Source of the DNA: Oscillospiraceae bacterium
Lineage (GTDB): Bacteria; Bacillota; Clostridia; Oscillospirales; Oscillospiraceae
Reading direction: 5' to 3'
Length of the DNA stretch: 57,450 bases
Assembly: GCA_017445875.1 (NCBI GenBank)
Contig: JAFSRZ010000022.1
Span: forward strand, 1 to 57,450
A model generated the notes under the pieces. That model did no database searches, had not been told where the DNA came from, and saw only the letters and a list, made by a program, of their open reading frames with translations. Positions 1-57,450 of this stretch are shown one piece after another (the first letter of the stretch is position 1; the number at the start of each line of letters is the position of its first letter). A program made the translations under genes and the position numbers.

Positions 1-9
1 AACTTGAAA

Positions 10-56
10 CCGCCCCACCCGGCGCGATGCGCCACCCTCCCCGCATGCGGGGAGGG
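10..56 (-). repeat. Dispersed double-hairpin element, copy 1
   Basis: Two adjacent stem-loops: GGCGC-gat-GCGCC at 21-33 and a perfect 22-bp palindrome at 35-56 with CCCTCCCC arms. Read on the minus strand it matches the copies at 21881 and 50778, which lie in the other orientation. It is intergenic and non-coding. A related perfect hairpin (arms CCTCCCCCGC/GCGGGGGAGG) follows at 117-139, with a GTCGCG-T-CGCGAC palindrome at 141-153. Confidence 0.7.
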
Positions 57-196
57 CTTCGCGGGACTTCCGACAGGGAAAACGTAACAATTCCACAGGA
101 AATGTCGGGCTTTCCGCCTCCCCCGCACGGCGGGGGAGGTGTCGCGTCGCGACGGCGGGGGCAAAACAAACCTTGCCAACGATTCTTTTCAGCATA

Positions 197-260
197 TTTC
201 ACCGCACAGGTCGAAAACTTTATACATACTTGCTGTTTCACCGCACAGGCCGGAATCTTT
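197..260 (+). repeat. Imperfect direct repeat upstream of thiI promoter
   Basis: Two 25-bp copies (197-221 and 236-260) share the core CACCGCACAGG and end in CTTT. The second copy runs into the -35 box of the thiI promoter. A third copy sits at 10834-10858, just ahead of another TTGCGT-type promoter. It could be a regulator-binding site or a small mobile remnant. Apart from this and the palindromes, nothing else is seen in the first 315 bases. Confidence 0.5.
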
Positions 261-288
261 GCGCGGCACTGGAAAAGCCGGACATAAT
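259..288 (+). promoter_or_regulatory. Probable sigma-A promoter for thiI
   Basis: -35 TTGCGC (259-264), 18-bp spacer, -10 CATAAT (283-288), about 28 bases before the chosen thiI start codon. Confidence 0.5.
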
Positions 289-315
289 ATGATATCATGG
301 GGTACGGGTGATTTT

Positions 316-1494
316 ATGGAAACCAAAGAAACATTGCTCTTGAAATTGGGGGAAGTCGTGCTGAAAGGCCTCAACCGCCGGGCGTTCGAGGACAGACTGT
401 TATCGAATGTAAGCCGGCGTCTGCGGCGCTACGGCAGTTTCCAAATTTATATGCGGCAGAGTACGATTTACGTCGAGCCGCTGGGCGTCGACTGCGATAT
501 GGACGCCGCTTTCGACGCGGCGCGGCAGGTATTCGGCGTCGTACGCGTCGCCCGCGCTATGCCGTGCGAACGTGACCCGGAAGCAATCCGGGAGGCCGCC
601 GCGCACTATTTAGCCGCCGACTTTGCCAAGGCGCGTACGTTCAAAGTCGAGACCAAACGCGCCGATAAACAGTATCCCATGAACTCCATACAGGTCAGTC
701 AGGCCGTCGGCGGACTGCTCGCCGAGACATTCCCGGATGTCCGCGCCGAAATGCGCAACCCGGATTTGACCGTCTACGTCGAAATCCGCGAAAAGGCCGC
801 CTATGTCCACACGCCGTCCGTCACCGGCGCGGGCGGACTGCCCGTGGGCATGGGCGGACGCGCTTTGAGCCTGATTTCCGGCGGACTGGATTCCCCGGTA
901 GCCTCGTGGATGATTGCGCGGCGCGGCGTCGAACTGGAGTTGATTCACTTTGTGTCGCCGCCGTACACCTCCCCGCAGGCACAGGATAAAGTGTTACAGC
1001 TTGCCAGACTGCTGACCGCCTCTTGTGGACGCATGAAAATTCACATCGTACCATTCACGCGCATTCAGGAGGAAATACGCAAACACTGTCCGGAAGCGTA
1101 CTTCACGCTGATTATGCGGCGGTTCATGATGCGGCTTGCACAGTCCGTGGCGAAACAGTCCGGCGTGACGGCACTTGTCACGGGGGAATCTCTCGGACAA
1201 GTAGCAAGTCAAACTATGAAAGCCTTAGCCGTGACGGAAAGCGTTGTGTCCGTGCCGGTACTCCGTCCGCTGATTGGTATGGACAAAGTCGACATTATCC
1301 ACATGGCGCAGAGAATCGGAACTTATGAAACGTCCATATTGCCGTACGAGGACTGCTGTACCGTGTTCACGCCGCGACACCCCGCGACGCGTCCGGCGCT
1401 GTCGGAAGTCGAGGCGGCGGAAGCCGCGCTGGACGTGGAGACACTGTGCGCGGAGGCGCTGTCGGGTACGGAATGGCAGTGGGTGAAGCCGTAA
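316..1494 (+). CDS. thiI: tRNA 4-thiouridine synthase ThiI
   Basis: Cytoplasmic ATP-dependent sulfurtransferase that makes 4-thiouridine at tRNA position 8 and can supply sulfur for thiamine. The 392-residue product has the N-terminal ferredoxin-like/THUMP region and a PP-loop pyrophosphatase motif SGGLDSPVASW near residue 190. There is no C-terminal rhodanese domain, as is usual in Firmicutes. The ATG at 316 is chosen because the family begins at METKETLLLKLGE; the frame is open further upstream but that sequence is the repeat region. It lies 18 bases ahead of cinA, so the two may be co-transcribed. Confidence 0.95.
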   Translation: METKETLLLKLGEVVLKGLNRRAFEDRLLSNVSRRLRRYGSFQIYMRQSTIYVEPLGVDCDMDAAFDAARQVFGVVRVARAMPCERDPEAIREAAAHYLAADFAKARTFKVETKRADKQYPMNSIQVSQAVGGLLAETFPDVRAEMRNPDLTVYVEIREKAAYVHTPSVTGAGGLPVGMGGRALSLISGGLDSPVASWMIARRGVELELIHFVSPPYTSPQAQDKVLQLARLLTASCGRMKIHIVPFTRIQEEIRKHCPEAYFTLIMRRFMMRLAQSVAKQSGVTALVTGESLGQVASQTMKALAVTESVVSVPVLRPLIGMDKVDIIHMAQRIGTYETSILPYEDCCTVFTPRHPATRPALSEVEAAEAALDVETLCAEALSGTEWQWVKP

Positions 1495-1512
1495 CGGCGG
1501 AAGGGAGACACT

Positions 1513-2772
1513 ATGACGCGTATCGCGGAAATTATCGCGGTTGGTACGGAACTCCTGTTAGGGAACATCGTCAACACCAACGCGCAGGAACTTTCACAGG
1601 CTCTTTCGTCGCTGGGAATCAATGTCTACTGGCACACGGTCGTCGGCGACAACGCCGGACGCCTCTGGGAAGCCGTCGAACGCGCCCGACACCGCGCCGA
1701 CATCATTATTACGACGGGCGGCTTAGGCCCCACGTACGACGATATTACCAAGCAGACCATTTGTCGGGCATTCGGACGGGAACTTGTCCCGCACCCGGAC
1801 ATTGTGGAGCAAATCCGCGCCCGCTACGAGCGCAACTTGCACAGTCCCATGCCCGAAAACAACGTCCGTCAGGCGGATTTGCCCAAGGACTGTACCATTT
1901 TTGACAATCCTGTCGGCACCGCGCCCGGCTGCGCGTTCGAGGACAACGGCGTACACGTTTTAATGTTGCCGGGGCCGCCGTTTGAAATGCGTACCATGCT
2001 GGAAGGCCACGCTATTCCCTATCTGCGGCGGCTGTCCAAGGACGTGATTGTGTCCCGCGACATTATGACTTTCGGCATGGGCGAAAGCCAAATAGAGGCA
2101 CTTTTACGCGACAAAATGGAACACATGTCAAACCCGACACTCGCCACGTACGCGAAACCAAGTGAAGTACGCCTCCGCGCCACGGCGAAGGCCGCAAGCG
2201 TGGAGGCGGCGGAAGCGATGTTGTCGCCGGTGGTATCGGACGTGACCGCGCTGTTAGGTGATATCGTGTACGGCGTGGACGTGCGGGGACTGGAATATGT
2301 GTGCGTGTCGGGACTGCGCGAACGCGGCTTGACGCTGGCGACCGCCGAAAGCTGTACGGGCGGACGCCTCGCGGCGCGTCTGACAGCGATTCCGGGCGTG
2401 TCGGCGGTGTACCGGGGCGGCGTGGTCAGCTACTGGACACAAGTCAAGGCCGACGTGTTAGGCGTCCCCGCTGACATTCTCGACACTTACGGCGCGGTGT
2501 CCGAAGCGACGGCGCGGGCTATGGCGGAATGTGTCTGCCGCGTGACGGGCGCACCGGTGGGTGTGTCCGTGACGGGCGTCGCGGGGCCAGACCGCGACGA
2601 GCGCGGCGTGGACGTGGGTATTATCTACATCGGCCTCGCTACGCCCGACGGCACCTTCTGCCGTGCTCTCGACTTGGGCAACCGCCGCCGCGACATCCTG
2701 CAAAATTTAGCGGGCAACCATGCCTTTGACCTCCTGCGCCGCTGGCTGTCCGGCCTGCCGCTGGAACTGTAA
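1513..2772 (+). CDS. cinA: CinA, competence/damage-inducible protein (NMN amidohydrolase)
   Basis: Full-length 419-residue CinA. An N-terminal MoCF/MogA-like domain (residues 1-170, with TTGGLGPTYDD) is followed by a C-terminal CinA domain carrying the active-site motif TAESCTGG near residue 278. In the known family the C-terminal domain deamidates nicotinamide mononucleotide in pyridine-nucleotide salvage, and the protein is often co-regulated with competence. It follows thiI by 18 bases with a GGGAGAC-type ribosome site. In many Firmicutes recA follows cinA, but here the next gene is the Asp23 protein behind its own promoter. Confidence 0.95.
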   Translation: MTRIAEIIAVGTELLLGNIVNTNAQELSQALSSLGINVYWHTVVGDNAGRLWEAVERARHRADIIITTGGLGPTYDDITKQTICRAFGRELVPHPDIVEQIRARYERNLHSPMPENNVRQADLPKDCTIFDNPVGTAPGCAFEDNGVHVLMLPGPPFEMRTMLEGHAIPYLRRLSKDVIVSRDIMTFGMGESQIEALLRDKMEHMSNPTLATYAKPSEVRLRATAKAASVEAAEAMLSPVVSDVTALLGDIVYGVDVRGLEYVCVSGLRERGLTLATAESCTGGRLAARLTAIPGVSAVYRGGVVSYWTQVKADVLGVPADILDTYGAVSEATARAMAECVCRVTGAPVGVSVTGVAGPDRDERGVDVGIIYIGLATPDGTFCRALDLGNRRRDILQNLAGNHAFDLLRRWLSGLPLEL

Positions 2773-2777
2773 CATAT

Positions 2778-2807
2778 CCCCTCTGTCGCCTGACGGCGGC
2801 GGAGGGG
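2778..2807 (+). terminator. Hairpin downstream of cinA, second dispersed palindrome type
   Basis: CCCCTC at 2778-2783 pairs with GAGGGG at 2802-2807 around an inner GCCG stem. It resembles 50661-50712 through the shared CCCCTCTGTCGCC word. There is no clear U-run, so termination is only possible; it may simply be a dispersed repeat. Confidence 0.35.
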
Positions 2808-2828
2808 CGAATTTCCGCGCCGGGGCGG

Positions 2829-2857
2829 TTGTAATCGGGGGCGGGATGTGGTACAAT
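2829..2857 (+). promoter_or_regulatory. Promoter for the asp23-nusB-xseAB-ispA operon
   Basis: -35 TTGTAA (2829-2834), 17-bp spacer, -10 TACAAT (2852-2857). It lies 54 bases before the Asp23 start codon. Confidence 0.65.
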
Positions 2858-2910
2858 GGCGCGAGTAATTACACGGCGTGAGGCCGTTTCAAGGAGAAGG
2901 AGAGTTTACC

Positions 2911-3285
2911 ATGTCTGAGAGCAGGGACTATATGACGCTTCCCGAAGAAAAGGGAACCGTCAACATTTCGGAAGAAGTGCTGGCGGCGGTAGTCGTGGGC
3001 GCGGTGCGGGAAGTCGAGGGCGTGTCGGGGATGATGACCGCCATGGGCAACAGCGTGACCAATCTGGTATCGAACACCAAGAACGCCAAGAAGAGCGCCA
3101 AGGGCGTGAAAATCGACATGACCGGGGACGCGCTGTCGGTGGAAATTTATTTAATGGTCGAGTACGGACACCCGATACCGGAAGTGGCGGCGAACGTGCA
3201 GAACGCAGTATTCACGTCCATTGAGGCCATGACGGGGTGTCCGGTGGAGGCTGTCAACGTGCATGTGGGCGGCGTGTCGCTATGA
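2911..3285 (+). CDS. Asp23/Gls24 family envelope stress protein
   Basis: A 124-residue Asp23/Gls24 domain (GTVNISEEVLAAVVVGAVREVEGVSG, split here as the family-typical N-terminus, through PVEAVNVHVGGVSL at the end). Known members are abundant cytoplasmic proteins tethered near the membrane and linked to cell-envelope stress. The start is the ATG at 2911, preceded by AAGGAGAAGGAG. The stop overlaps the nusB start (ATGA), implying coupled translation. Its place ahead of nusB is typical of clostridia. Confidence 0.93.
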   Translation: MSESRDYMTLPEEKGTVNISEEVLAAVVVGAVREVEGVSGMMTAMGNSVTNLVSNTKNAKKSAKGVKIDMTGDALSVEIYLMVEYGHPIPEVAANVQNAVFTSIEAMTGCPVEAVNVHVGGVSL

Positions 3286-3731
3286 CCAGAGACACCGCGA
3301 GAGAAATCGCCGTCCGTCTGGCGTACGAGTTGAGTTTCACGGACAGGCCGACGCCGGAACTGTTGGAGGAGCGGCTGAGCAGGGAGACATTCGCCGGACT
3401 GGCCGGTGAGGACGCGCTTTACAGAGACCCGCCCGGCGCGAAACAGCGCGACTATATCCGGCGTGTCGTGGAGGGCGTCGGGGCGCACGCCGCCGAACTC
3501 GATACCGATATTGAGCGCTATTCCGTGGGCTGGAAGTTTTCGCGGATACCGCTTGTCGCGTCGGCGATAATGCGCGTGGCGATGTACGAAATTCTGTACA
3601 TGCCCGACATTCCCAACGGCGCGGCGGTCAACTCCGCCGTGGAGATTGCCAAGAAGTACGAGACCCCCGAAACCGTGCGGTTTATCAACGGCATTCTGGG
3701 CAGTTTCGTCAGACAGGAAGCCGAGCGCTAA
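3282..3731 (+). CDS. nusB: Transcription antitermination factor NusB
   Basis: 149-residue all-helical NusB. It binds boxA RNA with NusE/S10 and supports antitermination on rRNA operons. Diagnostic segments are SRIPLVASAIMRVAMYEIL and PNGAAVNSAVEIAKKY near the middle and the C-terminal FINGILGSFVR. The start ATG overlaps the upstream stop by 4 bases. It sits in the conserved asp23-nusB-xseA-xseB-ispA order. Confidence 0.95.
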   Translation: MTRDTAREIAVRLAYELSFTDRPTPELLEERLSRETFAGLAGEDALYRDPPGAKQRDYIRRVVEGVGAHAAELDTDIERYSVGWKFSRIPLVASAIMRVAMYEILYMPDIPNGAAVNSAVEIAKKYETPETVRFINGILGSFVRQEAER

Positions 3732-3749
3732 CGTGGAGGAGGTGTCCGC

Positions 3750-5024
3750 ATGGAACAGACTGTCTACAGCGTGTCGGAAGTAAACCACATTATCAAGTCG
3801 TTACTGGACAGAGAACCCGCTTTACAGCGTCTGCACGTACGCGGGGAACTGTCCAATTACAAGATTTACCCGTCCGGACACCACTATTTCACGCTCAAAG
3901 ACCCCGAAGGCGCGTTGCGTTGCGTGATGTTCGCCGACCGGGCGTCGAGACTGCGTTTCCGTCCCGAAAACGGTATGAAAGTCGTGGTATCGGGGCGGGT
4001 GTCGGTGTTCCCCCGCGACGGTTCGTATCAACTCTACTGTGACGTGCTGACGCCGGAGGGTGCCGGAGACCTCGCCATAGCCTTTGAACAGTTAAAGGCG
4101 AAACTCTACGCCGAAGGCCTCTTTGACCCCGCGCACAAGAAGCCGTTGCCGCGTTTCCCGGAACGTATCGCTATTGTCACGTCGTCGGCGGGAGCCGCCG
4201 TCCACGACATGATACGCATTCTCCGCCGACGCTATCCAATCGCAAAAGTGATACTCCTGCCCGTGCGTGTACAGGGCGCGGAAGCCCCGCCCGAAATCGT
4301 CGGCGCGATTCGGTACGCCAACCGCTGGAATGTCGCGGACGTGCTGATTACGGGGCGCGGCGGCGGTTCGATGGAGGATTTATGGGCGTTCAACGATGAA
4401 CGGGTAGCGCGGGCTATTTATGAATCCCGGATTCCGGTCATTTCGGCGGTCGGACATGAGCCGGACGTGACGATTTCGGACTTTGTCGCGGACGCGAGAG
4501 CGTCCACGCCGTCGAACGCGGCGGAAATCGCCGTGCCGGACGGCGTCGACCTGCGGCGCTGGTTTCAGGACAGCGCGGCGCGTATGGCACAGGCCGAGAC
4601 ACTCCGCGTACACCGTCTCCGGGCGCGTTTGCAACAGTTATCGGAAAAGCGTGTCCTGCGCGACCAGTTAGCGTTTGTACAGGACAAACGGATGTTGTTA
4701 GTACACTTGCAACAGCGTTTAGGGGACTTGTCTATGGGCATGTTAGCGCGGCGGCGGTCGAAATTCGGGGCGCTGGCGGCGGCGCTGGACGCGCTAAGCC
4801 CGTTAAAAGTTCTGGGGCGCGGCTACGCCATGGTACAGGACGCGTCGGGAAAGATACTGCGCAACGGCGCGGACGTATCGCCGGGAGACCGCATAACAGT
4901 AACACTCGGACAGGGCGGTTTCCGCGCCACCGTCGACGCCCCGAAAAAGCGTCGCGGGCGTCCGCCGAAGTCCGAAGCCACGACGCCGGAAAATGTATCC
5001 CCAAACAACGGAAATGGAGGTTGA
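3750..5024 (+). CDS. xseA: Exodeoxyribonuclease VII large subunit
   Basis: 424-residue XseA, the catalytic large subunit of exonuclease VII, which degrades single-stranded DNA from both ends. An N-terminal OB-fold (residues 5-100, with ELSNYKIYPSGHHYFTLKD) precedes the catalytic domain (ITGRGGGSMEDLWAFNDE; SAVGHEPDVTISDFVADARASTP written here in part as VGHEPDVTISDFVADARAST), then a coiled-coil and C-terminal domain ending in a basic KKRRGRPPK tail. A GGAGGAGG ribosome site precedes the ATG. xseB starts 2 bases after the stop. Confidence 0.96.
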   Translation: MEQTVYSVSEVNHIIKSLLDREPALQRLHVRGELSNYKIYPSGHHYFTLKDPEGALRCVMFADRASRLRFRPENGMKVVVSGRVSVFPRDGSYQLYCDVLTPEGAGDLAIAFEQLKAKLYAEGLFDPAHKKPLPRFPERIAIVTSSAGAAVHDMIRILRRRYPIAKVILLPVRVQGAEAPPEIVGAIRYANRWNVADVLITGRGGGSMEDLWAFNDERVARAIYESRIPVISAVGHEPDVTISDFVADARASTPSNAAEIAVPDGVDLRRWFQDSAARMAQAETLRVHRLRARLQQLSEKRVLRDQLAFVQDKRMLLVHLQQRLGDLSMGMLARRRSKFGALAAALDALSPLKVLGRGYAMVQDASGKILRNGADVSPGDRITVTLGQGGFRATVDAPKKRRGRPPKSEATTPENVSPNNGNGG

Positions 5025-5026
5025 GC

Positions 5027-5254
5027 ATGACCTTTGAACAGAAACTTGGACGCTTGGAGGAAATCGTAGCGCGTCTGGAACGCGGCGACGCGCCGTTAGC
5101 GGATTCCCTGACACTCTTTGAGGAAGGCACGGCCTTAATCGCGGACTGTTCCGGGGAACTCGACCACGCGGAACAAAAAGTAGTCAAACTGATGAAGGGT
5201 TCCGACGGCGCGCCGGTTGAAACGCCGTTCGCGGGCGGGGAGGAATCAGTATGA
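5027..5254 (+). CDS. xseB: Exodeoxyribonuclease VII small subunit
   Basis: 75-residue XseB, which packs on the XseA coiled coil. Typical residues are FEQKLGRLEEIVARLERGDAPL (shown as the family-defining N-terminus) and SLTLFEEGTALI. The ATG at 5027 is chosen over the in-frame TTG at 5021, because GGAGG at 5016-5020 gives a 6-base spacing to 5027 and the TTG would overlap the xseA stop. It overlaps ispA by 4 bases. Confidence 0.93.
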   Translation: MTFEQKLGRLEEIVARLERGDAPLADSLTLFEEGTALIADCSGELDHAEQKVVKLMKGSDGAPVETPFAGGEESV

Positions 5255-6117
5255 GTTTCGAGCGACAATATGACGCGTACCGCGAGGCCGTGGAAACGTA
5301 TCTGGGCGGCCTGTTCACGGAGAAAGTATCGTGGGCGGACTTGTACGAGTCCATGCGCTACAGTCTGCTGGCGGGCGGGAAGCGTATCCGCCCCGTGTTG
5401 ACGCTGGCCTTTACACATCTGGGGACGCCGGACTGGCGCAAGGCGTTGCCGGTTGGCTGTGCCGTGGAACTCGTCCACACGTTTTCCCTGATTCACGACG
5501 ACCTGCCCTGCATGGACAATGACGACTTCCGGCGCGGGCGTCCGTCGAATCATAAGGCGTACGGCGAGACCTTAGCCGTACTGGCTGGGGATACCCTGCT
5601 TGCGGAGGCGTTCCGCCTCATCGCCGACGCCCCCGGACTGGACGCCGAAACCCGCGTACAGTGTGTGCGGATACTCTCCGAAGCGTCGGGGGCGTCGGGC
5701 ATGGCCGCCGGACAGGTTTTAGACACACTCCACGCGCCCCAAACTTTAGAGGAAATCCGGGAGGTACACCGTCTGAAAACCGGCGCAATGATTGCGGGGG
5801 CGTGTCAATTGGGCGCGACGATTTCCGGTACGCCGGGACTGTCCGACGCGGCGGAGACCTACGGACACAAAATCGGGCTGGCCTTCCAGATACAGGACGA
5901 CGTGTTGGACGTGACCGCCGACGCGGACGAACTCGGCAAGCCGGTTGGTTCCGATAAGGAGAGCGGCAAAGTGACCTATGTCGACCTGTTCGGCGTGGAC
6001 AAATGCGGCGAACTCGTGCGGACATGTACGGAAGAGGCTATTTCGGCGGTGTCGGCGTACGACCGGAACGGGTTTCTGTCGGCGTTAGCCCGTTCTCTGT
6101 CCGAACGGCGCAAATAA
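5251..6117 (+). CDS. ispA: Polyprenyl (farnesyl/geranylgeranyl) diphosphate synthase
   Basis: 288-residue trans-prenyltransferase making short-chain isoprenoid diphosphates, precursors of undecaprenyl phosphate and quinones. It shows GGKRIRP, the first Asp-rich motif DDLPCMDND with FRRGRPS after it, and the second motif FQIQDDVLD. The ATGA overlap with xseB marks an operon. The usual clostridial partner dxs does not follow; an unrelated secreted-protein gene does. Chain length cannot be fixed by eye. Confidence 0.93.
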   Translation: MSFERQYDAYREAVETYLGGLFTEKVSWADLYESMRYSLLAGGKRIRPVLTLAFTHLGTPDWRKALPVGCAVELVHTFSLIHDDLPCMDNDDFRRGRPSNHKAYGETLAVLAGDTLLAEAFRLIADAPGLDAETRVQCVRILSEASGASGMAAGQVLDTLHAPQTLEEIREVHRLKTGAMIAGACQLGATISGTPGLSDAAETYGHKIGLAFQIQDDVLDVTADADELGKPVGSDKESGKVTYVDLFGVDKCGELVRTCTEEAISAVSAYDRNGFLSALARSLSERRK

Positions 6118-6210
6118 TACGGCGATATCTCCCAAAAAGCGACAAGAGCGCGTCAAGCGCACAAGTCGATAATTTTCTCCACAATCAAAAGAACCGGGAG
6201 GCGGCACAAA

Positions 6211-7428
6211 ATGAAAAAACGCCTGTTCAGTACGCTGTTGATATGCTGTATGCTGGCGGCACTGTTCCCGTCGCACGTTTCGGCGCGGGTACGCTACGGA
6301 GATTGGAGCGACTGGAGCCGCAATTCTCCGCCGGACGCCCCGCTTGGCTGTACGATAGAGACAGAATGTCGTGATGTGGAAGATGTCGCGGCGCACACAG
6401 AGTACCGTTACGGCAGATGGGTCGGGGCAACTGTCAACTGGTGCAAGGAGTACGGCGAATCCCTCCACGGCGGGACTTACTCTGTAGAGGAAACAGAATG
6501 GTCAACCGTCCGCGCCACGAACACCGACACGTATTGGCTTTGCGGACATTTTGACTGGGAACATCCTTCGCATATCCACGCTTCCGGCACTGACCACAGA
6601 GGTTATCCGATGTGGACGAGATACAAAGTGGACGGTTACAGTAACCCGGACTTCTACTGGGAGGAAAGCCGCTGGGTTGACGCCGTTACCCATAGGGAAT
6701 GCCGCTGGCGGATTGTCTATTATGATTACACGGTCTGTTTCGACGCGAATGGCGGGAGCGTCAGTCCCACACAGAAGGATGTTACCAACGGTCAACGTTA
6801 CGGGGATTTGCCCGCGCCGAATTGGCAATATCACGATTTTTTGGGATGGTTCACAGACCGCGACGGCGGCACACAAATCACGCCCGACACTACGGTAAAT
6901 CTGTCGGACAATCAAACCCTGTACGCCCACTGGACATACGTACCGCCGACGTATACCGTGACATTCGACCCAAACGGCGGGAGCGGTTACATGTCGCCCT
7001 TGAAAGTAGCGGACAACGGAATCTTTGTTTTTCCAAGGTGTGGCTTCACACCCCCGTCCACGCCTCCAAACGCGGAGTTTGACGGCTGGCTGATGAACGG
7101 TACGGTTTATCAAGTCGGGGACACCGTGAAACTCAATGCCGACGCCGTTGCCGTCGCGCAGTGGTACGGTCTCGCGGTCAAGGACATTCTGCCGAACTGG
7201 AACGCCGTCACGATTCAACTTTCCAACGCGGTCAGAAAGCCCGTGTCGGTGGTCGTGTGCGCGTACTCGAACGACGGACAAATGCTCTCCTGCGCGGCGC
7301 GTACGGTTGACAGCGGCGCGTCAGTCGATTTAAGCCCCAGCACAACCGGAGCCGCGTACCTGAAAGCGTTTTTGTTGTCCCCCGACACTTCCGCCCCGCT
7401 CTGTGACCCCTTCCGCAAGGACTTCTGA
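6211..7428 (+). CDS. Secreted Trp-rich protein with two InlB/Flg_new repeats
   Basis: 405 residues. A Sec signal peptide (MKKRLFSTLLICCMLAALFP, cleavage likely after HVSA) leads to a Trp/Tyr/Cys-rich region (26-170) and two Listeria-Bacteroides (Flg_new) repeats at about 172-241 and 248-318, each with the FDxNGG start and an AHW/AQW end. A beta-rich tail follows. No LPXTG anchor or membrane anchor is visible, so it is probably secreted or loosely wall-bound. Such repeats act in adhesion or as spacers in surface proteins. Its function here is unknown. A GGGAGG ribosome site precedes the ATG. Confidence 0.8.
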   Translation: MKKRLFSTLLICCMLAALFPSHVSARVRYGDWSDWSRNSPPDAPLGCTIETECRDVEDVAAHTEYRYGRWVGATVNWCKEYGESLHGGTYSVEETEWSTVRATNTDTYWLCGHFDWEHPSHIHASGTDHRGYPMWTRYKVDGYSNPDFYWEESRWVDAVTHRECRWRIVYYDYTVCFDANGGSVSPTQKDVTNGQRYGDLPAPNWQYHDFLGWFTDRDGGTQITPDTTVNLSDNQTLYAHWTYVPPTYTVTFDPNGGSGYMSPLKVADNGIFVFPRCGFTPPSTPPNAEFDGWLMNGTVYQVGDTVKLNADAVAVAQWYGLAVKDILPNWNAVTIQLSNAVRKPVSVVVCAYSNDGQMLSCAARTVDSGASVDLSPSTTGAAYLKAFLLSPDTSAPLCDPFRKDF

Positions 7429-7442
7429 CAAGTTCGGACAGT

Positions 7443-7472
7443 TGCCGCCCCTTTACGATAGCGGGGGCGGCA
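7443..7472 (+). terminator. Hairpin after the InlB-repeat gene
   Basis: TGCCGCCCC (7443-7451) pairs with GGGGCGGCA (7464-7472). The following CACTTT is only weakly U-rich, so termination is probable rather than certain. Confidence 0.5.
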
Positions 7473-7482
7473 CACTTTCCGG

Positions 7483-7511
7483 TTGCGTTTTGCCGGACAG
7501 TCTGCTATACT
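7483..7511 (+). promoter_or_regulatory. Promoter for ruvCAB
   Basis: -35 TTGCGT (7483-7488), 17-bp spacer, -10 TATACT (7506-7511), 24 bases before the ruvC start. No LexA box was recognised by eye. Confidence 0.7.
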
Positions 7512-7535
7512 TTCGTCCGGCGGGGAGGTGAGGCC

Positions 7536-8045
7536 GTGCGGATACTGGGCATTGACCCCGGCTACGCCATTGTGGGCTTTGGACTGATTGACGCCGAACG
7601 CGGTCAGGCGCGTATGAGAACCTACGGAGCCATCACGACCCCGGCGGGACTGCCGCTGTCGAAACGCCTCTTGCAAATCGACCGCGACATGGAACAGCTT
7701 TTAGACACGCTCAAACCGGATGTCGTGGCGGTGGAGGAACTGTTTTTCAATACGAACCACACGACGGGCATTGCCGTGGCGCACGGGCGGGGCGTGATTC
7801 TGTGCGCGGTGGAGCGCTGCGGGGTTCCGCTGTACGAGTACACGCCGTCACAGGTCAAGATTTCGGTCACGGGCTACGGCAAGGCCGCCAAACGGCAGGT
7901 CATGGACATGACCCGCCGCATTTTGAAACTTGACACGCTTCCGAAACCCGACGACGCCGCCGACGCGTTAAGTATTGCGCTGTGCCACGCACGGAGCGCC
8001 ACGTCCCGTCTGCCCCGTGCGGACAGAACCGGGAAAACCGTTTGA
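7536..8045 (+). CDS. ruvC: Holliday junction resolvase RuvC
   Basis: 169-residue RNase H-fold endonuclease that cuts Holliday junctions. It begins MRILGIDPGYAIVGFGLI, which carries the first catalytic Asp. The second acidic residue lies in VAVEELFF, and the last two are in the C-terminal DDAADALSIALCH. The start is GTG, backed by GGGGAGGTGAG. ruvA and ruvB follow with 13- and 20-base gaps, giving a complete RuvCAB operon. Confidence 0.96.
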   Translation: MRILGIDPGYAIVGFGLIDAERGQARMRTYGAITTPAGLPLSKRLLQIDRDMEQLLDTLKPDVVAVEELFFNTNHTTGIAVAHGRGVILCAVERCGVPLYEYTPSQVKISVTGYGKAAKRQVMDMTRRILKLDTLPKPDDAADALSIALCHARSATSRLPRADRTGKTV

Positions 8046-8058
8046 TGGGAGGCAACAT

Positions 8059-8658
8059 ATGTTTTACTATCTCAACGGCACGGTTGCCGAACTGTTGCCC
8101 GGCATGGCGGTCATGGACTGCGGGGGCGTCGGGTACGCGTGCCGCACCACGTCCAACACGCTTTCGGCGCTGAAACGCGGTCAGAACGCCAAGCTGTACA
8201 CGTTTTTACATGTCGGGGACGCGATTTTCGACTTGTACGGGTTCGCCACGCGGAACGAGCTGGACGCGTTCCGCATGCTGATAGGGGTTTCGGGTGTGGG
8301 ACCCAAGGCCGCGCTGGGGATACTCTCGACCGTGACTCCGGACGCGCTGACACTGGCAATTGTGACCGAGGACGAACGCGCCTTGACATCCGCGCCGGGT
8401 ATCGGGAAAAAGATTGCGCGGCGCATGATACTCGAACTCAAAGACAGGCTGTCCGGGGAGACATTCGGCGGCGGCGCGGACGTATCCGGCGGCGGGGCGG
8501 TGCCGGTGTTCGTGGACAAGGCCACGGAAGCCGCGCAGGCCTTGACGGCGTTAGGCTATTCCGCGCAGGAAATCCGCACGGCGATGAAAGGCCTTGACAC
8601 CGCCTCTTTGCCGTTGGAGGAAATCATACGGCAGAGCCTGAAAAAAATGGCGAAGTAA
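8059..8658 (+). CDS. ruvA: Holliday junction branch-migration protein RuvA
   Basis: 199 residues. Tetrameric RuvA binds the Holliday junction and loads RuvB. It has an N-terminal OB fold (MFYYLNGTVAELLPG), two helix-hairpin-helix motifs (GVSGVGPKAALGIL and APGIGKKIARRMILELKD) and a C-terminal UBA-like domain (EAAQALTALGYS). The ATG at 8059 is preceded by GGGAGGC; the open frame extends further into ruvC but without family similarity. Confidence 0.96.
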   Translation: MFYYLNGTVAELLPGMAVMDCGGVGYACRTTSNTLSALKRGQNAKLYTFLHVGDAIFDLYGFATRNELDAFRMLIGVSGVGPKAALGILSTVTPDALTLAIVTEDERALTSAPGIGKKIARRMILELKDRLSGETFGGGADVSGGGAVPVFVDKATEAAQALTALGYSAQEIRTAMKGLDTASLPLEEIIRQSLKKMAK

Positions 8659-8678
8659 TACGGAAACGGACGTGAAGC

Positions 8679-9722
8679 ATGAGTATTGATTTCGGGAACG
8701 ACATTTACGAAGAGCCGCTTGTAGCCAAGACATTTCTACAGGAGGACGCGCAGGAAGGCACACTCCGCCCGAAAATGTTACGGGAGTACATCGGGCAGGA
8801 GAAGGCCAAGGAACAGTTGCAGATTTTCATAGAGGCCGCCAAGAAGCGCGGGGAATCACTCGACCATACCCTGTTGCACGGGCCGCCCGGACTGGGTAAA
8901 ACGACACTCGCGGGAATTATCGCGCAGGAAATGGGCGTCAACATTCGGATTACGTCCGGCCCCGCCATCGAGAAGCCCGGCGACCTTGCCGCGCTTCTGA
9001 CAAATCTGAACGAAGGCGACATTCTGTTTGTCGACGAAATCCACCGTCTTGACAGGAGCGTCGAGGAAATTCTGTACCCCGCTATGGAGGACTACGCGTT
9101 GGACATCATCGTCGGGCGCGGGCCAAGCGCGAACTCTATTCGGCTGGACTTGCCCCACTTTACGCTGATTGGTGCCACAACCCGCGCCGGACAACTGTCC
9201 GCGCCGCTGCGTGACCGGTTCGGCGTGACACTGCGTCTGGAACTCTATTCGCCGGAGGAGTTGTCGCGCATTGTGACCCGGAGCGCGAAAATTTTACGCG
9301 TCGAGATAGAGCCCGACGGCGCGTTTGAGATTGCGCGGCGCAGTCGCGGGACACCGCGTATCGCCAACAGGATGTTGCGGCGCGTCCGGGACTACGCCCA
9401 AGTCCGCGCCGACGGCGTGATTACGCGTGCCGTCGCCGATATGGCGCTTTGCGCGCTGGAGATTGACTATTTGGGGCTTGACCCGGTAGACCGCCGCATG
9501 TTAGGGGCGATTATTGACCATTACAAGGGCGGCCCCGTCGGACTGGAAACACTCGCCGCCACAATTGCCGAGGAAGCCGTCACACTGGAAGATGTGTACG
9601 AACCGTATTTAATGCAGTTAGGCTTTCTGACGCGTACCCCCCGCGGACGCTGTGTCACGGAAGCCGCCTACCGGCATTTGGGAAAGCCGCTTCCCGAAAA
9701 TTCCATAAACGACGCGAAATAG
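8679..9722 (+). CDS. ruvB: Holliday junction helicase RuvB
   Basis: 347-residue AAA+ motor of branch migration. It has Walker [12 protein letters not shown] (about residue 68), Walker B DEIHR, sensor GATTRAG and a C-terminal winged helix, with the family-typical [19 protein letters not shown] near the N-terminus. It ends the ruvCAB operon, 29 bases before a bidirectional terminator. Confidence 0.97.
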
Positions 9723-9750
9723 TCCGCGACGTTGACAATATGTGGAAATC

Positions 9751-9784
9751 ACAAAAGCCGCCTCAACTCATGAGGCGGCTTTTT
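9751..9784 (+). terminator. Bidirectional terminator between ruvB and the lipoprotein gene
   Basis: Perfect 10-bp stem AGCCGCCTCA (9756-9765) / TGAGGCGGCT (9771-9780) with a 5-base loop. Five Ts follow on the + strand and an A-run precedes it, which serves the minus strand. It stops ruvB from the left and, after the repeat array, the lipoprotein transcript from the right. Confidence 0.85.
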
Positions 9785-10025
9785 ATCAGGTTTTGCGCAA
9801 GGTGTCGATTTATCAGGCTTTGCGCAAGGTGTCGATTTATCAGGCTTTGCGCAAGGTGTCGATTTATCAGGCTTTGCGCAGGGTGTCGATTTATCAGGCT
9901 TTGCGCAAGGTGTCGATTTATCAGGCTTTGCGCAAGGTGTCGATTTATCAGGCTTTGCGCAAGGTGTCGATTTATCAGGCTTTGCGCAGGGTGTCGATTT
10001 ATCAGGCTTTGCGCAGAGTGTTGAT
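9783..10025 (-). repeat. Nine 27-bp tandem repeats, amplified 3' end of the lipoprotein gene
   Basis: Nine head-to-tail 27-bp units. The unit at 9999-10025 is the real end of the lipoprotein CDS (minus strand, ...NTLRKA-stop); the eight units at 9783-9998 lie between its stop codon and its terminator. The period is a multiple of three, and each extra unit reads stop-I-D-T-L-R-K-A-stop in the native frame, so none lengthens the protein. Units differ by only one or two bases (cAAggtg/cAGggtg), which indicates recent expansion. Confidence 0.95.
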
Positions 10026-10586
10026 AATGTCGGCGGCGATTTCTTCGGCGTTGTCGCCGTCCAGCCAGAAAGCAATCTCGACATACTCGCCCTCGCCCTC
10101 AAAGGCATAGGTAATGACGTTATACGAAACGCCGTCGCTCTCCTCGACGGAGCGGTAATAGCCGACCGGAATGTCATTGACAGTCGCGTCCGTGACAATC
10201 TCCGTGGCGTTGTACTCTCCCGCCTCCTGCGTGACGAAATCCGCCAGCGTGTCGGGATAGCCTTCTTTCGAGAACTGGTAGACATCGAAATCCAGCAACA
10301 TATCATCACTCAGATAATACGCTACCTCGTCGTCGGCAATATCTTCTTCCGTCAATTCGCCTTCCTTGAAGCTATCGGGAACGGTGATGACAAACGGAGA
10401 AGTACCAAGACGCAGTTCCATGGTCTGCGTGACTTCCGCCGCGTCCTCGTTGACTGTCCCGGCGTCGGCGTTCTCCGGCGTTGTCCCGGCGTTGCCGGTA
10501 TCCTTAGAGCCGCCGCAGGCGGTCAGGGCGAACACCAGCGCCAGCGCCAGAAACAACGCGTACCACTTTTTAATATTATGAATCAT
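10002..10586 (-). CDS. Putative lipoprotein of unknown function
   Basis: 194 residues. A type II signal peptide (YALFLALALVFALTAC, lipobox LTAC, Cys about residue 24) leads to a linker rich in Gly/Asn/Thr/Asp and Glu, and a globular domain of about 140 residues rich in Asp/Glu and Tyr. The domain contains VTVPDSFKEGEL-like text (seen as VITVPDSFKEGEL) and resembles small clostridial lipoproteins with a PsbP/DUF-like beta fold; I cannot name it. The ATG at 10586 is chosen because GGAGG sits 8 bases upstream and the signal peptide begins there. Surface-anchored. Confidence 0.8.
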   Translation of the reverse strand: MIHNIKKWYALFLALALVFALTACGGSKDTGNAGTTPENADAGTVNEDAAEVTQTMELRLGTSPFVITVPDSFKEGELTEEDIADDEVAYYLSDDMLLDFDVYQFSKEGYPDTLADFVTQEAGEYNATEIVTDATVNDIPVGYYRSVEESDGVSYNVITYAFEGEGEYVEIAFWLDGDNAEEIAADIINTLRKA

Positions 10587-10666
10587 CTTCTCATCCTCCA
10601 TAGTCCTGTTTTGCCGCTTTATCCGACCGGATAGAGTGTGCAATGTATTTGTGAGGCAACGAAATA

Positions 10667-10695
10667 AAGTTACCAAAAAATTTGGAATTTGTCAA
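10667..10695 (-). promoter_or_regulatory. Promoter for the lipoprotein gene
   Basis: On the minus strand: -35 TTGACA (10690-10695), 17-bp spacer, -10 TAACTT (10667-10672). The leader before the start codon is about 75 bases. Confidence 0.55.
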
Positions 10696-10833
10696 GCATA
10701 ATATCGCCGGTGATTGGGCTTTGATTCCTGTGTGTGCGGACTGTACGCCCGGCGGAGGGCGGAGAATGCAAAGAACTGTCACCGACTATGTATTATGACA
10801 CCAATTTTCACTGAGCGCAAGCCTTCTTTGCTG

Positions 10834-10898
10834 TTCCGCCGCACAGGTCGAAAATTTTGACAGCAGCACTTGCGTTTCGGCGTCCGCTGTGCTACACT
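10834..10898 (+). promoter_or_regulatory. Promoter with upstream CCGCACAGG motif
   Basis: -35 TTGCGT (10870-10875), 17-bp spacer, -10 TACACT (10893-10898). Upstream, 10834-10858 carries a third copy of the CCGCACAGGTCGAAAA motif found twice before thiI. Together with the opposing lipoprotein promoter it explains the 336-base gap between the divergent genes; nothing else was seen there. Confidence 0.6.
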
Positions 10899-10922
10899 GT
10901 CCGTGAGAAAGAAGGGGTGTGC

Positions 10923-11174
10923 ATGAAATCCAACAGAGATAAAAAGAAGCTGGGCGCGTGGCTTTCGGCGCTGGTCATGGCGGTACTTATGGGCGGATAC
11001 GCGCTGTTTGTACTGTTCATTCTGACGCTGGAGCCGGAAGCGTTTTTTGTATGCTTTCCGATGTTGCTGGGGGCGCTACTCCCGCTGGCGGGCGTTGTGG
11101 GCGTACTGGCGGCACTGCGTCAGCGACTGACGGAAATCGACGGCGGCGAGGAGGACGACGCCGCCAAATATTAA
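10923..11174 (+). CDS. Small two-TM membrane protein
   Basis: 83 residues. A charged N-terminus (MKSNRDKKK) precedes two hydrophobic helices (about 12-34 and 40-60) and an acidic C-terminal tail (GGEEDDAAKY). The ATG at 10923 follows GAAGGGGTGT. It is first in a run of three small + strand genes (DUF2442 and YbjQ follow). Function unknown. Confidence 0.7.
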   Translation: MKSNRDKKKLGAWLSALVMAVLMGGYALFVLFILTLEPEAFFVCFPMLLGALLPLAGVVGVLAALRQRLTEIDGGEEDDAAKY

Positions 11175-11199
11175 CCCGCAACGGAGAAAGGAACTGTCT

Positions 11200-11487
11200 A
11201 TGATAATACCGAGAATCCGCAAGTTGGAACCGCTGTCGGATTACCGCCTTTTTGCGGAGTTCGACGACGGGAAACAGGTTATCTACGATGTGTCGGAGGA
11301 TATTCGGAAAATTCCGTCCTACGGTCTCTTGGAGGATGTGCCGGGACTGTTCCGGCAGGTGCAGTTAGACCAGAGCCGAACCTGTGTCTACTGGAATGAG
11401 GATATCGACCTCCCCAGTGACGCCATTTACGAATACGGAATCACAGTCGACAAAGGAGATGTCAATTATGCTGTTACTGAACATTGA
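11200..11487 (+). CDS. DUF2442 domain protein
   Basis: 95 residues matching the DUF2442 pattern: a KLEPLSDYRLFAEFDDGK start, YDVSEDI, LFRQVQLD and W-NEDIDLPSDAIYEYGI. The family is small, cytoplasmic and of unknown function, often next to toxin-antitoxin DUF4160 genes. No DUF4160 partner is visible here. It has a GGAGAAAGGA ribosome site and its end overlaps the YbjQ-like gene by 20 bases. Confidence 0.8.
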   Translation: MIIPRIRKLEPLSDYRLFAEFDDGKQVIYDVSEDIRKIPSYGLLEDVPGLFRQVQLDQSRTCVYWNEDIDLPSDAIYEYGITVDKGDVNYAVTEH

Positions 11488-11782
11488 CTATGTACCCGGA
11501 CGGGAAATCGCGGAAGCGCTGGGCATTGTGAAGGGAACCACCGTGCAGAGCAAGAACTTCGGACGGGATTTCATGGCGGGCATGAAAACGCTTGTCGGCG
11601 GGGAAATCGTCGGCTACACGGAGATGTTGACGGAAGCGCGTCAAATCGCAATGAAACGCATGGTCGACGAGGCGAAAGCCCTCAACGCGGACGCCGTAAT
11701 CAATATCCGGTTCAGTTCGTCGAGTATCATGCAGGGCGCGGCGGAAGTCGTGGCCTACGGCACGGCGGTCAGACTGGCGTAA
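11468..11782 (+). CDS. YbjQ/UPF0145 family protein
   Basis: 104-residue YbjQ-type protein (heavy-metal-binding-domain family, pentameric in solved members). It shows VPGREIAEALGIVKGTTV, a conserved central VGGEIVGYTEML and the C-terminal ALNADAVINIRF with AYGTAV. The ATG at 11468 has AAAGGAG 10 bases upstream, so translation starts inside the DUF2442 gene. Function in the family is not firmly known. Confidence 0.88.
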   Translation: MLLLNIDYVPGREIAEALGIVKGTTVQSKNFGRDFMAGMKTLVGGEIVGYTEMLTEARQIAMKRMVDEAKALNADAVINIRFSSSSIMQGAAEVVAYGTAVRLA

Positions 11783-11791
11783 TGAAGAAAG

Positions 11792-11823
11792 ACGCTCCGG
11801 CGGGAAATCCCGTCGGGGCGTTT
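11792..11823 (+). terminator. Terminator between converging ybjQ-like and rfbA
   Basis: A 13-bp stem (11792-11804 with 11809-11821, two wobble pairs), AAAT loop and TTT tail. It can serve both strands between converging genes. Confidence 0.75.
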
Positions 11824-11842
11824 GATTTCAATGGATAGGGCG

Positions 11843-12700
11843 TTACAGACATTGTAAATATTTCCCGTACAGGGTTTTGCCTAATTCGCGTCCCATGGCG
11901 TGAACCTGTTCGCGGGAAATCCAGCCCTCCGCGAGAGCGAGTTCTTCCAGACAGCCGATATAGCGTCCGCTGTGTTCCTGTAACTGCTTGATAGTCTGCG
12001 CGGCGTCAAGCAGACTGTCCGCGGTACCGGCGTCCAGCCACGTGAAACCCTTTTCCAGCGGGATAACCTGTAACTGTCCGCGGCGGAGATATTCCAAATT
12101 GACATCCGTGATTTCGAGTTCCCCACGCGCCGACGGTTTCAGGTGGTGGGCGATTTCCATGGCCTGCTGGTCGTAGAAGTACAGGCCGGGAATGATATAG
12201 TTGCTCTTGGGGTGCTTGGGCTTTTCCTCAATGGAAATGGCCTTGCCGGTCTCGTCGAACTCCACCACGCCGAACGGCGACGGATTCTCTACCCAGTAGC
12301 CGAACACAGTCGCGCCGGTGTTGTTCTGCGCGGCTTTTTTGAGGGTACGTTCCAGCGTCAGGGCGTGGAAAATGTTGTCACCCAGCACAAGACATACTTG
12401 GTCGCCGCGTGCGAAACTCTCCGCAATCAGAAGCGCGTCGGCGATTCCACGCGCCACGGGCTGGACGGCGTAATAGATGTTCAGTCCGAATTGCTGACCG
12501 TTGCCCAACAGCGCCGAAAACGCGGCCTCCTCTCCGGGCGGGACAATCACAAGAATGTCGGAAATCCCCGACTGCATGAGAATGGCGAGCGGATAATAAA
12601 TCAGGGGTTTGTCGTAGACGGGGAGTAACGGCTTGCAGACCGGTTTCGTCATGGGGTAGAGGCGGGTACCCTTTCCGGCCGCGAGTACAATTCCTTTCAT
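11843..12700 (-). CDS. rfbA: Glucose-1-phosphate thymidylyltransferase
   Basis: 285-residue nucleotidyltransferase making dTDP-glucose, the first step of dTDP-rhamnose and related cell-surface sugars. It begins MKGIVLAAGKGTRLYPMT (signature loop) and contains LGDNIF, EEKPKHPKSNYIIPGLYFYD and WLDAGTADSLLDA. It lies last in a five-gene minus-strand cluster (LbH protein, glmM, VanZ-like, export-like protein), but rfbB/C/D are absent from the window. Confidence 0.95.
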   Translation of the reverse strand: MKGIVLAAGKGTRLYPMTKPVCKPLLPVYDKPLIYYPLAILMQSGISDILVIVPPGEEAAFSALLGNGQQFGLNIYYAVQPVARGIADALLIAESFARGDQVCLVLGDNIFHALTLERTLKKAAQNNTGATVFGYWVENPSPFGVVEFDETGKAISIEEKPKHPKSNYIIPGLYFYDQQAMEIAHHLKPSARGELEITDVNLEYLRRGQLQVIPLEKGFTWLDAGTADSLLDAAQTIKQLQEHSGRYIGCLEELALAEGWISREQVHAMGRELGKTLYGKYLQCL

Positions 12701-12738
12701 GGTATACGGTTCCCTTCTGTTGTGGATGATTTGACAGC

Positions 12739-13227
12739 TTATCCAAAAATCGAGGCTACGGAGCTTGTCAGAAACGTGACAATAAACCCGGCGACAATCA
12801 GGCCGGAGAATATGGAGAAGAACGCGTTTTTCAGACGCATATTGAGAAACGCGGCGACAAGTGCGCCTGTCCAGCCTCCCGTACCGGGCAACGGAACCGC
12901 CACGAACAGGAACAGCCCAAAGTAACGGTACTTTAACACAGTCCGGCTTTTGAGATGTGCCTTCCGTTCGAGGCGGTCAATGAAACTGCCCAGACGCGGG
13001 AACGTGGCGCGCAACCATTTGAAAATCCGGCGGATATAGACAATAATCAGCGGAACGGGAAGCATATTTCCGAGAACGCACACGACCCACGCTTCAACGG
13101 GGTGCAGGCCAAGCCCCACGGCAAACGGGATTCCGCCCCGCAGTTCCAGTACGGGAATCATGGAGACCAGCGCCGCCGCGATTAACTTTCCAAATTCTGT
13201 ACTTTCCAAAGACGGTAGATACTCCAA
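12739..13227 (-). CDS. Small multi-drug export-like membrane protein (COG2426)
   Basis: 162 residues with about four membrane helices, matching the Sm_multidrug_ex family: VSMIPVLELRGGIPFAVGLG, PVPLIIVYIRRIFKWL and FLFVAVPLPGTGGWTGALVA. The family name is historical and its substrate is unproven. The start is the TTG at 13227, which has GAGGTG 8 bases upstream; an ATG further upstream lacks a ribosome site and family similarity. Confidence 0.82.
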   Translation of the reverse strand: MEYLPSLESTEFGKLIAAALVSMIPVLELRGGIPFAVGLGLHPVEAWVVCVLGNMLPVPLIIVYIRRIFKWLRATFPRLGSFIDRLERKAHLKSRTVLKYRYFGLFLFVAVPLPGTGGWTGALVAAFLNMRLKNAFFSIFSGLIVAGFIVTFLTSSVASIFG

Positions 13228-13265
13228 GATGATTTCACCTCTTGACTGGTTCTTTTGTACAGGGT

Positions 13266-13736
13266 TCAAGCCGACGTGGAACGCGTCCGCGTCAGCAGAA
13301 GAAAGAGCAGGGATATCAGCGCACAGCCGACGGCGACGCCGCACGTATCCAGCGCCACGTCAAACACACTGGGAGCGCGTCCCGCCGAAAAGTGTTGGTG
13401 GAACTCGTCCAGCGACGCGAAAAACGCGCCGCTTACAATAACTCCCGGCACGGCGGGAAATCGCCGTTGATACGTGGACAGCCCGCGCAACCCACAGCCG
13501 AGAATAAAGTAGAGCGTAAAATGTGCCAACTTGCGGATGACGACATGCAGAAAGTCGGCGTCCAGCGCGGAGAGCGACCGGAAAACAGATACAAGCCAGT
13601 TTACAATTATCAGGCTGAGAGCGCCGGATGTTTCGGCGTCCTGCGACGAAAAGCCGAACGTCAGCAGAAGCGGCAACGCCGTCAGCGTGACCCACAGTCC
13701 CAGCGGCGGGACATTGCGTATCGGGGAATTTTTCAA
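13266..13736 (-). CDS. VanZ-like membrane protein
   Basis: 156 residues with four predicted membrane helices and VanZ hallmarks: FSSQDAETS, RKLAHFTLYFILG and SLDEFHQHFSAGRAPSVFDVALDTCG (the conserved H-F and D-x-x-D-T-x-G). VanZ-type proteins lower teicoplanin or lipoglycopeptide binding in some bacteria, but most, like this one, have no tested role. The start is TTG with GAGGTG upstream. It is co-oriented 29 bases after glmM. Confidence 0.85.
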   Translation of the reverse strand: MKNSPIRNVPPLGLWVTLTALPLLLTFGFSSQDAETSGALSLIIVNWLVSVFRSLSALDADFLHVVIRKLAHFTLYFILGCGLRGLSTYQRRFPAVPGVIVSGAFFASLDEFHQHFSAGRAPSVFDVALDTCGVAVGCALISLLFLLLTRTRSTSA

Positions 13737-13764
13737 AGAAACACCTCAACAGTCGCCGGGCGCG

Positions 13765-15159
13765 TTATTCGGACTCGACCGCGTAACCCCGGCTTTTAAT
13801 CACCTTCACCACGTCGTTGACGTACTGCCAGCACAACGCGCCGGTTTTGGCCTCGACCATGACGCGGACAAGCGGTTCCGTGCCGGATTCCCGGACTAAA
13901 ATCCGTCCGCTGTCGCCTAACGCGGCTTCCACCTCCCGTACGCTTGCCAACACTTCCTCGTCCGCCATTGCGGCGGCCTTGTCGTGTACCTCCACATTTA
14001 CAAGCAGTTGCGGGTAAATGGTCAGGCCTTCGCTGAGTTTGCTCATGGGGCAGTTTTTCGCGCAAAGAACCTCCATCATCTTCAGGGACGTTAAAATACC
14101 GTCGCCGGTGTTGGCGTACTTGGTAAAGATGATGTGTCCGGACTGTTCCCCGCCCAAGCGGCAGTTATGCTTGACCATGTACTCATACACGTACTTGTCA
14201 CCAACGGCAGTCTTTGCGTAGCCGATTCCGGCGGCGTCGAGTGCCTTGTACAGTCCGAAATTGCTCATGACCGTCGTGACAATCGTATTGACAAGCAGTT
14301 TCCCGCGCTCCTTCATGTACTTGCCGTAAATGTACATGATATGGTCTCCGGTGACAATCTGTCCCTTCTCGTCGACGCACAGACAACGGTCGGCGTCGCC
14401 GTCGTAGGCAAAGCCAACGTCGCACTGATGTTCCACGACAAATCTTTGCAGGCCTTCCAAGTGCGTGGAACCGGCGTTTTCGTTGATGTTCAGTCCGTTC
14501 GGCTCCGCGTTGATAAGCAGTGTTTTCGCGCCGAGCGCTTCAAAAACGGCTTTCGCTTCCTCCCACGCCGCGCCGTTGGCACAGTCAAGAGCTACCGTTT
14601 TCCCCTTGAACGAGTACATACCCAGCGAGATAAGATAGCCCATGTAGCGGTTACGCCCACTGGTATAGTCGACGGTACGCCCGATTTTATCCCGCAGGGC
14701 GAACGGAATTTCAACCCAAGTCCGCCCGAACGCCTCAACCGCGCCATCCAGATAGGCTTCCACGAGGGAAATTGTGTCCTCATCCATTTTTTCGCCGTGA
14801 CCGTTGAGCAGTTTGATTCCGTTGTCCTGATAGGGATTATGGGACGCCGAAATCATAATGCCGCAGTCAAAGGAGTCCACGCGGCAGATGTACGACACGG
14901 AAGGCGTCGTCGTGACATGGAGTAAGTACGCGTCCGCGCCGGAGGCAATCAGTCCCGCCACAAGCGAAAACTCAAACATGTACGATGAACGCCGGGTATC
15001 TTTGCCGATGACAATCCGCACGTTGTCGGGTTGCCCGTCACGGCGTTTCTGTTCGCCGAAGTACCAGCCCAGAAAGCGCCCGATTCTGTAGGCGTGGTCG
15101 GCGGTCAAGTTTTTATTGGCCTCCCCCCGAAAGCCGTCTGTCCCGAAGTATTTGCCCAT
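13765..15159 (-). CDS. glmM: Phosphoglucosamine mutase
   Basis: 464-residue alpha-D-phosphohexomutase converting glucosamine-6-phosphate to glucosamine-1-phosphate for UDP-GlcNAc and peptidoglycan. It begins MGKYFGTDGFRGEANKNLT. The phosphoserine loop is ISASHNPYQDNGIK, the metal loop is YDGDADRCLCVD, the sugar-binding motif is GGEQSGHIIF, and the C-terminal phosphate loop is RESGTEPLVRVMVE. The ATG at 15159 follows AGGAGG. Its start lies directly after the stop of the LbH protein gene, which may act on the same sugar pathway. Confidence 0.95.
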   Translation of the reverse strand: MGKYFGTDGFRGEANKNLTADHAYRIGRFLGWYFGEQKRRDGQPDNVRIVIGKDTRRSSYMFEFSLVAGLIASGADAYLLHVTTTPSVSYICRVDSFDCGIMISASHNPYQDNGIKLLNGHGEKMDEDTISLVEAYLDGAVEAFGRTWVEIPFALRDKIGRTVDYTSGRNRYMGYLISLGMYSFKGKTVALDCANGAAWEEAKAVFEALGAKTLLINAEPNGLNINENAGSTHLEGLQRFVVEHQCDVGFAYDGDADRCLCVDEKGQIVTGDHIMYIYGKYMKERGKLLVNTIVTTVMSNFGLYKALDAAGIGYAKTAVGDKYVYEYMVKHNCRLGGEQSGHIIFTKYANTGDGILTSLKMMEVLCAKNCPMSKLSEGLTIYPQLLVNVEVHDKAAAMADEEVLASVREVEAALGDSGRILVRESGTEPLVRVMVEAKTGALCWQYVNDVVKVIKSRGYAVESE

Positions 15160-15160
15160 A

Positions 15161-15838
15161 TTAAGCCTCCTCTTTTTTCTGTCTCCGGACAATCACGCCG
15201 CCGGTTTTGACGATGCTGTCCGCCGGAATCACGCCCCGCACACAGTTGACCGGATACACGCTCACGCGGCGTCCCAGTACGCAACCCGGATTCAGCACGG
15301 CGTTACAGCCGACTTCCACGCCGTCGCCCAGAATCGCGCCGAACTTTTTCAGGCCGGTTTCGATAGGCGGTTCCGTTTTCACGGTGACAAGCGCCTTGTC
15401 GCTCTTGACGTTACTGGTAATGCTTCCCGCGCCCATGTGGGCGAGGTGTCCGAGAATGCTGTCGCCGACGTAATTATAGTGCGGCGTCTGCACACCGTCG
15501 AACAGAATCACGTTTTTGAGTTCCACGGAGTTCCCCACGACGCACCCTGCCCCGACTAACGCCGAGCCGCGTACAAACGCGCCGTGCCGGACTTCCGTTT
15601 CCGGCCCGATGATACACGGCCCGCACAGAAACGCCGTCGGGGCGACAACCGCCGTTTTGTGTACCCACACGGACGGAATCACCTGTTCGTAGTCCGCGCC
15701 CAGCGAGGCGGCCAGCGTCAGAATGAACGCGCCGATTTCGGGCAAGGCCTCCCACGGGAAGTCGAACTTTTCCAGCAGGGGAGCCGCCAGCGTATGGGAC
15801 AAGTCCAGCAACGCCGGAACTTTCAGAGAATCGCGCAT
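15161..15838 (-). CDS. Left-handed beta-helix nucleotidyl/acyltransferase-like protein
   Basis: 225 residues. A short helical N-terminus is followed by hexapeptide repeats forming a left-handed beta helix (for example FLCGPCIIGPETEVRHGAFV and GCNAVLNPGCVLGRRV). HYNYVGDSILGHLAHMGAGS resembles the acetyltransferase half of GlmU/LpxA-like enzymes. There is no nucleotidyltransferase domain. Being translated just ahead of glmM, it may acylate an amino-sugar phosphate or support UDP-GlcNAc synthesis; that is inference. Confidence 0.8.
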   Translation of the reverse strand: MRDSLKVPALLDLSHTLAAPLLEKFDFPWEALPEIGAFILTLAASLGADYEQVIPSVWVHKTAVVAPTAFLCGPCIIGPETEVRHGAFVRGSALVGAGCVVGNSVELKNVILFDGVQTPHYNYVGDSILGHLAHMGAGSITSNVKSDKALVTVKTEPPIETGLKKFGAILGDGVEVGCNAVLNPGCVLGRRVSVYPVNCVRGVIPADSIVKTGGVIVRRQKKEEA

Positions 15839-15945
15839 AACGGAAAATCAAACTCCTTTCGGCAAACGCGTAACAGCCGCCGCGTGACAGATTCCGCACA
15901 AGCGCAAAATCGCGGCGGACAGCGGATGAAAAGTCATACAGGGAT

Positions 15946-15974
15946 AGTATACAACGCCGAAAGCCGGATAGCAA
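15946..15974 (-). promoter_or_regulatory. Promoter for the LbH-glmM-vanZ-like-rfbA cluster
   Basis: Minus strand: -35 TTGCTA (15969-15974), 17-bp spacer, -10 TATACT (15946-15951). Confidence 0.65.
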
Positions 15975-16104
15975 GCGCAATTTTCACGGAATCCGCGCTT
16001 TTTCCGCCTCTCCGATTGACAGATTGTGTGATTTGCGGCTTTTTCCGTCAACTACAGGCGCGAATTTCGACAAAAAATGACTTTTTTACAATATTTGGCA
16101 CAAA

Positions 16105-16848
16105 TCAGCCGAGCGCCACGTCCAGCACCATCATCAGCAGAAATCCAAACAAATATCCGCAGGTTCCGGCGCGGCTTTGGGCTTGCGGCGTCAGTTCCTC
16201 CGCGACGACGTACAGCATAGCCCCCGCCGCGAAACTCAACAACCACGGCATAAGAAACTGTGCCAGTGACGCCGCGCCAACGGTCAGCAGTCCAAAGAGC
16301 GGTTCCACCGCCCCGGAGAGCGTCCCGCACAGGAACGCCCGCACACGTCCGCCGCGTTCCCGGCACATCGGCAACGATACCGCCGCGCCCTCCGGGAAGT
16401 TCTGGATACCGATTCCGAGTGCCAGTGCCGCCGCCCCCGCCGCCGAACCATTCCGCACCGACAGCGCACACGCCAGCCCCACCGCCATACCCTCCGGGAT
16501 ATTGTGCAGGGTGATAGCGGTCATTAAAAGCGTATTCTGACGCCGTATACTCACGCGGCAGATAATCACGGCGTCCAGCACAATCAGGAACACAGCGCCG
16601 GAAAGTATCCCCAGTGTCGGCGGAATCCATACCGGAAAGACCTGTTCGGCCTCCGTCTGCTCCATGGCGGGAATTAACAGGCTCCACACGGAAGCGGCGG
16701 TCATGACACCCGCCGCGAATCCGAGCATAAGTTTCTGTAAACGCGGGTGCTGTTCTCCGGGCAGAACGAACACCATCGCGGCACCAAGCGTGGTCATCAG
16801 GAAAGTGAATCCCGTTCCCAGCGCGGCGCGGCAGAACGTCAACGGCAT
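16105..16848 (-). CDS. ZIP family metal transporter
   Basis: 247-residue integral membrane protein with about eight helices. It carries the paired ZIP motifs LHNIPEGMAVGLACA and GIGIQNFPEGAAVS, whose His/Asn/Glu residues form the binuclear metal site, and a further GxxEPLFGLLTV motif. It probably imports Zn2+ or related divalent ions (ZupT/GufA branch). The ATG at 16848 is set by the AGGAGGGGG site; an upstream ATG at 16971 would add a poorly conserved, non-membrane leader. Confidence 0.9.
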   Translation of the reverse strand: MPLTFCRAALGTGFTFLMTTLGAAMVFVLPGEQHPRLQKLMLGFAAGVMTAASVWSLLIPAMEQTEAEQVFPVWIPPTLGILSGAVFLIVLDAVIICRVSIRRQNTLLMTAITLHNIPEGMAVGLACALSVRNGSAAGAAALALGIGIQNFPEGAAVSLPMCRERGGRVRAFLCGTLSGAVEPLFGLLTVGAASLAQFLMPWLLSFAAGAMLYVVAEELTPQAQSRAGTCGYLFGFLLMMVLDVALG

Positions 16849-16978
16849 TACGCCCCCTCCTGTTCCGTAGCGAATTGAAACCGAAGTCCCACAGGACAGT
16901 ATAAGCGCGGACGCCTCCGGCGGTGACAGAGACTGTCCGCGCAGTATGTGTAAAGTTGTCCGGGCAAACAAACATTCG

Positions 16979-17011
16979 CTCCCCCACCCGGCGCTGATGA
17001 GAGGGGGAGGG
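16979..17011 (-). repeat. Dispersed double-hairpin element, truncated copy
   Basis: On the minus strand it reads CCCTCCCCCTCT then CATCAGCGCCGGGTGGGGG, i.e. the 50778 copy with its central GGGGGAGGGTGGCGCG part missing. It lies in the 416-base gap between the ZIP gene and the ABC operon, which otherwise holds only the operator and promoter listed here. Confidence 0.65.
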
Positions 17012-17066
17012 CAAGCGGACAGTGTTCCGTACAGGGCGCGTCCACGGTTCGGTATATAAAGTTTAC

Positions 17067-17086
17067 TTTGTCAAAAAATTGACAAA
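17067..17086 (+). promoter_or_regulatory. Perfect inverted repeat, probable operator
   Basis: Arms TTTGTCAA and TTGACAAA are separated by AAAA (8-bp perfect arms). It lies 21 bases before the -35 box of the ABC-transporter promoter. A LacI/GntR-type site for a sugar-responsive regulator is plausible, but no regulator gene is adjacent. Confidence 0.5.
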
Positions 17087-17106
17087 TGTTATTTCGCCTC
17101 TCCTTC

Positions 17107-17135
17107 TTGACAAAATATTTCATAAATGTTACAAT
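17107..17135 (+). promoter_or_regulatory. Strong promoter for the sugar ABC-transporter operon
   Basis: Consensus -35 TTGACA (17107-17112), 17-bp spacer, -10 TACAAT (17130-17135), then a leader of about 120 bases before the binding-protein start. Confidence 0.8.
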
Positions 17136-17264
17136 ATCGTAAACTCAAAGCGTGTGGTTTTTGTGCGGATTTCATAATTTTACGTGGAAAAATTGTCTGC
17201 TTTGACAGTGTTCCCCGCTGAACCGCGAAACTGCCCGTGTAGAGAAATAAAGGAGGGCGTATCT

Positions 17265-18311
17265 ATGAAGAGATTCCTCACCGTGCTGGCGGCTGTCATG
17301 GTTCTGACCATGCTGCTCAGCGGCTGTCAGATTCAGAAGACGGTTCGCATTGACCCGAATCCGAATCTGGGCGCGTCCAACGCCGGCGGAACCGCCGCCG
17401 TCAGCAACAAAGTCCGCAAAGACCCCTACACCGCCGAACAAATCCGTATCGCGTACGTCGCGCACGACTTGGGAACCCCGAACAATCAGGCGTGGCTTGA
17501 GGGAATCCAGCGCGAATGCGCCTCATGGGGTAACATTCAGGTCAGCGCCTTCAACGGCGAAAGCTCCGCCGAAACACAAGTCCAGATTATGGGCGACATC
17601 ATCAACCAGCACTATGACGCGGTCATCCTGCAATGCTCCGACGGCACGGCGCTTGCCCCGTCCGTGGCGCAGGCCGAGGAAAGCGGAATCCCCGTTATCA
17701 CGCTCAATCTCGACGCCGACACCGTACACAGTGCGCTTGTCATGGCTGTCGACTACGACGCCGGTCGTATGGCCGCCGACAAAATGGCGGAACAGTTGGG
17801 CGGCTCCGGGAAAATCGGCATTATTCAGGGTGTCCCCGGACTGCACCGTACCGACAATCTGGAACGCGGCTTCCGGGAGACTATCGCCAACTATCCCGGC
17901 GTCGAAATCGTAGAGGCGCAGTCGGCCTCGTTCGAGAAGGAAACCGCTATCACCGTTATGAACTCGTTCTTACAGAGTCACGATGACCTCGCGGGCGTGT
18001 TCTGTATCAACGACGCAATGGCGGAGGGCGCGGCACTCGCGGCGGATTCCGCCGGAAAGCGCGGACAGCTCGTTATCTGGGGCGCGGACGGCGAAAAGGA
18101 CGCCCTCGCCATGATTGAGAGCGGACAGATGAGCGGCACTATCTACACCAACAGTTGGGACGAAGGCTCCACCGCCGCCAAAATCGCCCTCCTGATGATT
18201 GGTTCCGAGTACAGTTACAACGTCCTGTCGCAGACGCCGCAGGTCATCATGGAACCCATTGTAGCCACTATCGAAACCGTGGGGGAAATCGCGGCGGAAG
18301 ACCGCTGGTGA
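17265..18311 (+). CDS. Sugar ABC transporter substrate-binding lipoprotein
   Basis: 348 residues, RbsB-like periplasmic-binding-protein type 1 fold. The lipoprotein signal MKRFLTVLAAVMVLTMLLSG ends at a lipobox Cys. After a linker the domain begins IRIAYVAHDLGTPNNQAW and includes DAVILQCSDG, GIIQGVPGLHRTDNLERGF and DLAGVFCINDAMAEGA. It is tethered outside the membrane and delivers a sugar-like ligand to the permeases. Ligand unknown. An AAAGGAGGG site precedes the ATG. It is first gene of the operon. Confidence 0.92.
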   Translation: MKRFLTVLAAVMVLTMLLSGCQIQKTVRIDPNPNLGASNAGGTAAVSNKVRKDPYTAEQIRIAYVAHDLGTPNNQAWLEGIQRECASWGNIQVSAFNGESSAETQVQIMGDIINQHYDAVILQCSDGTALAPSVAQAEESGIPVITLNLDADTVHSALVMAVDYDAGRMAADKMAEQLGGSGKIGIIQGVPGLHRTDNLERGFRETIANYPGVEIVEAQSASFEKETAITVMNSFLQSHDDLAGVFCINDAMAEGAALAADSAGKRGQLVIWGADGEKDALAMIESGQMSGTIYTNSWDEGSTAAKIALLMIGSEYSYNVLSQTPQVIMEPIVATIETVGEIAAEDRW

Positions 18312-18326
18312 AAGGAGCGCAAAGCA

Positions 18327-19322
18327 ATGAAACAAACGACGCTCAGGCGTTTGATTTCGCTGGGCTTGCTTCTTGCGCTGGGAGTTCTCTTTACGGCGCT
18401 CAGCGGCTCGCGGTTCCTCAACGCCAACAACTTCATTGACATCGTACGCGACGCCTCTGTGACGGCAATTATCGGCGTGGGCGTGACAATGGCGATTATC
18501 ACCGCCGGAATCGACCTCTCGACGGGTTCCATTATGGCGGTCGTCGGCATGACCATGGCGAATATTTACGCCTACACGCTCTGGCCTATTCCGTTCATGA
18601 TTCTGTGCGGAATCATCGTGGGGTTGGGGTGCGGCCTGATTAACGGCTACATTATCGGAAAGCTCCACGTCCCGGAATTTATCGGCACGTTAGCCACGAT
18701 GAGCATTTTCCGCGCCCTGACTTACATGATTGCTATCCGTGACGAAAACGGCGTCATTCAGTCGCAACCCATGAACATTTCCTCTTATGCCGTGTTCGGC
18801 TACGCCGTGGGCTACTTCTACTTTGTGGTCATTGCCATGATAGTCTTTGTCGTGTGCGGACAAATTTTCCTGAAATATACCCGCCTCGGCACGGAAGTCT
18901 ACGCCGTCGGCGCGAATCCCAAGGCCGCCACACTCTCCGGTATCGACGTGGCGAAAGTCAAGATGATTGTCTATACGATTGTCGGTTTCTGCTGTTCCGT
19001 GGGCGCGGTGTTCACGACGGCGCGTCTGCAATCGGCAACAACGGCAGTCGGGCAGGATTTCGAGTTTAACCCGATTGCGGCGGCAGTCGTGGGCGGCGTG
19101 GCGCTGTCGGGCGGCTCCGGCGACGTGATAGGAACGCTTATCGGCGCTCTGTTCATGGTCACACTCGAAAACGGCGTCCGCAAACTCGAAATGAACAACG
19201 CCTATCAGTACATTATCAAGGGCGTGATTATCATTTTAGTGGTCATGTTCGACGCGTGGTACAAGGGGCGTATGGACCGTATCGCAAGAGAACAGGGCGC
19301 GAAAGAGGGGGTGTCGGCATGA
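18327..19322 (+). CDS. Sugar ABC transporter permease (RbsC type), first
   Basis: 331-residue membrane protein with eight to ten helices of the ribose/branched-chain type permease family. Typical segments are ITAGIDLSTGSIMAVVGM and GGVALSGGSGDVIGTLIGALFM. It partners with the second permease downstream, probably as a heterodimer. It overlaps the ATPase start by 4 bases (ATGA), indicating coupled translation. Confidence 0.92.
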   Translation: MKQTTLRRLISLGLLLALGVLFTALSGSRFLNANNFIDIVRDASVTAIIGVGVTMAIITAGIDLSTGSIMAVVGMTMANIYAYTLWPIPFMILCGIIVGLGCGLINGYIIGKLHVPEFIGTLATMSIFRALTYMIAIRDENGVIQSQPMNISSYAVFGYAVGYFYFVVIAMIVFVVCGQIFLKYTRLGTEVYAVGANPKAATLSGIDVAKVKMIVYTIVGFCCSVGAVFTTARLQSATTAVGQDFEFNPIAAAVVGGVALSGGSGDVIGTLIGALFMVTLENGVRKLEMNNAYQYIIKGVIIILVVMFDAWYKGRMDRIAREQGAKEGVSA

Positions 19323-20875
19323 GCGCGGAAACCATTCTGGAAGCCAAGGGCATATATAAGAGTTTCTCCGGCGTTCCGGTGCTTCAGGACGTGCGCTTTG
19401 AAGTCCGGCGCGGCGAGGTTCACGCCCTCATGGGCGAAAACGGCGCGGGAAAGTCCACCCTGATTAAGATTATCACGGGCGTGTACTCCAAGGACGACGG
19501 TCAAATCTTCTGGGAAGGCCAGCCCGTCGAAATCAACAGTTATCAGGACTGTCAGAAGCTGGGCGTAGCGTGTATCTATCAGGAACTGTCCGTGATACCG
19601 CCGCTGACCGTTGCGCAGAATGTCTATCTGGGGCGCGAACCCCGGCGCGGCAAGTTCATCGACTTCAAGAAGATGAACGAAATGACACAGGCTCTTATCG
19701 ACAAGTACGACTTCCCGCTGAAACCGGAAACCGTCGTCGACCATCTGGGTATCGGACAGCGGCAGTTAATCGAAATCCTGAAAGGCCTGTCCCAAAACTC
19801 CAAACTGCTGATTATGGACGAACCCACGGCGTCACTCTCCGGCAAGGAGGCCGAAAGCCTGTTCCGCATTATCAACACGTTGCGCAGTGAGGGCGTGTCG
19901 ATTATCTACATCTCCCACCGTCTGGAAGAGGTGTACATGCTCTCCGACCGCCTGACGATTCTCCGCGACGGCAAAAACGCCGCTATCCTTGAGAAAAAGG
20001 ACATTATCCCCGCGAAAGTCATTGAGACTATGATTGGTAAAGTTGTCGATGAATCGGCGGGTTCCAAGAAACAGTTGCACTCCGAACCGGGCGCGGAAGT
20101 GCGTCTGGACGTGCGCGGCCTGACTGATAAATCCGACCGTTTCCGCAACATCAGTTTTCAGGTACACCGCGGCGAAATTTTAGGCTTGGGCGGCCTGATT
20201 GGCGCGGGACGTACGGAAGTTGTACGCGCCATTTACGGCGTGGACAAAGCCGCATCCGGCGAAGTGTACCTTGACGGCAAAAAACTTGACCCGTCCCCGA
20301 AAAACAGTATCATGGAGGGTATCGGGTTCGTACCGGAGGACAGACGCGGACAGGGCTTTATTCCGCTGTTGTCCACCACGAAAAATGTCGCGCTGACGAA
20401 CTACGACATTGTCAAGACAAATAAAGTATTCGCCCCCGCCGGAGACCTCGCCACCGCGATTTCCGACGCCGACGAACTCGCAATGGGCAAACGCGCTATC
20501 GAGTCCATCGACATCCGTCCCGCCGACCCCGAAAAACAGGTAGGCCTCATGTCGGGCGGCAACGCGCAGAAAGTCGTACTCGGAAAGTGGCTCATGCGTG
20601 ACCTGAAACTGTTAATCGTCGACGAACCTACGGCGGGTATCGACGTGGGCGCGAAGGACGAAATTTACCAGATTCTGGAAAGTCTCGCAAGACAGGGCGT
20701 GGCGGTCATTGTGGTAACGTCCGACTTACAGGAATTGTTGCGCGTGTCGCACCGCATTTTGGTTATGCGCAAGGGCGATATCGTGCGGGAGTTCAAGGAT
20801 GAAGTCGTCACGCAGTCGCGGATACTCTCCGCCGGGCAGGGCGTCGCGGAAGAAGCGGAGGAGGCGAAAGCATGA
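19319..20875 (+). CDS. Sugar ABC transporter ATP-binding protein (RbsA/MglA type)
   Basis: 518 residues with two fused ABC domains. Domain 1 has Walker A GENGAGKSTLIKI, signature LGIGQRQLIEI and Walker B LLIMDEPTASLS. Domain 2 has the usual degenerate Walker A of this family (GLIGAGRTEVVRAI), signature MSGGNAQKVVLGKW and Walker B LLIVDEPTAGIDVG. It powers uptake by the flanking permeases. The start is the ATG overlapping the upstream stop. Its own end overlaps the second permease by 4 bases. Confidence 0.95.
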   Translation: MSAETILEAKGIYKSFSGVPVLQDVRFEVRRGEVHALMGENGAGKSTLIKIITGVYSKDDGQIFWEGQPVEINSYQDCQKLGVACIYQELSVIPPLTVAQNVYLGREPRRGKFIDFKKMNEMTQALIDKYDFPLKPETVVDHLGIGQRQLIEILKGLSQNSKLLIMDEPTASLSGKEAESLFRIINTLRSEGVSIIYISHRLEEVYMLSDRLTILRDGKNAAILEKKDIIPAKVIETMIGKVVDESAGSKKQLHSEPGAEVRLDVRGLTDKSDRFRNISFQVHRGEILGLGGLIGAGRTEVVRAIYGVDKAASGEVYLDGKKLDPSPKNSIMEGIGFVPEDRRGQGFIPLLSTTKNVALTNYDIVKTNKVFAPAGDLATAISDADELAMGKRAIESIDIRPADPEKQVGLMSGGNAQKVVLGKWLMRDLKLLIVDEPTAGIDVGAKDEIYQILESLARQGVAVIVVTSDLQELLRVSHRILVMRKGDIVREFKDEVVTQSRILSAGQGVAEEAEEAKA

Positions 20876-21858
20876 AAAATATCAACTGGGGCAAGTACAG
20901 CAAGCCCATGATTTTAATTGCCCTCGTCGTCGCGCTGACTGTGTTACGCGGTACGACGTTCCTTTCCGTGGGCAACATCGCTAATGTACTCTGGTCGGTA
21001 TCGGTCATCGGTATCATGGTCTGCGGCACGATTTTCGTTTTCCTGCTGGGCGGTATTGACCTGTCCATTGCGACACTGTGCGGCTTCTGCGCCGTGACCG
21101 TCGTGGAGGTTATCCACTTCTTCCATGACACCGGGCTTGGCCTGTTCGTCGGCATTCTCGCCGCGATTGCCGTCGGCGCGCTCGCCGGACTGTTTCACGG
21201 GTTCATTATTACGCGGTTTGGCGTCCCGGCGTTCCTCGTGACGTTCGCCTCACAAAGTATCTTTATGGGGCTGTCGATGGTCGTCACCAACAATAAAATT
21301 GTCAGTTGCACGGCTCCCGCCGCGTTTACGGCTATCGGCTCCGTGAAACTTCTCGGCTTCCCGCTTCCCATTTACTTCATGATTCTTATGGCGCTGTTGA
21401 GCTGGTTCGTACTCCGCAAGACCGTTTTTGGACGCTATGTCTACTCTGTCGGCGGCAACGCCACGGCGTCGGAAATTTCGGGCATTAACGTCAAGCGCGT
21501 GACCGTTATCTGCTACGTACTCTCCGGCGTGACAACCGCTATCGGCGGCATTATTCTGGCGTCCATGACACAGCAGGCCGCCGCCGCGACTGGTTCCGGC
21601 TACACCAACGATGTCATTACAGCGGGCGTCATTGGCGGCGTCAGTCTGTTAGGCGGCGAGGGAACCGTACCCGGCGCGATTTTCGGCGCGGTTCTCATGG
21701 GACTGCTCAACAACGGCCTGAACCTGTTAAGCGTACCCTCTACGCAGACCGGACTTGTCAAGGGACTTGTCATTATTGTGGCGGTGGCGTTCGACGCCAT
21801 GCAGCACGCCGACCAGTCGCGGAAGAAAGTCCGCAAAGTCGTGAAGAAAGCCGCGTAA
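20872..21858 (+). CDS. Sugar ABC transporter permease (RbsC type), second
   Basis: 328-residue paralogue of the first permease. It contains LLGGIDLSIATLCGF, FGVPAFLVTFASQSIFMGL, GGNATASEISGINV and GGVSLLGGEGTVPGAIFGAV, and ends in a basic tail (RKKVRKVVKKAA). Two different permeases around one double ATPase is the layout of heteromeric sugar transporters such as those for autoinducer-2, erythritol or rhamnose; the ligand here is not evident. Confidence 0.92.
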   Translation: MKNINWGKYSKPMILIALVVALTVLRGTTFLSVGNIANVLWSVSVIGIMVCGTIFVFLLGGIDLSIATLCGFCAVTVVEVIHFFHDTGLGLFVGILAAIAVGALAGLFHGFIITRFGVPAFLVTFASQSIFMGLSMVVTNNKIVSCTAPAAFTAIGSVKLLGFPLPIYFMILMALLSWFVLRKTVFGRYVYSVGGNATASEISGINVKRVTVICYVLSGVTTAIGGIILASMTQQAAAATGSGYTNDVITAGVIGGVSLLGGEGTVPGAIFGAVLMGLLNNGLNLLSVPSTQTGLVKGLVIIVAVAFDAMQHADQSRKKVRKVVKKAA

Positions 21859-21880
21859 ACTGGAAGTGTCACCCCGTCTG

Positions 21881-21927
21881 CCCTCCCCCGTTTGCGGGGG
21901 AGGGTGGCGCGTAGCGCCGGGAGGGGG
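21881..21927 (+). repeat. Dispersed double-hairpin element, copy 2
   Basis: Hairpin 1 is CCCTCCCCCG / CGGGGGAGGG (21881-21904) and hairpin 2 is GGCGC-gta... ending GCGCC (21906-21918), followed by GGGAGGGGG. It sits inside the operon between the second permease and the amidohydrolase, so it may dampen read-through. Confidence 0.75.
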
Positions 21928-21965
21928 TGGACGTATCAGGCCGCTTTTGTAGTTAAGGAGGAACC

Positions 21966-22883
21966 ATGAAAAAAATTGACGCGCATTTGCACCTTGCCAA
22001 GATTGTCGCGGGCTACTGTCGGCGCGGCGAACTCCGCGCCGTGGGCGGAGGCCGCGCCCGCTGGGGCAACGGCGAGGAGTTCCAACTGTTCCCCACCAAC
22101 GGCGACTATGGGGACGACTGTTTCCTTGCCGAACAGGCTTTGAAAATCATGGACAGAAACGACGTGGAACGCGCCGTACTCATGAATGGCAGTATGTACG
22201 GCTTCCAGAACATGTACCATGAAGAACTGCTGGAAAAGTATCCTGACCGGTTCTGCCCGTCGTGCGAGGTTGACCCGTTCGCAACAAACCATATGGCGGC
22301 GCTGGAGCGGTTCCTGTTCCAGAAGCACTTCCACCTTGTGAAATTCGAGGTCAGTTCGGGCGGCGGCCTGATGGGCTGTCATGACCCCTTTGACCTGTCC
22401 GGGGCGCGTATGATGGAAATCTACAAGCTCATCGAACAGCACAAGGGCGTCGTGGCGCTGGACGTGGGCGACATTGGCATGGAAAGTCACCAGACGGCGG
22501 CACTGTTGCGGGTGTCCGACCGCTGCCCCGACTTGAAAATCACAATCTGTCACCTGCTCGCGCCGTCGCGTGACAAGAAACGCGAATGGCTCGCCGAATT
22601 GGCTATGCTCAAACAGGCCAACGTATACTTTGACGTGGCGGCTATGCCCAAAATCATGAAACCCGACGCGTACCCGTACCCGGAGACCGTCGACTACCTG
22701 AAAATGGCGGCGGATATCGTCGGCACTAATCATTTGATGTGGGGAACCGACGCGCCGTTTGCCGCCACACAGGACACCTACGAACACTTGACCGATTATC
22801 TGGAAAAGTCCGGCGGCTTCGCCGAGGCCGAATTGGCCGACATCTACTACAACACCGCGAAACAGGTTTACTTCCCCGGATAA
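21966..22883 (+). CDS. Amidohydrolase family protein (metal-dependent TIM barrel)
   Basis: 305 residues of the amidohydrolase 2 family (PF04909 type). The N-terminal metal motif is DAHLHLA, a late His is in ITICHLLAPSRDKK, and the Asp motif is MWGTDAPFA near residue 262. Relatives include lactonases and decarboxylases acting on sugar acids or aromatic acids. Next to a 2-hydroxyacid dehydrogenase and a sugar kinase it could open a sugar lactone; this is inference. AAGGAGG precedes the ATG. Confidence 0.85.
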   Translation: MKKIDAHLHLAKIVAGYCRRGELRAVGGGRARWGNGEEFQLFPTNGDYGDDCFLAEQALKIMDRNDVERAVLMNGSMYGFQNMYHEELLEKYPDRFCPSCEVDPFATNHMAALERFLFQKHFHLVKFEVSSGGGLMGCHDPFDLSGARMMEIYKLIEQHKGVVALDVGDIGMESHQTAALLRVSDRCPDLKITICHLLAPSRDKKREWLAELAMLKQANVYFDVAAMPKIMKPDAYPYPETVDYLKMAADIVGTNHLMWGTDAPFAATQDTYEHLTDYLEKSGGFAEAELADIYYNTAKQVYFPG

Positions 22884-22898
22884 AAAAGGAGCATGATA

Positions 22899-23885
22899 AT
22901 GAAAAAACTGGTCAGCCTGTACGGCGTCCCCTCTCCGCTCTACAACGAGATGAACGACCGCGCCAAGGAGTACGCCGCCAGTCGTAATCTGGAATATGTG
23001 TGGGTGCCGCAAACGCCATTCACGCCTGAAAGCGCCGTGGCGGCGCTCAAGGGCGCGGACGCCGGTATTATCGACGTGCAGACCTATGACAACGAAATCT
23101 TTTCACAGGTCAAGGACACTGTGAAACTGCTTGTCCGCTACGGCGTGGGCTTCGAGGCCGTCAACCTCCCGGACGCCTCCGCGAACGGAATCGCAATCGC
23201 CCGCACGACCGGCGCGACCGCGGAAGCAGTCGCCGAAATGGCAATGGCTATGATTTTAGCCGCGAAACGGCAGTTGATTCATAACCGCTTTGTCACCAAC
23301 TCCGGCAAGTGGGGCGCGAAATCTGTCGGCGGCGAAATGCGCGGCAAAAAATTAGGCCTCTTGGGCTTCGGCATGATTGCCCGTATTCTGGCGAAACTGT
23401 TCAGCGGCTACGACGTGGAAGTATTAGCCTATGACCCGTTCCTGTCCGCCGAGAAAATGCAAGAGGCCGGGGCGCGGAAAGTCGAACTCGACGAACTTTT
23501 CCGCGAGGCCGACGCCATCAGCATTCACATTCCCTACACCGACGAGGCCTACCACCTTGTCAACGCGGAACGTCTGGCACTCATGAAGAAAAACGCCGTG
23601 ATTGTGTGTACGGCGCGGGGGAATATTGTCGACGAGGACGCGCTTTATGAGGCCTTGCGCGACGGCAGGATTTTAGGTGCCGGACTGGACGTGTACGCGG
23701 AGGAACCGCTTCCGGCGACTTCGCCTCTGCTGACACTCGACAACGCGTTTCTGACACCCCATGTCGCGGCGCAGACCGAGGACGCGCTGTGGGCGATGTA
23801 CAAAAAGGCCATTGATATCGCGGCGGACTTCTTTGCAGGCGAAGACTTAGGCCGGGATTTGCTCAACCCGGATTATAAGGCCTGA
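22899..23885 (+). CDS. D-isomer 2-hydroxyacid dehydrogenase family protein
   Basis: 328-residue NAD-dependent dehydrogenase (SerA/CtBP-like). The nucleotide fold has LGLLGFGMIARILAKLF. Catalytic Arg is in CTARGNIVDEDAL, Glu in LDVYAEEPLP and His in LTPHVAAQ. It probably interconverts a 2-keto acid and a 2-hydroxy acid from the transported sugar. The ATG at 22899 is preferred to 22893 because GGAG (22888-22891) is 7 bases away. Its last 14 codons and following bases are duplicated downstream at 23949-24005. Confidence 0.88.
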   Translation: MKKLVSLYGVPSPLYNEMNDRAKEYAASRNLEYVWVPQTPFTPESAVAALKGADAGIIDVQTYDNEIFSQVKDTVKLLVRYGVGFEAVNLPDASANGIAIARTTGATAEAVAEMAMAMILAAKRQLIHNRFVTNSGKWGAKSVGGEMRGKKLGLLGFGMIARILAKLFSGYDVEVLAYDPFLSAEKMQEAGARKVELDELFREADAISIHIPYTDEAYHLVNAERLALMKKNAVIVCTARGNIVDEDALYEALRDGRILGAGLDVYAEEPLPATSPLLTLDNAFLTPHVAAQTEDALWAMYKKAIDIAADFFAGEDLGRDLLNPDYKA

Positions 23886-24005
23886 TGTAACGGAAACCGC
23901 TTTGATGTCTCGACCCGTGCGGGGCGAGTGGGTTGAAACGAGGGTCAAGATTTGGGTCGGGATTTGTTCAACCCGGATTATAAGGCCTGACGTAACGGAA
24001 ACCGC
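23844..24005 (+). repeat. Direct duplication of the dehydrogenase 3' end
   Basis: Two 57-bp copies (23844-23900 and 23949-24005), offset 105 bases and so in the same reading frame, with 5 mismatches. Copy 2 still encodes DLGRDLFNPDYKA-stop; three of its four coding differences are synonymous. Only copy 2 leads into the terminator, so it is likely the original gene end and copy 1 (or the 48 bases between) is later. This resembles the displaced 3' end left when an element integrates and restores its target gene. Confidence 0.85.
23907..23939 (+). CRISPR. Solitary CRISPR-like repeat (type I-C style), no array
   Basis: A 33-base stretch starts GTCTCG, contains a stem CCC-GTGC-GGG with flanking TCG/CGA pairs and one A/G mismatch, and ends GTGGGTTGAAAC. 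Length, stem position and the TTGAAAC 3' end match subtype I-C repeats. There is only one unit, no spacer series and no cas gene in the window, so this is at most a relic or a coincidental match. Confidence 0.4.
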
Positions 24006-24026
24006 CCTTTTCAACAGGGGCGGTTT
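23999..24026 (+). terminator. Terminator/attenuator between dehydrogenase and kinase
   Basis: AAACCGCCC (23999-24007) pairs with GGGCGGTTT (24018-24026), followed by CTCATTTT. Read-through to the kinase, 31 bases further, is likely since no new promoter is obvious. Confidence 0.65.
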
Positions 24027-24057
24027 CTCATTTTGTGAAAGGAAGCGGGGAAACATT

Positions 24058-25593
24058 ATGCGTTACTATATCGGCCTTGACAACGGCGGCACCGCCACAA
24101 AGGCCGCGCTTTTCGACGGCAACGGGAAAGAATTAGGCTCTTTCGGCATGTCCACGCGCTCCTTAGCCCTGAAACCGGGCTTCATGGAACGCGACATGGA
24201 GGAAATGTGGGAGGCCAACTGCGCGGTAGTCCGGGGCGTACTCGAAAAGACGGGCGTCAACCCGGCGGAAATCGCGGGTATTGGGGTGTCCGGACACGGC
24301 AAAGGCCTGTACCTGTGGGGCAAGGACGGAAAACCTTTGCGCAACGGCATTATTTCGACTGACAACCGCGCTTGGGAGTACGTCCGCGACTGGAAGCGCG
24401 ACGGCACGGAAGAAAAGGCCTTCGCGTATTCGTGCCAACATTTGATGTCCTGTCAGCCGGTGGCGCTGTTGGCTTGGTTACGCGACAACGAACCCGAAAA
24501 CTACCGGAATATTCAATACGTGTTCGAGTGCAAGGACTATATCCGCTTCCGCCTGACGGGCAAAGCCGGGGCGGAAATCACGGACTATTCCGGCTCCGGT
24601 CTCATGAACCTGAAAACCGGCGCTTTCGACAAAAATTTATTAGACCTGTTCGGAATCGGCGACGTATGGGACGCACTGCCGCCGCTGTGCCGCGCCACGG
24701 AAATTGCCGGGAGTGTGTCGGAGGAAGCGTCGGCGCGTTGCGGGATTCCAGCCGGGACACCCGTTATCGGCGGCATGTTCGATATCAACGCCTGCGCAAT
24801 CGCGGCGGGTGTCACAGACCCCGGCAAGGTCTGCATGATTGCCGGTACGTGGTCGATTAACGAGTACATCCGCAAGGAACCCGTATTAGACGGTACGGTA
24901 CAGATGAACTCGTTATTTGCCCTGCCGGGGTATTATCTCATTGAGGAATCTTCGCCGACTTCGGCGGGAAATCTGACATGGTTCGTCAAGCAGATTATCC
25001 CCGAACTGGAAAGACAGGTCGAGGCCGACGGCGAAAACATCTATGACCTGTTGTCCGACGCCGTGGACAGCATTCCGGCGGACGAGTTCACGCCGCTGTT
25101 TCTGCCGTTCCTGATGGCGTCGAATGTCCACCCGAACGCCAAAGCGTGCTTTGTGGGAATCAGCGCGGCGCATACCCGCGAACATATGGCGCGGAGTATT
25201 TTTGAGGGCGTGACATTCTGTCACCGCTACCATTACGAACGCCTCTTGAAAACGCGTCAGACGCCGCCGACGGTCATTCGTTTAGCGGGCGGCGCGGCAC
25301 GGTCAAAGGTATGGGCGCGGATGTTCGCCGACGTGATGCGGACACCCGTGGAAACGTTACAGGCGGAGGAAACCGGCGCGTTGGGAATCGCAATCGCCAC
25401 AGCCGCCGCCACCGGGGAGTACGCGTCGCTGGAAGAGGCGACACGGCATATGGCGTCATTCTCGCCCACGATTTCCCCCGACGCCGCACGCGCCGATATC
25501 TACGACAAAAAGTATCAATTATATGTCCGGGCGATAGAGTGTCTGGACGGCCTCTGGGACGACATGCAGAAGGTCATCGACGGCAAAAACTGA
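24058..25593 (+). CDS. FGGY-family carbohydrate kinase
   Basis: 511 residues, ASKHA fold. The N-terminal phosphate loop is MRYYIGLDNGGTATKAALFD; GISGHGKGLYLWG-like text (GVSGHGKGLYLWG) follows, with the second phosphate region at CMIAGTWSINEY and the adenosine motif RLAGGAARSKVWARMFADV. It phosphorylates a sugar, polyol or sugar acid taken up by the ABC system, closing the catabolic set; substrate not assignable by eye. The ATG at 24058 follows GGAAGCGGGG; the upstream open frame covers only the duplicated region. Confidence 0.9.
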   Translation: MRYYIGLDNGGTATKAALFDGNGKELGSFGMSTRSLALKPGFMERDMEEMWEANCAVVRGVLEKTGVNPAEIAGIGVSGHGKGLYLWGKDGKPLRNGIISTDNRAWEYVRDWKRDGTEEKAFAYSCQHLMSCQPVALLAWLRDNEPENYRNIQYVFECKDYIRFRLTGKAGAEITDYSGSGLMNLKTGAFDKNLLDLFGIGDVWDALPPLCRATEIAGSVSEEASARCGIPAGTPVIGGMFDINACAIAAGVTDPGKVCMIAGTWSINEYIRKEPVLDGTVQMNSLFALPGYYLIEESSPTSAGNLTWFVKQIIPELERQVEADGENIYDLLSDAVDSIPADEFTPLFLPFLMASNVHPNAKACFVGISAAHTREHMARSIFEGVTFCHRYHYERLLKTRQTPPTVIRLAGGAARSKVWARMFADVMRTPVETLQAEETGALGIAIATAAATGEYASLEEATRHMASFSPTISPDAARADIYDKKYQLYVRAIECLDGLWDDMQKVIDGKN

Positions 25594-25600
25594 AAACAAC

Positions 25601-25625
25601 ACTCCCCCGCGCAACGCGGGGGAGT
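25601..25625. terminator. Terminator between converging kinase and ATPase genes
   Basis: Perfect 11-bp stem ACTCCCCCGCG / CGCGGGGGAGT with a CAA loop. T-rich flanks on both sides suit it to both strands. Confidence 0.75.
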
Positions 25626-25629
25626 TCGT

Positions 25630-26832
25630 TTATTGAAACTCCGGCGTGTTCTCGTCCTCCTCGTCGAAGCACTCACGCCCCAAAGCGGTAATTTGTGTTT
25701 TACCGGCCTGCCCGTACTGGTAGAGCTGGTCGAAAAACTCAATGGCACCGCGGATTTTCGTCCGCAACAGATAGCCTCCCGCCTCCGTGGCCTCGTAGAC
25801 AGTCTCCGGCGAGACATCAGGCCGCCAGTCGTAGGCGCGACCGTGGAAGTCCTGAATACTCCGAAGAATGCCCAGCGTTTCCGTTTTGTTCAGCGGCACC
25901 AGTTCCGGGGCGCTTAACATGGTTTGCAGGGTGGATTGCGCCGCCTGTAAGGCCTCCGCGTCGTCGCAAAAGGCGCTTTGCACATTGTCAAACTCGTGCT
26001 TTTTGTCAATGACATCCTCGGCAAAGGAGGAACTCAGGGCAAACAGAGAGAATACTTTTTCCATGCGGGCGGAGGGGTGTAAAAAGCGTTGCATTTCCCG
26101 GTAACTCTTGGCGCGGGCGCGTTTGCCCATGCGTCCGATAAGTTCCGCCTCGTCGAACAAAATGACCCAGCCCTCACAGCCCAGCACCCGGAACAGGTGA
26201 CTGATAAAAGCAAAATAATCCATACAGTGACGGCTTTTGCTGAAAGTCTGTTTGAATTTCGCGGGCGTGCCGGTAATGCGCCGGTAACTGCGCTTGATAA
26301 GCGCCCCGGAAACAAAATCCCCTTCCAAGTCCGCTAAAAACAGATTTCTCTCCTCATCGTTCTGCGTGTCCAGCAGAGCGCGCAGAAGATAGTACAGTTT
26401 ATCCGTTTCCAGTTCGTGGGCGGCGTAGGCCAGCAAATCCCCCGCCGCGTGACTGCCGGCGCTGAGTTCCTCCAGACGGGCGCGGAAACCGGGTTGTCCG
26501 GCGTTGGGCAGATACGTTCCTGCCATCAGTTTTGGGTAGAGTAACCACGGCTTGTCCACGGGCGTTTCCTTGCCCAGCGAAACAAACGAAACTGCCATAT
26601 TGGCGGCGAAAGCCATATTGAACGCCGTATTGAGTAAATGTGTTTTGCCCTCGCCGTAGCGGCCTGTGATTATCATGCCGTCAGAGTGACCGGTCTCCCG
26701 GACTGCGGTCAGGCGTTCCCGAAGTTTTTTCGTCAGCGCGGGGCGAGCCTCGGAGAAATATTCGCCCACCGTCCGGGAAGGTACCCCGGAGCGCAACGCC
26801 TCAATGACGTGCAGGGCGTTGAAATCAGACAT
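25630..26832 (-). CDS. BrxC/BrxD (DUF2791)-like P-loop ATPase, last gene of the ten-gene locus
   Basis: 400 residues. Walker A GRYGEGKTHLL (about 57-67) and Walker B GWVILFDEAELIGR (about 221-234) with an Arg/Lys-rich helix after it. The layout resembles the ATP-binding proteins of BREX (BrxD, DUF2791), which belong to the STAND/AAA-like P-loop NTPases. It starts 8 bases inside the gene upstream (ATG within the last codons, GGAGGGAGGCGG site), so the twin ATPases are co-translated. No BREX methylase PglX or phosphatase PglZ is nearby. Substrate unknown. Confidence 0.75.
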   Translation of the reverse strand: MSDFNALHVIEALRSGVPSRTVGEYFSEARPALTKKLRERLTAVRETGHSDGMIITGRYGEGKTHLLNTAFNMAFAANMAVSFVSLGKETPVDKPWLLYPKLMAGTYLPNAGQPGFRARLEELSAGSHAAGDLLAYAAHELETDKLYYLLRALLDTQNDEERNLFLADLEGDFVSGALIKRSYRRITGTPAKFKQTFSKSRHCMDYFAFISHLFRVLGCEGWVILFDEAELIGRMGKRARAKSYREMQRFLHPSARMEKVFSLFALSSSFAEDVIDKKHEFDNVQSAFCDDAEALQAAQSTLQTMLSAPELVPLNKTETLGILRSIQDFHGRAYDWRPDVSPETVYEATEAGGYLLRTKIRGAIEFFDQLYQYGQAGKTQITALGRECFDEEDENTPEFQ

Positions 26833-28045
26833 CCGCCTCGCCTCCCTCCAACATCGTGCGATTGATGAGATACGGCAAGCCCAGACTGCCGAAACGTGAA
26901 CGCTCTATCACACCGCGCACCGCTTCCGCATCCAAGGGTGCCGCGTCCACGCCAAGACGCCCTAACGCGTCGGACAGACGCCGGGACATGTTCAGCAATG
27001 TGGCCTCGTCGTAGGCCTCATCGGCGTAACGGTCCATGTCGATGATATCCGCGAAACGGTTAAAGCGTGTGCTGACCACCTCGTTTTGAATGCGAAGCCA
27101 TAGAGCCTGATAGGATTTCAAGCCGTAACTTTCATTGTCCATGAGTTCCCGGTCAAAGCACAGCAGAAAGAGAATATGCCGCATGCTGTCAATATCGTCG
27201 ATGAGCTGACGGATACTTTCGTAACTGTCCTCGCGGCGGAGCTTTGTATAGCGGCGCGGACTGTCGGCGGCGCGGTCGAGCAGGGTTTCCATGTCGTCAA
27301 TTGTGACCAAAAGTCCGGGACGACCGCTCAGCCGGACAATTTCCGTCAGGGAGCGCAACAAATACCGGGCATTATAGCGGGTGATTCCCGCCGGGGACAG
27401 TCCCAGCGCCCGCAATTGGGAGAGTTTCACGCTTTTGTCGCCCCGCAGATAGGCCAGCAACAGTTCCCGGTTGACCGGTTCCAGTACCGGGTGTCCCAAA
27501 ATTGCCCCGGTCAGCAGAGAACAGCAACCGGCAAAACAGTTATCCAGCAGGGGATTCCGGGTAAAGTAGCGCCGCAGGACTGTGCGAATTTCCCCTTTGG
27601 AGAGGGCGTCGCCCTCGCCCTGTTCCGTCAGATAGTCCATGAAGTTTCTGCCGTCCCCCACGACTGCCGGGTCATAGCCCATGTCCCGGATGATTTGCCG
27701 GGCGCAGTCGGAAAGAAGCGTCTCAAAGCCGCACTGACGGAAGATTTCCAGATACACTTCCCGAAAGTCATGGAGCCAGACTTCCCGCGCCGAAAAACTC
27801 ACGCATAGATAGCCCATGTTCTCCGCACGGTTCCGCAGACGGCGGGCAAGGTGGGTTTTCCCACTGCCGGGGCGTCCGGTGATAAACTTAATCTTACTCC
27901 CGCCGGAGGGAATGTAGTCTTCCAGATAGTGAAGCGTGATAAAGTCCTCCAAGGAATCCAGCCCCACATTGATTTCCGCCAGTGTTCCGTTGTCGACCGG
28001 GACTTTGCCCTGTCGCAATTGTTCCGCGTTGCTTGCGTAACTCAT
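26825..28045 (-). CDS. BrxC/BrxD (DUF2791)-like P-loop ATPase, first of the pair
   Basis: 406 residues. Walker A FITGRPGSGKTHLARRL (about 55-71), Walker B LLVTIDDMETLLD (about 245-257), then IRQLIDDIDSMRHILFLLCF with a sensor-like region. It resembles the following gene and BREX ATP-binding proteins, but the two are clearly diverged. The ATG at 28045 overlaps the upstream stop (TGATG) and has GAGG 7 bases before it; a GTG one codon earlier is possible. Likely a hetero-oligomeric partner of the downstream ATPase (inference). Confidence 0.75.
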   Translation of the reverse strand: MSYASNAEQLRQGKVPVDNGTLAEINVGLDSLEDFITLHYLEDYIPSGGSKIKFITGRPGSGKTHLARRLRNRAENMGYLCVSFSAREVWLHDFREVYLEIFRQCGFETLLSDCARQIIRDMGYDPAVVGDGRNFMDYLTEQGEGDALSKGEIRTVLRRYFTRNPLLDNCFAGCCSLLTGAILGHPVLEPVNRELLLAYLRGDKSVKLSQLRALGLSPAGITRYNARYLLRSLTEIVRLSGRPGLLVTIDDMETLLDRAADSPRRYTKLRREDSYESIRQLIDDIDSMRHILFLLCFDRELMDNESYGLKSYQALWLRIQNEVVSTRFNRFADIIDMDRYADEAYDEATLLNMSRRLSDALGRLGVDAAPLDAEAVRGVIERSRFGSLGLPYLINRTMLEGGEADV

Positions 28046-28836
28046 CACGTTTCCTCGCTCTGGAGCGGGCGCAGAGTGCTGATGAAAGATTCCACGCCGC
28101 TTCGACTCAAAACACGAATGCCGTTGCCCTCCCGACTGGTGCCGAATGTATAGCGCCGTCCGTCTTTCGTGACCCAGCTTTCCGGGCCTTTTTCGTACAG
28201 TCGGGCAAGGTCGAAGGCATAGGAGAGCATGTCATAGTCTTTTCTTGCTCGCGCCGTGGGCGCAAGGCATTTGTAGATTTTGCTCAACGCCTGTGCGCTT
28301 CCCTCACGGGCGTTAGCGCGCAGACACGCCACAGTATAAGCCTCCGCCAGTTCCCCCATGAATACGCTTTCCCGGAAGGGAGCGTCATAGAGGCGTTCCT
28401 GTTTCTGCCGGATAGTTTCCGCCACGTAGGCCGGACGGCAACTGGGCAGTTTTTTCTTGTCCAGATAGACTTCCCCGCGGCTTTCGCCGTCCGCCAGAAC
28501 GCGGAGTTTGAAGGGGAACATTTCATATACGCCCTTTTCCCCCTTGACATCAATGCCCTTTCCGGCGCAGGCCTCCAAAAGTTCCCGTGAAAACTCTCCG
28601 TCCGCGAGATAGGCACCGGCGTCAAAACTGTCCAGCGTTTCCCGCGCCCCGGCTATCCGTTGCCGTAACTGTTCCTGCGCGTCCTCCAGCGCGGTCAGAT
28701 TTTTGCGTAACTCGACCAGATTGCCCGTCTCGGTATTTTTAAGCGCGGCCTTTTGCAGTCTGGTCACTGCGCCGGCGCTGTCCCGGAGACCCTTTTCCCA
28801 CGGCTGCAACGCCTCGTATAATGTTTCATAGCCCAT
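28045..28836 (-). CDS. Unrecognised protein, helical N-terminus, third transcription unit gene
   Basis: 263 residues with no family I recognise. Residues 1-85 look like a long helical/coiled region (ALQPWEKGLRDSAG, LRKNLTALEDAQEQLRQRI). The rest is mixed, with GVYEMFPFKLRVLADGESRG and a charged C-terminus. No membrane segment, signal peptide or catalytic motif is visible. It starts after the internal promoter at 28889-28917 and is translationally coupled (TGATG) to the twin ATPases, so it probably works with them. The ribosome site (GGAAAGGCGG) is weak. Confidence 0.65.
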   Translation of the reverse strand: MGYETLYEALQPWEKGLRDSAGAVTRLQKAALKNTETGNLVELRKNLTALEDAQEQLRQRIAGARETLDSFDAGAYLADGEFSRELLEACAGKGIDVKGEKGVYEMFPFKLRVLADGESRGEVYLDKKKLPSCRPAYVAETIRQKQERLYDAPFRESVFMGELAEAYTVACLRANAREGSAQALSKIYKCLAPTARARKDYDMLSYAFDLARLYEKGPESWVTKDGRRYTFGTSREGNGIRVLSRSGVESFISTLRPLQSEET

Positions 28837-28888
28837 TGTGTTGTGTACCGCCTTTCCATAACGTTCCACAGAGTTGGATTTTGTGAAA

Positions 28889-28917
28889 ATTATAGCCCAT
28901 TTGACCGCCTCTGGCAA
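28889..28917 (-). promoter_or_regulatory. Internal promoter within the ten-gene locus
   Basis: Minus strand: -35 TTGCCA (28912-28917), 17-bp spacer, perfect -10 TATAAT (28889-28894). It lies in the only sizable gap (145 bases) of the locus and would drive the last three genes independently. Confidence 0.75.
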
Positions 28918-28981
28918 GAGTTTTCTTGCGACTATAAAGCGGACAAATTGCACATGAATTTGTTAAATTGACGAAAGCGGC

Positions 28982-29779
28982 TCACCCGCGTGAAATCTCC
29001 CGCATGACTTCCATCATGTCAAAGCCCTGTTCCAAAGCCGTTTCCGTCGCGGGGTTCGTCTCGCGGAGTAATTCGACAAGTACCGACAGCGCGTCATATT
29101 CCTCGCCGTCGCCGGGCGTATCGGGGAAAGGTTCCGGCACCACGACATTTCCCGCGCCGCTGGGCGTATCGGGGAAAGATTCCGGCACCACGACATTTCC
29201 CGCGCCGCTGGGCGTATCGGGGAAAGATTCCGGCACCACGACATTTCCCGCGCCGCCGCTGGGCGTATCGGGGAAAGATTCCGGCACCACGACATTTCCC
29301 GCGCCGCCGGGCGTATCGGGGAAAGATTCCGGCATCATAACATTTCCCGCGCTCTCCGGCATGCGGTACTCTGGAACTGTGTAGACATACAGCGGCTTTT
29401 CCCCCGACTTTCGCGGGAATACCTCCCGGAAATCCCCCGGTGACAGAATCTCCCCATTCACCGACCATTCCCCGGCACAAGCCCCTTGTGACATGGCCTC
29501 CTCCAACAGTCCACGGCTCCACGGACGCGGACAGCCCAAGTCCGGGAACATCCCGTGATAGTTCTCCCTATGGTAATCCGTGCAGAACAGCAGGCGGAAC
29601 GGTTCCCTGTCCGGGCTGGCTTGCAGGTCGTAGAGGACACGTTTCCACATCTCCCGCAAGGCCTCACGGGTCACGGCTTCCTCTGTTTCCAGTACGCGGA
29701 ACGGCTCCGAATCCGTCTCACGATACCGCACCTGACAGCGCCCGTCACGCTGAAAGACGACGATTGTACCGACATTCAT
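28982..29779 (-). CDS. Unrecognised protein with five 16-residue Pro/Ser repeats
   Basis: 265 residues. An N-terminal domain (1-145) has MNVGTIVVFQRDGRCQVRYRE as its start (given in two parts elsewhere) and a CTDYHRENYHGMFPD motif. Five near-identical units of about 16 residues (GAGNVVVPESFPDTPS type) follow, then an acidic-helical tail (SVLVELLRETNPATETAL). No fold recognised. The repeats look like a flexible or multivalent linker. The ATG at 29779 overlaps the preceding stop (TGATG) and follows AGGGGAA. It ends the first transcription unit. Confidence 0.65.
   Translation of the reverse strand: MNVGTIVVFQRDGRCQVRYRETDSEPFRVLETEEAVTREALREMWKRVLYDLQASPDREPFRLLFCTDYHRENYHGMFPDLGCPRPWSRGLLEEAMSQGACAGEWSVNGEILSPGDFREVFPRKSGEKPLYVYTVPEYRMPESAGNVMMPESFPDTPGGAGNVVVPESFPDTPSGGAGNVVVPESFPDTPSGAGNVVVPESFPDTPSGAGNVVVPEPFPDTPGDGEEYDALSVLVELLRETNPATETALEQGFDMMEVMREISRG
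29114..29356 (-). repeat. Five 48-bp in-frame minisatellite units
   Basis: Units begin at 29114, 29162, 29210, 29261 and 29309; one spacing is 51 bases because of an extra GCC codon. Near-identity at the DNA level implies recent expansion. Since 48 and 51 are multiples of three, copy-number change alters protein length without frameshift. Confidence 0.95.
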
Positions 29780-30546
29780 CACACATTCCCCTGTCCGGAC
29801 ATTTCGCGGCGGTAGGTCTCGATACACGCGTCAATCTGGTCGCGGAACACGTCAGCACCTACTTGTAACATCGCGTCCCGCAAAGCACCCTCCACGCATT
29901 CGCGTTCGTAGGGGTCATCGCGCAGTCCGCTGGAGAAAAAGTCGTTTAACAAGGTTCCGTCCGTCACGCCGTGTTCCCGAAGCGAGCGTATGAGCGTTTC
30001 CACGGAGAAAAATTTCCGCATTCCCGACTGTCTGACCGCGTTCCAGAACTCCGGGTTGAGCGTCACGCCGTACTTTTCCTCCAAGCCCCGCACGTACACG
30101 CCCGAACCCACCGACGCGTATTTCAGACGTTCCTTTTCGTCCATGGCCTCGAAAAATCCGGGTGCCTCGTCGGGGATATTCTCCCGGATATGCTTCAAAT
30201 ACTCCTCGGTAGAGTCGAAGTCCTCCGGTTCCATGTCCAGTTCCGCCGCACGTTCTATTTTGCGCCCTAACTGTTCGGCGGTTTCGCTTCCGGGAACGTC
30301 CCGCAAGAGAAGTCTGGCGACGGTGGGAATAATGTCCACCACGAGCGCCTGTAGGATTTCCCGTACAGCCTCCGGCGCGGGAATACGCGCTACCAGAGGC
30401 CGCAGTACCGGGGCGATATTGGCGATAAAACGCGTTACCCGTACCATTTCGGGACTCGAAAACGCCTGTGTAATATTCGCCGCCGCCGTGGTAATGCCCT
30501 CCAACAGTGCAAGTCCTGTCTCTTGAATGCCATCGAACAAAATCAT
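29779..30546 (-). CDS. Unrecognised helical protein of the ten-gene locus
   Basis: 255 residues with no family I recognise. The N-terminus is hydrophobic and helical (ILFDGIQETGLALLEGITTA, then RFIANIAPVLRPLVARIPAP and ALVVDIIPTVARLLL). It is amphipathic rather than clearly transmembrane, so peripheral membrane contact is possible. The C-terminal half is charged (MRKFFSVETLIRSLREHG). The start overlaps the HerA-like gene's stop (ATGA) and its end overlaps the repeat-protein start, so it is tightly coupled to both. Confidence 0.65.
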   Translation of the reverse strand: MILFDGIQETGLALLEGITTAAANITQAFSSPEMVRVTRFIANIAPVLRPLVARIPAPEAVREILQALVVDIIPTVARLLLRDVPGSETAEQLGRKIERAAELDMEPEDFDSTEEYLKHIRENIPDEAPGFFEAMDEKERLKYASVGSGVYVRGLEEKYGVTLNPEFWNAVRQSGMRKFFSVETLIRSLREHGVTDGTLLNDFFSSGLRDDPYERECVEGALRDAMLQVGADVFRDQIDACIETYRREMSGQGNV

Positions 30547-33335
30547 ACAAAGTCCGCTCCTTCCCCGTCGTGTATGACTGTCTGCATAAATTTCCGGGCT
30601 TTCCGCTCCCTTGCCTGCTCCTGATTGTCAACTTTGCGCCCGTCCGCCCGGATATGCCGACAAATCCAGTCCGTGACCGCGTTTTCGTCCACGACACCGC
30701 GCCGGATGAGTTCGCGCAACAGTCCGCGCTCTCCGGCGGTTCGCTCCATCCACTGCGCCCGCTTCAAGGTCGGGTTGGAATCCCGCTTGCACTGCCGGAA
30801 TCCCTCGTAGAGTGTCACAGGACCGTTTCGACACGCGAAAGCAAACGCTTCCTCCCGCGTTTCCGGCGACAGGCTTTCCAGCGACAGCGGCAAAAGTACC
30901 CCGCGCCCGTTATGTCCGTTGCCGTAATAGTAGTCGACGGCACGGCGGCGGAGTTCGCGCTTCTCGACATAGTTACTGGACGTGTCCGCCGCCGCCAAAA
31001 CTTTCACCTGCACGGCCTGTTCGTACTCCCCCGCGTAGAGAACCGCGTAGCCTATCCGCAGACTGGACAGGAAACGCTTCTGGTCGTCGCTCAGGGCAAT
31101 GGCGTTGCCGATTGCGTCCTTGTCGTCCTGCGCAAAGACGCGGTGGACAATCTTGGTGTTGGTGTTCTTGAGTACATCGTCGGCGAGCTTGTTCGGAATC
31201 TGGTCGGCAATCATCATACATACGCCGTACTTGCGGATTTCGGCGAGCATGTCCGTGAAAATTTCCACGCCCTGTTTTTTCGTGGGGGCGTCGCCGGGCT
31301 GGTACTTGCTAAGCAGTCTGTGCGCCTCCTCCAGAAGCAGAATACGCCCTTCCCGCTTCCCGGTTCTCTCGTAGCGCAGTCGAACCGCCTCCTGATAGCG
31401 GGCCATTATCAGCCCCATCAAAAATGACTTTTGCGCCCCGCTTCGGACGTTTTCCAGTTCCAAAATGACATTCCTGTCAAGCAGTTCCATGAACTCCACG
31501 GACTTCTGACAGTCGAGCATGCGCCCCCGTGCGCCTAAGAGCAGACTTTGCAGACGGGCGCGGATAGAGCCTATGTAGTCACGTTTGAGACGGTCATCGA
31601 ATCCCTGTTCCTCGACTTCCTTGTCCACACGCGCCAGAAGGTCGGAGAGTGTCGGGAAAATTCCCTGTGACGCGCCGCCGGGGGGTTCGCTCCGGTCAAT
31701 GTCCCAACCCTTTTCGCGGTAGCAGTTATAAAGCGCGCTTTCGAGCAGTTGCGGAATGGCGGCTTCCATGTCGAAGGCGGCTTCCAGACTTGCCCGGAAA
31801 ATGTCCACGTGAGAACTGATACTTTCTCCCGGCAGAAGTTCAAAGGGATTGAAGCGGAACGGTGCGCCGCTTTCGTCGCCCAATGTAAAGACTATCGCGT
31901 TTTCCATGGTACGGTACTCGGTTTTTGCCGGCTCAATGACCCAGAAGGGAAGTCCGCTCCGCTTTATCAACGCCTGACAAGTCGTGGTCTTGCCGCTTCC
32001 CGTCACGCCGGAAATGAAAACGTGTCTGTCCAGCGCACGCTTGGACAGTGACACCGGCGTGTCCGTCCCGCTCCCGTCCTTGACAAGATACCCTATCGGC
32101 AGACGGTCTCCGTCCGGCATGGCGTTGCGTAAGCGCCGTTCACTTTCACGGCGTTCGTCCTCGCTCATGTTTTTGCGTCCGCTCTCGCGTACGCCCTCCG
32201 GCACCGTCAGCCCGAACGCGACTTCCTCGCGTACGGTCAACCCTTGCACTTCCTTGCGCGGAAGTCCCGCTATCATCGACAGTTCCTTTGTCGTCATCCA
32301 ATTGCTCATGGGGAACCATTCGCCGGGGCGCACCTGTTGCGACAGCAACGCCCGCGACAATATTTCCGGCGTCGAAACCCGGCTTTGCAGACGGATTTCG
32401 GGTATTTGCAGATTCTGGATTGTCTCCCGCTCCTCTTGGGATACCGATACCGCCCGCAATGGCACGCGGTTTTCCTCCCGCCCGGAATACAACGCCAATA
32501 CCGTGTTTTCCAGTCTGCGTTGACTGGTCGGGGTCTCGGACATGACATAAAACGCCGTGTGGAACGCCCCCTTGCCGCGTCCGTAGTCCAGCCGCCCCGC
32601 AATGACTTTGTCCATGTACTCCGCCCACTGTTGGGCAAGTTTGTTAGGGGCTTCCCATGAAAGTGATTCGCTCTCGTCACGGTGTCCGGACGGTTCGGAA
32701 CCTCCGTGCCGCCCGCGGCTTAACTGCTTGCCGCTCCGCATAACCGGCGCGAGTGTCTCATAAGCGGCGTGTAACCGGCGTTCCGCCTCGGATAGTTCCC
32801 CGGTCTCCATGGCGCTGGCAATCACCAGCGCGCCGAACTCACTGCCCTGCATGACATCCGTCAGGCGGTCGACACTCTGGAAACGTTCGTCCTCCTTGAC
32901 ACTCCCCGGTACCCCCTCCATGCGCGTAATGTAACGGAATTTCCGCAGACGTTCCAATACCCGTTGATTCTGTACGGGTTCCAGTCTCCGAATGTCGCTG
33001 CCCCGGTAGTTCCCCGTCAGACTGGCTTGTAAAAGTTTCGTCCCCAGTTCGGGGATGATAATTTCCGTCTCGCGCTGACCGCGCCGCGACAGGCCGTAAT
33101 AAAAATGTACGCCCAGTCTATCGCCCAGCAGTAAATACAGAAAGTTCACGCCGGGAACGCGTACCGCGCTGAGTACAATTTCCAGCGCTTCCTTCCACGG
33201 TGCCTCCTTCTCGTAGGTGATTTTCTTGACCTCGAAAAACACCCTGTCCCGTTTCAGCAACTCCTCCGGCTTTCGGAAACCCGCGTCCATGTTGGACAGA
33301 CTGTAACGTTCCGGGTCACGCAGAAGCTCTAACAT
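30543..33335 (-). CDS. HerA/VirB4-like (DUF87) P-loop ATPase
   Basis: 930 residues from the first ATG. An N-terminal part of about 420 residues lacks obvious motifs. The ATPase core has Walker A FISGVTGSGKTTTCQAL (about 441-457), an IEPAKTEYR loop, Walker B GRILLLEEAHRLL (about 663-675) and the ADQIPNKLADDVLKNTNTKI region with conserved Asn/Lys, as in HerA/FtsK-type hexameric pumps. Such ATPases translocate DNA or protein. The ATG at 33335 has no ribosome site; the frame is open and coding-like back to an ATA at 33392 (IKLLDFERDHEEQ...) preceded by AAAGGGGGAG, so the true start may be a rare AUA or CUG. Confidence 0.85.
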   Translation of the reverse strand: MLELLRDPERYSLSNMDAGFRKPEELLKRDRVFFEVKKITYEKEAPWKEALEIVLSAVRVPGVNFLYLLLGDRLGVHFYYGLSRRGQRETEIIIPELGTKLLQASLTGNYRGSDIRRLEPVQNQRVLERLRKFRYITRMEGVPGSVKEDERFQSVDRLTDVMQGSEFGALVIASAMETGELSEAERRLHAAYETLAPVMRSGKQLSRGRHGGSEPSGHRDESESLSWEAPNKLAQQWAEYMDKVIAGRLDYGRGKGAFHTAFYVMSETPTSQRRLENTVLALYSGREENRVPLRAVSVSQEERETIQNLQIPEIRLQSRVSTPEILSRALLSQQVRPGEWFPMSNWMTTKELSMIAGLPRKEVQGLTVREEVAFGLTVPEGVRESGRKNMSEDERRESERRLRNAMPDGDRLPIGYLVKDGSGTDTPVSLSKRALDRHVFISGVTGSGKTTTCQALIKRSGLPFWVIEPAKTEYRTMENAIVFTLGDESGAPFRFNPFELLPGESISSHVDIFRASLEAAFDMEAAIPQLLESALYNCYREKGWDIDRSEPPGGASQGIFPTLSDLLARVDKEVEEQGFDDRLKRDYIGSIRARLQSLLLGARGRMLDCQKSVEFMELLDRNVILELENVRSGAQKSFLMGLIMARYQEAVRLRYERTGKREGRILLLEEAHRLLSKYQPGDAPTKKQGVEIFTDMLAEIRKYGVCMMIADQIPNKLADDVLKNTNTKIVHRVFAQDDKDAIGNAIALSDDQKRFLSSLRIGYAVLYAGEYEQAVQVKVLAAADTSSNYVEKRELRRRAVDYYYGNGHNGRGVLLPLSLESLSPETREEAFAFACRNGPVTLYEGFRQCKRDSNPTLKRAQWMERTAGERGLLRELIRRGVVDENAVTDWICRHIRADGRKVDNQEQARERKARKFMQTVIHDGEGADFV

Positions 33336-33413
33336 TTCTGTGGCGTCCCGTGCCTGTTCCTCGTGGTCTCTCTCGAAATCTAACAGCTTTATATCGGTCT
33401 CCCCCTTTCCACG

Positions 33414-36400
33414 TCATTCCAGCCGTATCGCCCCGGAATGCCACTCGTATTCGCCGCGCTCCGCCGCCTCCAGACTTTCCGCCACCGCGCACTCGATTTC
33501 GTCCGGGCTGACAGGCCGTAGATAAATATGCCAAGCCTCGTTGACGTACCCGCACGGAATCAGTATCTGCCGTGCGCGTGTCTCCCAGACCGACACGCCG
33601 CTTTGGGGCTTGTCCGCCTGATACGTCCCCGCCGCCGGAGAGTCCGTGTAGAAGAACGAAAAATCCTCCTCCCCGGCGTCCCAGTATTCGACCCACTGCC
33701 CGTACCCGCTCCGGGGCGTCAGCAACGGACATAAACAGTCCCAGTCGTCGCTCTCGCCCACCCAGAAGCGGAACCGTATTTCCTCCTGTGTCCGGGTTTT
33801 GTCGATGGCCTTGATATTGCTCCCGCTCCGGGTCAGAAGCAGTCCCAGCGCGACGCCGGTTTTACCCGTGCAGTTTTGCGGCTCGCTGTCGGGCGCGCCG
33901 TCCTCCCGGATACGGCGTTCGGCCTCCTCCGAACCCAGCGGCGCGAATATCTCAAAGAATGTGTCGGGCGGGTCGCCCCTGTGATGTTCGCCCCAAATCC
34001 CGCGCATAGCCCGGTTAAGTTCGTCAATCCGTGCGTGGATACACTCACGGAAAATTTCGGATTTCGCGGAGTTCCCCGCAAGGAAAATATCCATCACCGG
34101 CGAATTGCCCTGCCCGTTCCCCGTCCACTGCAACGCGAACGCCTTCACCATGCCCACAAACTGTGTCACGCCCTCCTCAATCCGGCCGCGAATCAGTTCA
34201 AGCAGTTTCGGGACAGAGACGTTTATCTGTACATGTTTTTGTGCGCCGTCCTCGTTGAACAGCGGGATTTTCGCCGCGCCCGATACGTCGATGTCGTAGC
34301 CGCCGCCCGCGCCGCCTTCCGTATAATAACCGTTTTCCGCGTCGCCTTTCAAGTTCCCCTCCCACACCGGGCGGAGCAGTTCCGACAACGTGCGAATGTT
34401 GACCTGTGCTTCCAGCGTATTGTCAATCAGGAACTCGAAACCGGGTTCCGGCGTCAGCCACGGCGGACAGGTGAATTGAATCCCTTCTTTGCGGAGTGTG
34501 CCGGCGTTGTCGCGGAAAGTCTGACAGGCCATTTCCCAGAGCAGATTTTCCCCGCCGAGATGTTGCGAACCGCCGTAGGAAAGGTGTTCGATGACGTACC
34601 GGACACCGCGCCGCCGTTCGTTGTTCTCCGGCCTGCGCCATATGCCGAGGTCGAAATCAGACGTGCCGCCGCCGAAGTCGAATACCGCGAAGCGTACCGG
34701 TGCGCCCGGCTCCGGCTTCACGCCGAACTTTTTCAGCGCACACACCGCGTAGGCCGCCGGTTCCGCCGCGCCCTCCCGGACGTAGAAAGAATCCATACAT
34801 TCCCTGTCGTCCAGAATACTTTGAGGCAGCGACTTTTTCAAGCCCGCTTCAAAACTTTCGAGAATTTTCCGCCGCGCCGCTTTCGAGTAGGACACCGGGA
34901 ACGATAACAAATACTTCAAATATATTTTGCCCGTGCGCATGTTGTTAATATACAGGCCGATATAATAGGCGTAAAAGGCAATGGGATTCAGTCCGGGCGG
35001 CGTCTCCTCCTCCATGCCGACCGCGTAACAGACTTCGGAGTTTTCCGCGTCCTCCTCCGATTCCAGAAAAGGCCGTAATTCTTTGGGCGGCTTCTTTTCG
35101 TCGATGGCGCGGCGGTCCATGATGTGAACGCTTTTGCGCGAACCGCTCGCCCATTGTTTCAGTTCCCCGAAAAACGACGGCAGATAAACCGGGCCGTCCG
35201 TCGCGCTTAACTCGTTGCGGGCGTTCAAAGCCGTGTGGGATGTGTTCACGTCCTCCCAACGGGTCATAGGGCGTCCGGCGCGGGCGTGGAAGTCCGTTAA
35301 AAAGCGGTCTAAGTCGATAAATTGCAAAATAGTCGGGTTTTCGTACTGCTTCCGGCTTAACTCGCTTCTGTAGTCCCCAGTCCCGACACGAACCAAGTCA
35401 AGTTTCCCGTTGGTCATGCGGGCGACTACCGTACTTTTTGTGCCGAAGTCAATACCGATAATGTCATTCCACGCCACATCAAGTTTTGGCGGACGGGCGT
35501 AGACCGGCGTTTCCAGCCGGACAGTTTCGCCGTCGGAATTGTCCCGGATACGCTCCCACAGTTCCCATAAGCCGCCGTTCGGATTCTCCAACTTGCGCCG
35601 GTTCTCCGGGGTGATGTCCGCCCGGACAAAATCCGCCCGCAACAACTCCGTAATGGCGGCTTGACTTTTGTCGGGGACAACCGGCGCGGAATCCTCCGGG
35701 ATATTCAGCACTTCGTCGGCGATACTGCCAAGCGCCGCTTGTAATTCCTCGCCTTTCAGGTTTTGCAAGGCCTTTGTCACCACGATTTCCTGATTTTCCA
35801 CGTTCAGGAAACCGCGCTCTATCATCCGGTAAAGCGACTGCAAGTCCGCTTTTTGCTTTTCGTCCATGCCGGACGGTATCATAGCGTTGCGGAGTACGTA
35901 CCACATCATGGGCTCCGAAAGATGAATTACATGCGCTACGATAGTCTGACAGGCTCCGCCGGAATATTCATAGCAAAAATGACTTGAGTTATAACGGTTA
36001 TCTTCAAGAACCGCGATTCCCTTACTTCCGTTAGAGCCGAACAGGTTCTTGAGATAGGGAATTTTCTTCCGTTCCTCCTTGGACAGGCTGTCCAAAATTT
36101 GTTTCGCCTCCGTGAACGTGGGAAGAGTAAGAGTGGGATTGCGGAAAGCGGGAAATTTCACATCTCCGCGGCCACGGGCAAAGGGACTGGAACTTCCATC
36201 CTTCCAGTCAAGCCGAATAGCCAGCTTGTCGCTGAAAATATTCTCCATCAAAACACCGCGCAGACCGCCCGGAATCCAGACATCATAATTGTCAAAAAAG
36301 ACATTGCCCGTCTGCAAAGTGTTGTACAACGCCCCTAAAACCTCCGACAGCTTTTCCTTTAACTTCCGCTCGTCGAATACGCCGTCCGTCACGGGAGGCG

Positions 36401-36467
36401 CGGGGCGTTCCGGTTTGTCCGCGCCCGCGGGTATCTCGTACACGGCCTTGACTTTGATATCGTTCAT
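33414..36467 (-). CDS. Large Hsp70/actin-fold ATPase
   Basis: 1017 residues. Residues 1-330 are a non-canonical N-terminal region. The actin/Hsp70 fold follows, with phosphate-1 IIGIDFGTKSTVVARM (about 337-352), phosphate-2 FAVFDFGGGTSDFDLG (about 593-608) and adenosine motif MDIFLAGNSAKSEIF (about 792-806). A C-terminal domain of about 110 residues lacks the usual substrate-binding beta-sandwich signature. Probably an ATP-switched assembly or chaperone-like protein. The ATG overlaps the coiled-coil gene stop (ATGA) with a CAGGGGGGAA site. It is the largest and most distinctive member of the locus. Confidence 0.85.
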   Translation of the reverse strand: MNDIKVKAVYEIPAGADKPERPAPPVTDGVFDERKLKEKLSEVLGALYNTLQTGNVFFDNYDVWIPGGLRGVLMENIFSDKLAIRLDWKDGSSSPFARGRGDVKFPAFRNPTLTLPTFTEAKQILDSLSKEERKKIPYLKNLFGSNGSKGIAVLEDNRYNSSHFCYEYSGGACQTIVAHVIHLSEPMMWYVLRNAMIPSGMDEKQKADLQSLYRMIERGFLNVENQEIVVTKALQNLKGEELQAALGSIADEVLNIPEDSAPVVPDKSQAAITELLRADFVRADITPENRRKLENPNGGLWELWERIRDNSDGETVRLETPVYARPPKLDVAWNDIIGIDFGTKSTVVARMTNGKLDLVRVGTGDYRSELSRKQYENPTILQFIDLDRFLTDFHARAGRPMTRWEDVNTSHTALNARNELSATDGPVYLPSFFGELKQWASGSRKSVHIMDRRAIDEKKPPKELRPFLESEEDAENSEVCYAVGMEEETPPGLNPIAFYAYYIGLYINNMRTGKIYLKYLLSFPVSYSKAARRKILESFEAGLKKSLPQSILDDRECMDSFYVREGAAEPAAYAVCALKKFGVKPEPGAPVRFAVFDFGGGTSDFDLGIWRRPENNERRRGVRYVIEHLSYGGSQHLGGENLLWEMACQTFRDNAGTLRKEGIQFTCPPWLTPEPGFEFLIDNTLEAQVNIRTLSELLRPVWEGNLKGDAENGYYTEGGAGGGYDIDVSGAAKIPLFNEDGAQKHVQINVSVPKLLELIRGRIEEGVTQFVGMVKAFALQWTGNGQGNSPVMDIFLAGNSAKSEIFRECIHARIDELNRAMRGIWGEHHRGDPPDTFFEIFAPLGSEEAERRIREDGAPDSEPQNCTGKTGVALGLLLTRSGSNIKAIDKTRTQEEIRFRFWVGESDDWDCLCPLLTPRSGYGQWVEYWDAGEEDFSFFYTDSPAAGTYQADKPQSGVSVWETRARQILIPCGYVNEAWHIYLRPVSPDEIECAVAESLEAAERGEYEWHSGAIRLE

Positions 36468-37291
36468 GACGACATTCCCCCCTGTTCGCCGACTGTGACC
36501 ACACATTTCCGCGCCGCTTTCTTCTCCTTGCGGTTCCATATCCCCGGCAAAAGGACTTTGGCGACGTTCCCCGAATGCTGACTGCCGCCCTTTGCGCGTA
36601 TATGCCGTTCCCCGTCGAAACGGTCTCCGGCGCGGTCGTCCATCCATTCCCAAACCGGCGCGTACATCGTGGAATTGTACTGTTTCAGCAAAAAGCGCAG
36701 TACGTCCAGCAGAACCGCCCATTCGGGACTGTCCGTCATGCCCGGACACTCGCAAGCGTTCCGCATTTTCTCCCACAAGGACGTAATCGCGTTGGCACTC
36801 CCCCCGCACAGCAGAAAACGCGTCGGCGTGTCCGTGGGGAGAATCTCCCGCCATTCGCTGTCCGCCTTGACCAGTTCCAGTGTACGGTAACGGTCGTAGA
36901 TATCCAGCAGTTCCGAGAAGGGTTCGAGTTTCGCTCCCAAGGCGGCGTTGTCGCGTTCCAGCGCGTTGTACTGTGCTTGCAAGTCGGCGTTGTCGGCGTT
37001 CAGTTCGCCAAAGCGCTTTTGCAAGTCGGCCTTTGCGGCGGTCAGTTCTGTGACTTGTTCTTGCAAAGCGTCGTTGTCAGCAGTCAGTCTACTGACTTCT
37101 TTTTCCAGTTCCGCTACTTTGCCGTTGTCGGGAGAAGGCGCGGGAAACGCTTGATAGTTTGAGCGCGTTTTCTTAAGCTCTGTTACCTCATTTGCAAGCG
37201 TTGTCACAAGCCCTGCCAGTTTTTTGTGTTGCTCTTCAAGGTCTGCTACTCTACGCTGAAAAGCCGTCCACTCATTTGGATTAACAACCAT
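36464..37291 (-). CDS. Coiled-coil protein, probable partner of the Hsp70-like ATPase
   Basis: 275 residues. Residues about 10-45 and 57-125 are strong heptad coiled coil (VAELEKEVSRLTADNDALQ and related). A globular C-terminal domain (SELLDIYDRYRTLELVK... LLKQYNSTMYAPVWEWM) with a basic end follows. It starts inside the patatin gene (11-base overlap, GAGGAGAAA site) and overlaps the Hsp70-like start by 4 bases. By position and shape it could be a nucleotide-exchange or scaffold partner, but no GrpE motif is visible; that role is inference. Confidence 0.7.
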   Translation of the reverse strand: MVVNPNEWTAFQRRVADLEEQHKKLAGLVTTLANEVTELKKTRSNYQAFPAPSPDNGKVAELEKEVSRLTADNDALQEQVTELTAAKADLQKRFGELNADNADLQAQYNALERDNAALGAKLEPFSELLDIYDRYRTLELVKADSEWREILPTDTPTRFLLCGGSANAITSLWEKMRNACECPGMTDSPEWAVLLDVLRFLLKQYNSTMYAPVWEWMDDRAGDRFDGERHIRAKGGSQHSGNVAKVLLPGIWNRKEKKAARKCVVTVGEQGGMSS

Positions 37292-38450
37292 AAAATTTCT
37301 CCTCATTGTGCGCGTCAAAGCCCTCCAAGACGCGCAAAGCGTCCTCGTAACCGTGCCGGACACGTTCACGGGTAATTTCCGGGGTCAGTTCAAACACCGC
37401 CAAGAAATCGTCGTCGAACCCGGAACCGGGACGCACTACCCGAAATTCACACAGTTCGGTACTATCCCCGGACGGTATACGCCACGGACGCCCCTGTTTC
37501 CGTTTCAGGTCTACAACGATAAATTTTCGGAATCCCTCCCGATAGAGCGGGAAAATCGGAACATTGTCGTAAAAGCCGCCGTCGTAATAGGCTTTGCCCC
37601 GGAATGTCACCGGGTCGTAGGCCGGGGGAATCGCCGACGAGGCCATAAGTAACCGCGTCATGTCCATATTGGACAGGCCGCGCCACGAAATATAGTGGGC
37701 GGTTTCGTCGGAGATTGCGCCGGGGAAAGACGGCGTTTCCGGGTCGAGCAGTCCCGGCAGGAGAAACGGAACTTCCTCCAGCGGCGTGACAGCGGAGTAC
37801 AGCGCGAACTCCCGGAATGTGTCGGGGCTGATGGACTTGATGACGGGCAGTAAATGCCGTTCAAGTTCGGGCTGGGAGATGAAAATGTCCTCCATGATTT
37901 CCAGCAGTTCCGGCGGGAGTATACTTTGTCCGTGCCGCCGCCCGTAGGCGCGGGTAATGCGTTCGATTTCGGCGCGCTGGACGCGGCGGAAATCCGGGTC
38001 ACTGAGCTGTAACCAGAGTTCGTAAGCCTCGCGCCAGTCGCCGCGCAGAAATAACGGCGTGTTAATCGCCCCGATGGACACGCCCGAAATACCGGTCACT
38101 TGCGCGGCAAGTCCGCTTTCGCACAAAGCCCGCCAGACGCCTACCTGATAGGCTCCTTTCGCGCCGCCGCCCGCCAATACAAGCCCGATTCCCGTCCGGG
38201 GCTGTTGGGTCAGGAACGTTTTCAGCGCGAAGTACAACGCGCTTTCCGTGTCGCAAATCTGTTCACCGTCGCGGACATTGCGCACTCTCGCGCTATGGGA
38301 CGCCTCGTCAGTCTCGATGAACCAGTCCCCGCACGTCACCCGCGCCCGCCAGTGTCCGGCGTCCGGCACCGGCGACCAGTGCCCGTAAGCCTTCACAAAT
38401 TCCGCTAAGGCGCGTGGGGTTATCCGTTTTGATATCCTGTTCCAGTTCAT
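37281..38450 (-). CDS. Patatin-like phospholipase
   Basis: 389 residues. After an 85-residue N-terminal extension comes the patatin domain: oxyanion motif AGGGAKGAYQVG (about 93-104), nucleophile elbow GISGVSIGAIN (GVSIG, Ser about 125) and the catalytic Asp in YYDGGFYDN (Asp about 290). The Ser/Asp dyad is intact, so lipid acyl hydrolysis is expected. Patatins serve as membrane-attacking effectors in some defence systems (e.g. CapV in CBASS) but also in normal lipid turnover. It lies second in the locus, 9 bases after the DUF697-like gene. Confidence 0.9.
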   Translation of the reverse strand: MNWNRISKRITPRALAEFVKAYGHWSPVPDAGHWRARVTCGDWFIETDEASHSARVRNVRDGEQICDTESALYFALKTFLTQQPRTGIGLVLAGGGAKGAYQVGVWRALCESGLAAQVTGISGVSIGAINTPLFLRGDWREAYELWLQLSDPDFRRVQRAEIERITRAYGRRHGQSILPPELLEIMEDIFISQPELERHLLPVIKSISPDTFREFALYSAVTPLEEVPFLLPGLLDPETPSFPGAISDETAHYISWRGLSNMDMTRLLMASSAIPPAYDPVTFRGKAYYDGGFYDNVPIFPLYREGFRKFIVVDLKRKQGRPWRIPSGDSTELCEFRVVRPGSGFDDDFLAVFELTPEITRERVRHGYEDALRVLEGFDAHNEEKFYGC

Positions 38451-38459
38451 AGCGTTTCC

Positions 38460-39098
38460 CTATTCAAAGCGAATCTTGAACGGCGGCGCGGGGTTCGACT
38501 CCGGTTCCGGCGGCGTTGCCGCTTCCGGCTCCGACTGAAACCCGCTTTCCGGTTCCGATGGCGCTGCCGGTTCCGGCTCCGACTGAAACCCGGTTTCCGG
38601 TTCCGGCGCGGGAGAAATCCCGGTTTCTTGCTCCTCCTGTTTCTGACGCTCATTTTTGACCAGCACTTTGAAATCGTCAATAAGGTCGTCAATCGGCGGG
38701 ATGTCGTCGCCACGCCCGGCTATGCCGGATAAGAGCTTGATATAGGCTTCTCCCATAACCAATGTGAGGGTTCCCGCCGTGGTCGCGGAGACAGCGCCTC
38801 CGGCGAACGTACCCGCAAACGGTATCACTTTCAGTACGGAGGAAACCACCGTTTTTCCGATGAACGCCGCCCCGCTGACGTTCAACGCCGCGTAAACCAA
38901 GGAAGTCAAGGCGCTTTTTTTCAGGTCAAAGCCGAATACGGCGGTAATACCGCCCAGCATGGCGACCTGTTCCCCGATTAACGGAATCATATCGACAATG
39001 GGCAGAGGGATTCCGCCTGTCACCGCGGCGGCGGCTGTGGTGGCTCCGACAATTGCGTGTGCTTTGACCTGTTTTTCCTGCAAGGAACTCTCCGACAT
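38460..39098 (-). CDS. DUF697-like membrane protein, first gene of the ten-gene locus
   Basis: 212 residues. Residues 12-130 resemble the DUF697 helical hydrophobic domain (TGGIPLPIVDMIPLIGEQVA, then AFIGKTVVSSVLKVIPFAG and LTLVMGEAYIKLL), with Gly/Ala-rich helices able to enter the membrane. The C-terminal 60 residues are a Pro/Glu/Ser-rich repetitive tail (EPESGFQSEPEAA repeats). DUF697 domains accompany some membrane-acting GTPases; no GTPase is present here. The ATG at 39098 follows AAAGGAG. It may dock the complex at the membrane (inference). Confidence 0.7.
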   Translation of the reverse strand: MSESSLQEKQVKAHAIVGATTAAAAVTGGIPLPIVDMIPLIGEQVAMLGGITAVFGFDLKKSALTSLVYAALNVSGAAFIGKTVVSSVLKVIPFAGTFAGGAVSATTAGTLTLVMGEAYIKLLSGIAGRGDDIPPIDDLIDDFKVLVKNERQKQEEQETGISPAPEPETGFQSEPEPAAPSEPESGFQSEPEAATPPEPESNPAPPFKIRFE

Positions 39099-39145
39099 AA
39101 ACGCTCCTTTCTCCGCGATATGCCCTGTCTTTACATATTCCAGAT

Positions 39146-39174
39146 ATTTTATCACACGGCGGAAAGCTATGCAA
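39146..39174 (-). promoter_or_regulatory. Main promoter of the ten-gene locus
   Basis: Minus strand: -35 TTGCAT (39169-39174), 17-bp spacer, -10 TAAAAT (39146-39151), 48 bases before the first start codon. Confidence 0.65.
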
Positions 39175-39254
39175 CACGTTTCACCCGGCTTTCATTACGA
39201 TATCCCGACGGGACGAGTTGCGTATTACGCTTTCCGCCGCGCTTGCGCGACGTA

Positions 39255-40889
39255 TCAGCCCTTATTCTGGCTCTCGACAAGACGCGTGGCACCGTACATT
39301 TCACGGAGTTTCGGCTTTTCGATTTTGCCCGTGGGGTTGCGGGGAACGTCGGAGAAGATTATCTTCCGGGGACGCTTGTAGCGCGGGAGTTCCATGCAGA
39401 AGTCTTGGATTTCCTGTTCGGAACAGGTCTCGCCCTCGCGGACTTGGATAATGGCGGCGGCAATTTCGCCCAGTCGCGGGTCAGGCAGTCCGATAACCGC
39501 CACGTCATGAATTTTCGGGTGAGTGTGCAGAAAGTCCTCAATCTGTACCGGATAGAGATTCTCGCCGCCGGAGATTATGACATCCTTCTTACGGTCTACC
39601 AGAAAATAGAATCCGTCGGGGTCTTGTTTTGCCATGTCACCGGTGTGGAGCCAGCCGTCTTTCAGGACTTCCGCTGTGGCCTTGGGGTCGTGGTAGTAAC
39701 AGCGCATGACGCCGGGTCCCTTCACGCACAGTTCGCCCACGTCGCCGGGTTGTACGGGCTTGTCCTGTTCATCGACAATCTTGCACTTCCAGCCGAAACC
39801 CGGTACGCCAATCGCGCCGACTTTGTGAATGTTATCCAGTCCCAAATGCACACAGCCCGGCCCCGTCGACTCGGACAAACCATAGTTTGTATCGTACTTG
39901 TGGTGGGGGAAATACTCCATCCAACGCTTAATCAGCGACGGCGGCACGGGCTGCGCCCCGATGTGCATTAAACGCCACTGCGAAAGCTGATAATCTTCTA
40001 TGCGCAATTCGCCCCGGTCGAGCGCCGCCAGCAAGTCCTGACACCACGGCACCAGTAACCAGACAATGGTACAGCCCTCCCGCGTGATGGCCTCCAAAAT
40101 CGCCTTGGGCGAGTTGCTTTTGAGCAGAACGGCCTTGCCGCCGGTGTAGAGGGAGCCGAACCAGTGCATTTTCGCGCCGGTGTGGTAGAGCGGCGGAATG
40201 CACAGAAACACGTCGTCATGGGTAGTCTCGTGGTGTACGGCCTCCATGCGCGCCGACTGTAACAGCGCGGTGTGGTCAAGCAGAATGGCCTTGGGAAATC
40301 CGGTCGTGCCGGACGAGTAGTAGATAGCGGCCTCGTCGGTGTCCTGTACCAGAATTTTCGGCGCGGCGGACGAACAGTTTGCGGTGGCGTCGTTGTAACT
40401 CTCGGCGAACGACGGACAGCTTTGACCGACAAAGAACAGAATCCGGTTCAGGCCGACACTGTCCGCAATTTCCTCCACGCGCCCGATGAACTCCGGCCCG
40501 AAAAACAGGACATCCGCGTCAGCTAATTTCAGGCAGTATTGGATTTCGTCCGCCGTGTAGCGGAAGTTCAGCGGCACCGCGACGGCACCCGTTTTCAGGA
40601 CGCCGAAGTAAATCGGGAGCCATTCCAGACAGTTCATGAGCAGAATGGCGACTTTCTGACCCTTGCGGACGCCACGCGACAGTAACAGATTCGCCACGCG
40701 GTTTGCCTTCTCGTCGAACACGCCCCATGTAATCTGCCGTACGTACGGCGTGGGGGCGGTGGGCTGGATGAGTTCGTATTCCTTCCACGTGACGCGGGGC
40801 GCTTCCTGTATGTCGGGGTTCATCTCGACAAGACAGATTTCGTCGCCGTAAAGTTTGCTGTTGCGTTCCAACAGGTCGGTAATGGGCAT
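39255..40889 (-). CDS. AMP-dependent acyl-CoA synthetase/ligase
   Basis: 544-residue ANL-superfamily enzyme that activates a carboxylic acid via acyl-AMP to acyl-CoA. The P-loop is YYSSGTTGFPKAILLDH (about 193-209), the A5 motif YGLSESTGP, the A7 motif WLHTGDMAKQDPDGF, the hinge VDRKKDVIISGGENLYP and the catalytic Lys in NPTGKIEKPKL. It resembles long/medium-chain fatty-acid or aryl-acid ligases; substrate not clear. It is a single gene divergent from nrfA with its own promoter. Confidence 0.92.
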   Translation of the reverse strand: MPITDLLERNSKLYGDEICLVEMNPDIQEAPRVTWKEYELIQPTAPTPYVRQITWGVFDEKANRVANLLLSRGVRKGQKVAILLMNCLEWLPIYFGVLKTGAVAVPLNFRYTADEIQYCLKLADADVLFFGPEFIGRVEEIADSVGLNRILFFVGQSCPSFAESYNDATANCSSAAPKILVQDTDEAAIYYSSGTTGFPKAILLDHTALLQSARMEAVHHETTHDDVFLCIPPLYHTGAKMHWFGSLYTGGKAVLLKSNSPKAILEAITREGCTIVWLLVPWCQDLLAALDRGELRIEDYQLSQWRLMHIGAQPVPPSLIKRWMEYFPHHKYDTNYGLSESTGPGCVHLGLDNIHKVGAIGVPGFGWKCKIVDEQDKPVQPGDVGELCVKGPGVMRCYYHDPKATAEVLKDGWLHTGDMAKQDPDGFYFLVDRKKDVIISGGENLYPVQIEDFLHTHPKIHDVAVIGLPDPRLGEIAAAIIQVREGETCSEQEIQDFCMELPRYKRPRKIIFSDVPRNPTGKIEKPKLREMYGATRLVESQNKG

Positions 40890-40972
40890 AAAAAATACAT
40901 CCTTTCTGTAATATAAAGGGGGAAATCCCCGGTTTTTACGCTTTCATGGTTTTTCCCTCTAAAGCAACCGTA

Positions 40973-41001
40973 AGCATAGCCCATTCGGCGCGGATTGTCA
41001 A
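40973..41001 (-). promoter_or_regulatory. Promoter for the acyl-CoA ligase
   Basis: Minus strand: -35 TTGACA (40996-41001), 17-bp spacer, -10 TATGCT (40973-40978). Confidence 0.75.
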
Positions 41002-41050
41002 GCCCAATTTCAGCCGGACATAGATTCGTTGTCCATGTCGAAAAAAGTTG

Positions 41051-41079
41051 TTTACAAATCGTCCCGCTTCTGGTAAAAT
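41051..41079 (+). promoter_or_regulatory. Promoter for nrfA
   Basis: -35 TTTACA (41051-41056), 17-bp spacer, -10 TAAAAT (41074-41079), about 107 bases before the nrfA start. No FNR/NsrR-type site was recognised. Confidence 0.65.
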
Positions 41080-41186
41080 GAATCCATGTATCATACGCGT
41101 TACGCGTCTGTCCGAAAAGGAGGGGAATCACCGGACATGCGCTTTGTATCGGAGTTGAGAACATCCCAAGTTAAAGGAGGTACAAC

Positions 41187-42524
41187 ATGGAAAAGCAACT
41201 CATCTGGAAAACCGTGGGCGCGTGTGCCGTGGCTGTGGCGCTGATAGCGGTCTGTGGCAAGTTCGCGGGTACGGAAGTCACGCAACAGCGCAACAGCGCC
41301 CCCGACAACGCCGGAAGCGTCGCGGCAATCCCGGTCGAAACTGAAACCGAAACCAAAACAGGCCCCTTGACCCGCGCTGATATCCAGTATCAGAAATTGA
41401 CGGCTCCCGCGCCTACCAGTAAGGACGGCACCATCAACGCCGCCGATTGGTCGGCCTACTATCCCTACATCGCCGCAACCATGGGCGACAGCACCAAAAA
41501 CAGTTACGTCACGGACTATCTCGAACAGGACCCGTATCTGGTCAACATTTATGAGGGCTACGGCTTCGCCAAGGACTACGGCAGCGCACGCGGACACGAA
41601 TACTGTCTGACGGACGTGGCGAAAACACAGCGTCCGCACCCGAAAGCCAATTGTCTGACCTGCAAGACCCCGAACTTTGCCAAACTCGTGGACGATATGG
41701 GCGTCAGCGCGTACTCCATGCCGTTCGACGAGGCAATGGCCATGATGGAGGAAAATGTCAGTTGCTACACCTGCCACGGCAACGGCGGCCCCGCCAATCG
41801 CGGCTCGTTGACCGCCACGCACAACTATGTATATGAAGCGCTGGGCAACTCCATAGGCGAAATTGACCCCGCCGTGCTTGTCTGCGGACAGTGCCACATC
41901 GAGTATCACTTCACCACGTCCGACAGTGAAACCATGATGCCCTATCACAACCGCGCCAGCATGACCCCGGAAGCGATTCTGGAATACTATAACAGTATCA
42001 ATTTCTATGACTGGATACAGGAAAGCACCGGCGCGAAAATGCTCAAAGCCCAACACCCCGAAATGGAAACTTTCCTCTACGGCAAACACGCCGACCTGTT
42101 GACTTGTTCCGACTGCCATATGCCCATTGAGACCGCCGACGACGGCACGGTGTATCACAGTCACTATCTGGTCAGCCCGCTGGAGAATGAAACCCTGCTG
42201 GAAACCTGCGCCGTCTGCCACGGACGCACGGATATGGTCAGCTTTGTACACAGTTTACAGGAACGTGTCACGGCGCGGGAAACCGAAGTCGGAAACAAGC
42301 TCTCCGGTCTCAAGGACGAAATTGTGAAGGCCAAGGCCGGCAAGATGAAAACCAAGGACTTGGACGAATTGCGGCAGATGTACCGGGAAGCGCAGTGGTT
42401 CTTTGATTTCTGCTACGTCGAGAACGCCGAGGGCGCGCATAACTCCGAACTCGCGTTCCGGTGTCTGGACACCTCCGAGGCTAAAATTGAGGAAGCGTTA
42501 GCGTTCCTGAACGCCCACCAGTAA
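41187..42524 (+). CDS. nrfA: Ammonia-forming cytochrome c nitrite reductase NrfA
   Basis: 445 residues. An uncleaved or cleavable N-terminal hydrophobic segment (about 7-24) leads to five haem-binding sites: the diagnostic catalytic CLTCK (156-160) and four CXXCH sites, CYTCH (193), CGQCH (233), CSDCH (307) and CAVCH (341). This matches pentahaem NrfA, which reduces nitrite to ammonium with six electrons outside the membrane. A TAAAGGAGG site precedes the ATG. No NrfH quinol oxidase gene is adjacent; resB and ccsA, needed to attach the haems, follow. Confidence 0.95.
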   Translation: MEKQLIWKTVGACAVAVALIAVCGKFAGTEVTQQRNSAPDNAGSVAAIPVETETETKTGPLTRADIQYQKLTAPAPTSKDGTINAADWSAYYPYIAATMGDSTKNSYVTDYLEQDPYLVNIYEGYGFAKDYGSARGHEYCLTDVAKTQRPHPKANCLTCKTPNFAKLVDDMGVSAYSMPFDEAMAMMEENVSCYTCHGNGGPANRGSLTATHNYVYEALGNSIGEIDPAVLVCGQCHIEYHFTTSDSETMMPYHNRASMTPEAILEYYNSINFYDWIQESTGAKMLKAQHPEMETFLYGKHADLLTCSDCHMPIETADDGTVYHSHYLVSPLENETLLETCAVCHGRTDMVSFVHSLQERVTARETEVGNKLSGLKDEIVKAKAGKMKTKDLDELRQMYREAQWFFDFCYVENAEGAHNSELAFRCLDTSEAKIEEALAFLNAHQ

Positions 42525-42530
42525 CCGGTA

Positions 42531-42593
42531 ACGGGATTCCCCCATAAATCCCGTAACATCACGGCGGAAGTCTCGTATTTCCGCCGTGGTTTT
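42531..42593 (+). terminator. Two hairpins between nrfA and resB
   Basis: First stem ACGGGATT/AATCCCGT (42531-42554). The second, stronger stem CACGGCGGAA/TTCCGCCGTG (42560-42588) is followed by GTTTT. It may attenuate nrfA transcription so that less reaches resB-ccsA. Confidence 0.65.
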
Positions 42594-42610
42594 GTGTAAG
42601 GAAAGAAATT

Positions 42611-43894
42611 ATGACGAATGTCAAGAAAATCTGGAAATTCCTGTCCTCCATGCGTTTCGCAATCATTTTACTGGCGCTTCTGGCGGTGTCCTGCGCGGTG
42701 TCAAGCCTCGTCACGCAAGGACAGACTTATGAATGGTACGCGGCGCGTTACTCCCCACGGACAGCGGCAGTCATTTTAGCGCTTCATCTCGACGACGCCT
42801 TCCATAGTTGGTGGTTCGTACTGCTCAGCGCGTTTCTGGTACTGAATCTGCTCTTGTGCAATCTGCTCCGGTTCCCGGCGCTCTACCGCCGCACCCGTGA
42901 CACCGTAATCCGTCCCGACGCCCCCTCCGACGCGCAAGCGGAAAATGTACAGAACCCGGAAGCGGTCTTTTCGGCTCTGCGGATGTCGCGTGTACGGCGT
43001 ACGACCACCGGCGACGGGCGCGAATTGTGGTACGCGTTCAAGAATCGGGCGGGATTGTGGGGCGCGTGGATTTGTCACTTGGGGATACTGTTCCTGATAC
43101 TGGGTTTCAGTCTAGGACAGGCCACGCGTCAGGAATACGCCGTCTACGGCGTACCCGGACAGACACGCGCCGTCGCCGACACCGGTTTGAGCGTCACTAT
43201 CGACGATTTCCGCGTAGACCTGCGCGACGACGACACAGTAGAACAGTATACGGCGGACATCACGGTGACAAACACGGATTCGGTACGGGAAAGCGCGTCC
43301 GTAAGTGTCAACGCCCCGGCGCGGCTGTTCGGCATGACCTTCTATCAGAACTCGACCGGCTGGGCGGCGACTGTCCGTATCACGGAGAACGGCGAGCCGC
43401 TACAGGAACAAGTTCTTTGTGCCGGGGAATATGTCCCGGTCTCCGACAAGCCCGAACTCGTGATTTATTTCACCGCCTTCTATCCCGACTACGAACTGAT
43501 TCCCGGACAGGGGCCGCATACCCGTTCCGGACAATTGAACAATCCCGCTTATCTCTACACGGTCTATTATCACGGGGAAATCCTCGGCATGAATGCCCTC
43601 ATGGAGGGAGAAGAACTGACTATTGACGAGTATACCGTCACATTCTCCGAACCCCAAAATTACACGCTGATTCAGATAAAACGGGATTCTTTCGCGTGGC
43701 TGGCGCTCATCGGCGGACTGGTGCTGACACTCGGACTGTTTTTAGCGTTCTACGTTCAGCCCGTGACACTCTGGGCGGTACGCACTCAAACCGGCTGGAC
43801 AGTCTCCGGCGTTTGTAAAAAGGGCGGCGTCCTGTTCCGCGAACAGTTCACACGCGCCGTCAGTCAAGGGGGAAATCAAGTTGCTTTACGTTGA
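42611..43894 (+). CDS. resB: Cytochrome c biogenesis protein ResB/Ccs1
   Basis: 427 residues. Typical ResB start (KIWKFLSSMRFAIILLALLA) with three N-terminal membrane helices, the SLGQATRQEYAV region, a large extracytoplasmic domain (about 175-350) and a C-terminal helix (ALIGGLVLTLGLFLAFYV). With CcsA it forms the system II haem lyase that attaches haem to CXXCH proteins such as NrfA. AAGGAAAG precedes the ATG. ccsA begins inside its last codons. Confidence 0.93.
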   Translation: MTNVKKIWKFLSSMRFAIILLALLAVSCAVSSLVTQGQTYEWYAARYSPRTAAVILALHLDDAFHSWWFVLLSAFLVLNLLLCNLLRFPALYRRTRDTVIRPDAPSDAQAENVQNPEAVFSALRMSRVRRTTTGDGRELWYAFKNRAGLWGAWICHLGILFLILGFSLGQATRQEYAVYGVPGQTRAVADTGLSVTIDDFRVDLRDDDTVEQYTADITVTNTDSVRESASVSVNAPARLFGMTFYQNSTGWAATVRITENGEPLQEQVLCAGEYVPVSDKPELVIYFTAFYPDYELIPGQGPHTRSGQLNNPAYLYTVYYHGEILGMNALMEGEELTIDEYTVTFSEPQNYTLIQIKRDSFAWLALIGGLVLTLGLFLAFYVQPVTLWAVRTQTGWTVSGVCKKGGVLFREQFTRAVSQGGNQVALR

Positions 43895-44696
43895 AAACAC
43901 ATTCTTTACGGCGGTCATGCTTTTGTACTTCGCCTCGATGATATTCTATTTCCTGTTCGTGGCGGTCAAGCGTGACAACCTCTCCCGCGTGGCGCTGGTT
44001 TTGCAGACAGTCGGCTTTGCGCTTCACACTGTCGCCCTGATTTATCGCGGCGTCACGGCCGGACGCCTCCCCATGACCAATCAATATGAGTTCGCCACGT
44101 CCTTCGCGTGGGGTCTGACACTCGTCAGCCTGATATTTGTTATCCGGTTCCGCTTCCCGGTGCTGGGCGTGTTCGCCGCGCCGGTGACGTTCCTTGTCAT
44201 CGGCTACGCCGCCATGCAGTCGAAAGAAGTCAAGGAACTTATGCCCGCTTTGCGCAGTCGCTGGCTTGTGTTCCACGTCTCCACGGTGATTGTCGCCTAT
44301 GGCGCGTTCGGGGTGTCGTTCGTGCTGGCGGTGATTTTCCTGTTGCGCGACCGCGTCGCAAAGGGCGGCTTCCTTGACACCCACATCCCCTCCAACGAGA
44401 AACTTGACATTATCAGTTACCGGAGCGTGGCGCTGGGACTGCTCTTTCTGACATTTACGATTGTCACGGGGGCAATCTGGGCGGAACAGGCGTGGGGCAG
44501 TTACTGGTCTTGGGACCCTAAAGAAACGTGGTCGCTTGTGACATGGATTGTCTACGCCGCGTATTTGCATTTACGCTTACGGCGCGGGTGGCAGGGAAAA
44601 TCCGCCGCGTTATTCGCCGCGTTAGGCTTCGTGTGCGTCATGTTTACCTATATCGGCGTGAATACGTTCCTTCCGGGCATTCACAGTTACGCCTGA
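43881..44696 (+). CDS. ccsA: Cytochrome c biogenesis protein CcsA/ResC
   Basis: 271 residues, about eight membrane helices. It has the haem-handling WWD motif WGSYWSWDPKETWSLVTW near residue 210 and conserved His residues (for example WLVFHVSTVIVAYGAF). It is the haem channel/lyase partner of ResB. The TTG start at 43881 lies 14 bases inside resB and follows AAGGGGG at proper spacing, so the pair are co-translated. Confidence 0.94.
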   Translation: MLYVENTFFTAVMLLYFASMIFYFLFVAVKRDNLSRVALVLQTVGFALHTVALIYRGVTAGRLPMTNQYEFATSFAWGLTLVSLIFVIRFRFPVLGVFAAPVTFLVIGYAAMQSKEVKELMPALRSRWLVFHVSTVIVAYGAFGVSFVLAVIFLLRDRVAKGGFLDTHIPSNEKLDIISYRSVALGLLFLTFTIVTGAIWAEQAWGSYWSWDPKETWSLVTWIVYAAYLHLRLRRGWQGKSAALFAALGFVCVMFTYIGVNTFLPGIHSYA

Positions 44697-44707
44697 CAGA
44701 AACGGGA

Positions 44708-44725
44708 CGGCCTTTCATCAGGCCG
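44708..44725. terminator. Terminator between converging ccsA and GGDEF-EIIC genes
   Basis: CGGCCT / AGGCCG stem with a TTCATC loop. Flanking GGG/CCC can extend it past one bulge, then CGTTTT. Confidence 0.5.
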
Positions 44726-44742
44726 CCCCGCGTTTTGACTTG

Positions 44743-47013
44743 TCATGAGTTTTTGCGTTCTTTTTTCCAGAGGCCTAACAGAACGGCGGTCACGAGTGAC
44801 CCGACGCCCAAAGCGACAATATACAGCAGCGGACGCCCCATCACGGGCAGGACGAAAATTCCGCCGTGCGGCGCGGGAAGCGTACAGCCGAACAGCATGG
44901 ACAGTCCGCCCGCGACGCCCGCACCCGCCATACAGCACGGTATCACCCGGAAAACGTCCGTGAACACGTACGGCAACGCCCCCTCCGTGATAAACGACAG
45001 TCCCATGAACAGCGTACCGGGGCCGCGTTCCCACTCGTATTCCGAATACTTGCCGCGGAACAGCGCCATAGACAGGAAAATCCCAATCGGCGGCACCATG
45101 CCCCCCGCCATCACCGCCGCCATTACGTCGGTATAGCCCATGTCAAGTCCGCGTATGCCGTACTGGTAGGCGACTTTGTTGAGAATGCCGCCCATGTCCG
45201 AGGCCATCATCATCCCGGAGAGCGTCCCCGCCAGCACGGTATTTTTCCGTATGACGAATGTCAGAAGCGCGGTAAGCAGTTCCCCCACCGCCTTGGAAAC
45301 CGGCGTGATTATCAGCCACGACACCAGTTGCATGAACAGCAGATTGAACACCGGATAAATGACAATCGGCGCGGCCTTGCGTACGAATTTCGGGAGCCAG
45401 CCCGTGAACTGCCGCATTTCACTGGTCAGAATCCCGGCGGCGAATCCCGCCACCATCGCCCCGATAAATCCCGAATGACTGTCAATGGTCATGTACCCGC
45501 CGACGAACCCCGCCATAAACGCTTCCTCTCCGGCGATTCCGTAGGCCATGAACCCGGCAAAGACAGGAAGCATGAAATTAAAAGTTGTGCTTCCGATTTG
45601 TTGCAGAACCGCCGCCGTAGAGGTAATCGAGCCCAACCGGGCGCGGGTCGCCAGCGGGAGCGCGGAGAGGTCAAGCGAGGCCGCGTCGAACAGAAACGCC
45701 AGCCCGATGAGAATGCCGCCTCCCGCCACAAACGGCGCCATCCAGCGTACGCCTAAAATCGTACTTTTAATCAGGTGTTCCCGCACGTATGCCATGAACC
45801 GTTCCCGGAAATGGGTTCCCGGACGCGCCGCGACTGTCCGGGGACGTTCCGCCGCCTTCTGCGGAATCACGAACGATTCCGCGTGGACAATCGCCTTTTC
45901 GACCTTGGATTTGACCGCCCCCGCCAGTTCCATGACCGGAACAACGCTTCCCCGGTAGAGGCTTGCCCGGTTCCGTCCGGCCTCTTTCGACTTGTACAAC
46001 GCCGCGTCCGCCTTTTCCGACAGTTTCGCCAGCGTCACGCCCTGTACAACCGGCGTCACGCCCGCGCTGATTGTCATACGGAATCCCTCTTCCGGTTCCG
46101 ACGCCTCCATGACCCGGCAGAGTTCGGAAAGCGCCGCTAAAGCGTCCTCACCGTCCAGCGGCAGAACTCCGATGAACTCGTCACCGCCCCAGCGTCCGGC
46201 GAAGCCGCCCTTGTCGCGTATCATGTCCTGAATCCGCGCCGACAACAGCCGGAGGGCATTGTCTCCCGCCGCGTGACCGTAGTTGTCGTTAATCTGCTTG
46301 AAAAAGTCGATGTCGAGCAGGAAAAGCGACGATTCCGGGATGTGTTCGGCGTCCATGAACTCCCTGAAGCCCACATTGAACGATTTCCGGTTCCGAAGGC
46401 CTGTCAACTCGTCGGTGGTCGCGTACCGGATGATTTCGCGGCGGTACTTGATGATGATATTCACAATCAGCACCGTGATAATCCCCATCAGAATGAAGTC
46501 CAAGCCTATCAGCAACATCAACTGCCGCCGCTGAACCGCCTGCAAGGCGCGTCCCTGATGAATGAGCGTCAGAGAGAACGCGCCGCCATACAGAGGCCGT
46601 ACAATACAACAGTCCTGCGCCAGATAAAACACATTTTTTCGTCCCATCCAGAAGAGAACACCGTTTTCCGGCACATTTTCGGGACGTTGCCGGGTGTCCG
46701 CCTCGCCGCTGTCATAGCACACATTCCCGTCCGCGTCCGTAATCCAGAAACGCATACGGAAAGAATCCCCGTTTTCCTGAAAAAAGGAATCCACCATTTC
46801 GCGGGAAATCGTCCCGGCGCGGATGTCGTCCGGGGAGATATGCGACTCGAAGCCTTCCACCAAAACAGAGGAAAGCATATTTGTTTCTGTTTCCGCGGAA
46901 ACGCGCAGGGCGTCCGTACTCAGGGCGGAGAAAATGAGGGCGTTGCCGATAAAGGCGGCGGCGATAATTGCCAGTATCATGACAATCTGAACGTTGCGGT
47001 TTCGTTCTTTCAT
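44743..47013 (-). CDS. Membrane diguanylate cyclase fused to PTS fructose-type EIIC
   Basis: 756 residues in one uninterrupted frame. TM1 (about 9-31), an extracytoplasmic sensor region (32-163), TM2 (about 165-188) and a GGDEF domain (about 198-355) with an intact GGDEF at 276-280 and no RxxD inhibitory site before it. After a 55-residue linker, an EIIC permease domain (about 410-750) has FMAYGIAGEEAFMAGFVGG and the fructose-family GLSFITEGALPYVFTDVFRV and TLPAPHGGIFV. EIIA and EIIB are absent. It probably makes c-di-GMP in response to a sugar or to EIIC state (inference). Confidence 0.9.
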   Translation of the reverse strand: MKERNRNVQIVMILAIIAAAFIGNALIFSALSTDALRVSAETETNMLSSVLVEGFESHISPDDIRAGTISREMVDSFFQENGDSFRMRFWITDADGNVCYDSGEADTRQRPENVPENGVLFWMGRKNVFYLAQDCCIVRPLYGGAFSLTLIHQGRALQAVQRRQLMLLIGLDFILMGIITVLIVNIIIKYRREIIRYATTDELTGLRNRKSFNVGFREFMDAEHIPESSLFLLDIDFFKQINDNYGHAAGDNALRLLSARIQDMIRDKGGFAGRWGGDEFIGVLPLDGEDALAALSELCRVMEASEPEEGFRMTISAGVTPVVQGVTLAKLSEKADAALYKSKEAGRNRASLYRGSVVPVMELAGAVKSKVEKAIVHAESFVIPQKAAERPRTVAARPGTHFRERFMAYVREHLIKSTILGVRWMAPFVAGGGILIGLAFLFDAASLDLSALPLATRARLGSITSTAAVLQQIGSTTFNFMLPVFAGFMAYGIAGEEAFMAGFVGGYMTIDSHSGFIGAMVAGFAAGILTSEMRQFTGWLPKFVRKAAPIVIYPVFNLLFMQLVSWLIITPVSKAVGELLTALLTFVIRKNTVLAGTLSGMMMASDMGGILNKVAYQYGIRGLDMGYTDVMAAVMAGGMVPPIGIFLSMALFRGKYSEYEWERGPGTLFMGLSFITEGALPYVFTDVFRVIPCCMAGAGVAGGLSMLFGCTLPAPHGGIFVLPVMGRPLLYIVALGVGSLVTAVLLGLWKKERKNS

Positions 47014-47045
47014 GGGCGTTCACTCCCCGGAAACAGATTTGATTG

Positions 47046-47074
47046 ATTATAACACAGCCTTTCTTTTTTGTACA
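47046..47074 (-). promoter_or_regulatory. Promoter for the GGDEF-EIIC gene
   Basis: Minus strand: -10 TATAAT (47046-47051), 17-bp spacer, weak -35 TGTACA (47069-47074). Confidence 0.55.
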
Positions 47075-47182
47075 GGGGGCGCGGCGGATTTTACATATTC
47101 TTAAAAAGTTGGCGTTTCCTCGTTGTGGGATATCGCACAAAAATGTATATCTGGGCGTTTGTCGGTATTAAGAACAAAACAA

Positions 47183-47207
47183 ACGTCCCGCCGCCGGGAA
47201 CGGGACG
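47183..47207 (-). terminator. Terminator of the khpA/metallophosphoesterase side
   Basis: Minus strand stem CGTCCCG (47201-47207) / CGGGACG (47184-47190), followed by the T-rich run TTTGTTTTGTTC. It lies just after the phosphoesterase stop. Confidence 0.75.
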
Positions 47208-47217
47208 CCTGTTATTC

Positions 47218-47982
47218 TCATGTTTCAAGTTGGATGATACGGTCATAGAGAAGTATGTAACGGTTCTCAATGACATAGTTGCCGTGATAGTGTCCGAAAA
47301 ACCAGCAGTCGAACGTACACTTCCGGGAGACCTCTTCCAGAAAGTCGGTCAGCGCGTTGACCAGATAGGAGCCGGTCGCCTGCGCTTCTTTGAGGTCGAA
47401 CAGATTTTGTATGGACGTGGGCGCGCAATGCGTCACGATGTAGTCCACAGACCATCCGGCGCGTTCCAGTGTCTCCCGTGCGGCGCGGTACTCGTCCTCC
47501 GACGGCAGTTCCTGCGGCCACCACGTTTCGCCGCGTATCCAGTAGACGTTTTTCCGGTACTCGTGCCACTTCCGCCGGACGGCAAACAGCGGGTCGGCGC
47601 GTTCCAAAACCGGAATGTCCCGACTACTCGCCCCGCCCATCGTGAAGAAGCGTTTGCCGTCGAGGTTGAATATCTGTCCGCGCTGTAACAGTCGGATAGA
47701 AGGCCGTACGCGCCGCGTCAGGCCGCCGTGCCACTCCTCAACCGGACACATCGACAGGCGCGTGTAGTTCTCGTGATTGCCCGACACAAACAGTGTCGTA
47801 AACGGACGGGCGTCGAGCCAGTCCAACAACTCCGCCTCTTCCGGACTGCCGTCCCAGACGCCGCCGAAGTCGCCGCATATGACCACGTAATCCGTTTTTT
47901 GTAACCCGGACTGTTCCGGGAAAGCGTCCTCCTGAAACCGGGAGAAATCCCGGTGGGTGTCGCCCGTGAGATAAATTGACAT
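47218..47982 (-). CDS. Calcineurin-like metallophosphoesterase
   Basis: 254 residues. The metal motifs are in order: YLTGDTHRDF (D-x-H), VVICGDFGGVW (GD), FVSGNHENY (GNHE), IVTHCAP (H) and WFFGHYHGN (GHxH). All are intact, so hydrolysis of a phosphoester is expected; the substrate is unknown. The ATG at 47982 follows GAGGAGAAA. It lies 73 bases after khpA, where rimM-trmD-rplS are common in Firmicutes, so it may be read from the ylxM-ffh promoter. Confidence 0.9.
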   Translation of the reverse strand: MSIYLTGDTHRDFSRFQEDAFPEQSGLQKTDYVVICGDFGGVWDGSPEEAELLDWLDARPFTTLFVSGNHENYTRLSMCPVEEWHGGLTRRVRPSIRLLQRGQIFNLDGKRFFTMGGASSRDIPVLERADPLFAVRRKWHEYRKNVYWIRGETWWPQELPSEDEYRAARETLERAGWSVDYIVTHCAPTSIQNLFDLKEAQATGSYLVNALTDFLEEVSRKCTFDCWFFGHYHGNYVIENRYILLYDRIIQLET

Positions 47983-48055
47983 GGGATTTCTCCTCAATTT
48001 CTCCGAAAACGGCGGAAAGTCCCCCGGCACGAAGCCGGAAAGACTTCCCAAAACC

Positions 48056-48286
48056 TCAGTCCACGATGTCCACGGAAACACGCTGTCCGGCCCGCTGACC
48101 GCATGCGTAAAGGAGTTTCCGAATTTCGCGGGCAATGCGTCCCTGTCGTCCGATGACCTTGCCCATGTCGTCGGGCGCGACGCGCAGTTCAAGCGTCAAC
48201 TCTTGGTCGCGCTGGACTTCCGTCACGCTGACGGCGTCGGGGTGTTCCACAAGGTTCCGCGCAATGTAGATTAATAAATCTTTCAT
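48056..48286 (-). CDS. khpA: KH-domain RNA-binding protein KhpA
   Basis: 76-residue single KH domain. The nucleic-acid-binding GxxG loop is GRQG in MGKVIGRQGRIAREIRKLL. KhpA pairs with KhpB/EloR in Gram-positives and affects cell elongation and RNA binding. CGGAGG precedes the ATG, and it follows rpsP by 13 bases in the standard ffh-rpsP-khpA order. Confidence 0.93.
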   Translation of the reverse strand: MKDLLIYIARNLVEHPDAVSVTEVQRDQELTLELRVAPDDMGKVIGRQGRIAREIRKLLYACGQRAGQRVSVDIVD

Positions 48287-48299
48287 GCGTCCTCCGGAA

Positions 48300-48542
48300 T
48301 CAGCTCAGAACCTCGACTTTTTTGAGCAGGGAGCGGACAGTATCCGTGGGCTGTGCGCCGGACTTAATCCACGCCTTGGCGCGGTCGGTGTCGAGCTTGA
48401 TTTCCGCCGGGGACACACACGGATTGTAGGTGCCTAATTCCTCGATGAAGCGTCCGTCACGGGGGAAACGGGAATCCGCCACGACGACGCGGTAGAAAGG
48501 TGCCTTTTTCGCGCCCATGCGGCGCAGTCTGATTTTAACCAT
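48300..48542 (-). CDS. rpsP: 30S ribosomal protein S16
   Basis: 80-residue S16 ([40 protein letters not shown]). It binds 16S rRNA in the small-subunit body. TTGGAGG precedes the ATG. It lies between ffh and khpA in the same operon. Confidence 0.97.
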
Positions 48543-48621
48543 GGTAAACCTCCAAAAGTCAATCCATACATAAGACGGAATATCTATAAACGTGCGAAAG
48601 ACGCTTATATACTGTTGAGTG

Positions 48622-50010
48622 TTATTTCAGGCGCTTTTTCCGCCCGAATCCGTACATTTTCCCGGCACCACGCGGCGCGCCGCCGCGTGCGGGCGGCATG
48701 AATCCGCCCCGGCTGCCCTTGCTGTTCATCTGCCGCGTGAACTGCTGTAACATCTCGTACTGTTTCAAAAGCCGGTTCACGTCCGACACTTCCTGCCCAC
48801 ATCCGGCGGCAATGCGCCGTTTCCGACTCGCGCCTAAAATCTGCGGGTTCTCGCGCTCCTCCATCGTCATGGACTGTATAATGGCCTCCGTGCGCGTGAA
48901 CTGCTTTTCGTCGATGTTCGCGCCCTGTAACTGCCGTCCTAACTCGCCGGGGAGAAGGCCTAACAGGTTGCTCAAATTGCCCATGTTCCGCATTTGGTGA
49001 AGCTGTTCGTAGTAGTCCTGCAACGTAAACTGGTTTTTGCGGAGTTTGGCTTCCAGTTTTGCGGCCTGTTTTTCGTCGTAGGCGGCTTCGGCCTTCTCAA
49101 TCAGGGAGAGCATGTCGCCCATGCCCAGAATGCGCGACGCCATTCTATCGGGGTAAAACGGCTCAATCATGTCGAGCTTTTCGCCGGTGCCGACAAACTT
49201 GACCGGCTTGCCCGTCGCGGCACGTATCGACAACGCCGCGCCGCCTCTGGCGTCGCCGTCCAGCTTCGTGAGGACAACGCCGTCAATGCCTAACGCCTTG
49301 TCGAACGCCGTCGCGGCGTTCACGGCGTCCTGTCCGGTCATGGCGTCGACGACCAGTAGAATTTCCTGCGGGTGTACGGCCTGCTTCATGCGCTTTAACT
49401 CGTCCATGAGTGTTTCGTCGATGTGCAGGCGTCCGGCGGTGTCGAGAAAGACAAGGTCATAGCCGTGGTCTCTGGCCTCTTTCAAGGCGTGTTCGGCAAT
49501 TTTGACGGGGTTGCCCTGTCCCTCGTCGAACACGGGCAAGTTTAACTGTCCGCCCACGACCCGCAACTGTTCGATAGCCGCCGGGCGGTACACGTCGCAA
49601 GCCGCAAGCAACGGGCGTCTGCCGTTCTGCTTGCGCAACATCCCCGCGAGTTTCGCCGTGGTTGTGGTCTTGCCCGCGCCCTGTAGGCCTACCATCATGA
49701 CCACTGTCGGGCCGCTGGAGGCCATGGACAGTTTCGCCGTCGCGCCGCCCATTAACTGTGTCAGTTCCTCGTTGACGATTTTGACGACCTGCTGGGCGGG
49801 CGTCAGACTGCCTAAAACGTCAGTCCCCACACAGCGTTCCGTGACCGTCGCCACAAAGTCCTTGACGACTTTGTAACTGACATCGGCTTCCAGCAGTGCC
49901 AGCCGCACTTCCCGCATGGCGTCGCGGACATCCTTTTCAGTCAGGCGGCCTTTTCCGCGCAGACGCTTGAACGCCGCGCTGAGTTTTTCCGTCAATCCCT
50001 CAAAGGCCAT
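48622..50010 (-). CDS. ffh: Signal recognition particle GTPase Ffh
   Basis: 462 residues with N, G and M domains. G-domain motifs: [16 protein letters not shown] (about 106), [10 protein letters not shown] and [14 protein letters not shown]. The Met-rich M domain ([12 protein letters not shown] onward, ending in a basic FGRKKRLK tail) binds SRP RNA and signal sequences. AAGGAG precedes the ATG. It follows ylxM by 4 bases. No SRP RNA gene was found in the window. Confidence 0.97.
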
Positions 50011-50014
50011 ACTA

Positions 50015-50380
50015 TCACTCCTTCAAGGCACCGGCGTCGTCGGCAATCCGGTCGGCCAGTTCGCTGATTTGCGGGTCAAAATACTGTAACGCGTTGAGTT
50101 CCTTGATTTTCACGGCGGACGCGGAAATCTCGTCCAGCAAAGGCCGCTGGGACTGGAAACGCTTAATAATGCCGGTTTTGTCCTCAATTTCCTGCATGGT
50201 ATTCTCGGCGCGGACAATGACATCCCGTACGCCCTGCCGCGTAATGCCGTTGTTCTCGGCGATTTCGGCAAGGGACAGGTCCTCATTGTAGTAAAGGTCG
50301 AAAAACTCCTTCTGCCGGGGGGTCAACAGTTCCCCGTAGAAATCATAGAGCATGGACATTCTGTAAGTCTGGTTTTTCAC
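50015..50380 (-). CDS. ylxM: YlxM, SRP-associated helix-turn-helix protein
   Basis: 121-residue UPF0122/YlxM protein: YRMSMLYDFYGELLTPRQKE, then LSLAEIAENNGITRQGVRDVI (a sigma-like HTH) and a helical tail. YlxM modulates the SRP GTPase in streptococci and is normally encoded just before ffh, as here. The start is GTG with GAGGCG about 11 bases upstream. Confidence 0.93.
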   Translation of the reverse strand: MKNQTYRMSMLYDFYGELLTPRQKEFFDLYYNEDLSLAEIAENNGITRQGVRDVIVRAENTMQEIEDKTGIIKRFQSQRPLLDEISASAVKIKELNALQYFDPQISELADRIADDAGALKE

Positions 50381-50432
50381 TGGTAAATCGCCTCATTTCT
50401 GTGAAGTTTCACACCTTTACAAGACGCTTTAC

Positions 50433-50461
50433 AGTTTACATGAAAAACAAAAACTTGTCAA
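50433..50461 (-). promoter_or_regulatory. Promoter for ylxM-ffh-rpsP-khpA
   Basis: Minus strand: -35 TTGACA (50456-50461), 17-bp spacer, -10 TAAACT (50433-50438). A TGTGAA-GT-TTCACA palindrome lies in the leader at 50400-50413. Confidence 0.75.
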
Positions 50462-50660
50462 GAGGATTTCCCGTTACAATTCGTAAACAAATTGTGAATG
50501 AACAGCTACAGACTGGAAAAAAAGGTGGAACAAACCTGAAACACCGGTAAAATGTCCCGCAATCCCTTGTGAAATCCGCGCTGTAATGGGAAATCCCTTT
50601 GCAGATACATGGGAAAATATGGAATTTATCCGCCCTCTGCCGCCTGTGGCGAAAACAAAG

Positions 50661-50712
50661 CCCCCTCTGTCGCCTGCGGCGACATCTCCCCCGGAGGGGG
50701 CGACAAGAGTAC
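50661..50712 (+). repeat. Second dispersed palindrome type
   Basis: Contains CCCCCTCTGTCGCC, a GTCGCC-tgc-GGCGAC hairpin and a CTCCCCCGGAGGGGG hairpin. It shares CCCCTCTGTCGCC with 2778-2807 and, inverted, CCTCTGTCG with 54437-54484. It lies in the 927-base gap 50381-51307, which holds no convincing gene. Confidence 0.55.
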
Positions 50713-50777
50713 CCGTCCGCAAGACACACGCCGCACACTTCACGGAACAATGTTCCCACACGGTACGCGGTCTCTTG

Positions 50778-50822
50778 CCCTCCCCCTCTGGGGGAGGGTG
50801 GCGCGTCAGCGCCGGGTGGGGG
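50778..50822 (+). repeat. Dispersed double-hairpin element, copy 3
   Basis: CCCTCCCCC-tct-GGGGGAGGG hairpin followed by GGCGCG-tca-GCGCC and GGGTGGGGG. It is near-identical in plan to copies at 10-56 (inverted) and 21881-21927. Confidence 0.75.
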
Positions 50823-50915
50823 TACACGAGGCTTTGGAGAGTTTTCAAAAATCCGCTTTCTTTTTAGGCGATATCACGAAATTTCCTTTTTCGCGGCGAA
50901 ACGGGAAAAAAACGC

Positions 50916-50944
50916 TTGCAATTTTCGCCGTTATCCGGCATAAT
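50916..50944 (+). promoter_or_regulatory. Promoter without a following gene
   Basis: -35 TTGCAA (50916-50921), 17-bp spacer, -10 CATAAT (50939-50944). No ORF with a ribosome site follows for more than 300 bases; a structured RNA may be the product. Confidence 0.5.
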
Positions 50945-50950
50945 AAAACC

Positions 50951-53195
<2,245 letters not shown>

Positions 53196-53258
53196 TTTGT
53201 CCGAAAACAAGGCGTGTTGACGGGAATCCCCGCGACATACGCTCCAACAACAAGCAAG

Positions 53259-53283
53259 CGCCCGTCGGATTTCCCGGCGGGCG
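53259..53283 (+). terminator. Hairpin after gapA
   Basis: CGCCCGTCGG (53259-53268) pairs with CCGGCGGGCG (53274-53283) including one wobble. TTACAAT follows, so the U-run is poor. The same TTACAAT supplies a possible -10 box for the TIR-like gene. Confidence 0.5.
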
Positions 53284-53303
53284 TTACAATAGGGAGAACA
53301 GAC

Positions 53304-53882
53304 ATGAACATTTCTGTTTTTTTGAGTTATTCCAGACCGTATACAGAAGCCCAGAAAAGTTTCAAAGAGGGCGTTTCCAAGTATTTGGATGATTATCTTG
53401 GCTTTTCAGCGCGTACGTTAGGAGACACAGATTATGACCCGGACGAGCCGCTGACTGCCTGTCGCCGACTGATGGTAGAATGCAATGGTTTGATTACGCT
53501 GGCATTCCGTCGCTATTACCTTGAAAAAGGCTTTGAATATGCAGATAATAGCAATCAAGGGCAGTTAGACGACAAAAAGACAAAAAAACCCATCGAACCC
53601 AAACCGCTTAATGAGATATATTTTACCAGTCCATGGTGTCAGATTGAAGCGGCTATGGCATTTTCTTTGGGATTGCCTATTTTGGTACTCCGCGAGCGTG
53701 GAGTTAGCCCCAGAGGTTTGATGAAAAAGGGCATTTCCGGGATTTACCTTCCTGAGTTCGATTTGGATAAAGGTGGTGAAAACTACCTTGAGACGCAGGA
53801 ATGGAAAGAAATCAGTAATGAGTGGAGCGGTTTAGTTCGTGCCGTAAGACGTGCGAAAGGCTACCCGCACCGTGTGTATTAA
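53304..53882 (+). CDS. TIR-like domain protein
   Basis: 192 residues. It begins NISVFLSYSRPYTEAQKSF (first strand and loop of a TIR fold), with CNGLITLAFRRYYLEKG in the middle and the TIR-typical TSPWCQIEAAMAFSLGLPIL (about 108-127), in which Glu about 115 would be the catalytic residue. Bacterial TIR proteins often degrade NAD+ or make cADPR-type signals in phage defence. The gene is visibly more AT-rich than its surroundings, suggesting transfer. A GGGAG site precedes the ATG. It ends 1 base from the converging next gene. Confidence 0.75.
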   Translation: MNISVFLSYSRPYTEAQKSFKEGVSKYLDDYLGFSARTLGDTDYDPDEPLTACRRLMVECNGLITLAFRRYYLEKGFEYADNSNQGQLDDKKTKKPIEPKPLNEIYFTSPWCQIEAAMAFSLGLPILVLRERGVSPRGLMKKGISGIYLPEFDLDKGGENYLETQEWKEISNEWSGLVRAVRRAKGYPHRVY

Positions 53883-53883
53883 T

Positions 53884-54357
53884 TCACACGTCCTCAATGT
53901 CGGTGATGTCCTCTACCTTGGCAATATTCGCAAGCAACCCGGCATAACGGCGCATATTCAACTGTAATTCCGACAGTTCCCGCCGGAACATTTTACAGTA
54001 TTCCGTGTCAGAAAACGCGCCTTTCAGGCTTAACTTGTGCCATTTCGCCGTAAACGGGCGGACAATCTGGTTTAACACGACCACGGCAATTTTACTGAAT
54101 CCCGGCGCTTTCCGTCCGTATTCCACCAGAATTTTCCGCGTTACGCCGAAAAGATTGTATACGCTGTCCAGCGCGGTTTTTTCGTCGCCGTCCTCGTCGG
54201 GGAGTTTCTGCGTCAAAATCGTGGTAATCAGGTACACGTACATTTCCCATGCCGCGTTCTGGTCGTCCGGTTGCGCCTTAAATTCCGCCTGAACGAATTT
54301 CACATTCAGTTTCAGCGAGGTCAAGCCCCAGTTTTCAAATAAATCGCCAAATCTCAT
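53884..54357 (-). CDS. Unrecognised helical protein beside the TIR-like gene
   Basis: 157 residues, all-helical by composition, with no family I know (LKLNVKFVQAEFKAQPDDQN, KILVEYGRKAPGFSKIAVVV, LSELQLNMRRYAGLLANIA). Soluble, without signal or membrane segments. Its stop is 1 base from that of the TIR-like gene (convergent), and it follows the SLATT-like gene on the same strand after a terminator. It could be an accessory or antidote of the neighbours (inference). GAAAGGCGG precedes the ATG. Confidence 0.7.
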   Translation of the reverse strand: MRFGDLFENWGLTSLKLNVKFVQAEFKAQPDDQNAAWEMYVYLITTILTQKLPDEDGDEKTALDSVYNLFGVTRKILVEYGRKAPGFSKIAVVVLNQIVRPFTAKWHKLSLKGAFSDTEYCKMFRRELSELQLNMRRYAGLLANIAKVEDITDIEDV

Positions 54358-54436
54358 TTTGAAATTCCGCCTTTCTGTGTTGTCCGACTAAGGATGATAT
54401 GCCCGGAAACAGATAGTTTCATTCCGGCATTTTTTG

Positions 54437-54484
54437 AAAATCCGCTTTCCCCTCCCCGACGACAGAGGAGGGAAAGCGGATTTT
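54437..54484 (-). terminator. Strong terminator after the SLATT-like gene
   Basis: Long inverted repeat: AAAATCCGCTTTCC (from 54437) with GGAAAGCGGATTTT (to 54484), extended by CCTCC/GGAGG around a CGACGACAG loop. TTTT flanks occur in both directions. It separates the 501- and 157-residue genes. Confidence 0.8.
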
Positions 54485-54498
54485 ACATGGAGTATCGG

Positions 54499-56004
54499 TT
54501 ATGTTTTCTGTAAAATGGTCGTCCATCCGCCGTGTTCTTTGGAAAGCGTATCTTCGCAGACGTTCACCAGCAGGACGTTCAAATCTTCTGCCGACATATT
54601 GTTGTGAGAAAATACGCCCGCCTGATTGAAATAGCAGTACAGGGTGTGAATGAGGGTTTCACGGGTTGTCTGATAGGTAAGCCACAAATCGCGGTAATTG
54701 TGGAGGGCAATATAGGCGTTAATTCCCGTGACAGAAGCGCCTAAAAAGGCAATAATGACCTTGACAGCGGTGCTGTTCGCGCCCACAGAAAAAACGGGAA
54801 TCAAAGCCCCCAGAAGAATCGTAGCTGCCATCAGGCGAAAATACATCGTCCGGTATTGCGTCACTTTCTTTCCGTACCACACCATTTGAGGGAGTACGCG
54901 GTCAAGCAGATAATTCCGGGTTTCCTCGTCGTCAATCTGCATGACACGTTTCCGGATTGCGGCGTCTCTGGCACTGCTTGACGATGACGGGGGATTGTCG
55001 TCCGATTGTTCGACATGTTCGGCGCTGTCGGCACGTGTGCGGAGCGCGTCTTTCAGGCGGTCAAACACCTTGAAGCGGAATTTCGGTTTCTTTTCCTGTT
55101 CCCGCGATTGGGTGTCGGCATGCGCGGACGAACCGCGGTGAACGCCCAGCGTAATTTCCTTCGTTTCCATAGTAAGTTTCTCCATCTCTGTGACTTCTTC
55201 TGATTCCGGCTCGTCCGCGTCAAATGTCCAGAAGTCGTCCGCCTCGTCCGTCTCCTCTTCTTCGACGGTTTCCGGTTCCGGCGTCGCGGAATCATCGACT
55301 GTCTCTGGCGCGGCGTTGTTGGTGTCCGGCGCGTCGGCGGACACCTCCGGCGTTACATCGTTGTCGACGGGTGTTTCCGGCGTTTTGGCGCTGTCGGATG
55401 TTTCCGGCGTCGCGTCGCTGTCGGATGTTTCCGGGGTATCGGCGGGTTCGGACGCTTCCGGGGTGTCGGCGGCCTCGGATACCGGTGCTTCCGGCGTCGC
55501 GGCGGACGCTTCCGGTGTCTCGACTGACACTTCCTGTGTCTCCGCGCTGTCGGCGGGTTCGGACGCGTCCGCGTTGGTCTCCGGTTCGACGCTCTCCGCG
55601 TCGGATGTGTCGACGCTCTCCGCGTCACTGTCTGCGGCTTCGACACCGTTCGCGTCACTGTCAACGGCTTCAACGCTTTCCGCGTCCGACACTTCGGCGG
55701 GTTCGTCCGGCGTGGCGTCGGCGTCCGATTTCGTCACGGCTTCGGCGTTGTCCGTGTCCGTCACAGTTCCGGCGTTGTCTGTATCCGTCACGGCTCCGGC
55801 GTTGTCCGTGTCCGGCGCTGGAACGGTGTCAACGGGCGTTTCCGGTGTCGCGGCGGCGTCCGGCGTTTCGGCGGGTTCCTCCGCCTTGGACAGTTCCACC
55901 GCCTTCGACGCGGGAATGTAATCCTCCCCCACGCGGTCAAACGCCGCCTTTGCGCGGTCAAACGCGCTCTTTTCCGGTTCCGGGGCGCGGTTCTTCTTTC
56001 CCAT
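54499..56004 (-). CDS. DUF4231/SLATT-like two-TM protein with long acidic repetitive N-terminus
   Basis: 501 residues. Residues 1-45 are basic/helical. About 45-260 is a low-complexity Glu/Asp/Ala/Thr/Ser/Pro region with many ETPE, DNA and AESVE-type repeats. A linker follows, then a C-terminal DUF4231-like domain (about 363-501): VWYGKKVTQYRTMYFRLMAA, two helices (ATILLGALIPVFSV and VIIAFLGASVTGINAYIAL), then YRDLWLTYQTTRETLIHTLY. SLATT/DUF4231 proteins are predicted pore-forming effectors of nucleotide-triggered defence. AAGGAGG precedes the ATG. Confidence 0.78.
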   Translation of the reverse strand: MGKKNRAPEPEKSAFDRAKAAFDRVGEDYIPASKAVELSKAEEPAETPDAAATPETPVDTVPAPDTDNAGAVTDTDNAGTVTDTDNAEAVTKSDADATPDEPAEVSDAESVEAVDSDANGVEAADSDAESVDTSDAESVEPETNADASEPADSAETQEVSVETPEASAATPEAPVSEAADTPEASEPADTPETSDSDATPETSDSAKTPETPVDNDVTPEVSADAPDTNNAAPETVDDSATPEPETVEEEETDEADDFWTFDADEPESEEVTEMEKLTMETKEITLGVHRGSSAHADTQSREQEKKPKFRFKVFDRLKDALRTRADSAEHVEQSDDNPPSSSSSARDAAIRKRVMQIDDEETRNYLLDRVLPQMVWYGKKVTQYRTMYFRLMAATILLGALIPVFSVGANSTAVKVIIAFLGASVTGINAYIALHNYRDLWLTYQTTRETLIHTLYCYFNQAGVFSHNNMSAEDLNVLLVNVCEDTLSKEHGGWTTILQKT

Positions 56005-56077
56005 AGCGCTGAGGCCTCCTTAACGAATTATTCCGGCTGTCCGGCTATGCGTCCCGTCCCGGTGGTTTCCGGTTCCC

Positions 56078-56107
56078 AGTATACCGCATATCCCGGAAGC
56101 AAATCAA
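56078..56107 (-). promoter_or_regulatory. Promoter for the SLATT-like gene
   Basis: Minus strand: -35 TTGATT (56102-56107), 18-bp spacer, -10 TATACT (56078-56083). Confidence 0.55.
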
Positions 56108-56163
56108 CAAACAAAGGGCTACAAATTGACAACGAAAAGCGAAAAATGGTAACAAATGTCAAA

Positions 56164-57066
56164 TCACAGGAAACCGTCCTCGGCGTCGGGGTCAGGTTCC
56201 GCCCGCACGCTGTCCGCCGGGGAATCTTCGCCCGGTACGAGCGATTCCCAATACTGCCCATACTGCCCGTACGGCGTCGCGGACGGCGTAAAGCCCGCGT
56301 TCGTAAAGAGTTCGGCGGCGTCGGGGCCGGTCAGATATTCCAGAAACGCCATTGCCGCCAGCGGGCGTCTGCTCTCCGACAGCACCGCCGCCGAGTACAC
56401 AATATCCCCCGTCATGAACGCGTCCGCCGTCTCAATGATGTCCAGCCCGTCGGCGTCCGTACGGTAGACTATGCCGCCGTCCACCATGTCGGCGCGGATA
56501 CGCGTCACGGTCTCTTTCGCGTCCAGCGCGTACGAGACACAGCGCGACAACGCGGCTTTGTTCAGGGAGTGATACGAAAACAGTTTCTGCGTGTACGCGC
56601 CCAACGGGTCGCCAATATTCGCCGCCGCGAGCCGTACGCCCCTCTGACGAATCAGGGACGCCATGTGGGCGAAACTCCGTATCTTGCGCGGATTCCCGTC
56701 CGGCACTGCCAGCACCAGACGATTTTCGAGAAACTTCACGCGGCTGTTGTCCGACACGAAGCCGCCATTGTCGAGCGCGTCCATGATTGTGTCCGACGCC
56801 GACACAAACAAGTCACAGTCCGCGCCGTCCCGGACACGCGTCAGGAGTGCCGACGACGAGCCGAACTGAAACCGTAACCGGATTCCCGGATAAGCGTCCC
56901 GATAGTGTTCGGCGAGCGTCCGGCATATATCGGACAGCGACGAGTCGGCGAAAACCGTCAATTCCACATTCCGAAGCTCTTGGAAGGTCTCAACGCCGTT
57001 TCTGTCCGCGCCGCCGCAGGCCGACAGCAACAGAAACGGACAGAGTAACAGCCACAATCTTTTCAT
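56164..57066 (-). CDS. modA: ModA-like molybdate/oxyanion-binding lipoprotein
   Basis: 300 residues. A lipoprotein signal (MKRLWLLLCPFLLLSAC, lipobox LSAC) leads to a type II periplasmic-binding domain: ELTVFADSSLSDICRTLAEH, FQFGSSSALLTRVRDGADCDLF and VFVSASD-like SASDTIMDALD, ending with PLAAMAFLEYLTGPDAAELF. Molybdate is the usual ligand of such proteins. The ATG at 57066 follows GGTGGGGAA. ModB/ModC are not in the window, so specificity is provisional. The C-terminal tail is Asp/Glu/Pro-rich. Confidence 0.85.
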   Translation of the reverse strand: MKRLWLLLCPFLLLSACGGADRNGVETFQELRNVELTVFADSSLSDICRTLAEHYRDAYPGIRLRFQFGSSSALLTRVRDGADCDLFVSASDTIMDALDNGGFVSDNSRVKFLENRLVLAVPDGNPRKIRSFAHMASLIRQRGVRLAAANIGDPLGAYTQKLFSYHSLNKAALSRCVSYALDAKETVTRIRADMVDGGIVYRTDADGLDIIETADAFMTGDIVYSAAVLSESRRPLAAMAFLEYLTGPDAAELFTNAGFTPSATPYGQYGQYWESLVPGEDSPADSVRAEPDPDAEDGFL

Positions 57067-57126
57067 GTTCCCCACCGTTTCCCATTCTATGGAAGTTCCG
57101 TCAGCGGAATGACCGCTTTTCGCGCT

Positions 57127-57155
57127 ATTATACACGTATCCGCTTGAAATTGCAA
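57127..57155 (-). promoter_or_regulatory. Promoter for the modA-like gene
   Basis: Minus strand: -35 TTGCAA (57150-57155), 17-bp spacer, -10 TATAAT (57127-57132). Confidence 0.75.
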
Positions 57156-57222
57156 GAGATTCGTAACTTTTGCGCGGATTCGGCGTGTTTCATAAAAGCG
57201 TCCCGCGTTTTTATGGAAAGCG

Positions 57223-57450
57223 TCAAGAAATGCCGCCGTCCCGCAGAACACCTGCGCGCTTCAGCGCAAGCGCCAAGGCCGGAATCAGCACAATGTGCAG
57301 AATGATACCCGGTACCGCGTTCGTGACCGCGCCCGCCAGAAACGCCGAAAACGGGAATGTGGAGCCGCTCAGCCCCGCCAGCACGAACCGCGCCGCGCCC
57401 CACACCAGACTCCCCACCACCATGCCACACAACAGCGTAACATAGAGAAA
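57223..57450 (-). CDS. ECF-transporter S component, C-terminal part (runs off window)
   Basis: At least 75 residues, 5' end outside the window. Hydrophobic C-terminal helices with FLAGAVTNAVPGIILHIVLI and a final ALALKRAGVL match the end of energy-coupling-factor substrate-binding (S) components for vitamins. The ligand cannot be told from this fragment. It lies upstream of the modA-like gene on the same strand, but the latter has its own promoter. Confidence 0.7.
   Translation of the reverse strand, partial: FLYVTLLCGMVVGSLVWGAARFVLAGLSGSTFPFSAFLAGAVTNAVPGIILHIVLIPALALALKRAGVLRDGGIS

What the first reader, a model, noticed from the sequence alone, without database searches (positions are those of the whole stretch)
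25630..39098. Ten-gene locus joining Hsp70-fold, HerA-type and twin BREX-like ATPases with a patatin lipase
Seen: ten same-strand genes over 13.5 kb with seven start/stop overlaps, a promoter at the head and another before the last three genes. Four members are ATPases of three different classes (actin/Hsp70 fold, HerA/DUF87, two DUF2791-like P-loops), one is a lipase with an intact Ser/Asp dyad, one a DUF697-like membrane protein, one a coiled coil and three are unrecognised. Known: patatins and BrxC/D- or HerA-like ATPases each occur in antiphage systems. Inference: one machine that senses or assembles through the ATPases and attacks or remodels membrane through the patatin. No set of named systems I know (BREX, DISARM, Zorya, Wadjet, Lamassu, CBASS) has this composition.
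Basis: partly seen in the sequence, partly recalled or inferred. Interest (0 to 1): 0.88.

Follow-up and report, generated by a model that had tools for sequence, protein, structure and literature searches.

The report
Chaperone-gated HerA membrane-attack locus
Seven of these ten genes hold a core (an Hsp70-like protein, a HerA-family ATPase and a small protein) that recurs together in distant bacteria and likely works as an anti-virus device predicted to attack the membrane, while the last three genes are a separate operon that stands alone in other genomes.

Summary
The ten genes are real, but they are two modules rather than one machine. Module A (29.0-39.1 kb): DUF697, patatin, coiled coil, Hsp70-like (g4), HerA (g5), g6, g7. 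Its g4-g5-g6 core recurs across several phyla: HerA and/or G6 lie beside g4 homologues in 26 of 77 loci, HerA is followed directly by G6 in all 22 loci where G6 is seen, and divergences of the three proteins correlate (r 0.75-0.83; 0 of 5000 permutations). The seven-gene order recurs in a second species of the genus. Module B (g8-g9-g10, twin BrxD-like ATPases) has its own promoter-like site (11/12), stands without g4-g6 in 13 fetched loci, is absent from the fetched stretches of 85 g4 loci, and is not next to module A in the second species. Best reading (function inferred): an abortive-type defence in which the Hsp70-like protein gates a HerA platform releasing membrane-active effectors (G6; patatin/DUF697 here; dynamin-like GTPases in some relatives). 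I found no named system with this core in Pfam, PADLOC, NCBIfam or open-access papers searched. No functional data exist; I put this reading at about 50%.

The parts
38460..39098 (-). g1, DUF697 protein (212 aa, inferred membrane-associated), module A accessory
   Evidence: Pfam PF05128 4.4e-10; ortholog at the same place in G009/L082
37281..38450 (-). g2, patatin phospholipase with an 85-aa N-terminal extension; oxyanion GGGAKG, Ser GVSIG and Asp DGG intact; module A accessory, inferred effector
   Evidence: Pfam PF01734 1.9e-30; motifs; extension found in 9 of 120 listed homologues, the query's own protein included
36464..37291 (-). g3, coiled-coil protein, common partner of g4
   Evidence: coiled-coil matches; BLAST cluster of 38 proteins in 37 of 79 loci (coiled coils can match unspecifically)
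33414..36467 (-). g4, Hsp70-like ATPase (1017 aa): about 330-aa unknown N-terminal region, Hsp70 nucleotide-binding domain and a beta-rich C-terminal part
   Evidence: 1014 homologues; model and fold matches; conserved phosphate loops
30543..33335 (-). g5, HerA/DUF87-family ATPase (930 aa)
   Evidence: Walker A 443, LLEEAH 667; alignment A4
29779..30546 (-). g6, core small protein, predicted all-helical; hydrophobic, low-charge N-terminus in the family (inferred membrane-active)
   Evidence: homologues in 22 of the 79 loci scanned; composition; model pLDDT 79 with no PDB match at E 0.001
28982..29782 (-). g7, unknown; last gene of module A; carries about five 16-residue repeats
   Evidence: ortholog in L082 (50% over 160 aligned columns) and in L029
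28889..28917 (-). sigma-70-like promoter TTGCCA-17-TATAAT at the module boundary
   Evidence: 11 of 12 matches, best of the region; the region gave 10 sites against 5.5 +/- 2.2 in shuffles
28045..28836 (-). g8, unknown; module B
   Evidence: found next to the BrxD-like pair in 12 of 13 fetched loci
26825..28048 (-). g9, BrxD-like ATPase 1; module B
   Evidence: PF10923 4.9e-30; 1434 homologues
25630..26832 (-). g10, BrxD-like ATPase 2; module B
   Evidence: PF10923 4.1e-19; hits in 27 of 398 phylum genomes
25601..25625 (.). terminator-like 11-bp hairpin after g10, reported on both strands

Best explanation
The locus joins two modules: a recurring core of Hsp70-like (g4), HerA-family (g5) and G6 genes with DUF697, patatin, coiled-coil and g7 partners, which likely acts as an abortive-type anti-phage device, and a separate three-gene BrxD-like operon (g8-g10). 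Shown: the two-module make-up, the clustering and correlated divergence of g4, g5 and g6, and intact catalytic motifs. Inferred: g5 assembles into a HerA ring that serves as a platform; g4, with the coiled coil, uses ATP to hold the complex off or to release it when an invader is sensed; release frees the membrane-active parts. In the core that part is predicted to be G6, whose family has a hydrophobic, Gly/Ala/Ser-rich, low-charge N-terminus. In this genus patatin (lipid hydrolysis) and DUF697 (membrane anchoring) would add to it, as dynamin-like GTPases may in some relatives. g8-g10 is most likely an independent passenger with its own promoter.
For: Core: HerA and/or G6 beside g4 homologues in 26 of 77 genome-scan loci, with HerA followed directly by G6 in 22 of 22 loci where G6 is seen. 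In 398 phylum genomes g4 is strong in 6 and g5 (over 800 bits) in 4; three genomes carry both, adjacent. Distance correlations over 24 loci: g4-g5 0.83, g4-g6 0.77, g5-g6 0.75, none reached in 5000 permutations. The HerA-linked state lies on both deep sides of the midpoint-rooted g4 tree. Module A order is kept in a second species, g4 at 63% identity. Membrane theme: G6 N-termini, patatin motifs, dynamin-like genes in 7 of 86 loci, 5 of them with HerA/G6. Defence theme: 2 of 25 genus genomes; a plasmid copy with HEPN, dynamin and integrase genes; Wadjet JetC, LmuB-like and type I restriction-type genes near four core loci; a different neighbourhood in the second species. Two modules.
Against: No functional data. 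The defence-neighbour scan had no control and covered 103 of 187 flanking ORFs; of ten neighbours scanned one by one, 7 had no defence match, and several neighbours are housekeeping genes. g4 also lives without HerA: 47 of 77 loci have neither HerA/G6 nor VgrG-type genes (many on short contigs, but 14 have 8.8 kb or more on each side), so g4 may have a general chaperone role. g4 was not found in phage records or viral contigs, and only 2 plasmid records carry it. The window's own g6 N-terminus is less extreme (22% G/A/S, 18% charged in 90 residues). Patatin lies within 1 kb of g4 in only 1 of 86 fetched loci. The correlations could partly reflect shared host ancestry, and the tree holds two g4 copies from some loci.
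Confidence: 0.5

Rival explanations
1. All ten genes form one machine: the twin BrxD-like ATPases sense or load, and HerA and the Hsp70-like protein drive the patatin.
For: Same strand with little spacing. Both genus genomes found with module A (2 of 25 searched) also carry module B or part of it, while g9 hits only 2 of 61 genus genomes, one weakly.
Against: Module B stands without g4-g6 in 13 fetched loci. No BrxD-like gene is in the fetched stretches of 86 loci, 85 of them with g4, and PF10923 is in one genome of 23 with the core, the second species itself. There the gene after g7 is a dehydrogenase. Promoter-like site at the boundary. Contig-length coincidences between g4 and g9 hits are few (1 against 0.35 expected).
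Confidence: 0.12
2. Module A is a protein or DNA transfer or interbacterial-competition apparatus: HerA as a translocase, the Hsp70-like protein and coiled coil as loading chaperones, and the patatin as cargo.
For: In 6 of 86 loci the g4 homologue sits beside Hcp-like, VgrG-like and about 730-aa genes, in L145 also PAAR-like/AHH and Imm11 genes. g5 scores 3.8e-25 with the DNA-transfer ATPase CedD model, and the patatin 5e-8 with the Dot/Icm effector VpdC model.
Against: The VgrG-type loci never carry HerA/G6 (0 of 77 have both) and fall in one 15-row group of the 94-row g4 tree. No secretion channel was seen among the ten genes. Both NCBIfam matches are far below the family cut-offs.
Confidence: 0.2
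3. Module A is a membrane-stress or envelope-maintenance system with no role in conflict.
For: DUF697 and dynamin-like neighbours; solitary g4 copies beside housekeeping genes; many hosts are gut or rumen bacteria by record title.
Against: Patchy presence (2 of 25 genus genomes; 6 of 398 in the phylum), different neighbourhoods in two related species, and a plasmid copy.
Confidence: 0.15

Closest known systems
HerA-effector defence complexes (DUF4297-HerA, PMC11291478, abstract and passages; Sir2-HerA, recalled)
   Same: A HerA/DUF87 ATPase encoded beside an effector; a HerA ring that acts as a platform is the model for the inferred mechanism
   Different: No nuclease or Sir2 domain found among the ten; an Hsp70-like ATPase and G6 are added; the inferred effectors are membrane-directed
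HerA/FtsK capture systems and BREX-Related Capture systems (PMC10853773, PMC12839542; passages read)
   Same: HerA found near Orc/Cdc6-like ATPases of the BrxC/D kind
   Different: Here the BrxD-like pair is a separable operon; no PglZ, DUF4007, TGT or nuclease domain found among the ten; neither main text holds the words Hsp70 or patatin
CoCoNuT type III (CnuD Hsp70-like) and GTPase-centric HSP70 conflict systems (PMC11090510, PMC7159879; passages read)
   Same: An Hsp70-like ATPase recruited into a conflict system; coiled coils in CoCoNuTs
   Different: No McrB or other GTPase, DUF2357 or tubulin domain found among the ten; CnuD is described there as a very poor ATP hydrolyser at best, whereas the g4 loops are conserved
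BREX BrxD and Shango SngB
   Same: g9 and g10 match the BrxD and SngB models; one module B copy lies beside BrxL
   Different: Scores are far below the NCBIfam cut-off (90 and 42 bits against 350); no other BREX or Shango part found among the ten

Membership tests
BREX | PglZ, BrxA/BrxB and a methyltransferase or equivalent beside the BrxC/D ATPase | tested here: not met
   None found among the ten proteins by Pfam, PADLOC or NCBIfam; only PF10923/BrxD models match
BREX | BrxD equivalog score above the NCBIfam cut-off (350 bits) | tested here: not met
   90.3 and 42.1 bits
Shango | SngB ATPase together with SngA and the SngC helicase (parts recalled) | tested here: not met
   SngB matches at 1.9e-13 and 1.7e-7; no SngA or SngC hit among the ten
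MADS | several mad1-8 components together | tested here: not met
   Among the ten, only a mad8 match at 3e-18 on g5 and a weak one on g9 (5e-4)
HerA-effector defence (DUF4297-HerA / Sir2-HerA) | HerA/DUF87 ATPase | tested here: met
   DUF87 1.2e-6, PADLOC HerA 1.1e-17, Walker A and LLEEAH present
HerA-effector defence (DUF4297-HerA / Sir2-HerA) | partner nuclease (DUF4297) or Sir2 effector in the operon | tested here: not met
   No such domain found among the ten
Hsp70 superfamily | Hsp70 nucleotide-binding fold with conserved phosphate loops | tested here: met
Hsp70 superfamily | chaperone activity with DnaJ/GrpE partners | not testable with these tools
   needs biochemistry
CoCoNuT | McrB-like GTPase and DUF2357 protein | tested here: not met
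   Not found among the ten
CBASS | CD-NTase beside the patatin effector | tested here: not met
   None found among the ten; CBASS lipase model 8.5e-4 on g2, far below cut-off

The most novel reading that the evidence does not exclude
A new class of bacterial immune system: an Hsp70-family ATPase acts as the safety catch of a HerA ring that stores a membrane-perforating protein (G6), to which different lineages bolt further membrane weapons (patatin and DUF697 here, dynamin-like GTPases elsewhere); the same Hsp70/coiled-coil switch was also recruited into VgrG/Hcp toxin-delivery loci.
Probability: 0.3. Interest if true: 0.87.

Novelty: new variant of a known kind. Interest (0 to 1): 0.62.

Why it matters
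The finding turns one odd locus into a recurring module that can be tested. The g4 family has over a thousand relatives across several phyla and, in the 22 members scanned, no Pfam family shared by more than one; its g5-g6 partners diverge in step with it. If it is defence, it would show a chaperone ATPase gating a membrane attack, a mechanism not described in the HerA papers I could read, and it would add two new families (g4, G6) for defence-finding tools. It also shows that a ten-gene run with overlapping ends can be two modules side by side.

Tried and rejected
One ten-gene machine: tested and demoted (see rivals). Hsp70-like gene as phage-borne: no match in 50,697 phage records or, with two peptide patterns, in viral contigs. 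Solved relatives by sequence: none for the g4 alignment (E up to 0.1) or g9. G6 fold: no PDB match at E 0.001 or better; the first 50 or so residues of that model are low confidence. VIA for g4 covers residues 332-1015, so its N-terminal region is untested. The BrxD-like pair in other g4 loci: none in the fetched stretches; PF10923 in 1 of 23 genomes with the core. Patatin near other g4 loci: L079 has one 6.6 kb away, taken as unrelated. Toxin-immunity reading of locus L016: its two neighbours are pyruvate-ferredoxin oxidoreductase genes. RNA elements: none at Rfam gathering scores in the window. Clean empty site: not obtained, because the two flanking genes of the window lie on different contigs in G003, G009 and G019. 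Full-text searches listed no paper that I recognised as describing the core; I saw listings for all and passages of five papers; subscription papers and preprints are mostly not in that library. Defence neighbours: scanned without a control set.
Full report
WHAT IS THERE. The ten genes are open frames on the minus strand, 25630-39098. With the starts I prefer, six of nine junctions overlap by 4-11 nt; the others leave 9, 78 and 145 nt. The 145-nt gap lies between g7 and g8 and holds the best promoter-like site of the region (TTGCCA-17-TATAAT, 11 of 12; the region gave 10 sites against 5.5 +/- 2.2 in shuffles). No such site was found at the head of the locus. A strong hairpin follows g10. No tRNA and no Rfam element at gathering score is in the window.

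MODULE A IS A RECURRING UNIT. g4 has 1014 homologues at E 0.001 or better among the candidates scored. HerA and/or G6 lie beside g4 in 26 of 77; in the 22 loci where G6 is seen, HerA comes directly before it. In an even draw of 398 genomes of the phylum, g4 is strong in 6 (a seventh hit has 23 bits) and g5 above 800 bits in 4; three genomes have both, adjacent, and the fourth g5 has G6 beside it at the end of its contig. Four more genomes carry a weaker g5 relative (394-500 bits) without g4 or G6 in the fetched stretch. Over 24 loci the pairwise distances of g4, g5 and g6 correlate at 0.75-0.83, none reached in 5000 permutations; shared host ancestry could contribute. On the g4 tree (94 rows, up to two per locus) the HerA-linked state sits on both sides of the midpoint root and needs fewer changes than any of 500 shuffles (18 against a mean of 30.9), which suggests an old link with repeated losses (quick tree, SH-aLRT support only; near-copies help such clustering).

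ACCESSORIES. In a second species of the genus (G009) the order DUF697-patatin-coil-g4-g5-g6-g7 is kept, g4 at 63% identity. Further out, the patatin can be followed only indirectly: three of the ten best non-self patatins share an exact longest-contig length with a g4 hit (12227, 10117, 10532), against 0.026 expected from jittered lengths; a fourth coincidence among the remaining patatins is within chance. Nine of the 120 listed patatins, the query's own protein included, share the N-terminal extension. Among 86 fetched loci, patatin is within 1 kb of g4 only in G009. Elsewhere a dynamin-like GTPase lies nearby (7 of 86 loci, 5 of them with HerA/G6), or a MoxR-vWA pair (L033), or a PIN-kinase protein (L057). 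G6 proteins begin with a hydrophobic stretch: the first 70 residues are 27-53% Gly/Ala/Ser and 1-23% charged, the rest 15-27% and 26-41%, in 22 full-length members (one 188-aa second copy left out); 18 of 22 have a 19-residue window above 1.6 on the Kyte-Doolittle scale. The window's g6 is milder (22% and 18% in its first 90 residues; peak 1.65).

MODULE B IS SEPARATE. g10 homologues occur in 27 of 398 phylum genomes, and none but the window's own genome is also among the six with strong g4. In 13 fetched loci g9-g10 stand together, with g8 in 12 of 13, and no g4, g5 or g6 in the stretch; one pair lies next to BrxL. No BrxD-like gene is in the fetched stretches of 86 loci, 85 of them with g4, and PF10923 is in 1 of 23 core-bearing genomes, namely G009. 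In G009 the gene after g7 is a short-chain dehydrogenase (PF13561 6.7e-49) and no significant trace of g8-g10 is on the 20 kb searched of that 27-kb contig; g10 (86% identity) opens another contig. Against full independence: both genus genomes found with module A (2 of 25) also have module B or part of it, while g9 hits only 2 of 61 genus genomes, one weakly.

MOBILITY AND DEFENCE CONTEXT. Within the genus g4 is in 2 of 25 genomes. The window's two flanking genes are 92-96% identical in G003, G009 and G019 but lie on separate contigs there, away from the cluster; in G009 the cluster sits between a dehydrogenase gene and methyltransferase/Hsp33 genes. So the place differs, though no clean empty site was found. 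A plasmid copy in Acinetobacter piscicola has WYL, HEPN, dynamin, integrase and HipA genes around it. Near core loci there are Wadjet JetC (L004), LmuB-like (L006) and type I restriction-type genes (L056, L076). The alignment-based scan covered 103 of 187 flanking ORFs and had no control; of ten neighbours scanned one by one, 7 had no defence match, and other neighbours are housekeeping genes. It is suggestive only. No phage record or viral contig gave a g4 relative.

MECHANISM. DUF4297-HerA shows that a HerA ring can be nearly inactive alone and switch on when it assembles with its effector (PMC11291478, abstract and passages). By analogy I infer that g5 is the platform, that g4 with the coiled coil sets the threshold by ATP-driven binding and release, and that G6, helped here by patatin and DUF697, damages the membrane of the infected cell. 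The platform, switch and effector roles are untested. Evidence against: 47 of 77 g4 loci show neither HerA/G6 nor VgrG-type genes, and six loci pair g4 with VgrG/Hcp-type genes, which suits a wider chaperone role.

KNOWN OR NEW. The closest kinds are HerA-effector complexes, HerA/FtsK capture systems and BREX-Related Capture, CoCoNuT CnuD and GTPase-centric HSP70 systems. I read passages of PMC12839542, PMC11090510, PMC7159879, PMC10853773 and PMC11291478; none of those passages describes g4-g5-g6. Ten full-text searches listed no paper I recognised as describing it; that library lacks most subscription papers. I rate it a new variant of HerA-based systems, with a real chance of being a new class.

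Noticed in passing
L035, L038, L058, L059, L145, L146: g4 homologues, some with a coiled-coil gene detected, sit beside Hcp-like, VgrG-like (Phage_base_V) and about 730-aa genes; in L145 also PAAR-like DUF4280/AHH and Imm11 genes. These toxin-delivery-type loci fall in one 15-row group of the g4 tree and never carry HerA/G6.
   Followed up: partly
L013, L026, L050, L057, L080, L147: Tandem pairs of g4 paralogues that are each other's closest relatives on the tree, suggesting repeated independent duplication.
   Followed up: no
L139:1155-4459: A BrxD-like pair directly followed by a BrxL gene on a 7.4-kb contig; the other frames of that contig were not identified.
   Followed up: no
window 28982-29782: g7 carries about five 16-residue repeats (GAGNVVVPESFPDTPS-like); only residues 2-156 align with the G009 ortholog.
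   Followed up: no
L082:10447-11586: The DUF697 protein of the second species is 379 aa, with about 170 extra N-terminal residues without a Pfam match.
   Followed up: no
L040:4697-6619 and L011:5303-8443: Flagellar hook-length (FliK-like) matches in genes next to or near g4 homologues in loci without HerA.
   Followed up: no
L154-L157: More distant HerA relatives without g4 or G6 in the fetched stretch, three of them with a 681-751-aa gene on the same strand nearby; possibly a related HerA system.
   Followed up: no
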